This document shows, piece by piece, positions 1-41,607 of a stretch of DNA of 41,607 bases. The stretch is from a virus: positions 1 to 41,607 of IMG/VR virus record IMGVR_UViG_3300043772_000697; one strand, given 5' to 3'. Position numbers and translations under genes: made by a program. Positions within the stretch are counted from its first letter, which is position 1. Each line of letters starts with the position of its first letter. Below the pieces are notes generated by a model. The model ran no database searches. It was not told the DNA's origin and saw nothing but the letters and a program-made list of their open reading frames with translations.

Positions 1-361
1 AAAGAGCGCTCAGCACTCTTGGCCACGCCGGACTTCTCCACTTCGCGGGAGAGGTCACGCACCAGGCCTGCCTCGCGGCTGGACCAGTCGCCGGTCAGCA
101 TCGCGCGGATGCCGGCGGTGATGCTGTAGGAGGCGCGCTCCTGAGAGGCCATCTCAACAGGGGCCACGGTCTCGACGGGCTTGATGCCCAGCTTGTCGAG
201 CACGGCAGCGCGGGCCTCATCGAGGCTGCGGCCGCCTTCGATCAGCTGGCGGCCGAGGTCGGCCATGTTGTGCTTCTCAGTCAGGGCAGAGATGCCGGCA
301 ATGCGAGCGCGCTCAGCCTTCGCAGCCTCGGCAGCCGCTTCAGCCCGCACCGCTGAGATGT
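1..361. repeat. Terminal redundancy, left copy
   Basis: These 361 bases match 41247-41607 with 12 mismatches by eye (left positions 3, 12, 14, 15, 16, 42, 45, 57, 65, 69, 186, 234). Both copies read the same frame of the capsid gene. Most differences are silent; two neighbouring codons change Thr-Thr to Ser-Ala. This is what an overlapping circular contig assembled from a mixed phage population would look like. True terminal repeats are less likely, because the overlap falls inside one gene and differs between copies. Confidence 0.9.
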
Positions 362-923
362 CAGGGGTGTTGTCCATCGGAACCTCAGGTTCTGGTTGGG
401 GGGTTGGAGATGCGGCGGGGGCCGCAGGTTGAGCGTCGAGAGCACGCCCGACGCCGACCGTTGGGTCTGCAGGTATGCTAACCACGCTCACTTCGTAGGG
501 ACTCCAGCGAGTCGCCACGAAGTCGCCAGTGCCGCGCTGCTCCATGTCTTCTATCTGGTAGCCGAAGCTCACGTTTCGCAGCACGCCGTCTTTGACATCA
601 GCCAGCACTTCCTGAGCGAAGCTATTACGGCTGAAGCGCACGCTGACGTAGCCGCGCTTTTTCTTGCCATCAATCCACGCGCGCTCGACTACACCCACCA
701 CCTTGTTGGGGTCGTGGTTGAACAGCAGCGGCGCGGAATCGTTGAGGCGTGCCAGGTCGGCAGCCTCGCGATCGTGGCTCAGCACTTCGTTGCCGAAGTA
801 GCGGGCCACGGGGAATTCGGAACTGAAGGGGAACTCAATGGTGCGCTCGTCTTCGCCGACCTGAAAGTCAGCTACCTCGGCGCGCTTCAGGAGCTGCCCT
901 TCGAGATCACGCGATAGGTCCAT
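1..923 (-). CDS. Prohead protease / major capsid fusion, N-terminal part (runs off the left edge)
   Basis: The frame starts at ATG 923 with GAGGA about 6-8 bases upstream, overlaps the portal stop by 17 bp and stays open to base 1. Through the terminal overlap it continues in frame into 40280-41607, giving one protein of about 629 residues. Residues 1-160 are an HK97-type prohead protease: LLFNHDP (His70), RNVSFGY (Ser119) and SPYEVSVVS (Glu144) are the likely catalytic residues. A Pro/Ala-rich linker (about 165-185) leads into the charged helical delta-like segment and the capsid domain. It should cleave itself and the scaffold segment during prohead maturation. In lambda and HK97 the protease and capsid protein are separate genes, so this is a single-chain version. 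There is no separate scaffold gene. Confidence 0.93.
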   Translation of the reverse strand, partial: MDLSRDLEGQLLKRAEVADFQVGEDERTIEFPFSSEFPVARYFGNEVLSHDREAADLARLNDSAPLLFNHDPNKVVGVVERAWIDGKKKRGYVSVRFSRNSFAQEVLADVKDGVLRNVSFGYQIEDMEQRGTGDFVATRWSPYEVSVVSIPADPTVGVGRALDAQPAAPAASPTPQPEPEVPMDNTPDISAVRAEAAAEAAKAERARIAGISALTEKHNMADLGRQLIEGGRSLDEARAAVLDKLGIKPVETVAPVEMASQERASYSITAGIRAMLTGDWSSREAGLVRDLSREVEKSGVAKSAERS

Positions 924-2499
924 CGGTGTCCTCAGTGTCATCTTCCCCATTATCGTCGCCTGCGTCCGAGTCACTGGCCGGGTCCATCTCCTCGGCCTGA
1001 TCCTCCGCCACGTCGCCGGCCTGCTGCGTGCCAGCCGCGTTCACCTCGTGAGGGTCGGTGTCAAACGTCAGATCGAGCTCGTCAGCCAGCTGCAGCTCGG
1101 CGGCCCTGGCCACCATCAGCTCCTCGAGGTCGCCGCCCTGCTCGGCCACCACCTCGCCCAGCGTCTTGAAGCCGCAGCGCACCGCGTCCTTGTAGGCCTG
1201 CACTTCTTTGGCCGGATCCACCCATGCCCAACCGCGTGGCATCCAGCGGATCGCGCGGTAGCGCTCGGGGTCGGTCTCGTAGAACGGCAGCCCCAGCGCA
1301 CCGCTGAGCACCGCCATCTCCAGCCAAGCCTCGAAGACCAGCTGGTGAAAGTTCTCGATCAGGTACTGCTGCAGCGCGCGCCAGTGGTCGCGATCCTCGA
1401 GCAGACTCAGCCGGCTGCTGCTGTAGTTCGTCTGGCTGAAGTCGCGGCTCACGCTCTCGTAGGAGCAGCCCAAGCCCGCCGCCATCGCCCGCAGCATCGC
1501 CCGCAGGAACGGCTCGAACTGCCCATCCGGTGCATCAAGCGATGGCACCGTCACCTTCTCGCCAGGCGCCAGATACTTGAACACGCCGGGCTCGAAGTTC
1601 GAGACCCGCTCGCCGTCCACCACTTCATCGCCCAACAGCTCGCCCTCGGGGCTCTCGATGAAGCCCATGAGCGCGCTCGAGGCCCGCGCGCGGATTACCT
1701 CCGCCTCCTCGTAGCCCTGCAGGTGGTGCAGCCGCTGGATCGCAGTTGCCAGCCACGGCACGCCACGGGTCTGGCCCGGCCGGTCCATTAGGTAGAGGTG
1801 GATGATCTCCGAAGCCGGGATCAGCTGGTGCCGCGGGCCGGGTTGACCCTGGAACGGCGCATCGCCGGGGTGCTTCTTGAGGAACGCATACTGCACCGGC
1901 CGGCCCCAGCGGTCGCACTCGACGCCCATGCGCCACTCATTGCCGTCGATCGTGCTCTTGCCCGTGTAGGTGTCATCGAGCAGATCTGACTCGATCACCT
2001 CAAGCGCAAACGGCACCTTGCCGCCGCCAAACGGCTGCCGCACCTTGCGGATGAACACCTCACCCGACTCGGCCATCGCGCCGATCACCAGCCGCTCCAA
2101 GTCGTGCCAACTCAGCCGGCCGCCGGTGTGGCAGTGCTGTTTCTTGCTCCAGACCTTCCAAGCGCTCTCGATCGCGTCATTGACCTGCGCATCCAGCCGC
2201 CCGCCGCCGCGCACCATCCGCACCTGCGCCTGCATCTTGATGCCGGTGCCGATCACGTTGTTTTTCACAGCGCGGATCGCCTGCCGCGCGTAGTCGTTGT
2301 CGCGCACCAGCTGGCGCGAGCGGTTCCGCAGCCGCGGCAGGCTGCCCTTGATCTCAGCGTCGGCGCTGGTGCGGGCCGTCACCCAGTCGCTGGTGAGTCG
2401 GCTCACCATCGCGCCTTGGTACATCCGCCGCAGTGGTGCAGGCGTGGCCTCGGGGGCGCCGCGTTGCAGCCAGCCGAGGATCGAGGATCGGATGCCCAT
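907..2499 (-). CDS. Portal protein (lambda gpB family)
   Basis: 530 aa. It forms the dodecameric ring at the head vertex through which DNA enters and leaves, and on which the head is built. The N-terminal part with ARTSADAEI and RLRNRSRQLVRDNDYARQAI, then NNVIGTGIKMQAQ, is typical of lambda-family portals, as is the middle (MAESGEVFIRK, DRPGQTRGVPWLA). The C-terminus is very acidic (Asp/Glu run, last 40 residues). The ATG overlaps the stop of the W-like gene by one base (TGATG), and its own stop overlaps the protease/capsid gene, so the head genes are translationally coupled. The length agrees with lambda gpB (533 aa). Confidence 0.95.
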   Translation of the reverse strand: MGIRSSILGWLQRGAPEATPAPLRRMYQGAMVSRLTSDWVTARTSADAEIKGSLPRLRNRSRQLVRDNDYARQAIRAVKNNVIGTGIKMQAQVRMVRGGGRLDAQVNDAIESAWKVWSKKQHCHTGGRLSWHDLERLVIGAMAESGEVFIRKVRQPFGGGKVPFALEVIESDLLDDTYTGKSTIDGNEWRMGVECDRWGRPVQYAFLKKHPGDAPFQGQPGPRHQLIPASEIIHLYLMDRPGQTRGVPWLATAIQRLHHLQGYEEAEVIRARASSALMGFIESPEGELLGDEVVDGERVSNFEPGVFKYLAPGEKVTVPSLDAPDGQFEPFLRAMLRAMAAGLGCSYESVSRDFSQTNYSSSRLSLLEDRDHWRALQQYLIENFHQLVFEAWLEMAVLSGALGLPFYETDPERYRAIRWMPRGWAWVDPAKEVQAYKDAVRCGFKTLGEVVAEQGGDLEELMVARAAELQLADELDLTFDTDPHEVNAAGTQQAGDVAEDQAEEMDPASDSDAGDDNGEDDTEDTDGPIA

Positions 2500-3071
2500 C
2501 AGAAGCGCACGTAGAGGTTGTGAGGATTGCCGAGGCCATTGGCCTGCAGCTGCGCGGCCTGTTCGCGCTTCACGCTTGCCTTCAGACTAGATTCCAGCGC
2601 CAGCAGGTCAGACAGCTCCATCTTCTTGAGCCGCCGGTTGCCGATCGTGTACTCAGCCACCGCGCCACCCGCGACCATCGCGCGGATCGCACCCTGCACT
2701 GCTTCGAGATCCTTCTGCGCCTGGCTCCGGCCGTCGAACGCGCCAGGTGTGCCCGTGTAGCTCAGCGCAGGCAGCACATCGAGCTGCCCGGCGCCAAGCG
2801 TCACATGCACACCGCTCTTGCGCGCCTCGGCCTGCCAGAACCATGTGCCTGCATCAAACGCCGCGCTGGTCGCCTGCGAGATGGTGAACTCCCACCCAGT
2901 GCCATAGGCCGTGCCGGTCACCGTGGCGCCTTCGCTCGCGGTGTTGGTGCGCAGGTAGTAGTGCAGCGTCCAGCCACCGCCGCTGTCGATCGCGTTCCCA
3001 AGGTTGTCGCGGCCCGCAACGTCCCGCCACTTCACCGTGTCACCGGCTCTGATCTGCGCAGGGATGTTCAC
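2499..3071 (-). CDS. Ig-like + gpW-like head-tail joining protein
   Basis: 190 aa from a GTG start. The last 50 or so residues (NRRLKKMELSDLLALESSL, then KREQ and a short Asn/Pro tail) resemble lambda gpW, which plugs the portal after packaging, and the gene lies between terminase and portal exactly as W does. The first 110 residues are beta-rich (WTLHYYLRTN, GTGWEFTISQ, GTWFWQAEA) and look like a small immunoglobulin-like domain; lambda gpW (68 aa) has none. I infer a head-completion protein carrying an extra surface domain. Calling the C-terminus gpW-like rests on position and a short similarity, so it is probable and not certain. Confidence 0.65.
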   Translation of the reverse strand: MNIPAQIRAGDTVKWRDVAGRDNLGNAIDSGGGWTLHYYLRTNTASEGATVTGTAYGTGWEFTISQATSAAFDAGTWFWQAEARKSGVHVTLGAGQLDVLPALSYTGTPGAFDGRSQAQKDLEAVQGAIRAMVAGGAVAEYTIGNRRLKKMELSDLLALESSLKASVKREQAAQLQANGLGNPHNLYVRF

Positions 3072-3075
3072 GGCT

Positions 3076-4950
3076 TCACCAGTTGCGGACGAATGCCGAC
3101 GCCGCGGCTTTCTCCGATCTTAGGCGCGGCTTGCGTGCCCCGGCATCCGGTTTCTCCAGACGCTTCTCCAGCTGATCCCAAATTGTTCTGCGGTCGTACC
3201 GCTGATACAGCCGATGTACCGCTGCATACGCATAGACCAGACAGTCCAGTGCTTCGTTCCGCGCGCTTGGTTTCTTCACCCATTCGCGGACCGGGAAGCC
3301 CTTCACGTACCGCAGCGCCTGCTTCTCTGCCGTCAGCTGCTCGAAATACTCACTCCCGGTCTGCGCATGGAAGTGCAGGTAGCCCGGCCCGCGTTCGTTG
3401 TGCTTCAGCCTTCCGAACAGCGTCGTCTTCACCGTGTCACCACCCACCGGGAACACCTGCGCGCCCCGCTTCAGCGTGCGGCCCTGCGCGCTGATGTCCA
3501 CCTTGCTGGCCTTGCCGATCGGCGGCTTGCCCCGCTGGCTCTGGCCCTTGATCGCGATCACGCCCACCGCCTGCCGCTCCCGCGCGTACTGGTACACCTC
3601 CGCCGTTGCGTGGCCGCCCGAGTCGATCGCCACCACGTCCGCCCGCAGCTTCGCCCCATTCACGTGCTCCCAGTCGTGCAGCACCAGCAGGTCCAGCTGC
3701 TTCCACACCTCGGGCCGGCATGGGTCGCCAAAGATCTCCTGGTGGTCGATCAGCCAGCCCTCCTCCTCGCGGCCCCACGCCCACACGCTCACCGCCAGGC
3801 GATCGCCCGCGCTGCCGCCGCCGCCCTGCACGTCCACGCCGATCGTCACCGCCAGCGCGCCCTCCGGCAGTCGGCCCGCCGCATACGGCTCGCACCGCTC
3901 CAGCAGCGCATCCGCGCTCACCTTGCTGGCGAAGTCCTCCTCCCACGTCTCGGCCAGCCGCGTGTTGACGAAGCTCTTCAGCATCGGCGCATCGGCCTTC
4001 GCCCTCAGGAAGTCGTCCACCATGTCGGCCCAGCTCAGCCAGCCCAGCGGGCTGTAGAGCCCCGACAGCTGGAAGCCGGCCGTCTTGCCATCGCTTGGTG
4101 CCGTCGCGCGCCACTCGCCCTTGCGCAACATGGCCGGCTTGTGGATCTCGGCGAAGCGCTCATGGCAGTGGTCGCACTCATAGGCCGCCGTCGCCGGGTC
4201 GTTCTTCTCCCACTTCAGCTGCGGCCACTTCAGCCACTGCATCGCGCCACAGCTCGGGCACGGCACATAGAAGCGCCGCTGATCGCTGCGCTGAAACTCC
4301 GCCTCGATCCGGCTGAAGTCCTTCACGGTCGGCGTGCTGGTGAGCAGGATCTTCCGCCGCGCGAACGTGGTCGCCCGCTTCTCAGCCAGGCTCACCGGAT
4401 CGCCCTCGCCGTCCACGTCCAGCGGGAAAGCATCCACCTCATCGCAGAAGATGTAGCGGCACGGCGTCGAGCGCAGGCCCGTCGCCGAGTTGGCCCCGGT
4501 CAGCAGCATCATCCCGCCGGGGAACTCCTTCGAGAACATCGTGTTGCCCGAGTCCCTCGAGCGACTCGGTGCGATCTTCTCCGCCAGCACCGGCGTCTCA
4601 GTCACCAGGCTCTCCAGCCGCTGTTTGCTCAGCCGCTTCGCCATCTCCACCGTGGGCTGCACCAGCAGCATCGGCCCCGGCGCGTGCGCAATCACGTAGC
4701 CCAGCCAGTTCGAACCGCTCTCGGTCTTGCCGGTCTGCGCCGCAAACATCATCACCACCCGCTGCACCGTGCTGGTGGTGCTCAGGCAGTCCATCGGCTC
4801 GCGCAGGTACGGCGTCCTATTCGTCCGCCATGGCCCCGGCTCAGCGCTTGCCTTGCTGCTCAGCCGCCGGTGCTTGTCCGCCCACTCGCTCACCGTCAGC
4901 GGTGGCTCCGGCCGCAGGCCATCCATGAACGCATCGCGCCACACCGTCAC
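3076..4950 (-). CDS. Terminase large subunit (lambda gpA family)
   Basis: 624 aa from a GTG start that overlaps the small-subunit stop (GTGA). It is the packaging motor ATPase plus the nuclease that cuts concatemers. The ATPase has a Walker A-like AAQTGKTE (residues 70-77) and Walker B YIFCDEVD (166-173). Two CxxC pairs (CPSC 231-234, CDHC 259-262) form a zinc finger as in other gpA proteins. The nuclease half has acidic residues in IGVDVQGGG (Asp373), AIDSGGHAT (Asp443) and NEALDCLVYAY (Asp569). Length and order match lambda gpA (641 aa). A gpA-type enzyme implies cos-type packaging, though no cos site is proven. Confidence 0.96.
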   Translation of the reverse strand: MTVWRDAFMDGLRPEPPLTVSEWADKHRRLSSKASAEPGPWRTNRTPYLREPMDCLSTTSTVQRVVMMFAAQTGKTESGSNWLGYVIAHAPGPMLLVQPTVEMAKRLSKQRLESLVTETPVLAEKIAPSRSRDSGNTMFSKEFPGGMMLLTGANSATGLRSTPCRYIFCDEVDAFPLDVDGEGDPVSLAEKRATTFARRKILLTSTPTVKDFSRIEAEFQRSDQRRFYVPCPSCGAMQWLKWPQLKWEKNDPATAAYECDHCHERFAEIHKPAMLRKGEWRATAPSDGKTAGFQLSGLYSPLGWLSWADMVDDFLRAKADAPMLKSFVNTRLAETWEEDFASKVSADALLERCEPYAAGRLPEGALAVTIGVDVQGGGGSAGDRLAVSVWAWGREEEGWLIDHQEIFGDPCRPEVWKQLDLLVLHDWEHVNGAKLRADVVAIDSGGHATAEVYQYARERQAVGVIAIKGQSQRGKPPIGKASKVDISAQGRTLKRGAQVFPVGGDTVKTTLFGRLKHNERGPGYLHFHAQTGSEYFEQLTAEKQALRYVKGFPVREWVKKPSARNEALDCLVYAYAAVHRLYQRYDRRTIWDQLEKRLEKPDAGARKPRLRSEKAAASAFVRNW

Positions 4951-5480
4951 TGCGCCACCTCCTGCAGCGACAGCAGCGCATCACGGTGCTCATCGCTCAG
5001 CAGCTGGTGGATCACCGCCGGATCGGTCTCGCCCGCCAGCTGGTGGCTCAGCCGATCGGCCAGGTTCGAGAGCGCCTCGCGGATGCTCCGGCCCACCTGG
5101 AACGCGTCCTTCTTTACCTCCTCGGCTGGCACCAGCTCGCGACGCTGCTGCGCCACCTGCAGCTTGCTGAGCTCGGCCTGGTAGTGCTCCCGCCGTGCCC
5201 GGCTCTCATTCAGCTCGGGGATCGCATCATCGGGCAGGGCCTCGATCGCGCGCTTCAGCTCCACCGGCGTGCGCGCCTCGATCGGGTCGGCGTGGCTCAC
5301 CTTCGCGTTATGCGTGGCCTTCGTGTTCCGGTTCCACAGCTCGAGCGCCTGGTCCCGGTCCAGCCATCGCTTGCCATCCTTCTCGACCACCGCCGCTGCA
5401 ATGCGTGACTTGCTCGCCGCCGTTACGGTTCCCTTCGCGCAGCCCTTGATCGCTGCGAACTCGCTGAAGGTGACTAGCAA
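4947..5480 (-). CDS. Terminase small subunit (Nu1-like)
   Basis: 177 aa. The only in-frame start after an upstream stop is TTG at 5480, with AAGAGG about 12 bases before it. The N-terminus (VTFSEFAAIKGCAKGTVTAAS) is a winged helix-turn-helix of the gpNu1 kind that would bind the packaging site. The middle is a charged coiled coil (RARREHYQAELSKLQVAQQR) and the C-terminal third (VGRSIREALSNLADRLSHQL) is the helical part that contacts the large subunit. It is the first gene after the G-rich non-coding block, as Nu1 is after cos. Confidence 0.88.
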   Translation of the reverse strand: MLVTFSEFAAIKGCAKGTVTAASKSRIAAAVVEKDGKRWLDRDQALELWNRNTKATHNAKVSHADPIEARTPVELKRAIEALPDDAIPELNESRARREHYQAELSKLQVAQQRRELVPAEEVKKDAFQVGRSIREALSNLADRLSHQLAGETDPAVIHQLLSDEHRDALLSLQEVAQ

Positions 5481-5684
5481 GCTGTTGCAGCCTCTTGTTC
5501 GGTCTAAATGTTAGTGAAGTATTGAACTATCAAACACGTGAGGAGGTCTATGGGTGTCAACTTACCGGAAATTACCGTTTAAGACCCGTGAGACCTGACG
5601 CTAGCCGTAGCGCGGGGTCGCGAAACACCCGCGGCCAGGGGCGGGGGAAGGACCCGCGACCCGCAGGGGGGGGCAGGGGGGGGC
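5481..5684. other. Non-coding block in the cos position: candidate packaging site
   Basis: 204 bases with no convincing gene, directly upstream of TerS. Structure seen: TTACCG twice, at 5562-5567 and 5572-5577 (10-bp spacing, one helical turn); CGTGAG twice, at 5537-5542 and 5587-5592 (50-bp spacing); a small hairpin CGCTA/TAGCG at 5599-5612; a long inverted repeat, GCGGGGTCGCG at 5612-5622 against CGCGACCCGC at 5655-5664 (one bulged base); then tandem CAGGGGGGGG at 5664-5683. Phased repeats next to a GC-rich dyad are what a terminase-binding plus nicking site would look like. The minus strand has TCGCGGGT, also present at lambda cosN, but eight bases could match by chance. Confidence 0.45.
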
Positions 5685-5697
5685 TCACCGGCCCCCC
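5638..5697 (+). repeat. G-run cluster (possible G-quadruplex)
   Basis: Runs of 4, 5, 8 and 8 G on the plus strand at 5638-5641, 5643-5647, 5666-5673 and 5676-5683; the two G8 runs belong to a perfect tandem CAGGGGGGGG. A C6 run at 5692-5697 could pair with either G8. Four G-runs can in principle fold into a quadruplex, although one loop is about 18 bases. Long homopolymers are also assembly-prone, so the exact run lengths should be treated with care. Confidence 0.55.
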
Positions 5698-6416
5698 AGG
5701 CGCCTGACCAGCTCGGCCTGCACTGAGGCCCGCACCTGGGCAGGCCAGGCCTGCTCGAAGCCCTGGCGCAGCACCTGAGGCACGGGGAACTGCTGGCGCC
5801 TCTGCTTCGGGTTGGGGTCGATGGTGAACAGCCGGCGCGTGGTGCTCTCCAGCGTGGAGGTACGGCCGAGGAAGCCCTCCTTTCGCTCGAACACGGCCTT
5901 GACGCTGCTGCCCCGCTTGACCGGGCCGATGAAGTATTGCCCGCCGCCCTGGCGTGCGCCGCTGAGGATGGTGGCGTACTTGCTGAGCGGCACGTTGCCG
6001 GCGCTGTTCAGCAGGCCCGAGCCCTTGGCTGGCACCAGCACGGCGCCGCGTGCCTCGCGGGCGATCTTGGTGGCGGCGAGGTCAGCGGCCTTGAGCTGGG
6101 GGGTGGTGCCCTTGACGATCGGCTGGAGGTAGCGGCCAGCGGGGTTGCCGCGGCCTTGGGCATTGGACTTGAAGCCCACCTCGGCGGTGAGGTCGTTGGC
6201 CTTGGCGAAGCGCACGTAGGTGCCGTTGAGCGTCCAGCGGGTGGGCTGGTCGATGTAGCGGGGGGTGGCCTGCTTCAGCGCAGCCTGTGCAGCCTGAGCG
6301 GCGCCTGTGAGCGCCTTGGCGGCGGCGAAGCGCAGGTTCTGGTCTGTGAGCAGCCGAACGCGGCTGTCGAGCCTCTGAAGGGCTCCTGAGTCGAGGTCGA
6401 TGCGGACGGTGGCCAT
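5685..6416 (-). CDS. Phage structural-type protein (possible minor tail/neck protein)
   Basis: About 243 aa from ATG 6416 (MATVRIDLDSG). A frame-open extension to 6527 adds 37 low-quality residues that run into the promoter region, so I prefer 6416. It has a helical Ala-rich N-terminus (FAAAKALTGAAQAAQAAL), then TPRYIDQPTRWTLNGTYV and GNPAGRYLQPIV, a signature I associate with small phage proteins found beside head-tail genes and with gpZ/gp10-like minor tail proteins. No enzyme motif is visible. It lies upstream of terminase, away from the other tail genes, and seems to have its own promoter (see 6451-6479). Confidence 0.6.
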   Translation of the reverse strand: MATVRIDLDSGALQRLDSRVRLLTDQNLRFAAAKALTGAAQAAQAALKQATPRYIDQPTRWTLNGTYVRFAKANDLTAEVGFKSNAQGRGNPAGRYLQPIVKGTTPQLKAADLAATKIAREARGAVLVPAKGSGLLNSAGNVPLSKYATILSGARQGGGQYFIGPVKRGSSVKAVFERKEGFLGRTSTLESTTRRLFTIDPNPKQRRQQFPVPQVLRQGFEQAWPAQVRASVQAELVRRLGGR

Positions 6417-6618
6417 GCGCCAAGGGTAGGGCGGGAGCCGCTGGTGGTCGATCGAAATGGCGGTAAGGGCTCCTGTCAACCTTCCAACCACGCCAACGTT
6501 GCCCCTATAGCTCCTTTTTCCCTGCACCCTCTCTCTATTCTATAGAATACTACTAAGGTTAGAAGGTTAGAGAGGATAGGAGACCCCTTGAAGTAACAGG
6601 GATTTTTGCCTTCCAACC
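6417..6618. promoter_or_regulatory. AT-rich intergenic island with palindrome and repeats
   Basis: 202 bases without a gene. They hold a perfect 14-bp palindrome TATTCTATAGAATA (6536-6549) and a tandem 8-mer AAGGTTAG twice (6555-6570). The 10-mer CCTTCCAACC occurs at 6480-6489 and 6609-6618, and a third time at 6656-6665 inside the primase gene. The local AT content is far above the surrounding sequence. This looks like a control region for the leftward late genes, with the palindrome or the 10-mers as possible protein-binding sites. Confidence 0.5.
6451..6479 (-). promoter_or_regulatory. Candidate leftward promoter
   Basis: On the minus strand a perfect -35 TTGACA (6479-6474) is followed by a 17-base spacer and TTCGAT (6456-6451), a 3/6 match to the -10 consensus. 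Transcription would start near 6443, about 27 bases before ATG 6416, and could run through the terminase and head genes. The -10 is weak, so an activator may be needed. Confidence 0.35.
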
Positions 6619-8643
6619 TCATCCGGGAGGTTGGACAAACACCCATTTGTTCCGACCTTCCAACCATGCGCGCTTCTTTTCGTATCCCAGGTCTCTCATG
6701 ATGGACGCAACCTGCATCTGGTCCGCGCGGCCTTGGCGCTCGACCGGCTTGCTGATCGCCTCGGTCAGCAGCAGCTCGCTGGTGATGGGTCGGCCGGCAT
6801 TGCGCGGGGCGCCGAGCCACTCCTGGATAGCCGCCTTCCACGGGCTGTCCACCAGGTAGGACTGGTTCTCCTGATCCACCTGCTGGGAGTGCTGGGCGCC
6901 GAGGTGGTTGGGCTCGCCGGCCTTGTAGGCGGCGACAGCTGCGGACCAGATCGCGTCGCGCTCCAGCAGCAGGCCATCAACGGGGATGTGCGGCGCGGTG
7001 GTCACGGGGATGACCCAGAAGCGGCGGTTGCCGGTGTCGTCGACCAGGAAGCCGGTGTCCCGGTTGGTGCTGCCGACGATGATGGAGCGGCGTGGGAACG
7101 ACTCGGTGGTGCGCTGGTAGGGCGCGCGGAACATGTCGGTCTGCTGGGTGAGGAACGCCTTCACCTGACCGGCGTGCTTGCGGCCGGTGATGTGGTCGAG
7201 CTCGGCCCACTCCATCAGCCAGGAGCGGTGGAGCACCATCAGGTCATCCTTCGAGCCGATGTCGCGCAGGGCATCGGAGAACCAGAGGCCGCCGAGGTTG
7301 CGCCAGAAGGTGGACTTGCCGCAGCCCTGCGGTCCCATCAGGACGCAGGCTGAATCGTGCTTGCAGCCGGGTTCGAAGATGCGACGGACGGCAGCGATCA
7401 GGGTGGCCTTGAGCATCGCGTCGTAGAGGCTGCCGGGCTGATCGCCGGGGCGCAGGTATGCGGTGGCGAGGTGGTCGATCGGCACGGGTGGCACGTTGTC
7501 TGCGACGTGCTCGAGGTATTCGCGCACGGGGTCGTAGGGGTTCTCGACGGCGACGACGTGCACAGCGTCGGCGGCGAGCTCCTTGGTGACCTTGACGCCA
7601 TCCTGAGCGAGCTTGAGGTAGAAGTGCTCGATGTGCTCGATCGGCTTCTGGTCGAGCTCAATGGCTTGGGTGAAGGTGTTCCAGCGCAGGCGATCGGCCA
7701 TCTGCTGGCGCAGGAGCTGGAGCAGCTCGTTGGACTCGAGCTTGAGAAGCTTTCCCTGCGACGGGGTGACGGTGGGATCCGCCTGCGCGGCCTGTCGCTT
7801 GGGCGGCGCTGGGGTAGGCCGTGAGGCCTTCTGATGACCGGCGAGATGGGCGAGGGTGCCGAGTGTGACGCCGTGGCCGTTGAAGGTGGCCCACTTGGCT
7901 TCGCAGGCACCAGGCTCGAACTTGCCTGAGATGGCTGACCATTCGATCCAGTCGGCCAGCAGGCTGTCATGGCCGACGCTGTGGAGTGCCATGCCGACCT
8001 GAACCCAGCGGTCGTAGTCGTCGGCCTCGGCAGATGGGATCGACGCGAGGTAATCCCGTGCGCGGGTGACGTCGGTGTCTGGAAGGCGCAGCAGGGGTGC
8101 AGGCTCAGGCTGCTGGCGCTGCATCTGCTGGAGCAGCAGCGATGGCGCCTCGGCTAGTGGGAGGCTGCCGGGGCCGCGGCCTTTGAGCCAGCGGTAGGCG
8201 CCTGTGATGGGGTGAGCGCCTGCGACGACCGACTGGCAGCCAGCCCAGCGAAGTTCGAGCTGCTCGCCCTTGATGGAGGATCGCAGCTTGGTGGTCTTGA
8301 TGGTGGTCCAGAAGGGTTCGGGCACCTGGTAGATGATCTGGAGGCGCCCGTCACGGCCGGAGGTGACGGCCCAGGACTTGGGGAGATCGCGCAGTGGTGC
8401 GCCGAGCTGCTCGAGCACCTCGGAAGCACCGAGGCCGTCGTGATCGACAAACAGGAGGCCACCGGACTGCGGGCCGGCGATGACACCGATCGCGACGGCG
8501 CGGCCGGCCTGGATCTCAGCTGTGAGATCGGCGCGGCTGATGGGGTGCTTCTGCCATTCGGGCTGGTAGGGGCGCTTGTCGTGACCGACGGCGACGAGCG
8601 CCCAGGTGTCAGGGAGTGCAGCGAGCTGATCGAGGAGAGTCAT
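6619..8643 (-). CDS. Primase-helicase (Prim-Pol + PriCT + VirE-like SF3-type ATPase)
   Basis: 674 aa, the probable replication initiator/helicase. Residues 1-180 are a bifunctional primase-polymerase domain with the metal-binding LLFVDHDG (Asp67, Asp69). Residues 193-265 (RARDYLASIPSAEADDYDRW, GMALHS, EAKWATF) are a PriCT-type primase C-terminal domain. Residues 400-600 are a VirE/D5-like ATPase: Walker A GPQGCGKST (437-445), Walker B SWLMEWAELD (474-483), then STNRDTGFLVDDTGNRRFW with the sensor and arginine finger. The three-part architecture is common in phages and satellites that replicate independently of host DnaG/DnaB. It follows the VRR-NUC gene by 36 bases. Confidence 0.92.
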   Translation of the reverse strand: MTLLDQLAALPDTWALVAVGHDKRPYQPEWQKHPISRADLTAEIQAGRAVAIGVIAGPQSGGLLFVDHDGLGASEVLEQLGAPLRDLPKSWAVTSGRDGRLQIIYQVPEPFWTTIKTTKLRSSIKGEQLELRWAGCQSVVAGAHPITGAYRWLKGRGPGSLPLAEAPSLLLQQMQRQQPEPAPLLRLPDTDVTRARDYLASIPSAEADDYDRWVQVGMALHSVGHDSLLADWIEWSAISGKFEPGACEAKWATFNGHGVTLGTLAHLAGHQKASRPTPAPPKRQAAQADPTVTPSQGKLLKLESNELLQLLRQQMADRLRWNTFTQAIELDQKPIEHIEHFYLKLAQDGVKVTKELAADAVHVVAVENPYDPVREYLEHVADNVPPVPIDHLATAYLRPGDQPGSLYDAMLKATLIAAVRRIFEPGCKHDSACVLMGPQGCGKSTFWRNLGGLWFSDALRDIGSKDDLMVLHRSWLMEWAELDHITGRKHAGQVKAFLTQQTDMFRAPYQRTTESFPRRSIIVGSTNRDTGFLVDDTGNRRFWVIPVTTAPHIPVDGLLLERDAIWSAAVAAYKAGEPNHLGAQHSQQVDQENQSYLVDSPWKAAIQEWLGAPRNAGRPITSELLLTEAISKPVERQGRADQMQVASIMRDLGYEKKRAWLEGRNKWVFVQPPG

Positions 8644-8679
8644 TCATGTGGCTCATGCGCTGCAGATGTTGGGCGAAGG

Positions 8680-9054
8680 TTAGCGAGGTTGGCAGGTGGC
8701 TGTGACGATTTCCAGAGCGTCACCCACTGATCGGGCAACGCCGGCGATGCCACCGGCGAGGTGGACGGCATCGCGCCAGCTGCGCTGCTGCGGCGTGAGG
8801 CGGCCCGTGGGGGTCTTGATCTCGATGGACGTGAACACGGCCAGGGTGGTGCCCACCATGTCGGGGGTGACCACGATGGTGCGCCAGCCGATCAGATCAG
8901 CGGAACCGCGTGCCAGGCCGAAGGTGACCAGCCGGCCGGTGCGGGGGTCGGGCAAAGCCCCGCACTGGTTTCTGTAGAGCCTCACGTCGGGCCGTGTGCC
9001 GAGCGCGAGCCTGATGCGCTGCTGCAGGTCGGTTTCGGCGTTGGCCACGATCAT
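8680..9054 (-). CDS. VRR-NUC domain nuclease
   Basis: 124 aa from ATG 9054, chosen because it overlaps the helicase stop in the classic ATGA arrangement; an upstream extension to 9093 is possible but would lie inside the helicase gene. The motifs are those of the VRR-NUC branch of the PD-(D/E)XK fold: LYRNQCGALPDP, GLARGSADLIGW (the G-S-x-D metal residue), SIEIKTPTGRLTPQQRSW (the E-x-K pair). Such nucleases resolve branched DNA and often sit beside phage SF2 helicases, as here. It probably works with the upstream helicase in replication or recombination. Confidence 0.9.
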   Translation of the reverse strand: MIVANAETDLQQRIRLALGTRPDVRLYRNQCGALPDPRTGRLVTFGLARGSADLIGWRTIVVTPDMVGTTLAVFTSIEIKTPTGRLTPQQRSWRDAVHLAGGIAGVARSVGDALEIVTATCQPR

Positions 9055-10430
9055 GCGCGCTGCTGCCGGGCAAAGTAGACGTGCCTGGCCCATGCGACTG
9101 GGTTGCGCATCCCGCGGGCTTGGCCGAGGTGGATCAGCTGCTGCAGGGTGCGCGCCTGCCCCTGATCACGGCGCCTGGCACGGGACACTGCCTCGCGCTT
9201 GAGCTCCTGCAGCTCGCCGTCGGTCTGCCTGATCTCTCGGGCTGGTGCTGCGCACTCGGCACCACAGCACGGGCACACGGGTTGCGGCTTGAACGCAGCG
9301 AAGCAGCTCTCGCAGGTGCGCACTGCTGGAGCCGGCGGGCCGCCCTTGCTGGTGCGGCGCCGGGCATCATCCAGCGACCATGTCCGTACATCGTCCGGGA
9401 AGCCATGGCGGTGGACGTTGCCGACGTGATCGAGGATCAGCGCGTGATCCTTGCCGGGTGCGGGCCGCAGCACGCGGCCGACCTGCTGCAGGTAGAGCCC
9501 CTCCGAGTGGGTGGGACGCAGCAGGATGGCGCACCCGACGGATGGCACGTCGGTGCCTTCTGAGATCACGTCCACCGAGACGAGAACCTGTAACGCGCCA
9601 GTAGCGAGATTGTTGATCGCAAGTTCACGATCCTGAACGGAAGTAGTACCAAGTACGGTCTGCGACGTGATGCCGCTGGCTCGGAATTGTGCGGCGACGT
9701 GCTCAGCGTGCGCGGTGGTGCAGCAGAAGGCGATGGCGCCGCAGCCGCGGCCAAGGCGTTGATAATGCTCAATCGCGTCGCCGGTGATGGATGGTTTGTC
9801 CAGCTCGGCTGCGGCTTGCTCTGGCGCGTAATCGCCTGATCGGACTCGCAGATTCGCCTCTTGGAATCTGATTTGGGGTGCGTAGATTCGCGCCCTTGTG
9901 AGGAAGCCTTGTGCAGCCAGATCCTGCATCGAGGGACCGAGCACAAGGCGATCAAACATTGCACCAAGGCCGCGGCCGTCACGGCGCACCGGGGTAGCGG
10001 TGACGCCAAGGCGAAGGGCATTGGGCCAGTGGTCGAGGATCTGCGACCACGTGCCGGCGACGGCGTGGTGCGCTTCGTCAACAACGATGACATCGGGCTG
10101 CCAGGTCTGCAGCTTGAGGCGGCGGGCGAGTGTCTGCACCGACGCGACTTGTACCGGGTGATCCGACGGCTCGAAGCCGGCGGCGATGACGCCATGCTCG
10201 ACGCCGGCCCAGGTGAGCTTCGCGCTGGCCTGACGGATCAGCTCGCGCCGGTGAACGAGGATCAGCACGCGACGACCACGCTCAACAGCGCCAGCAGTAA
10301 TGGCGGCGAACACGATGGTCTTGCCACCGCCAGTGGGCAGCACCAGCAACGGCGCGCGTGCGCCTGAGCGGTAAGCCGTGCGTAGATCGTGTATTGCGCG
10401 GGATTGATAGTCGCGAAGCGTGAGACTCAT
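9051..10430 (-). CDS. SF2 DEAD/DEAH-box helicase (RadD-like)
   Basis: 459 aa. Domain 1 has the Q-motif-like LRDYQSRAI, Walker A PTGGGKT (residues 32-38), DEAH (118-121) and TATP (144-147). Domain 2 has SVDVISEGTDVP and QQVGRVLRPAPGKDHA (motif VI). The C-terminus carries four Cys as CESCFAAF...CPCCGAEC, a zinc finger seen in RadD/YejH-type helicases, followed by a basic helical tail. Likely a DNA helicase for replication or fork repair. It is the first leftward gene from the divergent region at 10431-10525 and is coupled to the nuclease by ATGA. Confidence 0.93.
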   Translation of the reverse strand: MSLTLRDYQSRAIHDLRTAYRSGARAPLLVLPTGGGKTIVFAAITAGAVERGRRVLILVHRRELIRQASAKLTWAGVEHGVIAAGFEPSDHPVQVASVQTLARRLKLQTWQPDVIVVDEAHHAVAGTWSQILDHWPNALRLGVTATPVRRDGRGLGAMFDRLVLGPSMQDLAAQGFLTRARIYAPQIRFQEANLRVRSGDYAPEQAAAELDKPSITGDAIEHYQRLGRGCGAIAFCCTTAHAEHVAAQFRASGITSQTVLGTTSVQDRELAINNLATGALQVLVSVDVISEGTDVPSVGCAILLRPTHSEGLYLQQVGRVLRPAPGKDHALILDHVGNVHRHGFPDDVRTWSLDDARRRTSKGGPPAPAVRTCESCFAAFKPQPVCPCCGAECAAPAREIRQTDGELQELKREAVSRARRRDQGQARTLQQLIHLGQARGMRNPVAWARHVYFARQQRA

Positions 10431-10525
10431 AGGACTTGACCTGAGCTGCCGGGAAGCAATACCAAGGTGGGCGGCCCGATGCTAGCCGGCAGGGCAGGAA
10501 ATACTTGGAACAACTGGGGGAAGGG
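10431..10525. promoter_or_regulatory. Divergent control region between leftward replication and rightward recombination genes
   Basis: 95 bases separating the helicase start (leftward) from the exonuclease start (rightward). For the rightward direction TTGACC at 10436-10441 is followed after 16 bases by AATACC (3/6 match), a weak sigma-70-like candidate. No good leftward -10/-35 pair is evident. No long dyad stands out. Confidence 0.35.
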
Positions 10526-11431
10526 ATGAACAGTCGGGATGTTGTGGTAAGTTCAGGGAGCCGTGATGAACAGCTGCCTATGGACAACGCCGAGTACCAC
10601 GCGCTGACCAGCGTGGTCAGCAAGAGCCACCTTGACCTGGTGGCGCGCAGTCCGTTGCACTATTGGGCGCGGTACGTGGACCCGAACCGCGTGGAGCCCG
10701 AGCCGACCGCGGCCATGCTGCTGGGCACCGCGGTGCATACCCACATCCTCGAGCTGCCCGAGTGGGATGCGCGCTACATCGCGGCGCCGGAGGGCATCGA
10801 TCGCCGCACCAAGGCGGGGAAGGAATTGTGGGCAGCATTCGAGGCCGAAAGCGCGGGCCGTACGGTGATCAGCCGTACCGACGCCGACCTGGTGATGGCG
10901 ATGGGCCGCGCGGTGCATGGCCACCCGGCTGCGGCCTACCTGCTCGGGCAGCCGGGCAAGGCTGAGACCACGCACATGTGGACCGATGAGGCCACGGGGC
11001 TCGAGTGCAAGTGTCGGCCCGACTGGCTGCTCGATGACGGCAGCCTGATCGTGGATCTCAAGACCACCGAGGATGCGAGCCCGGCGGGGTTTAGCAAGAG
11101 CATCGCTGCATACCGCTACCACGTGCAGGCGGCGCATTATTTGACAGGGGTTGAGCGCGCGACAGGCCGCCGGCCTGATCAGTTTGTCTTTTGCGTAGTT
11201 GAAAAGCGCCCGCCCCACGCCGTGGCCGTCTACGCCGCCGATGCGGAGATGGTGGCAGCCGGGCAGGTGATTGCTGCGCGAGACATGCTGTTGCTGGCCG
11301 AGTGCCGCGATGCCGACTACTGGCCGGCCTACAGCGACCAGATCGAGACGATCAGCCTGCCGGCGTGGATGCGCCCGCGCCCCGATGGCAGCGTGCCCGT
11401 GGCACCGGCCGAGCAGATTGAGACGTTCTGA
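10526..11431 (+). CDS. RecE-like PD-(D/E)XK exonuclease
   Basis: About 301 aa from ATG 10526 (GGGGGA six bases upstream). ATG 10580 (MDNAEYHALTS), where family similarity begins, and TTG 10505 are alternatives. It shows the RecE/Exo VIII-type features: YHALTSVVSKSHLDLVARSP, GTAVHTHILE, LECKCRPDWLL with the metal Asp, VDLKTT (D-x-K), and YRYHVQAAHYL with the Gln-containing motif. It degrades one strand at double-strand ends to make 3' tails for the annealing protein encoded downstream. It is the first gene of the rightward operon and its stop overlaps the next start (TGATG). Confidence 0.88.
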   Translation: MNSRDVVVSSGSRDEQLPMDNAEYHALTSVVSKSHLDLVARSPLHYWARYVDPNRVEPEPTAAMLLGTAVHTHILELPEWDARYIAAPEGIDRRTKAGKELWAAFEAESAGRTVISRTDADLVMAMGRAVHGHPAAAYLLGQPGKAETTHMWTDEATGLECKCRPDWLLDDGSLIVDLKTTEDASPAGFSKSIAAYRYHVQAAHYLTGVERATGRRPDQFVFCVVEKRPPHAVAVYAADAEMVAAGQVIAARDMLLLAECRDADYWPAYSDQIETISLPAWMRPRPDGSVPVAPAEQIETF

Positions 11432-11568
11432 TGGACCAGCTCGCCAACCTCATCCTGATTGCGATCACCACGTGGTGCGGCGCGATCTTCATCTCACACC
11501 TGACCGACGCATCGCTGGCGACAGCAGCGGCCGGTTCCTTCTTCATCCTGATGGCCCTCAAGTCATGA
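11431..11568 (+). CDS. Small single-span membrane protein
   Basis: 45 aa, mostly hydrophobic: LANLILIAITTWCGAIFI and then SLATAAAGSFFILMAL, i.e. one or two short membrane spans. It lies between the exonuclease and annealing genes, joined to both by overlapping start/stop codons (TGATG at 11429-11433, ATGA at 11565-11568), which supports real translation. I do not recognise it; its role is unknown. Confidence 0.6.
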   Translation: MDQLANLILIAITTWCGAIFISHLTDASLATAAAGSFFILMALKS

Positions 11569-12257
11569 CCGAATCCACAGCACTGACCACCAGCTCGAGC
11601 GGCTCGGTGTTCTCAGGCATCCAGGCATTCGAGGATGCACAACGCATCGCGAAGGCGCTGGCCAGCTCGACGCTCATCCCGCCTCAGTTCCAGGGGCAGA
11701 ACGGCTTCGCGAATTGCCTGGTGGCGCTGGAGATCGCCAGCCGGATGCGGATGAGCCCGTTCCAGGTGATGCAGAACCTCCACATCATCCACGGCCGCCC
11801 CAGCTGGAGCAGCCAGTTCATCATCGGCCTGATCAACGGCTGCGGCCGCTTCAGCCCGCTGCGCTACGAGATCAGCGGCACCGGCGACAGCCTGGCCTGC
11901 TACTGCGTGGCCACCGAGCTGGCCAGCGGCGCCGACCTGAAAGGGCCGGTGGTGAGCATGGCGATGGCGAAGAAGGAAGGGTGGTCTACCAAGAGCGGCA
12001 GCAAGTGGCAGACCATGCCCGACCTGATGATTCGCTACCGGGCCGCGGCATTCTGGGGCCGGCTCTACATCCCCGAGCTGCTGGTGGGCATCCAGACCGA
12101 GGAGGAGGTGGTGGACGTGCAGCCGGTGACGGTGCGCGCGGCCGAGCCTGAACTGCCCAAGGCAACGCTGGAAGACCTGAACGCCAAGATCAAGCAACCG
12201 AAGCCGACCGTGGCCGCTGAGCCCGTGGGAGAGGATCCGAACGATGACATCTTCTGA
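11565..12257 (+). CDS. RecT-like single-strand annealing protein
   Basis: 230 aa. The core GQNGFANCLVALEIASRMR, FQVMQNLHIIHGRPSWSSQF, AMAKKEGWSTKSGSKWQTM and RYRAAAFWGRLYIPELL is a pattern very common in phage recombinases of the RecT type. It should anneal the 3' tails made by the exonuclease two genes upstream. Pro/Ala-rich low-complexity sequence follows (170-220), and the protein ends in an acidic EDPNDDIF that resembles the SSB C-terminal tip. It begins at an ATGA overlap and ends 14 bases inside the next gene. The family assignment is by motif pattern only. Confidence 0.75.
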   Translation: MTESTALTTSSSGSVFSGIQAFEDAQRIAKALASSTLIPPQFQGQNGFANCLVALEIASRMRMSPFQVMQNLHIIHGRPSWSSQFIIGLINGCGRFSPLRYEISGTGDSLACYCVATELASGADLKGPVVSMAMAKKEGWSTKSGSKWQTMPDLMIRYRAAAFWGRLYIPELLVGIQTEEEVVDVQPVTVRAAEPELPKATLEDLNAKIKQPKPTVAAEPVGEDPNDDIF

Positions 12258-12462
12258 GTATCTGACCCCGCGCGAGCTGGCTGCTCGATGGCGCAATATC
12301 GTCTCGCTCAGCACGCTCGACAACTGGCGCAGCAGCCAGAACCGAGGGCCGCGCTTCGTGAAGATCGGCGGCCGCGTCCTCTACCCCGTGGATGAGGTCG
12401 TGGCCTACGAACAGCGCAACCTGCGCGGCCTGCCAAACAATCCCTCGCAACCCAATCGATGA
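12244..12462 (+). CDS. Helix-turn-helix protein (excisionase/AlpA-like)
   Basis: 72 aa: YLTPRELAARWRNIVSLSTLDNW then RFVKIGGRVLYPVDEVVAYE, the layout of MerR-like HTH_17 excisionase/AlpA proteins, in which a winged helix is followed by a strand and the 'VlYp..dv..ye' signature. It may be the excisionase for the integrase at 18838, although it sits 6.4 kb away in the recombination operon; a transcription regulator is the alternative. It overlaps the preceding gene by 14 bp and the next by ATGA. Confidence 0.78.
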   Translation: MTSSEYLTPRELAARWRNIVSLSTLDNWRSSQNRGPRFVKIGGRVLYPVDEVVAYEQRNLRGLPNNPSQPNR

Positions 12463-12842
12463 GCTTCTCTGTGAATGGTGCACTGTTCAAGCAATCCGCT
12501 GCCGACTGGCAGAAGCGGATGGGCGACCGCTACGAGGCCGGCAAGAACTACCCCGAGTTCGATGGCGTGCTGAACGTGCCCGCCGACCAGGCCTATGCGC
12601 TGGCGCAGTACCTGATGAATGCCCAGCCCCAAGGGGATCGGCAGGAGATCCCGGTGCGGCTGAGCGGATGGGCGAAGACCGCGAGCAGCGGGGTGAAGTA
12701 CCTCAGCATCGTGGCCAAGCCCGACTACAAGGTGCAGAAGGCGATCGAGGAGGCTGCGGTGGCGCCAGCTGCTGCAGCCAGCCTTGCGCAGGCGACTGGT
12801 GGGGTGGTGAGCGAGATCACTGAGGCCTACGACCTGTTCTGA
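12459..12842 (+). CDS. Probable OB-fold single-strand DNA-binding protein
   Basis: 127 aa. The middle (RQEIPVRLSGWAKTASSG, then KYLSIVAKPDYK) is reminiscent of short OB-fold ssDNA-binding proteins such as the DUF736/T7 gp2.5-like group. An Ala-rich linker follows and the C-terminus is acidic with a terminal Phe (TEAYDLF), like the SSB tip. Its place directly after exonuclease, RecT-like and HTH genes supports an SSB role. I rate it likely but not proven; the similarity is short. Confidence 0.55.
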   Translation: MSFSVNGALFKQSAADWQKRMGDRYEAGKNYPEFDGVLNVPADQAYALAQYLMNAQPQGDRQEIPVRLSGWAKTASSGVKYLSIVAKPDYKVQKAIEEAAVAPAAAASLAQATGGVVSEITEAYDLF

Positions 12843-13040
12843 TCACATGAGCTCGAGCTCCAGCCGCGCGATCTCATTGACCGCGGCCTGGAGCATCTCC
12901 TGCTGGTGGTAGCACTGGCGGAGGAGCTGAGCGGCTAGCCGGCCGATTTGCGGGTGCCGCTCGAGATCGCGGCACTGCTTTTCGATCTGAAACTGTTTTT
13001 CTGGCGGGATCTCAACCGCCAGCCACTGACCGAAATCCAT
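12843..13040 (-). CDS. Small helical protein on the opposite strand
   Basis: 65 aa, ATG 13040 to TGA 12843, tail to tail with the SSB-like gene (no gap). The sequence reads as a real protein: WLAVEIPPEKQFQIEKQC, then two amphipathic helices (GRLAAQLLRQCYHQQEML, AAVNEIARLELEL). The plus strand here has no convincing gene. The PPEKQFQI segment and two-helix layout recall short cyanobacterial proteins and, more distantly, NblA (phycobilisome degradation), which some freshwater cyanophages carry. That link is a guess from pattern. It is the only leftward gene within the rightward early operon. Confidence 0.6.
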   Translation of the reverse strand: MDFGQWLAVEIPPEKQFQIEKQCRDLERHPQIGRLAAQLLRQCYHQQEMLQAAVNEIARLELELM

Positions 13041-13045
13041 TTTTC

Positions 13046-13062
13046 TGGGGCGGACTGCCCCA
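13046..13062. promoter_or_regulatory. Inverted repeat between divergent starts (operator candidate)
   Basis: TGGGGC (13046-13051) and GCCCCA (13057-13062) form a perfect 6-bp dyad with a 5-base centre. It lies between the leftward ATG at 13040 and the rightward ATGs at 13062/13071, so a bound protein, or the RNA hairpin, could affect both genes. Confidence 0.4.
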
Positions 13063-13070
13063 TGGTGCCC

Positions 13071-13331
13071 ATGAACTGCCCGAAGTGCAGCTGCCCCCGC
13101 CACCGGGCAGCGGTGACGAACAGCAAGCCTGCCGACCAGACGGTGCGCCGGCGTGTGTGCCTGGACTGCGGCCACGCATGGTTCACGGCCGAGGCGGAGG
13201 TGAGCCGGTATGCGGTGGGCTGGTGCTCTGGGCACGCGAGCAAGCCGGTGCTGCGGGTGCCGGTGACGCTGACGCTGAGCCACGTGGAGGTGGAGCAGGT
13301 GGGGCCGAAGCCGCGCGCGCGGCAGCAATAA
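13071..13331 (+). CDS. Zinc-ribbon protein
   Basis: 86 aa from ATG 13071 (ATG 13062 adds three residues). The N-terminal half has two Cys pairs, CPKC and CLDC, about 30 residues apart, i.e. a zinc ribbon of the kind seen in Ogr/Delta-like phage regulators; basic residues lie between the pairs. The second half ends in a basic Pro/Arg tail (GPKPRARQQ). Function unknown; nucleic-acid binding is likely. It is followed after two bases by the winged-helix gene. Confidence 0.68.
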   Translation: MNCPKCSCPRHRAAVTNSKPADQTVRRRVCLDCGHAWFTAEAEVSRYAVGWCSGHASKPVLRVPVTLTLSHVEVEQVGPKPRARQQ

Positions 13332-13333
13332 CG

Positions 13334-13582
13334 ATGCTGACCACCACCGAACTGCTGGCGCTCCGCCACCGCGTGCCTGCCGACACCCTCCTCGACTGGC
13401 TCGACCTGGAACAGCTGCTGCCGAAGCGGCCCTGCCACATCGAGACGGAGGTGCTGCGCCGCCACTGGTGCTGCAGCCAACCCACCGTTAGCCGGCGCAT
13501 CGCCCGCCTATGGGAGGCGGGTCTGATCGAGTACCGCAGCGGCGGCGGGCTGTACCGGATCCGCCGACTGGGGCAAATGTGA
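13334..13582 (+). CDS. Small winged helix-turn-helix protein
   Basis: 82 aa. Residues 40-80 (EVLRRHWCCSQPTVSRRIAR, LWEAGLIEYRSGGGLYRI) form a clear winged HTH: the recognition helix SQPTVSRRIARL, then the wing with Tyr/Gly-Gly. The first 40 residues are helical. It is a candidate transcription regulator of the early genes; no oligomerisation or sensor domain is seen, so it is not a CI-type repressor. Confidence 0.75.
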   Translation: MLTTTELLALRHRVPADTLLDWLDLEQLLPKRPCHIETEVLRRHWCCSQPTVSRRIARLWEAGLIEYRSGGGLYRIRRLGQM

Positions 13583-13777
13583 AGAACTGTCACATCCGCA
13601 ACGATGCGCCGCCGACGGTGTGCAATCATTACTGCATGGGGCGGACGGAAGCACCCCGGCGCAAGCCAAGAGGAGCCTCCCGACCGAACGGCGCACACGA
13701 GGTCGAAAAACCCGAGCGCAACAGGGCCTGAATAAGCCTGCACCGCCGGTTGGCCCGGCACCCACCACTTCACCACC
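13583..13777 (+). other. 195-base gap with one doubtful tiny frame
   Basis: No clear gene. A 31-codon frame at 13636-13731 (MGRTEAPRRKPRGASRPNGA, very basic) lacks an upstream Shine-Dalgarno and family resemblance, so I do not call it. The stretch may carry a promoter or leader for the small-gene cluster that begins at 13778. No good -10/-35 pair was seen. Confidence 0.4.
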
Positions 13778-13969
13778 ATGCTCACCACCACTCTCCTGGT
13801 GATCTGGAAGCTGCTGATTCCGCTGATGCTTCTGGTCGCCGTAATCGATTGGCTGACCGCTTCAGATGATCGCCGCGTGCGTGTCCTGCGCCGCACCGGC
13901 CTCAGCCAGCAGCAGATCGCCACCCGCCTCAACCTGTCCCGCTATCGCGTCCGCAAGGCGCTCGCATGA
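13778..13969 (+). CDS. Membrane-anchored helix-turn-helix protein
   Basis: 63 aa. Residues 4-26 (TTLLVIWKLLIPLMLLVAVI) are a strong membrane span. Residues 33-62 (RVRVLRRTGLSQQQIATRLN, then LSRYRVRKALA) are a complete resolvase/LuxR-style helix-turn-helix. A short linker (DWLTASDD) joins them, so the DNA-binding part should face the cytoplasm. Its stop overlaps the next gene (ATGATG). Such a tiny membrane-tethered HTH is unusual; possible jobs are anchoring phage DNA to the membrane or sensing membrane state. Confidence 0.7.
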   Translation: MLTTTLLVIWKLLIPLMLLVAVIDWLTASDDRRVRVLRRTGLSQQQIATRLNLSRYRVRKALA

Positions 13970-14112
13970 TGCTCACCAACCCCATCATCAACCGCATCGC
14001 CGTCGTGGTGCTGCTGGCCTGTCTCTACGCCGCCGGCTACGACAGCGCCAAGCAGGAGCCCGTCAAGGCGCACCACAACTGCGCAGCCGAACACCTGCCG
14101 CTGAAACCATGA
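13966..14112 (+). CDS. Small membrane or exported protein
   Basis: 48 aa: a hydrophobic N-terminal segment (NRIAVVVLLACLYAAGYDSA) then a polar tail with His and Cys (HHNCAAEHLPLKP). The Cys in LLAC could suggest a lipobox but the context is poor. It is coupled on both sides by ATGA overlaps. Function unknown. Confidence 0.55.
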   Translation: MMLTNPIINRIAVVVLLACLYAAGYDSAKQEPVKAHHNCAAEHLPLKP

Positions 14113-14282
14113 CCCCACGCCGCTTCTACTTCCAGATCCGCAGCGCCAACGTGCTGGAGTGCGTGCTGGCACACAGCCTCACCGAGGCCAAGCTGATCGC
14201 CGCTGACACGTGGATGCAGTGGTGGTCTGAGCTCGAATGGCTTGACTCCGAAACCGTTACCCACCCGATCACCCATGGCTAA
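14109..14282 (+). CDS. Small hypothetical protein
   Basis: 57 aa (MTPRRFYFQIRSANVLECVL, ADTWMQWWSELEWLDSETV). A beta-strand start and a Trp-rich amphipathic helix. It resembles the many short phage proteins beginning 'F.f.ir..n....a.s..eAk..a...w', of unknown role. ATGA overlap upstream; 8-bp overlap downstream. Confidence 0.6.
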   Translation: MTPRRFYFQIRSANVLECVLAHSLTEAKLIAADTWMQWWSELEWLDSETVTHPITHG

Positions 14283-14511
14283 GACCACCGGAGCAATGCT
14301 GCCGTGGCAATGGCAGGACGAACCGAACCAGAGCCAGCACGGCGAAGGCATCAGCCGGCCGCGGCCCAAGGCGCGCACGAAGGAGTTCCGACTGATCGTG
14401 TATCCCAAGGGTGCCCGCCCTATGACGTGGATCACGCAGGCCGAGACGAAGCGCGCCGCCATCCGCTACGCCGAGGCCCGCTGGCCCGGTGCTGCCGTGG
14501 AGGTGCTGTGA
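14275..14511 (+). CDS. Small hypothetical protein
   Basis: 78 aa. The second half (KEFRLIVYPKGARPMTWITQ, AETKRAAIRYAEARWPGAAV) has the same strand-strand-helix pattern as the preceding 57-aa protein: a short beta hairpin, then a helix that begins 'aeTkraAiryAeaRWP'. The two may be related small folds. No catalytic motif is present. Confidence 0.6.
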   Translation: MAKTTGAMLPWQWQDEPNQSQHGEGISRPRPKARTKEFRLIVYPKGARPMTWITQAETKRAAIRYAEARWPGAAVEVL

Positions 14512-14828
14512 TCCGCGCTGCTCTCGCCGCTGCCCTGCTGCTCGCTGTACCAGCCCAAGCCAGGGAGGTGACGGCCACCGTCTACGACAGCTGGTTTCAC
14601 GGCCGCGCCACCTACTGCGGCGGCACCTACCAGCACTGGGGCGTGTCCGCGGCGCATCCGTGGCTGCCGTGTGGCACGCCGCTGAAAATCAGCCACCAAG
14701 GGCGCCGGCTCACGGTGCGGGTCACAGATCGGTGCGACTGCAGCTCGATCGACCTGAGCGCCGGTGCCGCCCACCGATTGGGAGTGCCGCTTGATGGCAT
14801 TGCAACCGTTCGCATTTCGCACCCATGA
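14508..14828 (+). CDS. Secreted RlpA-like double-psi beta-barrel protein
   Basis: 106 aa from a GTG that overlaps the previous stop (GTGA). Residues 1-18 are a signal peptide (IRAALAAALLLAVPAQA). The rest is an RlpA/expansin-like double-psi barrel: WFHGRATYCGG, AAHPWLPCGTPLKI, LTVRVTDRCDC, SSIDLSAGAAHRLG. The VTDR Asp of RlpA is kept, but the Glu of the RlpA 'TANGE' segment is Gly here, and extra Cys residues probably form disulfides. RlpA proteins are peptidoglycan lytic transglycosylases; this one may bind rather than cut. It acts outside the cytoplasm, odd company for early DNA genes. Confidence 0.8.
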   Translation: MIRAALAAALLLAVPAQAREVTATVYDSWFHGRATYCGGTYQHWGVSAAHPWLPCGTPLKISHQGRRLTVRVTDRCDCSSIDLSAGAAHRLGVPLDGIATVRISHP

Positions 14829-15022
14829 CCGACATGCGCGCGAGAATCAGCCAGCTGATCACCGACAGCGGCACCTACCGCCAGGGCCAGCAGGATGAGC
14901 GCCACCGGCTGGTGAGCATGATCGACATCCGCATCGATCAGCTGCGCACCGTGGCCGGCATCCGTAACCGCGAGCAGCTCTGCGCTGAGCTGCTCTACCT
15001 CCGCCAACACCTAGAACCATGA
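14825..15022 (+). CDS. Small hypothetical helical protein
   Basis: 65 aa, nearly all helical and charged (GQQDERHRLVSMIDIRIDQL, REQLCAELLYLRQHLEP). It starts and ends in ATGA overlaps. No recognised family; the heptad-like Leu pattern suggests a short coiled coil. Confidence 0.55.
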   Translation: MTDMRARISQLITDSGTYRQGQQDERHRLVSMIDIRIDQLRTVAGIRNREQLCAELLYLRQHLEP

Positions 15023-15282
15023 ATTGCGTTCAACTCGACCAGCAGCGCGCCGACATGATGGAAGCCCTCTACGAGCGCAGCGGCCGGACCTGCTGCACCT
15101 ACACCGGCCTGTGGCAGGAGTTCTGCCGCGACATCGCCGCCAACTTCCGCGACGCCGACTATGCCGAGCTGCACGGCAAGGTGTGCCGCGCGATGGATGA
15201 CGCCGAGTCGGTGATGACGCAGAAGCTGGCGCAGCAGGCGATTGCGGTGTGCCGCCAGCAGCTGCTCGGCCGGTGGCGGTGA
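15019..15282 (+). CDS. Small hypothetical protein
   Basis: 87 aa, helical, Cys-containing (SGRTCCTYTGLWQEFCRDIA, CRAMDDAESVMTQKLAQQAI). No family recognised. It begins at an ATGA overlap and ends in a TGATG overlap with the zinc-ribbon gene. Confidence 0.55.
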   Translation: MNCVQLDQQRADMMEALYERSGRTCCTYTGLWQEFCRDIAANFRDADYAELHGKVCRAMDDAESVMTQKLAQQAIAVCRQQLLGRWR

Positions 15283-15512
15283 TGCCCAGCCCGTTCACCG
15301 AGATGAAGTGCCCCGAGTGTGGCGGCCGGTTCCGGTGCGAGAACTCGGAGCGCAGCTATGACGGCCAAGTGCGCCGTCAGCGCCGCAGGTGCTACGACTG
15401 CGGCCACCGTGGGACGGAGTATGCGGTGACGCAGGAGTTCTTCGATGAACTGATCGCCGCGCGTGAGATCGTGACCAAACTGGCCAGCCACTACTGGGAG
15501 CTCACCGAATGA
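15282..15512 (+). CDS. Zinc-ribbon protein (NrdR/Ogr-like N-terminus)
   Basis: 76 aa from ATG 15282 (TGATG). MKCPECGGRFRCENSERSYD and RRQRRRCYDCGHRGTEYAVT form a CPEC...CYDC zinc ribbon with Arg-rich strands, very similar in layout to the NrdR zinc ribbon and to Ogr-type phage activators. A helix follows (EFFDELIAAREIVTKLASHY). Probably a nucleic-acid-binding regulator. It is the second CxxC pair-based protein of the operon. Confidence 0.7.
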   Translation: MPSPFTEMKCPECGGRFRCENSERSYDGQVRRQRRRCYDCGHRGTEYAVTQEFFDELIAAREIVTKLASHYWELTE

Positions 15513-15730
15513 CCGACCCGATCAACCCCAACCACTACAAGCGCGGGCCGGTGGAAGCGATCGACGTGATTGAGGCTGCCATGGCCGATGCGCCGCACAT
15601 GGTGCCGGCCTACCTGCAGGGCCAAGCGCTCAAGTATCTGCTGCGGCTCTGGTGCAAAGGCAACTCGCTCGAGGATGCCAAGAAATGCCGGTGGTACATC
15701 GACCGGCTGATCGGCAAACTGGAGGGATGA
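15509..15730 (+). CDS. DUF3310 protein
   Basis: 73 aa. INPNHYKRGPVEAIDVIEAA, then YLQGQALKYLLRLWCKGN and AKKCRWYIDRLI, is the DUF3310 signature (P-x-HY...ie.Id.i......G...KYi.R...K......Dl.Ka.wYl). The family is widespread in phages, sometimes fused to nucleotide kinases; its biochemical role is not settled. ATGA overlaps on both sides. Confidence 0.9.
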   Translation: MTDPINPNHYKRGPVEAIDVIEAAMADAPHMVPAYLQGQALKYLLRLWCKGNSLEDAKKCRWYIDRLIGKLEG

Positions 15731-15960
15731 TGCAGCTGCCCAGCCTGAACCTGATCGAGCGCCTGGCGCTGTGGATCCTGGTGCGCAGCCACCGCACCAG
15801 CCTGGTGGTGGTGAAGGAGCTGCACTGGCCCGAGGTGTTCGTCGCCGCGGACCAGCGCGATGAGGTCGCCTGCTACGTGACCAGCGGCCAGCAGGATGAG
15901 CCGGCCTCGCACCTGCTCGAGCGGCTCTATCACTCACCGGCCTACGGCGAGTTTGAATGA
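15727..15960 (+). CDS. Small hypothetical protein
   Basis: 77 aa from ATG 15727 (the adjacent ATG 15730 would remove one residue). LIERLALWILVRSHRTSLVV, then EVFVAADQRDEVACYV and a C-terminal acidic stretch. The first segment is moderately hydrophobic but has Arg/His, so an amphipathic helix is likelier than a membrane span. No family recognised. Confidence 0.55.
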   Translation: MMQLPSLNLIERLALWILVRSHRTSLVVVKELHWPEVFVAADQRDEVACYVTSGQQDEPASHLLERLYHSPAYGEFE

Positions 15961-16298
15961 TCAGCCTCCACGCCGGCCGGCTGCTGCTGTTCTGCGATCG
16001 TGCAGACCGGACATGGCACTGTCGGGTGAACCTCGGCCCCAGAGCCGAGCACCAGCTGGAGGCTGATACGGGCACCATCCAACTGCAGGAGGCGCTCCTG
16101 CGCGCTCAGCACATCTACAAGGCCGCGGTGCTGCGGATCCGGCCGGCGAGCTCGCCACGGATGTGTTGGGACTGTTTGCAGTGGGAGCTGTCCCGCAAGG
16201 GCTGCGCGCTGGGTTTCCCTGAGGCTCGCCAAACTGGTGGCAGGTTTGCCGCGCGGTGTGATGTCTTCATCGGAGCCGATCGTCCTGAGCCGCAGTGA
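15957..16298 (+). CDS. Cys-motif protein of unknown function
   Basis: 113 aa. The N-terminal half is plain. The C-terminal half has CWDCLQWELSRKGCALGFPE then GGRFAARCDVF: four Cys in a C-x2-C-x9-C-x17-C pattern with a Trp, likely a small metal-binding module. I recall this 'C.dC..W...rkGC.lgfPE....G..Aa.C..F' pattern from cyanobacterial and phage small proteins. Function unknown. Confidence 0.6.
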   Translation: MISLHAGRLLLFCDRADRTWHCRVNLGPRAEHQLEADTGTIQLQEALLRAQHIYKAAVLRIRPASSPRMCWDCLQWELSRKGCALGFPEARQTGGRFAARCDVFIGADRPEPQ

Positions 16299-16440
16299 CC
16301 GCGGCGCCGGCTACATCGAAACGCTCGAGCCTGATGGGGGTGGGGAGCTCTACTACCGCAGCTGTGCAGGTGGCACCTGCCGCTACAGCTCCGACCTCTG
16401 GCAGGCCGAGATCTACCTAGATCACCTTCTCGCTCGCTGA
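16261..16440 (+). CDS. Small hypothetical protein
   Basis: 59 aa from ATG 16261, overlapping the previous gene by 38 bp in another frame. It is beta-rich (RGAGYIETLEPDGGGELYYR, CAGGTCRYSSDL) with a final helix (WQAEIYLDHLLAR). A later start is not available. No family recognised. Confidence 0.5.
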   Translation: MSSSEPIVLSRSDRGAGYIETLEPDGGGELYYRSCAGGTCRYSSDLWQAEIYLDHLLAR

Positions 16441-16444
16441 CCCT

Positions 16445-16711
16445 ATGGGCTACATCCACAGCACCATGTCCGCAGAGGCCTACTACCTCACGCAGGCCAA
16501 CCGACCAAAGCGTGCCGGAGCTGCCAGCCCTTACCGCGGTGTGTCGCGCTCAAGCAATCCAAAACTGCCGTGGCGCGCTGCCCTGGGCTACCGCGGCCAC
16601 CGCTACTACCTAGGCACCTACGCCACCGAGCTCGAAGCCGCTGAGGCGTACAACCGTGCGGCGCTGCGGATCATCGGAGATCATGCTGTCATCAACGAAA
16701 TCACCGAATGA
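16445..16711 (+). CDS. Stand-alone AP2/ERF-type DNA-binding protein
   Basis: 88 aa (ATG 16466 is an alternative start). SPYRGVSRSSNPKLPWRAAL, GYRGHRYYLGTYATELEAAE, AYNRAALRIIGDHAVIN is a full AP2 domain: YRGV, WRA, LGTyaTe.eAA.AYn.AA, HavIN. In bacteria and phages the domain usually sits at the end of HNH homing endonucleases; here there is no nuclease part, so the gene is either a remnant or a true small regulator. Cyanobacteria and their phages are known carriers. Confidence 0.88.
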   Translation: MGYIHSTMSAEAYYLTQANRPKRAGAASPYRGVSRSSNPKLPWRAALGYRGHRYYLGTYATELEAAEAYNRAALRIIGDHAVINEITE

Positions 16712-16944
16712 CTGACTTCTCCCCTGCCGCGCAAGCTGTCTGGGAAGCTTTCAATGAAGACGAAGCTGGCGTGTTCGTTGACTATGGCGACAAGCTCGCC
16801 GCCGCCCTTCGCGCTGCTGCGGATCGGGTGGTGCCGGAGCACGCCAACCCAGTGGGCGACGAACACGACGATGCACGCCACGATCAGTGGATGCGCATCC
16901 GCGCCACACTCCTTGCCATCGCCGCCGAGCTGGAGGCCCAATGA
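16708..16944 (+). CDS. Small hypothetical acidic protein
   Basis: 78 aa (SPAAQAVWEAFNEDEAGVFV, LAAALRAAADRVVPEHANP, WMRIRATLLAIAAELEAQ). Helical and acidic. The phrase 'LAaALRaaAdrVvpe....' is typical of short phage proteins of unknown role. ATGA overlaps on both sides. Confidence 0.6.
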   Translation: MTDFSPAAQAVWEAFNEDEAGVFVDYGDKLAAALRAAADRVVPEHANPVGDEHDDARHDQWMRIRATLLAIAAELEAQ

Positions 16945-17030
16945 CGCTGCCCCTGCTGTTCGAGCTGCTGGTGGGCTATGCCGTGGCGTGCTGCTTGGCG
17001 CTCTGGCTGGCGTCGAAGATCCTGCCGTGA
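16941..17030 (+). CDS. 29-residue membrane peptide
   Basis: Starts at an ATGA overlap and is almost entirely one hydrophobic span (LLFELLVGYAVACCLALWLA) with a Lys near the C-terminus. It is the last gene of the rightward operon. The size is at the lower limit for a gene; the overlap and the membrane-span character are the only support. Confidence 0.5.
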   Translation: MTLPLLFELLVGYAVACCLALWLASKILP

Positions 17031-17129
17031 TTGGGGTGGGGAGGTGGCCGGTCCTCACGAGGTGCCGGCCTCACCGCAGCCTCCCCGCTGCGGAATGCCC
17101 AGTGACTCCAGAGTCATTGGATCCGAATC
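17031..17129. terminator. Convergent gap with dyads
   Basis: 99 bases between the rightward operon and the leftward HNH gene. They contain an imperfect GC-rich dyad around 17042-17072 (GGTGGCCGG against GCCGGCCTCACC) and a perfect TGACTC-CA-GAGTCA at 17103-17116. There is no T-run, so neither is a classic intrinsic terminator, but the place between convergent genes fits transcription ending here. Confidence 0.35.
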
Positions 17130-17435
17130 TTAGCCCTCCCCTGCAACCCAGCGCGCGATGGCCCACTCGCCCATCGCGGACCAGAACGGCTGGGCTCGAT
17201 ACCAGTCGATCCAGTCCTTGTGGCCCTTCTGGCTGTTGCACATCAGGCAGCAGCTGATCAGGTTCTCCCGCACCGTCAGGCCGCCATGGACCTTGGGCAC
17301 CACGTGATCGAGCGTGGGGCTCCGGCCCAGCGGATCGCCGCAGTAGGCACAGCGGTAGTTCCAGGCCAGGTGGATCTGATCGCGGGCTGACCTGCGGGTG
17401 ACCAGCCGGGTCTCATCAATGTGGTGCCGATCCAC
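17130..17435 (-). CDS. HNH endonuclease
   Basis: About 101 aa. The HNH core is complete: CAYCG, LDHVVPKVHGGLTVRENLI, CCLMCNSQKGHKDW. The frame runs open further up, but upstream codons read as the wrong frame of the next small gene, so I place the start at GTG 17435 (overlapping that gene by 20 bp). HNH proteins of this size either assist terminase in packaging or act as nicking enzymes; this one is far from terminase, between the early and integration genes. Confidence 0.85.
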   Translation of the reverse strand: MDRHHIDETRLVTRRSARDQIHLAWNYRCAYCGDPLGRSPTLDHVVPKVHGGLTVRENLISCCLMCNSQKGHKDWIDWYRAQPFWSAMGEWAIARWVAGEG

Positions 17436-17601
17436 TGAGATCTGCGGGGAGGGTGAACAGCTCGATGGCCAACTCGAGGAGGTCATCCTCTGAGTGGATG
17501 AACTCGGCGATCTTGCTGTAGAGGTCGGCGGGGAGCTGGTCGGGGTCGGTGTCGCTGCGGATGACCACCTTCGCGGTGATCTCGGCGATGTGCGCGCGCA
17601 T
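17416..17601 (-). CDS. Small hypothetical acidic protein
   Basis: 61 aa from ATG 17601 (MRAHIAEITAKVVIRSDTDP, DLYSKIAEFIHSEDDLLELA). Strand then two acidic helices. It precedes and overlaps the HNH gene in another frame. No family recognised. Confidence 0.5.
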   Translation of the reverse strand: MRAHIAEITAKVVIRSDTDPDQLPADLYSKIAEFIHSEDDLLELAIELFTLPADLSGSAPH

Positions 17602-17683
17602 GGGCGTGGCCCCGGCTTGGCCCACGGTAGCGACGGGAACAGAAAGGGCCGGCCCGCGACCGGCCTGGCTTGCGACAAAACCT

Positions 17684-17914
17684 CTACACCTGCGAGGCGA
17701 TGTAGTCGTTCTGGAGCGCCTGAGCGTCGTTTTTCCAGAGCGGCCGCATCATCAACAGTTGCTGGCGTAACAAATAGGTAAGGTTGGCGGCTTCGTTTGC
17801 CGCCTGTTGCGACTGCTCTGAATAAGGCTCGTGAGCGATGCGCAGCAGGTGATGGATCACCCAGCCGTCGAGGCTCTTGATCGCATCGAGCAAGGTCTGG
17901 TCTGCTTCAGTCAT
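17684..17914 (-). CDS. Small hypothetical helical protein
   Basis: 76 aa (DQTLLDAIKSLDGWVIHHLL, ANEAANLTYLLRQQLLMMRP). All-helical, no motif. First gene of the short leftward group 17914-17130, reading away from the 17915-18049 region. An 82-base gap separates it from the next gene. Confidence 0.55.
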   Translation of the reverse strand: MTEADQTLLDAIKSLDGWVIHHLLRIAHEPYSEQSQQAANEAANLTYLLRQQLLMMRPLWKNDAQALQNDYIASQV

Positions 17915-18049
17915 GGAGGCAGTAGCAAGGGACGCTTTCTATTGCCGAGCTGCGCAAGGGTGCGTAAACGATTGTGAACGGGTTGGCCTGAACGGGGGTG
18001 CTCCCCTGCCTGTGGTGTAGGATTCACACATCGACAGCCACCCACTCCG
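17915..18049. promoter_or_regulatory. Divergent control region with 14-bp-spaced repeat
   Basis: 135 bases between leftward (17914) and rightward (18050) genes. TGAACGGG occurs at 17975-17982 and 17989-17996, a direct repeat with 14-bp period that could bind a regulator. For the rightward gene TAGGAT at 18018-18023 is a passable -10, about 27 bases before ATG 18050, but no -35 fits. No convincing leftward promoter. Confidence 0.4.
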
Positions 18050-18262
18050 ATGACCCTCATTCAACAAGCCGCCGACAACGCCTTCGTTCTGACCACCGGC
18101 AAGGGTCGTGAAGTGCAGGTAACCTTCACCAGCTGGGGCACCGTCAATGTCTTGGTTGGCACCGGCACCGGCATGGGCCGCAACTACAACAGCCTGACCG
18201 AAGCGGCCAACGGTTACAAAGCCGCCGACGTGAAGGCCGCTCTGGCGGCTCTGGCGGCATGA
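18050..18262 (+). CDS. Small hypothetical protein
   Basis: 70 aa: beta-rich first part (NAFVLTTGKGREVQVTFTSW, VNVLVGTGTGMGRNYNS) and a C-terminal Ala-rich helix (YKAADVKAALAALAA). No motif identified. It leads a three-gene coupled set (ATGA at 18259 and 18366). Confidence 0.6.
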   Translation: MTLIQQAADNAFVLTTGKGREVQVTFTSWGTVNVLVGTGTGMGRNYNSLTEAANGYKAADVKAALAALAA

Positions 18263-18369
18263 CCCAACTCGACCCCGACTACGACGACATCCCGGAGGAT
18301 CTGCCCGAGGATGACGACGACGACCACCCCAGCCTTACGGCTGCTGAACGCAACCCTTCCCTGAAATGA
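18259..18369 (+). CDS. 36-residue acidic peptide
   Basis: MTQLDPDYDDIPEDLPEDDD then a short polar tail. Extremely acidic, linked to both neighbours by ATGA overlaps. DNA-mimic proteins are acidic, but at 36 residues this is only a loose analogy. Function unknown. Confidence 0.45.
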   Translation: MTQLDPDYDDIPEDLPEDDDDDHPSLTAAERNPSLK

Positions 18370-18551
18370 CCTACGCCATCGAGATCGGCCCTTGGCACGT
18401 CGGGCCGTTTACCACCCACATCGCCGCGCAGCACTTCGCCGAGACCCACGGCCTCGATGACTTCCGCATGATCCAGCTGGATGAACCGGCCGAAGCGCCC
18501 GGCAAGATCCACCGGCTGCGCAGGGCAGCGCTGCAGCCGACGCAGATCTGA
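18366..18551 (+). CDS. Small hypothetical protein
   Basis: 61 aa (IEIGPWHVGPFTTHIAAQHF, GLDDFRMIQLDEPAEAP). Two strands, then a helix. It ends four bases before the first repeat of the attachment region. No family recognised. Confidence 0.5.
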   Translation: MTYAIEIGPWHVGPFTTHIAAQHFAETHGLDDFRMIQLDEPAEAPGKIHRLRRAALQPTQI

Positions 18552-18554
18552 GCG

Positions 18555-18577
18555 CTGCGCGAATAGTGCGCAAATGG
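18555..18577 (+). repeat. Direct repeat, left copy (integrase arm-site candidate)
   Basis: A 23-bp unit that begins CTGCGCGAATAGTGCGC and ends AATGG. The second copy at 18805-18827 differs by one base and lies exactly 250 bp away, on the other side of the tRNA-like core. Likely an arm-type binding site for the integrase or excisionase. Confidence 0.7.
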
Positions 18578-18641
18578 CCTCGGCGAGCTCCTGCAGCTTG
18601 CCGGGGCTGTCTTGCTAACTGATTGAGTTTGCTGCGGTTTT

Positions 18642-18685
18642 TGGTGCCCAGGGGCGGAATCGAACCACCGACACTGCGATTTTCA
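18642..18685 (-). other. attP core candidate: 3' half of a tRNA-Phe gene
   Basis: The minus strand reads from the anticodon loop (CTGAAAA, anticodon GAA) through the variable loop GTGTC and the T arm (GGTGG TTCGATT CCGCC) to the acceptor strand CCTGGGC and encoded ACCA. The 5' half is missing, so it is not a gene; upstream bases do not pair with the anticodon stem. Temperate phages commonly integrate into the 3' end of tRNA genes and carry this half to restore it. The adjacent tyrosine integrase fits. Predicted attB: a host tRNA-Phe(GAA). Confidence 0.85.
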
Positions 18686-18770
18686 GGGGCGCCGGAATCA
18701 TTCACGCCGGTTCACGGAATCTCCCGAAGGTTCTGATTCTTCACGGCTTTTCTGGTTGACCTGTTCACGC

Positions 18771-18813
18771 CCGTTCGCGCAGATTCACCGCCGTTCGCGC
18801 AAATCTGCGCGAA
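18771..18813. repeat. 20-bp-period repeats and inverted repeat before the integrase
   Basis: CCGTTCGCGCA occurs at 18771-18781 and 18791-18801. The second copy forms a perfect dyad, TTCGCGCA (18794-18801) with TGCGCGAA (18806-18813), four-base centre. TGCGCGAAT recurs at 18817. Candidate operator or arm sites 25-65 bases before the integrase ATG. Confidence 0.6.
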
Positions 18814-18827
18814 TAGTGCGCGAATGG
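18805..18827 (+). repeat. Direct repeat, right copy (integrase arm-site candidate)
   Basis: Second copy of the 23-bp unit at 18555-18577, one mismatch (G for A at its 18th base). It contains a tandem 11-mer, TGCGCGAATAG then TGCGCGAATGG, and ends where the integrase Shine-Dalgarno GGAGA begins. Confidence 0.7.
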
Positions 18828-18837
18828 AGAGCCCACG

Positions 18838-19968
18838 ATGAAGCGCGAATGGCAGCCCGATCGGAAGATTTCAGGCCTCGGGTTGATGGTCCTGCCCACC
18901 GGCGTCCGCACCTATTACGTGCGCTACCGCGAGCCCTCCGGCAAGCAGCAGACCCATAAGATCGGCCGGGCCGAGGTGGTCAGCCTGACCATGGCGCGCG
19001 AAGAGGCGATCAAGATCCTCGCCGCTGTCGCCAAGGGCGAGGCGCCGGGCACCGACAAGCAGCTGCTGCGCCAGGGCAAGACCATTCGCGAGCTGTCCGA
19101 AATGGTCACCGAGAAGCACTACGCCACCCGCGTCAGGCCGAGCACCAAGACCGGCTATGCCGTGCTGTGGAAAAACCACATCCTGCCGCGCATCGGCGCC
19201 GAGAAGGTCGCCACGCTGCAGACCATCCAGGTGATCGACATGCTCGAGGAGCTGCCGCGCGGCCAGCAGAATCGCGCGCTGGCGGTGCTGCGCAAGGCGA
19301 TCAATCTGGCCGAGCTCTGGGGCATCCGCGCCAAGGGCACCAACCCGTGCAAGGGCATCCAAGCCAACGGCGAGCGCAAGATCAAGCGCTACCTATCCCG
19401 CGTGGAGCTCGAGCGGCTGCTGGCCGCACTGGATGCGTTCGCCAAGGCCGGCGTGCGGTGGAGGTTCGCGCAGCTGATCCGCCTGCTGCTGCTGACCGGG
19501 TGCCGGGTGCGCGAGATCATGACGGCGCGCTGGGAGTGGCTCGATCAGGATGCAACGATCCTGACGCTGCCCCCCGACGCTCATAAGACCGGCGGCCAGG
19601 ACGATGAGCGCAAGGTGCATCTGCCGCCCGCGGCGAGTCTCATCCTACGAGAGCTGAGACGCAGATCGAACACCGAGTGGATCATCGCCGGCGATGGTGA
19701 CGGCCACCTGATCGGATATTGGTATCTCTGGGACAAGCTGCTCGAGGCGGCCAAGATCAAGAACCTCCGCGTCCACGACCTGCGCCACTCCTATGCGTCC
19801 TATGCCATCACCACCGCGGGCCTGACGCTGCCGCAGGTGGGGGCGCTGCTCGGCCACGCCAGCCCGCAGACCACCGCCCGCTATGCGCACCTGATGGACG
19901 AAGCAGCTGCAGCGATGGCGGCGAAGGTGGCCAGCGCGATCACCCAGCAGAAAGCCCCGGCTGTTTAG
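18838..19968 (+). CDS. int: Tyrosine recombinase integrase
   Basis: 376 aa; ATG 18838 with GGAGA 8-10 bases upstream. Residues 1-65 look like the small arm-binding domain (GLGLMVLPTGVRTYYVRYRE), 80-170 the SAM-like core-binding domain, and 185-376 the catalytic domain: Arg223 (TGCRVREI), Lys250, HDLRH (His313, Arg316), LGHASPQTTARYAHL (His340, Tyr349 nucleophile). It would recombine attP just upstream with a host tRNA-Phe gene. The full active site shows it is probably functional, so the phage should be able to lysogenise, although no CI-like repressor is recognised. Confidence 0.96.
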   Translation: MKREWQPDRKISGLGLMVLPTGVRTYYVRYREPSGKQQTHKIGRAEVVSLTMAREEAIKILAAVAKGEAPGTDKQLLRQGKTIRELSEMVTEKHYATRVRPSTKTGYAVLWKNHILPRIGAEKVATLQTIQVIDMLEELPRGQQNRALAVLRKAINLAELWGIRAKGTNPCKGIQANGERKIKRYLSRVELERLLAALDAFAKAGVRWRFAQLIRLLLLTGCRVREIMTARWEWLDQDATILTLPPDAHKTGGQDDERKVHLPPAASLILRELRRRSNTEWIIAGDGDGHLIGYWYLWDKLLEAAKIKNLRVHDLRHSYASYAITTAGLTLPQVGALLGHASPQTTARYAHLMDEAAAAMAAKVASAITQQKAPAV

Positions 19969-19976
19969 GCCGGGGC
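19954..19976. terminator. GC hairpin overlapping the integrase stop
   Basis: GCCCCGGC (19954-19961) and GCCGGGGC (19969-19976) form a perfect 8-bp stem with a 7-base loop TGTTTAG that contains the integrase stop codon. There is no T-run. It stands between the convergent integrase and dCTP deaminase genes and probably helps end transcription from both sides. Confidence 0.55.
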
Positions 19977-20002
19977 GGTCCACTTCTCGCTCCGGGGTCA
20001 GC

Positions 20003-20518
20003 TTAGCCCTTGCTGGCCGTGACGCCCTCATCGCCGTTGTAGCGGCCAGTGACCGCATAGGAGCGGTGCGGGATGGCCTCCATGCGGTGAAACACCATCT
20101 GGCCAATCTTCATGCCGGGCCAGATCGCGACGGGGTGCATCCTGCGCGCGTTGCTAAGCTCCAGCGTCAGGCGGCTGCCATGCCAGCCAGGATCGCACCA
20201 CCCCGCGAGCAGGTGCTCGAGGCCCTCGCGCGCGCGGCTGGACTTCAGCACGAACTGCGCTGCCACGCTGTCGGGCAGGTTGAAGATCTCGCGCGTCTCC
20301 GCCAGGCAGAACTCGCCGGGCTGCAGCAGGTAGGGATCCTCGGCGGTGTGGCCGTGGATGCCGTGGATCTGCAGCTCAGGGCTGTCGGGCACTTCGATCA
20401 TGATCCGATCGCCCAGCAGCACGTCGATGCTCGCCGGGTTGATCAGCTCCGGATCGAACGGCACCACCATCGCGTGCTTCTTGCACAGGTGGTGGATCTC
20501 GTAGTCGGGGAGAGGCAC
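20003..20518 (-). CDS. dcd: dCTP deaminase (Dcd family)
   Basis: About 171 aa from GTG 20518 (seven bases after the endolysin stop); ATG 20470 would cut off the first helix, and a long upstream extension only reads the endolysin gene out of frame. Motifs: PFDPELINPASIDVLLGD, KSSRAREGLEHLLAGWCDPG, GSRLTLELSN (Glu is the catalytic residue of the family), WPGMKIGQMVF. It deaminates dCTP to dUTP (or on to dUMP if bifunctional) for thymidylate synthesis or to balance nucleotide pools. It is the last gene of the leftward late operon, an odd partner for lysis genes. Confidence 0.9.
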   Translation of the reverse strand: MPLPDYEIHHLCKKHAMVVPFDPELINPASIDVLLGDRIMIEVPDSPELQIHGIHGHTAEDPYLLQPGEFCLAETREIFNLPDSVAAQFVLKSSRAREGLEHLLAGWCDPGWHGSRLTLELSNARRMHPVAIWPGMKIGQMVFHRMEAIPHRSYAVTGRYNGDEGVTASKG

Positions 20519-20525
20519 GCGGTCG

Positions 20526-21608
20526 TCAGTAAATCCAACGCACCCTAGGGCTGCCCTGACGAATGCCAAGGTGCACAAAGCCCTTGGGTGCGCCGTAGCC
20601 CAGCGAGTAGGGCCACTGCCTGTCGCACCAGTCCTGCACCGCGTTGATGTCCACGCCGTCAATGAGGAAATCCACCGCACCGACGCCCGGCGCGTCGTAG
20701 AGGTGCTCCGACTGGCTGGCGCCACCCACGGCCCAGTTGATGGCTGCGGGCCGGTAGCCGGAGGTGATGATCACCGCCTTACCGCCGAACTGCGCGCGCA
20801 CCTTCTCGAGAAACTGCGCCAGCTTGCTGGCCGTATCGCACTGATGCTGATGATCGAAGCGCCGCGCCTCCTGGCCGAGCGCGAACTCGCCGTAGGTGAT
20901 GTGGGGCGTGATCTTGAAGCTGAAGGGCGACTCGGGGGTGAACATCGCCGAGACCGGGCCGGTGGTCTGCTTGTCGCGGCCCCAGAGGTCACCTTCTGCA
21001 ATGCGGCGCCGCTTCAGGCCGGCCTCCACGTTGGTGCCAGGGTTGCGGTAGAGCAGCAGTGCATCGGGCACGCCGGGCCAGTCCTTCTCGCGCAGCCGCT
21101 TGCTGATCGTCTCGAAGCCCTTGGCGCCGTAGAAGCCGGTGCCGAGGTTGTAGGCGAAGCTGACCAGCGCGCACTTCTGGTGATCGGCCATCTCGCCCCA
21201 GTAGGGCACGGTGGCGCGCAGCTTGGCGGCGATGTGGTCCACCTCTTGGCGCAGCAGCAGATCAGCCTCGATGGCGTTGATCCTGTCGCCGCGCTTCACC
21301 GGCCGGCCGTCGCCGTAGCGGGTGGTGCCGTAGCCGATCGTCCAGGGGTCGCCGCCGCTGAGCGGGTCCGGGTAGGCCTCGAGGTGGCAGCCCTCGAAGT
21401 CCTTGATCAGCTTCAGTGCCGCGGCCAGATCGGCCTGCTTGCCGTCTTGGCTCCAGGTATTGAACCATGCCCGATCGCGGCGCATGGCTGCGGCGTAGCC
21501 GTTGGTGGCGAGATCCTGCTCGAGGGTCTCGATCGCTGCGGCCTGGTGCGGCAGGCCCCGGTAGAACCTGAACAGCTGCTCCAGCGTGATCGGTGCAGGG
21601 TTGGCCAT
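20526..21608 (-). CDS. Two-domain endolysin: GH24 lysozyme + M15 peptidase
   Basis: 360 aa. Residues 1-60 are an extra helical segment. Residues 62-210 are a T4/P21-type muramidase (GH24): LIKDFEGCHLEAYPDPLSGG with catalytic Glu72, DPWTIGYGTT, then QKCALVSFAYNLGTGFY. Residues 225-355 are an M15_3-type metallopeptidase: ITSGYRPAAINWAVGGASQS, then EHLYDAPGVGAVDF and GFVHLGI, with His302, Asp313 and His346 as zinc ligands. It can therefore cut both the sugar backbone and a peptide bond of peptidoglycan. No signal peptide, so it needs a holin. Confidence 0.93.
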   Translation of the reverse strand: MANPAPITLEQLFRFYRGLPHQAAAIETLEQDLATNGYAAAMRRDRAWFNTWSQDGKQADLAAALKLIKDFEGCHLEAYPDPLSGGDPWTIGYGTTRYGDGRPVKRGDRINAIEADLLLRQEVDHIAAKLRATVPYWGEMADHQKCALVSFAYNLGTGFYGAKGFETISKRLREKDWPGVPDALLLYRNPGTNVEAGLKRRRIAEGDLWGRDKQTTGPVSAMFTPESPFSFKITPHITYGEFALGQEARRFDHQHQCDTASKLAQFLEKVRAQFGGKAVIITSGYRPAAINWAVGGASQSEHLYDAPGVGAVDFLIDGVDINAVQDWCDRQWPYSLGYGAPKGFVHLGIRQGSPRVRWIY

Positions 21609-21611
21609 GAG

Positions 21612-21752
21612 TTAGCGGCGCTTGGGGAACACCAGCCGGCCGGCCTGCAGCAGCAGCTGGATCCAGCTGTTGGACTTGAGAGGACTGAGGGCGATGATCT
21701 CGCTGCCGGCAGCGATGACGATGGCGATGATGGCGGCAGTCTCGGGGCTCAT
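21612..21752 (-). CDS. Small membrane protein (lysis or holin candidate)
   Basis: 46 aa: SPETAAIIAIVIAAGSEIIA, then LSPLKSNSWIQLLLQAGRLV and a basic end FPKRR. One clear membrane span plus an amphipathic helix. Short proteins with this pattern recur, as I recall, in cyanophage genomes next to the endolysin. It ends three bases before the endolysin start, so a holin-like role is reasonable but unproven. Confidence 0.6.
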   Translation of the reverse strand: MSPETAAIIAIVIAAGSEIIALSPLKSNSWIQLLLQAGRLVFPKRR

Positions 21753-21776
21753 GATGTCCACGTCGATGGCCTCACG

Positions 21777-22010
21777 TTACTTGCGCATTTCAAGGGCGCG
21801 CACCCGCTGGTCCAGCTGGGTGAGCTCTGCCTTACTGTCATTTTTCAGCTCCTCGACGGCCCGCGCCATCTGCTGCACGGTTGCCTCGACTCGAGCGAAC
21901 TGCACCTGAAGCGAGATAAGGAGGGCGCCGATGGCGAACATGCCGGCGCCGAGTGCTGCCGGGAGGGAAGCAGCGAACACGCCGCCGACCGTCTTAGGTT
22001 CGTCCGCCAT
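21777..22010 (-). CDS. Membrane protein with coiled coil (holin or spanin candidate)
   Basis: 77 aa from ATG 22010; a longer frame to 22076 only reads the neighbouring gene. Residues 10-33 are a membrane span (FAASLPAALGAGMFAIGALL), followed by a long coiled coil (VEATVQQMARAVEELKNDSK, AELTQLDQRVRALEM). The layout, N-terminal span plus coiled-coil tail, fits an inner-membrane spanin (Rz-like) or some holins. Next to the endolysin gene group. Confidence 0.6.
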   Translation of the reverse strand: MADEPKTVGGVFAASLPAALGAGMFAIGALLISLQVQFARVEATVQQMARAVEELKNDSKAELTQLDQRVRALEMRK

Positions 22011-22167
22011 CGGCTGATCCGGGCACGCTTCCATCGTAACGATCGAAGGGATCAGGCCTGCCGGCGAGGATGGCAAGAGCGCGTCGGTAGTAGTGGTTCT
22101 CAGTTTGTCCCACGGCTTCGAGGTGATCGCGGATGCGTCGCCAGTTTTCGCGGGTCTGAGGATCCAT
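21994..22167 (-). CDS. Small hypothetical protein
   Basis: 57 aa (DPQTRENWRRIRDHLEAVGQ, NHYYRRALAILAGRPDPFDR). The pattern 'W..IRd.le..G...n..YrRA.aI..G.pDP.' is one I recall from short phage proteins of aquatic bacteria; role unknown. Its ATG shares a base with the previous stop (TAATG) and it overlaps the coiled-coil gene by 17 bp. Confidence 0.65.
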   Translation of the reverse strand: MDPQTRENWRRIRDHLEAVGQTENHYYRRALAILAGRPDPFDRYDGSVPGSADGGRT

Positions 22168-22304
22168 TACCTGCCTTGCCCTCTGAGGGGCTTCTTCCCG
22201 CGGCGCCGTGGGCGCGAGCGCTGGCCGAACCCTTGGCGGGTGGTCTTGGGCGGCCCCGGCTGATGCTCGAGGCGTGCGGTGCCTTGCTTGCTGCGGACGG
22301 CCAT
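22167..22304 (-). CDS. Small basic protein
   Basis: 45 aa, strongly basic: AVRSKQGTARLEHQPGPPKT, then RSRPRRRGKKPLRGQGR. The closing 'K.yRGQGr' and opening 'VRSK.GTar' recall small proteins next to tail-fibre genes in cyanophages. TGATG overlap with the fibre gene. Function unknown; nucleic acid or virion binding is possible. Confidence 0.65.
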   Translation of the reverse strand: MAVRSKQGTARLEHQPGPPKTTRQGFGQRSRPRRRGKKPLRGQGR

Positions 22305-23161
22305 CAGCCTTCGTAGAGGATGTTCACAGAGCCGGCATCGAACGTGTCGGTGCCGTTAGCGGTGGTGAGGCGCACACGGTCCAGCGTGCCGGAAAGTGTC
22401 TTGGTACCAGAGGTAATGATCAGAGACGGAATGTTGACCGAGAAGAGGCCAGTGCCGACCCACGTGCCAGTGCTGGGGTCTTGCTGCACCAGCGTCAACG
22501 TTCCGCTAATGATGTTGGCCGCAAGGCTTGAATAGAGCTGCCAGCCGTTTGTGTAGTTGGTCGTTAGGTTTGCTCCGGTCGTGATGCTTGTGGTGTTTGC
22601 GGAGTAGCCAGTTGATTGCACGCCGCCACTGGTTCCCAACTGGATTGTGGGCTGTGCCGTTCCGTTCGTGCTGACGCCATTGAGCACGATCGTGATCCGC
22701 TTCGCCCAGCTCGGAATGCCGGTAAAGTCCACGGCAGTACCGCTGGTACTGGCCTTGGCAGTTTCTTGAATGATGCGCCCTGCGGCTGCCGCCAGGTCAT
22801 ACGCCACCTTCACAGCGCTCGGCGTGGCCGCCAGCGTGGTGCTGGTTGAGCTCGTCGAGGTGCTCAGCTGCACGATGCCGGCGGCCGAGGTGGTCGCCGG
22901 TGTGGTGGCTGCGTCGTAGGCCGACTTCACCGCGCTCGGTGTCGCTGCCAAGCTGGTGCTGGTGCTCGAGGTGCTGGTGCTCAGCTGCACCACGCCAGCC
23001 GCGCCAGTAGTGGCTGCGCTCAGGCCTTTGGTGAGGTCACTGAGCGTCAGCTTCTTGTTCTGGTTCGACGGCAGCGCCTCGGTGAGATCCACCGCCGCCA
23101 CCAAGGTGTTGGCTGTGGGTGTCGTGAGAGCGGTGAGGTCGGTGGTCTTGCGTGCAGCCAC
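22304..23161 (-). CDS. Tail fibre protein with two collagen-free fibre repeats
   Basis: 285 aa. Residues 54-85 and 93-124 are near-identical repeats (AAGVVQLSTSTSSTSTSLAA / AAGIVQLSTSTSSTSTTLAA followed by TPSAVK.AYD.A), 39 residues apart, typical of trimeric tail-fibre shafts. The C-terminal part (IPSWAKRITIVLNGVSTNGT, SGTLTLVQQDPSTGTWVG) is a beta-rich globular tip seen in fibres of phages of aquatic bacteria. It likely binds the cell surface or decorates the tailspike. Third gene downstream of the tail-tip gene, transcribed with it. Confidence 0.8.
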   Translation of the reverse strand: MAARKTTDLTALTTPTANTLVAAVDLTEALPSNQNKKLTLSDLTKGLSAATTGAAGVVQLSTSTSSTSTSLAATPSAVKSAYDAATTPATTSAAGIVQLSTSTSSTSTTLAATPSAVKVAYDLAAAAGRIIQETAKASTSGTAVDFTGIPSWAKRITIVLNGVSTNGTAQPTIQLGTSGGVQSTGYSANTTSITTGANLTTNYTNGWQLYSSLAANIISGTLTLVQQDPSTGTWVGTGLFSVNIPSLIITSGTKTLSGTLDRVRLTTANGTDTFDAGSVNILYEG

Positions 23162-23179
23162 GGTTTCTTAGGAGAGGGG

Positions 23180-23479
23180 TCAGCAGTCTTCGGCGCCCTC
23201 AAACTCGGGCAGGGACTTGAGGTAGAGGTAGGCTTGCTTGATGGGGTTTGGGCCTTCAAGATCAAGACTAAACGAGTAATCTTTTGTCCTGATGTTTGCG
23301 GCGCTTTCCTGATTCAGAAAGGCAACGCTTGCCGTGAGCTGGTTTTTATTGCCTGAGATAGACGTAACCTTGATACACAGGGGGGATGTCGTGATTGTTT
23401 CTTGGCCAGCGTCATAGATAAATCCGTCACCGCTGATAAGTTTTGTGCCAGAGATCTTTAGGGAATGTTGCAGTGCCAT
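23180..23479 (-). CDS. Small tail-associated hypothetical protein
   Basis: 99 aa, beta-rich (SLKISGTKLISGDGFIYDAG, YSFSLDLEGPNPIKQAYLYL). It lies between the tailspike and the fibre and shares the low GC of the spike gene. Probably a virion or spike-associated protein; no family recognised. Confidence 0.5.
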   Translation of the reverse strand: MALQHSLKISGTKLISGDGFIYDAGQETITTSPLCIKVTSISGNKNQLTASVAFLNQESAANIRTKDYSFSLDLEGPNPIKQAYLYLKSLPEFEGAEDC

Positions 23480-23482
23480 GGT

Positions 23483-25831
23483 TCAGATTCGGGAGAAGGA
23501 TTGCACCCATACAGATGCGTGGACAGTGTTCGTCTCGTTATTGGTGTAATTGCAGCCAAGCAAGGAGCCGGCGATCAGCGTTGAAATTGTGAAGTCGCCT
23601 GAGGCCAAGAAAGCAGTCGCGTTCGGGCTTCCTCTGCTGGTAAATGAAACAGTTGGCATCGCTGTGTTGCCAAAGAAGAACACCTCAAAATACTCAAATC
23701 CGCTAGTGCCGTTACGCATAAATCCAAACACTCTTGCTCCGCCAATAGTTCCCGGATCCGCAGCGTATTCGGCAAGCTTGAAAGTTGCGCTAGGAGCAAT
23801 GCTGAACCGGATCGGTCGTGTTGAAATTGCACCTCTTAAGCCGTCACCGCGCGGAACAATGGCGCTCGCGCTTGTGGAGCTGTCGCTAACTCGATTGACT
23901 GCTACGTTGGCGGCGTTGAGAATGTTGTCATCAGCTAGCACAAGTTCGACAAGTCCTGCGTCCGTGATTCGGATGCAGTCACCGGAAGCCGCGCTATGAT
24001 AAACGCGGTTCTGGCTTACATAAATAGCAGAACTGTTGTTGGTTGTACTGTCATCAGATACTAAAATTCCATAGCCACCTGCCCTTGATGCTGTAATGAG
24101 ATTTGACGCCAGGCGCAGAGTGTTCATTGAGTTGACTTTAATGCCAACTGGGCACTGAATGTTGTTCCCTGTTACCGAAGCGTGTGCGCTAAATCCAAGG
24201 TAAATCCCGTAACCGCCATCTGATCTGCAAGTGTTGTTTGCAATGGTTGCTGTCGAGTTACGATAAAACCCCAACCGGCCAACAGAGATGCCGCCATAGG
24301 CAGGGGTTGCCGAAGAGGGATCTTGCCCTTCGTTGAAATAGAAGCATGTGTTGTTGGAAATGGACACATTGTTTGTGGCAAAAAGCTCAATAGCCGAACC
24401 GTATGTGTGCTGGACAGTATTGTTGGCAACGGTTGCACCTGTATTGTGCATACTGTTAAGGCTACCCTGGGGGTCATAGCCAATCCAGATGCCATCTCGC
24501 AAACCAGCAAAAATACCAGCGTCTTGATACCAACCGCAATACATCAAGCGATTATCGGTCACTGTAATGTTGTAAACTCCGTTCTGATCAAATCCGTTAT
24601 CGCCTGCGTAGGTAAGCGAGTTTCCAGACCAGACGCAGTTGGTGTCTAGGGGCTGAATGGTTTCGCCAACGCTTGGCGTAGCACCCATTGCCACCATCGT
24701 TGTAATCGTCAGGTAGGTGGTGTTATCGACAATCGACTTGATCACGCCTTGCGGAGACGGAAAAGAGCTAGCCCGTGGAATGTAAAATGCTTGCCCAACC
24801 TTTAACGACCTGAGAGATGTGGAGTTTTTGGCAACTGTAAAAGCTGTTGAAGTGGGTGCGACATCATTGGTAACCGTAGGACCTAGGCCGTAACCACCCT
24901 TAAAGCCAAATAGCGTGATCTTATTGAGCGCATTATCCCGAACAGAATTGTTTAAGCCGCAAGACATGTTGATGCCACTGGAGCCAACTGTGTCGAGGAC
25001 ATTGCCTTTGACAAGGATTCCTTCGGAGTTATCGGTGTAGATACCAAAGCCGCCACCAGCCACATTGCCAACAACACCACAGTTTTTGATGTTTGCGTCT
25101 TGGATCACACCGGCTTTGACAGCAGAGAAACTAATTACTGTTGCCGACGTGTTGTTAAGCCCAATGTTTCTAAAACGCCCCCCATACACATAGATGTTTT
25201 CGATCATCCCCGAGGACGAGCCTGCGGAGATTCCATTCCAGTTTGAAAAACTTGTCGAAGTACAGTCAATGCCCCCGTTGTCCTCAAAACGTATGGTTGC
25301 GTTTGAGCCAGTAATGCTAAGCATTGCCGTGCCAGGTGAACCGGCGTTAGCCAGTGGGCTAAGCGTTCCCTGAATGGTGAGGTGAAGATTGCCCGTCGAA
25401 ACAAGCTGGGAAGAAACTTTATAGGTGCCGTTTGGAATCAGTACGTTTTGAGAGGCAGTGATAGCAGCTTGAATGGCCGCCGTATCATTTGCCACACCGT
25501 CTCCAGCCGCCCCAAAGTCCTTAACGGACACCACGTCCTTGAGTTTGCTATCAACCGTCCTCGCAACTGCCCCCGCACCATTCTGAGTGAACTGAAGGCT
25601 GTTGGTGTTCTCACCCGCAGGCCCCAGCGTCACCCATGCGTTGTTCGCTGCATTGCGCTGCTTGAGCAGTGCCGGGGTGCTGCTGGTGTCCACCCAGTAT
25701 TGGTAGGCGAACGTCGTGCTGGGGGCCGATGCGCCGCTGTTGCCGCTGACGATCGCCGCCAAGGCGTTGTTCAGGTCAGCACGGAACGCCTGGCCGGACT
25801 GGTTGGCGATGTTGTAGTCGTGCTGAGCCAT
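23483..25831 (-). CDS. Tailspike with right-handed beta-helix (pectate-lyase-like)
   Basis: 782 aa. The N-terminus (MAQHDYNIANQSGQAFRADL, then NNALAAIVSGNSG) is a virion-anchoring segment common in phages of aquatic bacteria. From about residue 100, VKDFGAAGDGVANDTAAIQA, then IPNGTYKVSSQLV, marks a pectate-lyase-3 fold, followed by many beta-helix turns rich in Asn ladders (TVANNTVQHTYGSAIELFAT, NNVSISNNTCFYF). The end is a beta-sandwich tip. It likely binds or degrades a surface polysaccharide. GC is clearly lower than in the genes around it, as expected for a horizontally exchanged receptor-binding gene. TGATG overlap with gpJ-like gene. Confidence 0.88.
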   Translation of the reverse strand: MAQHDYNIANQSGQAFRADLNNALAAIVSGNSGASAPSTTFAYQYWVDTSSTPALLKQRNAANNAWVTLGPAGENTNSLQFTQNGAGAVARTVDSKLKDVVSVKDFGAAGDGVANDTAAIQAAITASQNVLIPNGTYKVSSQLVSTGNLHLTIQGTLSPLANAGSPGTAMLSITGSNATIRFEDNGGIDCTSTSFSNWNGISAGSSSGMIENIYVYGGRFRNIGLNNTSATVISFSAVKAGVIQDANIKNCGVVGNVAGGGFGIYTDNSEGILVKGNVLDTVGSSGINMSCGLNNSVRDNALNKITLFGFKGGYGLGPTVTNDVAPTSTAFTVAKNSTSLRSLKVGQAFYIPRASSFPSPQGVIKSIVDNTTYLTITTMVAMGATPSVGETIQPLDTNCVWSGNSLTYAGDNGFDQNGVYNITVTDNRLMYCGWYQDAGIFAGLRDGIWIGYDPQGSLNSMHNTGATVANNTVQHTYGSAIELFATNNVSISNNTCFYFNEGQDPSSATPAYGGISVGRLGFYRNSTATIANNTCRSDGGYGIYLGFSAHASVTGNNIQCPVGIKVNSMNTLRLASNLITASRAGGYGILVSDDSTTNNSSAIYVSQNRVYHSAASGDCIRITDAGLVELVLADDNILNAANVAVNRVSDSSTSASAIVPRGDGLRGAISTRPIRFSIAPSATFKLAEYAADPGTIGGARVFGFMRNGTSGFEYFEVFFFGNTAMPTVSFTSRGSPNATAFLASGDFTISTLIAGSLLGCNYTNNETNTVHASVWVQSFSRI

Positions 25832-28800
25832 CAGACGATCTCCCGGCCGTAGCCGATTGCAGTGTAGGTGAACTGGCGGCTCACGGCGGTCCCGCCACTG
25901 TTCCTAAAGGTTACCTGTAATCCCGTGCGCGTCACGGAGCCGATCGTGAAGTAGTCAGCGGTGCCCATGTCGTAGCCCGTCACTCCAATGCTAGGGGGTT
26001 GGTAGAAAGCCTCGGCGAAGGTCACCGAATAGGTGCCGGCGCCACTGGTCAGCGTGGCCGACTGCTCGGTGCGCTGCTGCAGCTCCACCACGCAGCCGAG
26101 TTCGTCGATCAGGATGTTGACGTTGGGATCGTTGCTGGTGGCGATCGTCTTGAACTGGAAGCCACGGCCGCGCACGATCGCGTTGGCGAACTCGCGCCAG
26201 GTGGTCCAGGTGGGGGTGCCGGCCGGGTTGTCAGTGGTGCTGCGCACGTAGAGGCGCGCGTTCACCGAGTCGATGTTGCCGTCGTCGATCTCGGACCAGC
26301 TGTCGATCAGCTCGACCTTCTCATCCCAGAGCCCGGTCAGCAGGATCGCGCGGGTCAGGAAGCGCCGCTGCAAGTTGATGTCGAACACGCCGCCCATGTC
26401 GAGCGTCGAGCCGAACTCGTACTCCCCGTGCTCCGGCGGCAGCGGGCTGTCGATCGTTGTCAGGCCGTCCCAGTTGCCGGCCTGGCCTTCGTTGAGAATC
26501 TGGTCGCCATCCTCAAGCAGCAGGGCATCGCCGTCTTCCTGCGCCAGGTTGTCGTTGCCGGCGCCTGGCGGGGCGAGGTCATCAACCAGCGGGCCGGTGC
26601 TGATCACGAGGCCGTCCAGCTCCTCGTTGTAGAACATGTCCACGACGTTGCCCGAGAACGGCGGCGTCTCCTGATCTTCCGCGTAGGTCTGCACCAGCAG
26701 GCGCGGCAGCGGTGTCGGCAGGTCGGCCACGATCAGCGTGGCGTTGAGAGACCGGCGGCCCCCGTCATCCTCGAACTTGAGGAGATAGGTGCCCTCGAGA
26801 AGCGGCACCTGCTTCTGGGTCTGGTTGCCGGACGCTGCCGGCACGATCTCGATGCTGTCCTCCCAGATGGCGCCGACTAGGAGCGGCGTGTGGCGGATCA
26901 GCACCTTGCCGCCGATCTTCACGTCGAGCTCGGTCGAGGCCGTCCAGCTGATGATCGCGCTGGCCTGGTCGATCGGCACCAGCGAGACGCCGGTCACATC
27001 AGCCGGCGGTGCCGTCTTGCCGAAGACGTTGAAGGTGAGCTTGGCCGGCAACACCGACGAGCGCAGCCCGGCGTTGACGCTGTAGACCTCGATCTCGTAG
27101 CGGCCTGGCGTGGTGTCGAAGATCTCGAAATCGGGCCGCTGCTGCGTGGACGTTGACCAGTTGCCGTTCTGCAGGCGCCAGCGGTAGCGGTACTGGTTGA
27201 CGCCGACCACCGGCTGCCAGCTCACGACCAGCTTGGACAGCACCCGGCCGTTGCTCTCGTAGAGCGCCTCAACGGCCTGCAGGTTGATGGGTGCTTCGGG
27301 GATGACGTTGAGGTCGGTGATGTCGCGCTGCGCCAGCGGCCGGCCGCGCTCGATGTAGTCGTACTTCGAGGCGTTGTAGGCGAGCGCCGTGATCTGGTAC
27401 TGCGCCTGATCCTGCTCGGCCACGCTGAGCACCCGCCACGTTGAGGCTTGGATGTTGGAGGTCTCGTAGATCCAGATGCTGTTCGCGTTTGGAGCAGAAG
27501 GCAGCGCCGATGCGAGCGTCACCGTGGTGCCAGCGATGCTGGCCACGCCGCGGCTCTGCACCGTGCCGTCGGGCAGGATCACCGAAAGAGTGCCGCCTGA
27601 TGGCGATAGATCGGTGGCGTTGTCCACCGTGATCGTGGTGGTGGATGCGGCTGCAATCCGGCCGCCACGACGGGCACCGGCGCGCATCGGGTCGGAGATG
27701 TTGATCACCTGGCCGGGGCGCACCAGCACGCCGGCGTCGATCGAAGCGGTGAACGTCACCACCTCGGATTCGTATTGCTCGGAGTAGAGCAGCCATTCGC
27801 CGATGCGCGAAGCCTGCCCGCGGGAGGTGCAGGCGAAGGCCGACACCTCGGTGGTCACCACGCCGTACTTGGCGATCGCGGTCTGATCCTCGACCACCTC
27901 GTAGGCAATGTCGCGCAGGCTCAGGTCGAGGTAGCTGACCACTGCCACGGTCGGGCGTGTCTTGAGGCTGCCGCCTTGGTAGCTGAACCCGTCATCGGAG
28001 ACGTTGGCCAGCGTGAACAGGTAGGCCGGGTCCGACGGCTTGTCCTGGCTGATGGTCAGCGCGCCGGTGCTCCAATAGGGCATCGCCCGGAAGGTGGAGC
28101 ACAGATCGTTGATGAGCTTGTAGGCCTCCTCGGCGGTCTGGATGTTGACGTTGCAGGAGAAGCGCGGCTCGGTGCCGCCAAAGCCGTTGGGCACCAGCTC
28201 GGAAGCGTACTGGCTCGCGGCATAGAAAGCCCACTTGTCGAGCTGCGCGGCCTGGATGTGATCGCCCAAGCCGTAGCGGGTCGAGGTGAGCAGATCCCAC
28301 AGGATCCAGGCCGGGTCCGAGCACCACTGTGCAGCGCCGAAGCTGCCGTTCCAGATGCCGGCGTAGATCAACCGGCCGGTGGCCGCGTCCACCGTGGCGT
28401 TGTTCGGGATTCGGACCTTGATGCCGCGCACCAGGTAGGTGCGCGCCGGGATCGAGCTGAACTGCTCGGCATCCACCCGCACCGCCACCAATGCGCTGTT
28501 GGGGTAGCGCAGCTTCGCGTAGGTGATCTCGGTGTAGCTTGACCAGCTGAAGGCATTGATCAGCTTTGCGCTGTTGCTATCCGCCGTGATCCGCGTCACC
28601 CGGATGTTCACCGGGAAGGCGCCTGACAGGCTCACCAGGTAGTCGCGCTGATACTGATCACCCGTGCGGCCAGCGATCGTGTCGTCGATCACGGTGCCGT
28701 AGCCGCCGCCGTTGTACTGCACGGCAATCTGCAGGCGCACATCGGTGCCCTCGATGTCGCCCTTGTCAGTGAACAGCTGCAGCGCTGGCACGGTGATCGT

Positions 28801-29619
28801 CACGCGCGCGGCGTTCACCGTGGTGTCGGTAATGCTGCGCACCACAGGCGTGGCCTGCTGCACCGTGACGTTGACGCCAACCTCGTTCTCAACGTCGGCA
28901 GCGATCGGCACGTAGCTCTGGTTCTGCGTGCCGTTGCGCGTGTAGACGAGAATGTTCTGGAAGTTGTAGCTGCCATCCGGGTTCTGCAGCGGCGTGTTGT
29001 CGATGAAGACCGACTTGTAGCCGTCTTTCAGGCCCTCGATCTCGCCTTCGCTGATGAGATCCACCAGGTTGGCGTATTGCGTCGAGTTGAGGCTGTCGGC
29101 TGCCTCAGTTGGCGTGTAGGTTTCGCCGCCGCCGCCGCCTTTGCCGCCGCCGCCACCACCGCCTGCGCCAGCAATGCCGAGGCCGAGGCCGGCGTTGTGA
29201 ACCCGGATCCCACCGGCGATGAAGGTGTGATGGCCCTCGACGGTCAGGTTGTAGACGGTGCCGACGCAGAACTCAGCGCGGTCCACGATCGGACGCAGGT
29301 GGCCGTTCTCATCCACCAGGCAATCGTCGGGGCCGAGCGTGTCGATCTCCACGAAGGCGTTGAACTGGTTCAGCACCCAGTGGTTGGGCGTGGCATCCAA
29401 GACGGCACCGCCCCAGAGGCGATAGCGGTTCACCCGCTCGCCTTCGTGCACGTGCACCTTGAGGATCTTGGCGTGATGCAGCTTGCCGCGATCGTCGAAG
29501 CTGACCACCAGGTCGCCAGGCTGCAGCGCCTCAATCGGACGCTGCCCGTCAGGCGTGCGAATCAGCGTGTGCCCGAGAAAGCATCCGCCACCACCACCAG
29601 CACCGACGATCCTGCTCAT
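25831..29619 (-). CDS. Tail tip / host-specificity protein (gpJ-like) with N-terminal Hint domain
   Basis: 1262 aa. Residues 13-142 are an intein-like Hint domain (separate entry) between Gly-rich linkers. From about residue 167 it is lambda gpJ-like: TPTEAADSLNSTQYANLVDL, ISEGEIEGLKDG, then the baseplate-hub-like domains, SDPAWILWDLLTSTRYGLGD, and fibronectin-III-like repeats (IPEAPINLQAVEALYESNGR, TAPPADVTGVSLVPIDQASA). The C-terminus (IGVTGYDMGTADYFTIGSVT) is beta-rich. Without the Hint part it is about 1130 aa, the size of lambda gpJ (1132). It closes the tail tube and contacts the receptor. ATGA overlap with the gpI-like gene. Confidence 0.95.
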   Translation of the reverse strand: MSRIVGAGGGGGCFLGHTLIRTPDGQRPIEALQPGDLVVSFDDRGKLHHAKILKVHVHEGERVNRYRLWGGAVLDATPNHWVLNQFNAFVEIDTLGPDDCLVDENGHLRPIVDRAEFCVGTVYNLTVEGHHTFIAGGIRVHNAGLGLGIAGAGGGGGGGKGGGGGETYTPTEAADSLNSTQYANLVDLISEGEIEGLKDGYKSVFIDNTPLQNPDGSYNFQNILVYTRNGTQNQSYVPIAADVENEVGVNVTVQQATPVVRSITDTTVNAARVTITVPALQLFTDKGDIEGTDVRLQIAVQYNGGGYGTVIDDTIAGRTGDQYQRDYLVSLSGAFPVNIRVTRITADSNSAKLINAFSWSSYTEITYAKLRYPNSALVAVRVDAEQFSSIPARTYLVRGIKVRIPNNATVDAATGRLIYAGIWNGSFGAAQWCSDPAWILWDLLTSTRYGLGDHIQAAQLDKWAFYAASQYASELVPNGFGGTEPRFSCNVNIQTAEEAYKLINDLCSTFRAMPYWSTGALTISQDKPSDPAYLFTLANVSDDGFSYQGGSLKTRPTVAVVSYLDLSLRDIAYEVVEDQTAIAKYGVVTTEVSAFACTSRGQASRIGEWLLYSEQYESEVVTFTASIDAGVLVRPGQVINISDPMRAGARRGGRIAAASTTTITVDNATDLSPSGGTLSVILPDGTVQSRGVASIAGTTVTLASALPSAPNANSIWIYETSNIQASTWRVLSVAEQDQAQYQITALAYNASKYDYIERGRPLAQRDITDLNVIPEAPINLQAVEALYESNGRVLSKLVVSWQPVVGVNQYRYRWRLQNGNWSTSTQQRPDFEIFDTTPGRYEIEVYSVNAGLRSSVLPAKLTFNVFGKTAPPADVTGVSLVPIDQASAIISWTASTELDVKIGGKVLIRHTPLLVGAIWEDSIEIVPAASGNQTQKQVPLLEGTYLLKFEDDGGRRSLNATLIVADLPTPLPRLLVQTYAEDQETPPFSGNVVDMFYNEELDGLVISTGPLVDDLAPPGAGNDNLAQEDGDALLLEDGDQILNEGQAGNWDGLTTIDSPLPPEHGEYEFGSTLDMGGVFDINLQRRFLTRAILLTGLWDEKVELIDSWSEIDDGNIDSVNARLYVRSTTDNPAGTPTWTTWREFANAIVRGRGFQFKTIATSNDPNVNILIDELGCVVELQQRTEQSATLTSGAGTYSVTFAEAFYQPPSIGVTGYDMGTADYFTIGSVTRTGLQVTFRNSGGTAVSRQFTYTAIGYGREIV
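29194..29583 (-). other. Hint (intein-like / BIL-type) domain inside gpJ
   Basis: 130 residues from Cys13 (GCFLGHTLIRTPDG) to His141-Asn142 (GIRVHN), with the block-B motif TPNH (Thr77, His80). All cis-cleavage residues of a Hint domain are present, but the residue after Asn142 is Ala, not Cys/Ser/Thr, as in bacterial intein-like domains that cleave rather than splice efficiently. No homing-endonuclease insert. Both flanks are Gly-rich. Confidence 0.9.
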
Positions 29620-30191
29620 CCGGCCACCTGCACAGTGTCAATGCCGGCCGAGATCACCACCGAGCCCACCAGGGTCTCACCGTAGACGATCGGCACAGGC
29701 AGGCCCTGGCGGCTGGTGTTCTGAATGCCTGAGAAGCTGTAGCTCTTGCGTGGATCTTTCACCGTGTCGCTGGTGGAGCCTGGCGGCACTGTTCGCGGCA
29801 CGGGCGTGAGCAGCTGCGCGACGCCGCCGAGCACCAGGCTGGCGCCGACGCCCACCAGCAGCTGGACGCCGAGAGCGCCGATGCCTGGCACCAAAAAGCC
29901 AACGGCCAGCAGCGCAACGCCCGCAATGATCCGACCCACCGCGCCAGCGCCGGCGACGACGGGAACGATCTTGATTTCCTGCAGGCCGGCCGGGTCGTGC
30001 AGTTCATCCACGGCCAGGTCGTAGCTGCCCACGCTCACCCGGTAATGCTGGTCGACCATGTGCTGCTCCAGCTGCGGGAAGTTGGCCAGCAGGAAGCGCA
30101 CGGCCTCAGCCGCGCTGCTCACCTCGGCCTCAAACTTCCGGCGCTTCAGGAACTTTGCCAGGCGCCCGTAGATGCGGATCGTGCGCAACAT
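29616..30191 (-). CDS. Tail assembly protein (lambda gpI family)
   Basis: 191 aa from ATG 30191, chosen because it overlaps the K-like stop (TGATG); the frame runs 18 codons further up without support. [20 protein letters not shown], then FLLANFPQLEQHMVDQHYRV, is a ubiquitin-like fold as in lambda gpI; the middle (GRIIAGVALLAVGFLVPGIG) is a Gly/Ala/Val-rich hydrophobic stretch, and the C-terminus (SGIQNTSRQGLPVPIVYGE) is the conserved tail. It is needed to assemble the tail tip with gpJ. Not part of the mature virion in lambda. Confidence 0.9.
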   Translation of the reverse strand: MLRTIRIYGRLAKFLKRRKFEAEVSSAAEAVRFLLANFPQLEQHMVDQHYRVSVGSYDLAVDELHDPAGLQEIKIVPVVAGAGAVGRIIAGVALLAVGFLVPGIGALGVQLLVGVGASLVLGGVAQLLTPVPRTVPPGSTSDTVKDPRKSYSFSGIQNTSRQGLPVPIVYGETLVGSVVISAGIDTVQVAG

Positions 30192-30916
30192 CACGCCAGC
30201 CCTAGCCTCCCTGCATCGTAATGGCGCAGCCTGCGCCCGGTGCATTTCATCAGCCAGCCGCCGTAGAGGTCACGGCTGCTGAGCCGGCCGCGGATGTGAT
30301 GGAGCACCAGCTGGTCGCCGATGTAGATGCCGACATGGTTCAGGCCCGGCCCGCTGATGCTCATCAGCACCGCATCGCCCGGTTGCAGCTCATGGTTTTC
30401 GTCGAGCTCGCGGAATCCGGCATCGCGCCAGAACCGATCGAACAGCGGCTCGGCCTCGAACTGCTCCGGCGTCAGTGGGCGCTCCCAGTCCGGCAGCTGC
30501 AGGCCGTGCTCGGCGTACCAGTCCCGCGTCAGCGTCCAGCAGTCGGTGAGCCCCCACACCCATTCGCGGCCGATCAGGGGCGCCTTGTAGCCGGTGGGGC
30601 GCAGCTCGGGACTCCATGCCTCGGTCTTCGGGTTGACGATCCACCAGGGGAGGCCGGTGCGCTCGATCGCCACCAGATCGGCTTGGCTGGGCTGCGGCGG
30701 CGTGACCGGGTGGCTGTGGACCACAGCGAGGATCTCGCCTGCATCCTCGGCCGCGGCGTAGTCGATCGGGTCGAGGATGAACTGCTCAGTGCCGGCCGCC
30801 AGGTTGCGGCAGGGCCAGTAACGCTCGCGGCCCTTGACCACCAGCAGCAGGCCGCAAGCCTCTCGGGGATCCTCGGCCTGGGCGTGCTCGAGTGCTGCTG
30901 TGCGCCAGTCGGTCAT
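30191..30916 (-). CDS. Tail tip protease/hydrolase (lambda gpK family: JAB + NlpC/P60)
   Basis: 241 aa from ATG 30916 (ATGA overlap with the L-like gene). Residues 1-110 are a JAB/MPN metalloprotease: Glu19 (REACGLL), [14 protein letters not shown] (His67, His69, Ser77, Asp80). Residues 115-240 are an NlpC/P60 domain: [12 protein letters not shown] with Cys126, [11 protein letters not shown] with His194, and His206 near the end. Lambda gpK has the same two domains. The peptidase may process tail proteins during assembly and the NlpC part may open peptidoglycan on infection. All key residues are intact. Confidence 0.93.
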
Positions 30917-31635
30917 GTGAAGAACGTACCCACACCCGGATAGCTTCCGAACGGCAGCTCGGCAGTGGCGCCGAATCTTGCCTTGCAGCTGCTCAGCCGC
31001 TTGCCGCACACGTCAGCCGCAAGGGTGGCCACGGATTGATCATTCTCGTTGAAGTAGCTGGTGCCCACGTAGCCGCACTCGGCTGAGCGGTACTTCCACT
31101 GGCAGATGTTGCTGATGCACTGGCGCTTCGGAGCCCGCACGCCGGCGAGATCGAAGGAAGCCGCCAGCTCGAACTCCACCACGTCGCGCGTCTCGGTGGA
31201 CTTGCGGTCCACGTAGTAGATCTCACGCGGGAACTCGGCTGTCGGGTCCGGCGTGCCGTAGGGGTTCACGCTGCCGGGGAAGTTCACCGCGTCGAGGTAG
31301 CGGGCCAGCGTGCGGATGCGTGTCACCTTGGCGCCCGACAGGCCGTCAGGCAGGCTCAGCAGCAGCGCTGTGATGGTGCCCAACACGTTACTGCAGCGGA
31401 TTTTCGGCCGCGGCAGCGTGCCCTTGCCCTCATAAGTGAAGCCATCAGCCTCAATCGAAAACCGGATGTAGCTGTTGCCAGCCCAGACCACTTCGCCGTT
31501 GGCGTTGAGGTTGACGCCGGCGTGGAAGCGGTAGGTGTCGTTCACGCCGTGCTGCAGCGTGTTCAGCTCCAGCACGAACAGCTCGATGACAGCGCTGGGC
31601 GCAATCGCCTGAAGATCTGAGACGGGAACTGCCAT
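30913..31635 (-). CDS. Minor tail protein (lambda gpL family)
   Basis: 240 aa. N-terminal beta-rich half ([40 protein letters not shown]). The C-terminal half has the Cys set [17 protein letters not shown]...[13 protein letters not shown]; in lambda gpL the matching cysteines hold an iron-sulfur cluster. It forms part of the tail-tip ring under the tape measure end. The order H, M, L, K, I, J is preserved, with ATGA overlap to K. Confidence 0.92.
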
Positions 31636-31637
31636 CG

Positions 31638-31973
31638 CTACGGCTCAAACACCTGGCGGAACTTGGCGCGGATCGTGTTGAAGTTGCAGGAGCGCAACGT
31701 CACCTGCCAGCTCTCGCACACGTACTTGCCGGCGCTGCCACGGGGTGGCGTCCAGTCAAACGATTCCACGCCGCCGCGGGCGTCCAGGAACGCGGTGATC
31801 AGATCGCGCTCAGAGTCGCTGCGCTCGCTGAAGGTTAGGTCCCACTCTTTCGGGTTGGTGTTCAGGCCGAAGCGGATGCGCTGCTCATAGCCGTCGCCGG
31901 CCTGGAACTTGCGCACCCGAGGCTGGCTGCTCTCGGTGGCCTCAAACGAGGGTGTATAGGCGAACGTACTCAA
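31638..31973 (-). CDS. Minor tail protein (lambda gpM family)
   Basis: 111 aa (SQPRVRKFQAGDGYEQRIRF, GLNTNPKEWDLTFSERSDSE, FDWTPPRG), a clear gpM-type protein of the tail tip. It starts at TTG 31973, which overlaps the stop of the homing-type endonuclease (TTGA). No in-frame ATG is available downstream before conserved sequence, so the usual start was probably changed when the endonuclease gene came in. Confidence 0.9.
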   Translation of the reverse strand: MSTFAYTPSFEATESSQPRVRKFQAGDGYEQRIRFGLNTNPKEWDLTFSERSDSERDLITAFLDARGGVESFDWTPPRGSAGKYVCESWQVTLRSCNFNTIRAKFRQVFEP

Positions 31974-32611
31974 TGCGCCCTCCCAGCAAAGACCTGCTCA
32001 AATGGTAGGCCGCGCTGCAGGCGGGCCAGCGCTGTGCTTTTGGGGACTCCTAGCTGCCTAGCCCACTCAGTTGCGCAATGCGTTTCGCCGTCATGGCAGA
32101 TAAGCACGTTGTTTCGCTTGTTTTGCATCTGTTCCTTCCAAGTAAGCGCCCATCGGCAGTTACCCGGCTCGTAATTGCCGTTTACATCGATTCGCTCTAG
32201 GGACGCACCATTGGGGCGGTCCCCCATGTCTTGCAGGAAATACTCAAAACCATCTAGCCACCGCTGACATACGTTGATGCCACGGCCGCCGTAATAGTTG
32301 AAATGCTTGTAATTTGCTTTTGTGCACCTGCCGACCATGTGCCTGTAGGCCGTGTACTCGGGGCTCCGTGACATGCCATGGCGCGTTGCGACACGAGCTG
32401 CGTTTTCCCTTCTTAAGCATCCACAGCTCTTTGTGTCACCAGATCGCAGGCATCTAGTGGTCGTATCAGTGGTCCCGCCGCAATCACACCTGCATGTCCA
32501 AACAGAGGCCTTATGCCTGTTCTGTTCTTTGTAGGCAACCACAACTAAACGCTCGAAGCGCTGCCCAACGAGATCAGGACCTTTTCTCATGCATGGTCGA
32601 ACGTGCTGCAT
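31970..32611 (-). CDS. Homing-type endonuclease (zinc ribbon + HNH-like)
   Basis: 213 aa from ATG 32611 (ATG 32590 is an alternative). Residues 10-70 have the zinc ribbon TCRCDCGG...KSCGCLR. Residues 85-170 hold the nuclease-like region: YTAYRHMVGRCTKANYKHFN, YYGGRGINVCQRW, LERIDVNGNYEPGNCRWALT, as in free-standing phage homing endonucleases. The C-terminal part (CATEWARQLGVPKSTALARL) is a small HTH. It sits between tape measure and gpM, where lambda has nothing, and its GC is lower than its neighbours: an inserted selfish gene. Confidence 0.85.
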   Translation of the reverse strand: MQHVRPCMRKGPDLVGQRFERLVVVAYKEQNRHKASVWTCRCDCGGTTDTTTRCLRSGDTKSCGCLRRENAARVATRHGMSRSPEYTAYRHMVGRCTKANYKHFNYYGGRGINVCQRWLDGFEYFLQDMGDRPNGASLERIDVNGNYEPGNCRWALTWKEQMQNKRNNVLICHDGETHCATEWARQLGVPKSTALARLQRGLPFEQVFAGRAH

Positions 32612-32623
32612 GGATTCTACCCG

Positions 32624-35600
32624 TTAGGCTGCTAAGAGGCCACCCGGGCGGCGCTGTTTAATCAGCTCCTGCTGCACCGCCTGCGAGATCGCACGGCCCA
32701 GCTGCTCGCCGCGGCCTGCGTCGCCCTGCACCTGGCTGCCGGTGGCGTCCACGTTCACCACCACGTTGGTGCCACCGCCGCCGCCCTTCATCGCCACGGG
32801 GATGCGCCGGCCATCAGGCAGGGGCACGTAGGCTTCGGGCATCGAGCCCTCGCCGAACATGGCCAGCTGCGGGCTGTTGGCGATGCCGCCGCCGGCGTAC
32901 TTGCGCAGGGGCAGCGGGCCGTCGCTGGTCATGATGCCGCCATCGGCGAAGCCGAACGCCGAGGTGATGCCCTTCACGATCGGCGCCACCACCATGGTCT
33001 GCGCGATCTGGCGCGCGATGTCCTTCAGCACGCCAGCCGCAATGCTGCGCAGGCTGTCGCCCCAGTTGTCGGTGCCGTCGATCAGCAGGTCGATCGCGCT
33101 GCCGATGCCGTTGCCGATCGAGTTGGCGATGCCTTGAACCAGCTGCTTCTTCTCCTCGTAGGCCAGCTTGAGGCGCTCGAGCGCCTGCTCCTCGGTGTTG
33201 AGGCCATCGAGGATGCCGGGCTGAGAAGCCAGTCGGCCCTGCGTGGCCTTCAGGATGGCCTCGAGATTCGCACGCTGCTCGGCAGTGATGTCCTTGCTTT
33301 GCAGGTCCAGCACCAGCTGCTGCTGCAGCGCCTGCAGGCTGGCTGTTTCGGCCGTTGCAGCCCGCTCACGCTCTACGGTCTGCCGGGCCAGCTCAGGGCT
33401 CAGCCCACTGCGCTGCAGCTCCAGCAACCGCTCGAAATCTTCCCGCTGCTCGCGCACCGACTTGCGTTGCTGGTCGAGCTCGCTGGTGATGGTGCCGAGC
33501 TCGGCCTGGCGGCTGTTGACCAGCTCACCGGCCGCCGCGGCCAGGCTGGCCGATCGGTTGGCACCAGATGCTGCATCGAGCCGCCTGCCTGCCGCATCGA
33601 CGCCGCTCATGCTGACGCCAGAAGCCGCTGCAGCAGCCGCACCGGGCCGGCCGATCAGTTGCCGCGCGCTGCCCACCGGACGGGCCGCAGAGCCGCCCTG
33701 CAGGTGCAGGAGCCGCATCCGGCCCTCGGGGGTGTCGATCTCCACCGCGAAGCCGCCGGCGCCGGTGAAGCCCAGATCACGCAGCAGGCTCGCGCCGCCC
33801 TTCAGGCTGACGCCGCTGCCGGAGGGAGTGCCGAAGTCGATGCCGCGGTGGAAGCTGCGGCCGAACAGGTTGCGCGGACCGTAGCCGCTGGTGACGCCAA
33901 AGCTCGAGGGGCTGCGGCCGTTCACGCTCAGGTAGCGATCGGCATCAGCAGCCGTGATCCGCCGGCCATCGGCCCAGCGCGCGTCAAGGTGCGGGCCGGT
34001 GCTCTGTCCCGTGCTGCCGGTGCGGGCGATGATGCCGCCCGGTGCCATCGGAACGCCCATGGCACCAGCAGCGCCGCGCGCACCTTCGCGCATCTTGGCC
34101 GCCATCTTCTCGGCGCCGTCCACCAGGATGTCCCGGATCCCGCGCGCCACGTTCAGCTTGTAGTCCTCGAGCGTGCGCTCGAGCTGCACCTTCCGATCGG
34201 TGGCGTTCTGCTCGATCTGGATCTTCTGCTCGGTGAAGCGGCGAGTGGCTTCGTTCAGCCGCGCCTGCGTCTCCAGCGCGTCAGTGCCGAGCCCAGCGCC
34301 GCGCAGCCGCTGCCGCTCGGCCTCCAACGCGAAGTCCTGCTGCTGTTCCTGCACCCGCCGCCGGGCTTCAGCCGTGCTGCGCTCTAGGTCCAAGCGCTGG
34401 TCGCCCAGCTGGCGCTCGAGGTCGGCCGCGCGCTCGATCGACTGCTCGCGGAAGTCCGCCAGCCGCTTCTCCATCTCCTCGCGGATCTTCAGCTGATCGG
34501 CCAGGTTTTTCTTGGCCTTCTCCATGGCCGCAGCGTCGCGCCCTGCCTCGCGCTCCTTCCGCGCAGCCTCCTGGTCTGCCTTCTGCTCAGGGGTTAGCTC
34601 CTGCGCCTTGTCGCGCGCCTTTGCTGCAGCCTGGCGGTTGGATTCCACAATCGCGTCGGTGCGCTGCTTAATGAACGCATCCACCTCGGCGCGGTTGGTG
34701 AACGCGCCGAGAAAGCCGAACTTCTGCCGCGCTTCGCTCTGTGCCTGCAGCTGCGCTATCAGTTTTGACTGAGCCTCACCGCCACCGCCGCCCAGGTCTG
34801 CCGCGCGCTCGAGCACGCGCGTGAAGGCCTGGATCAGCTTGATCGCCGTGGGGCCAAAGGTCTTGGCGATCTGGATCCCGAGCCGCTCGGTGGCGATCTG
34901 CAGATCCTTGACGGCCTGCGCGCCGGTGTTGAACTGTTCGTTCAGCTTGCCGAGCTGGGTCTCCTTCAGCTTGTTCAGCGCCGACAGCACCACGTCGGTG
35001 GTGACCTTGCCATCAGAGGCAAGCTCCTTCAGCTGGCCGATCGTGACGCCGAGCTCCTTCGCGATCGCCTGAGCGACCAGCGGCGCCTGCTCGCGGATCG
35101 AGCGCAGTTCCTCACCCTGCAGCACGCCGGACGCCAGGCCCTGCTTCAGCTGGATCAGCGCGTTGCTAATCTCCTGCGCCGTGGCACCGCTGTTGCGGGC
35201 CGCGGCAGAGAAGCCGATGAAGGCGCCCTCGAGCTCCTTCAGGGTGATGCCTGTGGGGCGCAGCGAGGCGTAGAGGCTGGCGAAGCTGTCCTGCGCTTCG
35301 GTGTTGCTGATCCGCAGCGTCTTGGCGATCCGCTCAGTGGCAGCCTGCGCCTGGTTGTATTCGCCGAACTGGTTGGTGAGCGCGCGGAGGCGCACCTGCG
35401 CGCTCTCGGCCTGCATCCCGACATCGGCCACATACTTGACGGCCAGCGTGCCACCAGCGGCCGCCGCAAGGCCTCCCAAGCCGCCGCCCATGGCGAGCAG
35501 GCCCGTGACACCACCGCGGCCTGATGCAGCGCCTGTGGCCTTCGCCTGCTGTCGCTGCAGCTTCTCCAGCTCGGCGGTGTAGAACTTGAACTGCCGGCTG

Positions 35601-35836
35601 CCTAGCGCCGCCTCATTGCGCAGTGAGGTCAGCACCTGCACCTGGCGGTTCAGGGAGTTCAGCGAAGTGCCGGCCGCCGTCGAGAGCTTCTTGTTCGCCG
35701 CGTAGAGCTGGTCGAGGTCCTTGCTGGTGCGGGTGGCCTGTTGGGCCATGCCCTGCAGCCCGCGCTTCAGCTGGTCGAGCCCCGTGCCCTCCAGCTTCGC
35801 GGTGAACTTAATCGCGGTGTCGAGGGTCATCGCCAT
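32624..35836 (-). CDS. Tape measure protein with embedded M23-like peptidase segment
   Basis: 1070 aa; its length sets tail length (roughly 1.5 angstrom per residue, so about 150-160 nm). Residues 1-340 are the tape-measure domain (FIGFSAAARNSGATAQEISN, GELRSIREQAPLVAQAIAKE-like core), with a hydrophobic segment at 108-130 (GLLAMGGGLGGLAAAAGGTL). Residues 395-590 are a charged coiled coil. Residues about 605-712 contain M23-peptidase motifs in changed order (TGQSTGPHLDAR, then GRSFHRGIDFGTPSG, then MRLLHL). Residues 800-930 are another coiled coil; the C-terminal part (GNGIGSAIDLLIDGTDNWGD) is as in other tape measures. The peptidase may help DNA injection through the wall. Confidence 0.93.
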   Translation of the reverse strand: MAMTLDTAIKFTAKLEGTGLDQLKRGLQGMAQQATRTSKDLDQLYAANKKLSTAAGTSLNSLNRQVQVLTSLRNEAALGSRQFKFYTAELEKLQRQQAKATGAASGRGGVTGLLAMGGGLGGLAAAAGGTLAVKYVADVGMQAESAQVRLRALTNQFGEYNQAQAATERIAKTLRISNTEAQDSFASLYASLRPTGITLKELEGAFIGFSAAARNSGATAQEISNALIQLKQGLASGVLQGEELRSIREQAPLVAQAIAKELGVTIGQLKELASDGKVTTDVVLSALNKLKETQLGKLNEQFNTGAQAVKDLQIATERLGIQIAKTFGPTAIKLIQAFTRVLERAADLGGGGGEAQSKLIAQLQAQSEARQKFGFLGAFTNRAEVDAFIKQRTDAIVESNRQAAAKARDKAQELTPEQKADQEAARKEREAGRDAAAMEKAKKNLADQLKIREEMEKRLADFREQSIERAADLERQLGDQRLDLERSTAEARRRVQEQQQDFALEAERQRLRGAGLGTDALETQARLNEATRRFTEQKIQIEQNATDRKVQLERTLEDYKLNVARGIRDILVDGAEKMAAKMREGARGAAGAMGVPMAPGGIIARTGSTGQSTGPHLDARWADGRRITAADADRYLSVNGRSPSSFGVTSGYGPRNLFGRSFHRGIDFGTPSGSGVSLKGGASLLRDLGFTGAGGFAVEIDTPEGRMRLLHLQGGSAARPVGSARQLIGRPGAAAAAASGVSMSGVDAAGRRLDAASGANRSASLAAAAGELVNSRQAELGTITSELDQQRKSVREQREDFERLLELQRSGLSPELARQTVERERAATAETASLQALQQQLVLDLQSKDITAEQRANLEAILKATQGRLASQPGILDGLNTEEQALERLKLAYEEKKQLVQGIANSIGNGIGSAIDLLIDGTDNWGDSLRSIAAGVLKDIARQIAQTMVVAPIVKGITSAFGFADGGIMTSDGPLPLRKYAGGGIANSPQLAMFGEGSMPEAYVPLPDGRRIPVAMKGGGGGTNVVVNVDATGSQVQGDAGRGEQLGRAISQAVQQELIKQRRPGGLLAA

Positions 35837-35839
35837 GGC

Positions 35840-36082
35840 TCAGCCCTCCCGGTTCATCGCCGCCAGCGCTGCGCCTTCCATCACCTGCAGGTCCTCCAGG
35901 AGCGCGCGCGGGTCGTCCACTGAGTACATCTTAAAGAGCCAGGCCAGCACCGAGTAATCGAGCCCGATCGCCCCGCCTGCACTGGTGCGCCACTGCGTCT
36001 GCACTCGGCACCACATCAGCACGGCCTCCCAGTTCTCTGGCCACACCTCGAACTCATCCGGCGCCGGCTCCTCGATGATCAC
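35840..36082 (-). CDS. Tail assembly chaperone T frame (made as G-T fusion by frameshift)
   Basis: 80 codons as a separate GTG-started frame (VIIEEPAPDEFEVWPENWEA, then DYSVLAWLFKMY), resembling DUF1799/gpT-type proteins. The frame is open upstream to 36163, and a -1 slip at 36163-36169 joins it to the G gene, giving a 221-residue G-T protein (114 + 107). In lambda the gpG-gpGT ratio from such a slip controls tape measure coating and tail tube assembly. Independent initiation at the GTG is less likely. Confidence 0.85.
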   Translation of the reverse strand: MIIEEPAPDEFEVWPENWEAVLMWCRVQTQWRTSAGGAIGLDYSVLAWLFKMYSVDDPRALLEDLQVMEGAALAAMNREG

Positions 36083-36128
36083 GCCGAAAGCGGCCGCGTC
36101 ATCGTTCAGCTGCTTGCCGCTGTCCTTT

Positions 36129-36169
36129 CCGCCGCCGGCCCAATGCTCGGCGGCGGCTGTCAGTTTTTT
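36129..36169 (-). promoter_or_regulatory. Programmed -1 frameshift signal (G to T)
   Basis: Minus strand, reading down from 36169: slippery heptamer A AAA AAC (36169-36163) in the correct phase (AGA AAA AAC TGA), 6-base spacer TGACAG (36162-36157) that contains the zero-frame stop, then a hairpin: CCGCCGCC (36156-36149), 12-base loop, GGCGGCGG (36136-36129), eight GC pairs. All three parts of a classic -1 signal are present. Confidence 0.9.
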
Positions 36170-36504
36170 CTCTTGCCCTTGCTCAGGCTGTCGAGCCAGC
36201 TGCTGACCACCGCGGCAGACACCAGCGGCACATTCAGCAGGTCGGCCTTCGCCTTCTCGCTGTAGGGCACCTCGCCCGACTTGGCGTCCTGGATCCCGCT
36301 CCAGCCCACCAGCACCTGATCGCAGAGCTCATCATCAGTCAGGTCGCCCGACTGGATCTGATCCCAGATCTCGCGGATCCGCGCCTGCGGCAGCCGCTTG
36401 AACTCGGCATCAAAGGTCTGTTTGTCGAACCGGCCACCATCGATGGGAAACTCGACGGTGACCGGCCAGGTGTACGACTCGCTCTGAGACAGAACGAAAG
36501 CCAT
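36160..36504 (-). CDS. Tail assembly chaperone G
   Basis: 114 aa (VTVEFPIDGGRFDKQTFDAE, FKRLPQARIREIWDQIQ, DELCDQVLVGWSGIQDAKSG, PLVSAAVVSSWLDSLSKGKR). This is the gpG-type chaperone that binds the tape measure protein during tail assembly. The end of the gene, Lys-Arg-Lys-Asn encoded by AAG AGA AAA AAC, is the slip site into the T frame. It follows the tail tube gene and precedes the tape measure as in lambda. Confidence 0.88.
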   Translation of the reverse strand: MAFVLSQSESYTWPVTVEFPIDGGRFDKQTFDAEFKRLPQARIREIWDQIQSGDLTDDELCDQVLVGWSGIQDAKSGEVPYSEKAKADLLNVPLVSAAVVSSWLDSLSKGKRKN

Positions 36505-36516
36505 TCAGGGCTCCTA

Positions 36517-37449
36517 TCAGGTGAAGGCCAGGCTGAACTCGTTATTGCCGGCCGTTGTGGGCAGAGCCACGTAGGGCAGGGTCAGCATTTGAATGCCGTC
36601 CTGGTCCGAATAGGTCGGCTGGGTCACGTCAGCTTGGGATGCGGTGAAGGTTACCCGGTTGCCGGCGGTGGTGCCGTGCAGGAAGGTCAGGTTCCCGGTG
36701 GTGGAGCCCAGCGCGATGGTGAAGTAGTCCTTCGTCGCGATGGTCGGCGCCTCGATCATCACCTCGCCAGCGGGCTTGCGATCGGTGATCAGCACTTCCT
36801 TGGTGCAGCCGATCAGCTCGCGGTAGATGATCTCATTGGCGAGGTTGAAGCTCACCATGCTCAGGCAGCCGGAATAGCTGAAGAACTGGAAGCCGGAGGT
36901 GTTGCCTTCCTTGAAGATCAGCGGGGTGGCCTGGTTGCTGTAGGTCACAGCAGGCTGCGCCGTGTCAGTCGGGGCGTTGTAGATGCCCGTCATCTCGAAC
37001 TGCAGCGTGGGGATCTGGCCCAGCTGGCAGTTCATCGTGACCGTGCCGCGAGCGCCGGTCAGTTTGTGCTGCACACCGTCCACGTTGTAGACGATCGTGC
37101 AGGAGCTGAAGCTGCTGCTCACCGGCGCATAGGTCACCGAGGTGCTGGCGACGATCGTGGCCGACATCGCGCAGGACTTCAGCAGCGCGTCATAGCGAGG
37201 CGCCGTGCCGGCGGTGCCGGAACCGGCCAGCTCCACCTCAAAGCTGCAGCGCACGCGGGTGTTGGCCAGCAGCTGGTCGCTGTTGCCGTAATAGGGCCGG
37301 ATCAGATCGCGGCTCACCACGTCCGACTCAAGCGGGGTCACCTCAAGCGACCGCACCAGCACGGCATCGGTGCCAGCCGGGGTGCTGTCGGTGCCGTAGG
37401 TCGTTTCAGTCTTCGCCAGGATCAGGCGTTTGCGGCTCAGGAGCGGCAT
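36517..37449 (-). CDS. Major tail (tube) protein
   Basis: 310 aa. KRLILAKTETTYGTDSTPAG, VLVRSLEVTPLESDVVSRDL, IRPYYGNSDQL and FEVELAGSGTAGTAPRYDAL are typical of the phage tail tube family with a lambda gpV-like fold (Phage_tube_2 type). Beta-rich throughout; the C-terminus (LPYVALPTTAGNNEFSLAF) closes the tube domain. It polymerises into the tail tube around the tape measure. A second Ig-like domain, as in gpV, is not obvious. It overlaps the preceding small gene by 44 bp. Confidence 0.9.
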   Translation of the reverse strand: MPLLSRKRLILAKTETTYGTDSTPAGTDAVLVRSLEVTPLESDVVSRDLIRPYYGNSDQLLANTRVRCSFEVELAGSGTAGTAPRYDALLKSCAMSATIVASTSVTYAPVSSSFSSCTIVYNVDGVQHKLTGARGTVTMNCQLGQIPTLQFEMTGIYNAPTDTAQPAVTYSNQATPLIFKEGNTSGFQFFSYSGCLSMVSFNLANEIIYRELIGCTKEVLITDRKPAGEVMIEAPTIATKDYFTIALGSTTGNLTFLHGTTAGNRVTFTASQADVTQPTYSDQDGIQMLTLPYVALPTTAGNNEFSLAFT

Positions 37450-37579
37450 TGCTCTCTACCTCGTCAGGTTGGGAGGGTTGGGCCGGCTCCGTCCGCTCAA
37501 TGAGCGTCCGCTTGCCGGTTTTGGGGTCCAGCAGGTATTCGCCGCCTTGTCCCCAGTATTCGTCCACCATCGTAGCCAT
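37406..37579 (-). CDS. Small hypothetical protein between terminator and tube genes
   Basis: 57 aa from ATG 37579 (MVDEYWGQGGEYLLDPKTGK, RTLIERTEPAQPSQPDEVES). Short folded start, then a disordered acidic Pro/Glu tail. The last 44 bases overlap the tail tube gene in a different frame. Not recognised; a frame extending further upstream belongs to other genes. Confidence 0.6.
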   Translation of the reverse strand: MATMVDEYWGQGGEYLLDPKTGKRTLIERTEPAQPSQPDEVESNAAPEPQTPDPGED

Positions 37580-37581
37580 GA

Positions 37582-38007
37582 TCAGCTCGCGAGATTTGTG
37601 ACAGAGGTCCGATACAGCACACGATAGTCGCACTGGATTTCGCCAGCTGCCCCATCGGCCTCGGTGAACACGAAGGTGACGCCGATTGGCTGGATGTCGA
37701 TCGCGTAGCCGCCCAGCGTCAGATCCGCCATCAGCTTGGCGTGCAGGCTCTCCACGATTGGGTCGGCCTGCTGGTCTGGCACCGCACCGCGCACGATCAC
37801 CGTCACCCGCACCGTCATCGCCCAGTCCAGCGTCGGCAAGCTGGTGTTCTGGCTTGCGGTGTCGTTCAGCGGCTCCACCACGATCGCCGGGCTCTCCTCG
37901 CGCGCGATCGGCTCCACCCGCGTGCGATAGATCCGCGTGCTCACGCCAGTGGTGCCGGTTAGTGCGGTGCGCACCGCAGCCAGGATCGTCTCGCGCTTCG
38001 TCGTCAT
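37582..38007 (-). CDS. Tail terminator (gpU-like)
   Basis: 141 aa from ATG 38007 (ATGA overlap with the previous gene). KRETILAAVRTALTGTTGVS, RIYRTRVEPIAREESPAIVV, then TVRVTVIVRG and IDIQPIGVTFVFTEADGAAG match the tail-completion family that caps the tube end after it reaches the tape measure length and joins it to the head. Position before the tube gene equals lambda U. Length agrees with gpU (131 aa). Confidence 0.85.
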   Translation of the reverse strand: MTTKRETILAAVRTALTGTTGVSTRIYRTRVEPIAREESPAIVVEPLNDTASQNTSLPTLDWAMTVRVTVIVRGAVPDQQADPIVESLHAKLMADLTLGGYAIDIQPIGVTFVFTEADGAAGEIQCDYRVLYRTSVTNLAS

Positions 38008-38675
38008 GCCCAAGGCCCCACGGAGGTGTTGGCACCAGCCGCGCCGATGGGCCAGATGGCGAAAAAGGACCCCGCGATTGTGGAATAGCCCCCACCTGGA
38101 GCCGCTGAAAGCTTGTACTGGGGAATAAAAGTGCCGCCTGCATCAATGCTTACCGTGCCGTGGTAGGTATAGCCGTATTGAATCGTGGTGGCGGTAGTTG
38201 AAGCCGTAAGATTCGCAATCGTTGCAATCGTAATGTGGGACGCCACTGTAGTGCCTGTGCCAACAGTTGGAGGGGCAACAGTGGCTCCGGTCACATAGGC
38301 AGTGTAAAAAATGTTGTTAAGAGTGGCGGTGCCGCCAAACAGTATTCCAAGTGTGTGGCTTGTCGCGCCCGATGTTTTTGAAAGTAAAAAGTCGGCCGTA
38401 AAAGCGTAGACAGTGCCCGCATCTAGTGAAACGCCAGCATTGAACAGCGACTGCGCCGTAGAACTATTTGCCCCGGCATAGTTACTATTCAACCGATAGA
38501 ACATCATCGACGGCGACACGCCCCGCCCCGCGGGTGTGCTGTAAATCACCTTGCCGTCGTATTCAACTGCTCCAGCTGCTGCTGTCGTCAAGTTGGCGCC
38601 TGATTGCAGGTTGAGCGGTGCGCTTGATGTCGTGCCAGCAGGCAAGACAATGGGTGTGAGGAAGTTACGGCTCAT
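38004..38675 (-). CDS. Virion fibre-like protein
   Basis: 223 aa, beta-rich, Thr/Ala/Gly-rich: AAAGAVEYDGKVIYSTPAGR, LFNAGVSLDAGTVYAFTADF, HTLGILFGGTATLNNIFYTA. This 'a.eyDG...ysTp' plus 'sL.aGt.Y.F...f.l' pattern occurs in fibre-like proteins of aquatic phages. It lies among the neck genes, so it may be a neck or whisker fibre. GC is lower than neighbouring genes, as in other surface-exposed proteins. Confidence 0.65.
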   Translation of the reverse strand: MSRNFLTPIVLPAGTTSSAPLNLQSGANLTTAAAGAVEYDGKVIYSTPAGRGVSPSMMFYRLNSNYAGANSSTAQSLFNAGVSLDAGTVYAFTADFLLSKTSGATSHTLGILFGGTATLNNIFYTAYVTGATVAPPTVGTGTTVASHITIATIANLTASTTATTIQYGYTYHGTVSIDAGGTFIPQYKLSAAPGGGYSTIAGSFFAIWPIGAAGANTSVGPWA

Positions 38676-39466
38676 CAGCCAAGCACCACCACGCGGTAGG
38701 CGTTAGAGGCAGGGGCTGTAGCAAACACAACGGCCACGGTGTTCACGCCCGTGCGCTGCACGTCCACTTCCACGTCGTCATACTGGCCGCTGTTTGGGAA
38801 TACGCGGACGATCACGTCGCGAGTGTTCAGGTTGTGGGTCACTGTATAGCTGGTGGCGCTGCCGTCGCCGACGTTGCTCGATACCTTGCGCAGGCGGCCG
38901 GACCAGTTGGCCAGCTTGAGTGGGGTGACGATCCGAGCGTCGTCAGTGCCTGTGTCGGTTTCGGCTTGTGTTGCCAGTTCGGCGATGCCAGCAGTGGATT
39001 CACTGGCGGACGGTGCCGACGTACCAAAAGCAACCCAGCTGATCGAGCTACTGCCGATGGTGCCGTTGATTTGGTCTTGGCGCCACGTTGTGGCAGCGCT
39101 GGTGCCTTCCTCGACGGTGGTGACCGCCTGCTCTAGTTCGGCGAAGGTGTTCGCATCCAGCGAGCGCGTCATCGCGCTGCTAGAGCCGTTCCAGATGTAG
39201 ATGCCGTTTTCCGATGCCGTGGACTGCGCCCGCACCAGCACTCGGTCGCTGCTGGCCATCGTGATGGCATCGATGGTGGCGCCAGGGCTGCTCAGGTTGA
39301 GGTTCGACTGGGTGGAGACGCGGCAGCTGTCCTTCCAGGCAAGCCCTTCGACCAAGCTGTCAACGTAGGCCTTGGTGGCGGCATCGCCGGAGCTGCTCGG
39401 CGCAGCAAGGTTTACAACCCGCGAGGCTGAGTTGAAGTCGAGATCTGTAAAGACTTTCCGGGCCAT
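38675..39466 (-). CDS. Fibre-like neck or decoration protein
   Basis: 263 aa. Starts MARKVFTDLDFNSASRVVNL, then SSGDAATKAYVDSLVEGLAW, a phage fibre N-terminal motif (ATKAYVDs). The middle has GIYIWNGSSSAMTRSLDANT, and the last 70 residues (ATSYTVTHNLNTRDVIVRVF, VDVQRTGVNTVAVVFATAP) are a beta-sandwich also found at the end of the next gene. Likely a neck fibre or virion decoration. Joined by TGATG to the downstream gene. Confidence 0.7.
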   Translation of the reverse strand: MARKVFTDLDFNSASRVVNLAAPSSSGDAATKAYVDSLVEGLAWKDSCRVSTQSNLNLSSPGATIDAITMASSDRVLVRAQSTASENGIYIWNGSSSAMTRSLDANTFAELEQAVTTVEEGTSAATTWRQDQINGTIGSSSISWVAFGTSAPSASESTAGIAELATQAETDTGTDDARIVTPLKLANWSGRLRKVSSNVGDGSATSYTVTHNLNTRDVIVRVFPNSGQYDDVEVDVQRTGVNTVAVVFATAPASNAYRVVVLG

Positions 39467-39467
39467 C

Positions 39468-40076
39468 TCAGGTCAACCTCGCGAAGCCGGACAAGGGCAC
39501 TGAGAACACGATAACGGTCTGGTTCACGCTGGGATGTGACACGTCCGCATCCACCTCCTGGCTGCCGCTATCGAACACCTCGACGCTGGGCACGTGGCCA
39601 AGGTTGTGGTTGATCGTCCAGGTCGTGGCGGCCGATGATTGCGTAAACACGTAGGCGGCGCCTCCGTCCACCCCGTCCACCCACTGCGTGCCGTCGTATT
39701 TGAGCACTTCGCCAGCGGTGGGGCTGGTCAGCTCCACATCGGTCAGGTCTGCCAGGCCGAACGTCCGCGGGTTCTGGCCCGGTGCCGTGCTGCTGGGCGC
39801 CAAACGCTGCAGCCCGATCTCAACAAAAGCTCCATCATCCAGCTTGCGCACCTCGCGCACCTGGTAGTTCACGCCATCGACCGTGATGCCGTCGCCGAAC
39901 AGCAGGCCGCCGAAATCAGCAGCACGCGCTGTCAGGCTGTAATCGGTGGTCAGCACCATGTCGCCAGAGATGACCTGGCTGGGCATGTCGAGGATGCCCA
40001 AAGCCGAAATGGCGCCAGCCGTGCAGCTGACGCCAAAATCGTTCAGGAACACCGTCAGGTCTTCACTGATCGCCAT
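39468..40076 (-). CDS. Head-tail joining protein (gpFII-like) with fibre-type C-terminal domain
   Basis: 202 aa. Residues 1-95 (DLTVFLNDFGVSCTAGAISA, FGDGITVDGVNYQVREVRKL, DDGAFVEIGLQRL) look like lambda gpFII, the small head-tail connector whose gene follows the capsid genes. Residues 100-202 are an extra domain, ending in TTWTINHNLGHVPSVEVFDS, VNQTVIVFSVPLSGFARL, similar to the C-terminus of the adjacent fibre-like protein. So a connector appears fused to a surface domain. It overlaps the preceding small gene by 14 bp. Confidence 0.72.
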   Translation of the reverse strand: MAISEDLTVFLNDFGVSCTAGAISALGILDMPSQVISGDMVLTTDYSLTARAADFGGLLFGDGITVDGVNYQVREVRKLDDGAFVEIGLQRLAPSSTAPGQNPRTFGLADLTDVELTSPTAGEVLKYDGTQWVDGVDGGAAYVFTQSSAATTWTINHNLGHVPSVEVFDSGSQEVDADVSHPSVNQTVIVFSVPLSGFARLT

Positions 40077-40242
40077 CGGCCTTCACCTTGCGCGCGCGTG
40101 GCTTGATCTCCTCGGCCGGCGCCTCGACAGCGCGGCCAATGCGCAGCAGCTCGGCAGCCACAGCGCTGTCCAGCTCGTAGACCTTGCCAGCCTCGAGGTA
40201 TTCGCCCCGAGCGGCGCAGTCGCTTTCGATCAGAACCTTCAT
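40063..40242 (-). CDS. Small protein after the capsid gene
   Basis: 59 aa from ATG 40242 (MKVLIESDCAARGEYLEAGK, VYELDSAVAAELLRIGRAVE) with a basic/acidic tail. Short proteins of this kind ('...Y..G..y.l....A..Li..G.A') commonly follow major capsid genes in phages; role unknown, perhaps head completion. Its start is inside the T-tract of the preceding terminator. Confidence 0.7.
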   Translation of the reverse strand: MKVLIESDCAARGEYLEAGKVYELDSAVAAELLRIGRAVEAPAEEIKPRARKVKADGDQ

Positions 40243-40245
40243 GAG

Positions 40246-40271
40246 AAAAAAAGGGGGCGGTTGCCCGCCCC
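40246..40271 (-). terminator. Intrinsic terminator after the capsid gene
   Basis: On the minus strand GGGGCGG (40271-40265), GCAA tetraloop, CCGCCCC (40260-40254), one C, then seven T (40252-40246). It begins 8 bases after the capsid stop and ends 3 bases before the next ATG (40242). It should limit read-through, giving more capsid than connector and tail mRNA. Confidence 0.85.
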
Positions 40272-40279
40272 GTCTCCTA

Positions 40280-41607
40280 TCAGGTGGTGATGTCCAGGAT
40301 GGCGGCGAAGCTCTTGGGATCGCGCACGGCCACGTCATAGGTGACGATGCCGCGGACGCTGGTCAGAGCCTTGCTGAAGTCGTCCTGATCTTCACCCACG
40401 GTGATCTCGAGGCCGTTGCCCCAGAAGCCGACCATGGCCTGGCTGAAGTCGCCCATCAGCAGAGCCGAGCACACGCCAGAGCTGGAACCCTTGGTGAGGG
40501 TGCTGGGCACCTGGTTGGAGGCAGCCAGGGGGTAGCCGTTCAGCGTGCCGGGTGTGGGACCGCGGCCGATGCGAGCAGCGTCAGTGTTGAACAGGAATGG
40601 GCCGTCGCCGGTGGTGGAACCGCCAGCGCGCAGCTTCTTCAGGGCTGCCAGCACCTTGTAGTTGGTGAGGTAGGCCACGGAGCCGGGGTTGACGGCGCCG
40701 TTCACGGTCATCACCGCAGTCTCCAGATCCACCACTTTCTCGAGGGTGATGGCGCCACCGTTGGTGCCCATGGCCACCGAGCCGATGCCGGAGGTCTGCA
40801 TGATGCCGGTGGGCTGGCCGCTGGAACCCGAGCCGTTCAGGATGCCGAGATCGATGGCCAGGTTGATGCCATCGGTCAGGTCACGACGCACCAGCTCCTC
40901 GATGCCAGGGGTGCCCTGCAGCAGGGTCTGGCGGCTGTACTTGGACAGGGCGGCCAGGTTCTTGGGAGCCATGGTCACCTGGTCGAAGGTGGACTCCGAC
41001 TGAGTGATCGCGGTGGTCTGGGTGCTCAGGTAGTAGGTCGAGGCCACACCGGAGCGGCGGGGGATCGCCACGTTGCCAACCAGGCCAGGCATGGTGCGCA
41101 CGCCCAGCTGCAGCATCACGCCGGTGTTCCGCAGGAACTCGATGAAGTCATCGGCCAGCAGATCGGTCGCGACCAGGTTGCCGCCGGTGGTGGCGCCGGA
41201 GGTCACGTAGGTGGCGCGCTGGCTCAGTGCCGAGAAGGGCACGAAGAAGGAGCGCTCGGTGGTCTTGGCCACGCCGGACTTCTCCACCTCACGGGAGAGG
41301 TCGCGCACCAAGCCGGCCTCGCGGCTGGACCAGTCGCCGGTCAGCATCGCGCGGATGCCGGCGGTGATGCTGTAGGAGGCGCGCTCCTGAGAGGCCATCT
41401 CAACAGGGGCCACGGTCTCGACGGGCTTGATACCCAGCTTGTCGAGCACGGCAGCGCGGGCCTCATCGAGGCTGCGGCCACCTTCGATCAGCTGGCGGCC
41501 GAGGTCGGCCATGTTGTGCTTCTCAGTCAGGGCAGAGATGCCGGCAATGCGAGCGCGCTCAGCCTTCGCAGCCTCGGCAGCCGCTTCAGCCCGCACCGCT
41601 GAGATGT
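40280..41607 (-). CDS. Prohead protease / major capsid fusion, C-terminal part (runs off the right edge)
   Basis: HK97-fold capsid part, open to the right edge and continuous in frame with 1-923 through the terminal overlap. It begins with the helical scaffold-like delta segment (AEAAKAERARIAGISALTEK, NMADLGRQLIEGGRSLDEAR), then capsid sequence: ERSFFVPFSALSQRATYVTS, GGNLVATDLLADDFIEFLRN, LGVRTMPGLVGNVAIPRRSG, QTLLQGTPGIEELVRRDLTD, GILNGSGSSGQPTGIMQTSG, and the C-terminal VTYDVAVRDPKSFAAILDI. Family: Phage_capsid (HK97 type). The protease must cut between the delta segment and the capsid; the site is probably before the ERSFFVPFS region. Confidence 0.95.
   Translation of the reverse strand, partial: ISAVRAEAAAEAAKAERARIAGISALTEKHNMADLGRQLIEGGRSLDEARAAVLDKLGIKPVETVAPVEMASQERASYSITAGIRAMLTGDWSSREAGLVRDLSREVEKSGVAKTTERSFFVPFSALSQRATYVTSGATTGGNLVATDLLADDFIEFLRNTGVMLQLGVRTMPGLVGNVAIPRRSGVASTYYLSTQTTAITQSESTFDQVTMAPKNLAALSKYSRQTLLQGTPGIEELVRRDLTDGINLAIDLGILNGSGSSGQPTGIMQTSGIGSVAMGTNGGAITLEKVVDLETAVMTVNGAVNPGSVAYLTNYKVLAALKKLRAGGSTTGDGPFLFNTDAARIGRGPTPGTLNGYPLAASNQVPSTLTKGSSSGVCSALLMGDFSQAMVGFWGNGLEITVGEDQDDFSKALTSVRGIVTYDVAVRDPKSFAAILDITT
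41247..41607. repeat. Terminal redundancy, right copy
   Basis: Second copy of 1-361 (offset 41,246). Twelve mismatches, ten of them in the first 69 bases. See the left copy. Confidence 0.9.

Follow-up and report, generated by a model that had tools for sequence, protein, structure and literature searches.

According to a review (PMC7765530), BIL domains occur at diverse positions, within variable parts of bacterial proteins that are themselves not conserved. A-type BILs that lack a nucleophile at the +1 position mainly cleave, and amine attack on the thioester can ligate (PMC7664689, PMC4031507). In phages, inteins have been described in TerL, RNR and dCTP deaminase (PMC3556154, PMC6293099, PMC7156551). 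Here we examined an intein-like Hint domain at the front of a gpJ-like tail-tip protein from an uncultured virus (IMG/VR record IMGVR_UViG_3300043772_000697). The whole stretch of DNA analysed, 41,607 nt, is referred to as the window.

A Hint domain in front of gpJ

The gpJ reading frame is open along all 1262 aa (Table 1). Its relationship to lambda gpJ begins at residue 158 (phrog_31, 9.5e-252; PF24801; PF13550). The gene order is TMP-M-L-K-I-J, as in the lambda gpJ family; gpK and gpI were assigned by phrog_30 and phrog_32, and gpL and gpM by position and by recurrence beside gpJ. The original prediction had described a complete Hint domain with Cys13, TPNH and His141-Asn142, and its coordinates and residues proved exact. 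It had also placed the domain immediately ahead of gpJ, between Gly-rich stretches and with alanine at the +1 position, all of which was borne out, as was the claim that the remainder is the size of lambda gpJ: 1120 aa follow Asn142, and the lambda record gives 1132 aa.

Table 1. Features of the gpJ locus and of the rest of the window
Feature	Position	Strand	Evidence or remark
gpJ-like tail-tip/central fibre gene, 1262 aa, N-terminal Hint	25831..29619	(-)	phrog_31 9.5e-252, PF24801, PF13550
Leader MSRIVGAGGGGG, residues 1-12, predicted to be released	29584..29619	(-)	ATG overlaps the gpI end
Hint domain, residues 13-142	29194..29583	(-)	family, profile, AlphaFold and Foldseek matches
Cys13 (Hint Cys1), N-terminal nucleophile	29581..29583	(-)	202/204 distinct relatives
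TPNH, residues 77-80, block B	29380..29391	(-)	TPNH in 197/204
His141-Asn142, predicted C-terminal cleavage via Asn cyclisation	29194..29199	(-)	no exception in positionally aligned Hints
AGLG, residues 143-146; non-nucleophilic +1 Ala143, predicted new gpJ N-terminus	29182..29193	(-)	AGLG in 198/204
Second Gly-rich stretch, residues 147-167, LGIAGAGGGGGGGKGGGGGET	29119..29181	(-)	second copy of gpJ N-terminal motif IxGAGGGG
gpI-like tail assembly/plug protein	29616..30245	(-)	phrog_32 4.6e-48; overlaps gpJ start
gpK-like protein, JAB + NlpC/P60; start provisional	30191..31009	(-)	PF14464, PF00877, phrog_30
HNH endonuclease gene, between TMP and gpM	31970-32611	(-)	phrog_374, phrog_3377
Integrase	18838-19968	(+)	
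ExoVIII/RecT pair	10505-12257	(+)	

Profile and structure searches agreed on the identity of the domain. The isolated region matched PF13403 (2e-7), PF07591 (1.2e-6) and TIGR01443 (1.1e-5). A profile search of the PDB gave the C. thermocellum BIL as best match (5.8e-12) and the gp41-1 intein at 3.5e-10. AlphaFold modelled the Hint core with a pLDDT of 93-98 and disordered Gly tails on either side, and Foldseek matched it to BIL2 (1e-9), the gp41-1 intein (TMt 0.92) and the C. thermocellum BIL (TMt 0.86), with a Hedgehog autoprocessing domain also among the matches. In a 470-residue AlphaFold model the Hint is a separate domain, its arrangement relative to gpJ being modelled without confidence (pTM 0.52). 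The Hint contains no endonuclease. The leader MSRIVGAGGGGG is disordered in the model, and the same leader is found in gpJs without a Hint.

Two features of the neighbouring genes were noted. The gpI protein contains GAGAVGRIIAG, which resembles the RIxGAG motif flanking the Hint on both sides, and gpK, whose gene adjoins gpI, carries a JAB domain. A connection between the Hint and the HNH endonuclease gene was considered and rejected; matches to that gene occur in 7/267 gpJ loci, 4 with the Hint and 3 without.

The closest matches to TerL and endolysin were from Synechococcus phage S-CBS3 (48% and 71% identity, respectively). When a genome collection was scanned for the Hint, one close match was obtained, with 88% identity, to L153, a short contig belonging to a cyanobacterial MAG; as to prophages and named hosts, the other 11 matches in the collection were distant or partial. 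These comparisons point to picocyanobacteria as the probable host. An integrase is present in the 41.6-kb record, and the phage is therefore probably temperate. The record looks temperate, yet only the one close match to its Hint came from the genome collection.

A family of gpJ proteins with an N-terminal Hint

When IMG/VR was scanned with the Hint, the scans yielded 463, 480 and at least 504 relatives; VHNAG was demanded in the pattern of one scan and not in the others. Among all fetched loci, 204 distinct complete Hint domains were counted. Cys1 is kept in 202/204, the exceptions being L381, which has Gly, and L308, which is broken upstream. HN is kept in 204/204, a count whose pattern fixes the last Asn; when Hints were taken by position there were again no exceptions, and HN conservation rests on this alignment. 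Block B reads TPNH in 197 relatives, TANH in 4, and TSNH, TPNQ and TPNN in one each, so that its His is kept in 202/204. The +1 residue is alanine in 202/204, including the window, and serine in 2/204, and AGLG follows Asn in 198/204. The domain is 130 aa long in 203/204. With the catalytic residues fixed in 204 distinct relatives, a chance ORF or a frameshift is excluded.

Several relatives depart from the common pattern. L368 and L401, with Ser at +1, could splice. L292 has a 15-aa deletion, L381 has lost Cys1 to Gly, and L265 and L376 have lost the block B His; these are natural loss-of-function candidates. A second cysteine (Cys100 in the window, Hint Cys88, 29320-29322) is invariant in the 203/203 Hints scored, and is possibly a redox partner of Cys13 or merely structural.

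Relatives with at least 70 aa past the Hint were examined for gpJ. The strict gpJ motif is present in 175 and absent in 35; 20 of these 35 were inspected by eye and all are gpJ, with variant motifs of the DLLCEGEI type. Judged by sequence, every relative readable beyond the Hint has it at the front of gpJ, and, as read from these loci, the Hint-fronted gpJ is carried by many uncultured freshwater and marine phages.

Selection on the Hint

The GC content of the Hint DNA spans 27-68% across relatives. Synonymous codons are used freely at every catalytic residue, and the +1 alanine is encoded by GCT (77), GCA (62), GCC (56) and GCG (6). The median NG86 dN/dS of close pairs is 0.13. Because synonymous codons vary freely and dN/dS is about 0.13, Cys1, TxNH, HN and the +1 Ala are under purifying selection. 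Mean identity is 70% in the Hint vs 57% in the gpJ body. The -1 Gly of the Gly-Gly-Cys junction and Cys1 match HN in degree of conservation. Were the C-terminal cut all that mattered, conservation of Cys1 would be unneeded, which counts against pure C-terminal cleavage; its near-absolute conservation means that selection also acts on the N-terminal thioester step.

Presence, absence and exchange of the Hint

In a gpJ sample blind to the Hint, whose pattern covers one gpJ motif only, the Hint was found in 6/107 scorable gpJs among the matches listed. The remaining 101/107 have a plain short tail, mostly Gly-rich. A tree built from 267 gpJ bodies requires at least 30 changes in Hint presence, and 18 of the changes are forced by well supported branches; shuffling the labels on the same tree gave 87 changes vs the 30 observed. 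The Hint is dispensable, since most gpJs (101/107 scorable among the matches listed) and very close relatives do without it. The module has also been exchanged between phages, because two pairs of gpJs that are 94% alike bear Hints only 64-65% alike.

In near pairs of which one member has the Hint and the other lacks it, the sequence to the left and right of a single point in the Gly tail is homologous and aligns. What is inserted there measures about 417 nt (the Hint plus about nine residues) and is bounded by short GAGGGG repeats.

The predicted length of mature gpJ was compared with the native length in 33 near pairs, which share ancestry and lack phylogenetic independence. The Asn-cleaved gpJ tail minus the native tail of the Hint-less partner has a median of 0, and the spliced tail minus native +13. 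Over the whole set the tail medians are 41 for cleaved, 37 for native (39 for Gly-type tails) and 54 for spliced gpJ. Because of the shared ancestry, and because duplication of the Gly motif by the insert may partly create the match, the agreement in length supports rather than proves C-terminal cleavage.

Proposed processing of gpJ

On balance we favor an autoprocessing, non-splicing Hint of the A-type BIL kind that occupies one site in gpJ across a large group of uncultured siphophages and would excise itself, releasing mature gpJ that starts with AGLG. Of the readings considered, the original prediction that self-cleavage frees mature gpJ has the best support, with catalytic residues intact, Ala at +1 in 202/204 and a product of native length, and needs one amendment: the conserved Cys1 would also permit two cuts or BIL-type ligation. 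In the order of events that we infer, the Hint would fold after translation, between the two disordered Gly tails. Cyclisation at His141/Asn142 would cut ahead of Ala143 and free mature gpJ; the tail at its N-terminus (AGLGLGIAGAGGGG...KGGGG) would match Hint-less gpJ in length and make-up. Cys13 and the TPNH block would turn the upstream Gly-Cys bond into a thioester, and the 12-residue leader would also be cut off. Alternatively, as happens in BIL domains, the free amine may partially re-join the leader to gpJ. As to purpose, our guess is that delayed exposure of the gpJ N-terminus serves as a check on tail-tip assembly. More tentatively, and perhaps rather unlikely, gpJ may be a self-activating precursor whose Hint cap holds the N-terminal tail and cuts once assembly or a redox cue permits it (besides Cys1 the Hint has the invariant Cys88); if so, many environmental phages have a maturation switch built into their tail-tip protein.

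Other fates of the domain were weighed against self-excision. Ala at +1 blocks ordinary splicing. Splicing without a +1 nucleophile would proceed through a Cys1 thioester, Asn cyclisation and attack by the Ala amine to give MSRIVGAGGGGG-AGLGLG... gpJ, making the Hint a traceless mini-intein. A-type BILs have been proposed to ligate by this route, with cleavage products dominating (PMC4031507). The conservation of Cys1 and the -1 Gly, equal to that of HN, and the Ser at +1 in L368 and L401 are in keeping with such a reaction; we nevertheless consider it unlikely, as its product would exceed native gpJ by 13 residues and Ala is fixed in 202/204 despite Ser and Thr being one base change off. The conserved Cys1 and Gly-Gly-Cys junction, together with the Hedgehog autoprocessing domain among the fold matches, would also suit a Hog-like transfer, in which not water but a small molecule or some other protein of the tail accepts the leader thioester. 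Such a transfer appears very improbable, for an acceptor-binding region is lacking, gpJ directly follows, and HN, which Hog domains do not use, is intact.

The Hint might stay in the virion as a structural or binding domain of the tail tip, its active site a relic or triggered by infection. Flexible Gly-rich linkers flank it, AlphaFold places it as a separate domain (pTM 0.52), and indels are almost absent from its 130 residues, a sign of tight packing or of a partner. A scaffold, however, needs no selected Cys, His, Asn and +1 Ala, residues held across a GC range of 27-68%, and we give this explanation little credence. The Hint could instead be a selfish or decaying mini-intein, spreading by recombination at the Gly repeats, useless to the phage and maybe still cleaving. 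Its patchy spread (with the gpJ tree requiring 18 changes or more), the Hints just 64-65% alike in near-identical gpJs and the rare broken copies (L292, L381 and L265) would fit, but degenerate copies are very rare, the Hint has no endonuclease and the HNH gene is unlinked to it (4 loci with the Hint, 3 without). This too seems quite improbable.

Comparison with known systems

The original prediction held that Hint domains in phage tail tips are known from sequence only, a statement for which we found no confirmation. The gpJ-Hint architecture was not found in the literature searched, which covered few subscription journals and preprints and so is weak evidence, and self-cleavage of gpJ was not found in the lambda tail literature searched. 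The cultured phages searched had no Hint in gpJ, merely distant Hints in other genes. The best structural match in BFVD is UniProt A0A218MKA3, a 1016-residue entry named 'putative gp62' from an uncultured virus (E 4e-15, 38% identity over 166 columns); from this match it is possibly an undescribed member of the family.

The protein body and the surrounding gene order are those of lambda gpJ and other tail-tip proteins. With A-type BILs (C. thermocellum BIL, 2lwy; Tetrahymena BUBL1 BIL2, 6y75/6tmm) the gpJ Hint has in common a fold of about 130-140 aa, Cys1 and blocks A and B, a C-terminal His-Asn, the lack of Cys, Ser or Thr at +1 (Ser in 2/204) and the lack of an endonuclease. Among bacterial Hints, the nearest found resemble A-type BILs; they belong to RTX-like proteins from Roseibium (with Asp at +1) and Trichormus (with Glu at +1). 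Unlike BILs, the gpJ Hint occupies a single site in a conserved phage structural protein, with a fixed +1 Ala, a conserved AGLG and a near-constant length. Class 1 mini-inteins (gp41-1, the Mtu RecA splicing domain) share its fold and blocks A, B, F and G, but they need Cys, Ser or Thr at +1, which is missing in 202/204 gpJ Hints (Ala143 in the window), and their insertion sites differ from the disordered Gly tail used here. In the Hedgehog Hog domain a sterol-recognition region follows the Hint and the C-terminal Asn is unused, whereas in our protein gpJ follows and HN is intact.

If the domain cleaves, a tail-tip protein is matured by a Hint, and the Hint, instead of being selfish or processing a toxin, has a fixed structural role; this would suggest that tail assembly includes a checkpoint in these siphophages, whose hosts are probably picocyanobacteria. 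The natural family, compact, length-invariant and with a fixed +1 Ala, is useful for studying Hint chemistry tuned to cleavage. The chemistry and the fold are already known from the systems above, while the papers and cultured phages searched show neither the location in gpJ nor the fixed +1 Ala nor a conserved role there.

Follow-up and report, generated by a model that had tools for sequence, protein, structure and literature searches.

The 1070-aa tape measure protein encoded in the window (the whole stretch of DNA analysed, a complete virus record of 41,607 bases) contains a segment, residues 597-714, that is well supported as a circular permutant of the M23 (LytM-type) domain, as regards both its homology to M23 and the permutation itself. 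This domain is quite probably a peptidoglycan endopeptidase with a His-Asp-Asp site backed by an arginine; we infer metal binding by D618, catalysis and the timing of its action. The carrier was assigned by a Pfam search of the 1070-aa protein, which returned TMP_3 at 131.1 bits for a cut-off of 41 (E = 5.2e-38), and by an NCBIfam tape_meas_nterm match (1.7e-22). Table 1 lists the features.

Table 1. Positions in the window of the tape measure gene, its domains and motifs, and the endolysin gene.
Feature	Positions	Strand	Basis
Endolysin, phage lysozyme and M15 peptidase domains in one protein	20526-21608	-	Domain search
Tape measure protein gene (P0001), 1070 aa	32624..35836	-	Pfam TMP_3, NCBIfam and PHROG tape measure families
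TMP_3 domain, residues 137-317	34886..35428	-	Pfam
Permuted M23-like domain, residues 597-714	33695..34048	-	Profile matches, rotated-profile alignment 599-714, translation
Canonical C-terminal piece, first here: GIIARTGSTGQSTGPHLDARWADGRRITAADADRYL, residues 601-636	33929..34036	-	Pfam M23 profile 63-85/96; later part of PDB M23 chains
Linker SVNGRSPSSF, canonical C-end to canonical N-end	33899..33928	-	Translation
Canonical N-terminal piece, second here: GVTSGYGPR...LLHLQG, residues 647-714	33695..33898	-	PDB profile matches; VIA-align to StM23 (9gy1)
HLD, residues 616-618 (H616, D618), HxH equivalent	33983..33991	-	Alignment and translation
R620, counterpart of the second-shell Glu in canonical HxHxE	33977..33979	-	Alignment and translation
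HRGID, residues 663-667 (H663, D667), HxxxD zinc motif	33836..33850	-	H and D in 59/59 rows
LLH, residues 709-711; H711, LytM His260 equivalent	33704..33712	-	H in 58/58 rows reaching the column

Order of the M23 elements in the tape measure protein

The first-pass annotation had placed an apparently circularly permuted M23 peptidase at 33690-34040, close to the domain as delimited here, and described a PHLD-type motif followed by SGYGPR...HRGIDFG and then by LLHL. The translation bears out this succession. Residues 597-714 start with MAPGGIIARTGSTGQSTGPHLDAR...RYL, continue with SVNGRSPSSF, and then read GVTSGYGPR...FHRGIDF...RMRLLHLQG. The last piece of a canonical chain, GIIARTGSTGQSTGPHLDAR...RYL, is thus placed first, and the canonical first piece, GVTSGYGPR...HRGIDF...LLHL, is placed second, the M23 order of HxxxD before HxH being reversed in this protein. 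The Pfam M23 profile matched only a fragment, residues 597-619 on profile positions 63-85 of 96, with scores of 16 bits for the whole protein and 22 bits for the segment, under the 28.7-bit cut-off. Profile searches nevertheless established homology to M23 over both halves of the domain. A family alignment of 59 segments, used as a profile against the PDB, matched 32 distinct sequences at E<=1, with solved M23 chains reaching 6e-13. Of the 25 distinct sequences scoring better than E = 1e-4, 21 were matched in two separate stretches, and in all three alignments shown the pieces were swapped, profile positions of about 51-126 coming first in the M23 chain and those of about 3-37 later.

The permutation was assessed by rotating the columns of normal-order M23 alignments while leaving the window protein unchanged. 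With a profile of 16 mixed normal-order sequences, the window protein scored 29.9 bits uncut; the best cut raised this to 62.6 bits and lowered two normal-order controls from 165 to 101 and from 151 to 91. Because these 16 sequences had come through the patterns and profiles of the permuted family itself, the test was redone with 43 cellular canonical M23 sequences, mostly collected via one M23 protein. The uncut canonical profile gave 26.6 bits and the best of 98 cuts 57.1 bits, a single cut thereby rejoining both halves in one alignment that covers residues 599-714. With both profiles the cut-point scan displayed a single broad optimum, the best cut falling before the GQxVxxGQ hairpin, downstream of the His-Leu strand and ahead of the last strands. 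None of 1,000 shuffled decoys exceeded 2.8 bits where the profile was cut best; at the other cuts listed, their maximum was about 5 bits. The M23 likeness of the tape measure segment is not due to chance. Neither a normal-order M23 domain nor any second M23 match was found elsewhere in the protein or in the rest of the 41,607-base record.

An AlphaFold2 model of the permuted domain, built from 54 rows, reached a mean pLDDT of 83.5 and a pTM of 0.79. By position, its elements run from the IIA strand to the HLD strand, a helix, VTS, IDF and the meander leading to LLHL. As a control we modelled L088, a normal-order M23 with HxD, at lower confidence (5 rows, pLDDT 70.4); its elements run IDF, meander to LLHL, hairpin strand, FAA, HLD and helix, the hairpin strand being absent from the permuted model. 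At E<=0.001, Foldseek against the PDB retrieved 40 matches with the normal-order control and none with the permuted model. Since the normal-order control gives these 40 matches, the miss fits a permutation and is no argument against the fold; it would be expected for a permuted chain, without being proof of one. VIA-align, which for the permuted model re-aligned only the 293 chains returned by Foldseek itself and thus compared it with these rather than with all M23 structures, gave StM23 (9gy1) as the best chain (Z 5.2, rmsd 2.5 A, 79 residues) and the sole one with Z of 5 or more among 291 aligned. This alignment spans model positions 40-129, i.e. the collinear part of the permuted domain only. 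The control, by comparison, gave sequential alignments with about 40 PDB entries, almost exclusively of M23/LytM type, with Z of 7-9.7 over about 100 residues, the top alignment being to an M23 chain (Z 9.7, 111 residues). In BFVD, the permuted model had four matches at E<=0.001, including virion proteins of S-TIM5 and P60 and a tape measure fragment. With StM23 as best chain and profile matches to M23, the predicted fold is probably related to M23.

The separate scores of the two halves against normal-order sequences would also be seen if two degenerate M23 remnants, half a domain each and with no common fold, lay side by side. We regard this as the least probable reading of all those weighed: the single-domain model is confident, the permuted profile gives one continuous alignment, and the order and short linker are constant in 264 ORFs (118 distinct segments) carrying the whole domain in permuted order in the collected loci, short stand-alone proteins included, the 264 containing repeats where overlapping loci of one contig were counted more than once. 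Taken together, the split and swapped profile matches, the cut-point scan, the predicted strand order and the order shared by diverse phage proteins uphold the first-pass reading that an M23 domain lies in circularly permuted form within the tape measure.

The metal site and its relation to the permutation

In canonical M23 enzymes, the accessible text of PMC9662197 and PMC8269130 gives as zinc ligands both HxxxD residues and the second His of HxH, and places the first His of HxH and a further His (LytM His260, EnpA His78) at the catalytic water. In EnpA, the last zinc ligand is held by a Glu two residues downstream (PMC8269130, accessible text). H663 and D667, the HxxxD residues of the window protein, are invariant in the 59 rows of the family alignment, as is H616, and H711 is present in all 58 rows that reach it; this conservation holds down to about 25% identity. 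By contrast, HxH reads HLD in the window protein, the ligand column of the alignment containing D in 57 rows and H in 2, and the column two residues further R in 57 and E in 2. In this site Asp would take the place of His as the third ligand, with Arg or Lys substituting for Glu as the partner residue.

The two positions change together. Among the 118 distinct permuted segments, 112 have D..R, one D..K (P60), three H..E (cyanophages S-TIM5, S-TIM54 and S-TIM66) and one H..G (the group formed by L150, L152 and L154); the remaining one escaped the regular expression and reads AHLDVR. Normal-order segments (51 distinct) gave H..E in 25, H..Q in 4, H..S in 1, H..G in 1, D..R in 19 and D..G in 1, proportions that are biased because this set was gathered mainly with an HxD query, which does not, however, set the pairing. 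With an Asp ligand, the residue at ligand+2 is Arg or Lys with one exception, and with a His ligand it never is. In L150, L152 and L154, HLHAG stands in place of HLDAR in an otherwise near-identical domain, both positions being changed. A further set with HxDxR is found in L299-L310 except L302, genomes of the order of Shackletoniella, where a normal-order M23 has HYDFR for HLHFE.

The first-pass annotation had suspected an altered metal site. The Asp at the third ligand is real at the level of sequence, but it is not tied to the permutation and is wider than had been supposed. Judging from the sequences compared, the change from HxH to HxD is separable from the permutation, as HxD is present in normal-order cyanobacterial M23 and HxH is kept in some permuted domains. 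We computed a tree from 82 rows and 117 columns, excluding the ligand and ligand+2 columns and dropping near-copies (including the L150 group) and rows missed by the patterns (including P60). On this tree, the permuted rows were separated from the others by a weakly supported branch (52/92), and no fewer than 5 changes of the ligand are required. In a test of the coupling of Asp with Arg, independent pairs on the starred branches numbered three in the same direction, none in the opposite one and one with no difference (p = 0.25, too few for significance). An origin of HxD together with the permutation was rejected, since HxD also occurs in normal-order proteins and the AU test excludes a single clade comprising every HxD row (p-AU = 0.0047).

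Carriers and spread of the permuted domain

A tblastn search of 50,697 phage records matched 33 of them. In 29, comprising Acinetobacter and Moraxella tail proteins and two cyanophage virion proteins, 69-79% of the query was matched in one piece and in permuted order. In IMG/VR, the window segment retrieved 77 relatives, the family alignment 346 (80 retained), the Acinetobacter domain 140 (80 retained) and the stand-alone form 32, these four sets overlapping; a viral scan with the S-TIM54 domain gave no confirmed relative. Motif order was read in 297 ORF matches from 279 loci, of which 260 were permuted, 8 were in normal order and 29 were without the partner motif, all lower bounds given that the regular expressions miss variants such as HPAID in L088. 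Pfam M23 scored above its cut-off in none of 8 carrier proteins and none of 10 virus records. Hundreds of other phage records contain the permuted domain, and standard annotation overlooks it in most cases.

The carriers examined include tail and injection proteins. Among them are tape measure proteins (L007, L031, L041 and L051), baseplate-hub GPD proteins with the domain at the extreme C-end (L064 and L066, the latter also bearing a lysozyme-like SLT_3 domain), and gp33 of Synechococcus phage P60, which belongs to the virion structural proteins in PHROGs and carries the domain C-terminally. Stand-alone forms, 217-248 aa long, were also found (L244 and, in S-EIV1, L274). In P60 gp33 (L280:2778-5780), PHLD is kept and the HxxxD His is unrecognisable (SFGVD); comparison of this protein with the PDB yielded no useful match. 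Its domain is possibly inactive, and, given the apparent loss of this His, not all members of the permuted family may be active.

Overall, we lean towards a widespread, as yet unnamed lineage of tail-delivered peptidoglycan endopeptidases that would stem from a single permutation of M23 and would be exchanged as a module between tape measure proteins, baseplate-hub proteins and internal virion proteins, with a His-Asp-Asp site and an Arg in the second shell, the swap from His...Glu to Asp...Arg having occurred several times and in both chain orders.

Proposed function and precedents

In the mechanism that we propose, the short linker would tie together what were once the two ends of an ancestral M23 domain. 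The chain would have been reopened downstream of the active-site His-Leu strand, ahead of the last strands, and the GQxVxxGQ hairpin lost, the rotated chain still forming the same sheet. The putative active site would comprise H663 and D667 of HxxxD, H616 as first His of HxH, and H711, with D618 as third metal ligand and R620 as its support, in the positions occupied in the canonical site by a His and the Glu that holds it. Tape measure proteins exit the tail at infection; once ejected, the domain could adopt its fold in the periplasm and cleave peptide cross-links in the vicinity of the injection site, which would allow passage of the DNA. Because the phage encodes a separate endolysin (Table 1), the M23-like domain most likely serves entry, and a role in lysis is unlikely. 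An integrase gene and a JAB-NlpC/P60 tail protein are also encoded.

Tape measure proteins are multi-copy. This fact and the short linker would be compatible with a domain swap, in which the active site forms between adjacent tape measure chains and receives half from each, but the single-chain model is confident and proteins as short as 217-248 aa carry the domain as well, making such an arrangement very improbable. A weightier alternative, unlikely in our estimate, retains the permuted M23 fold and dispenses with cutting: the domain would be a structural or binding module like EnvC or NlpD, D618 pairing with R620 without a catalytic metal. Degenerate M23 proteins with other roles are known (PMC9662197, accessible text), HxH, the motif that defines M23, is not intact here, and the HxxxD His is apparently lost in P60. 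Against this stand the invariance of H616, H663, D667 and H711 across very divergent rows, a ligand column restricted to Asp and His with Asp paired to Arg or Lys in all but one segment, and the adjoining lysozyme-like domain in one hub protein. The conservation of the site and the hub and lysozyme context favour an enzyme, suggesting that the permuted domain is an active endopeptidase.

Compared with M23B peptidases (LytM, lysostaphin, StM23; PF01551), as far as the sources available describe them, the window domain shares both halves, HxxxD, the first His of HxH, the His260 equivalent and the predicted strand set, and differs in its rotated halves, the lost GQxVxxGQ hairpin, the third ligand (Asp for His) and the second shell (Arg for Glu). 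Normal-order cyanobacterial M23 proteins (such as L088, L291-L294, L296, L297 and L302) share HxDxR and, unlike the window domain, are unpermuted and cellular. EnpA, a prophage tape measure protein, also bears an M23 hydrolase (PMC8269130, accessible text), in its case in normal order, with HxH and at a C-terminal position. An 884-aa protein of virus records L271 and L272 contains a near-identical GPRxAPTAGASTFHRGIDF stretch, but its M23 has normal order and HLHFE; considered as a duplicated intermediate, it was rejected as a plain normal-order M23.

A literature search, in which subscription journals were thinly covered, returned no recognisable description of a permuted M23 or of an HxD M23 site. 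The nearest precedents found, in the accessible parts of the sources, are the permuted NlpC/P60 families and HABAS domains. The former (LRAT-like and YaeF-like; PMC6403190) also represent a permutation of a peptidoglycan hydrolase fold, but they are cysteine peptidases with a fold unrelated to M23. HABAS domains, which have a GD-box-like motif, occur in three topologies related by circular permutation, and an M23 peptidase is included in their structural alignment; their carriers differ, being RNA polymerase, NusG and others, and no permuted M23 enzyme was found in the accessible text (PMC11515920). If our reading is correct, one of the major families of peptidoglycan hydrolases would have a naturally occurring circular permutant, which standard annotation largely overlooks because a sequential profile or structure aligner captures just half of the domain. 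The domain would add a wall-cutting module to the tail proteins of many phages seemingly without one, and the coupled change from His-Glu to Asp-Arg would offer a direct, testable case of zinc-site rebuilding. What is new beyond the first-pass annotation is the breadth of the family, the range of its carriers and the Asp-Arg swap at the metal site, separable from the permutation.

Rfam and tRNA scans of the 41,607-base window found nothing. A 213-aa ORF (31970-32611, minus strand) separates the tape measure gene from the next tail gene; it has no Pfam match, and we take it to resemble a homing-endonuclease type protein. The tail-tip J protein (25831-29619, minus strand) has an N-terminal Hint (intein-like) domain at about residues 13-144, between glycine-rich stretches, matched by Pfam Hint_2 (2.6e-6) and PT-HINT (3.4e-5), each just under the cut-off.
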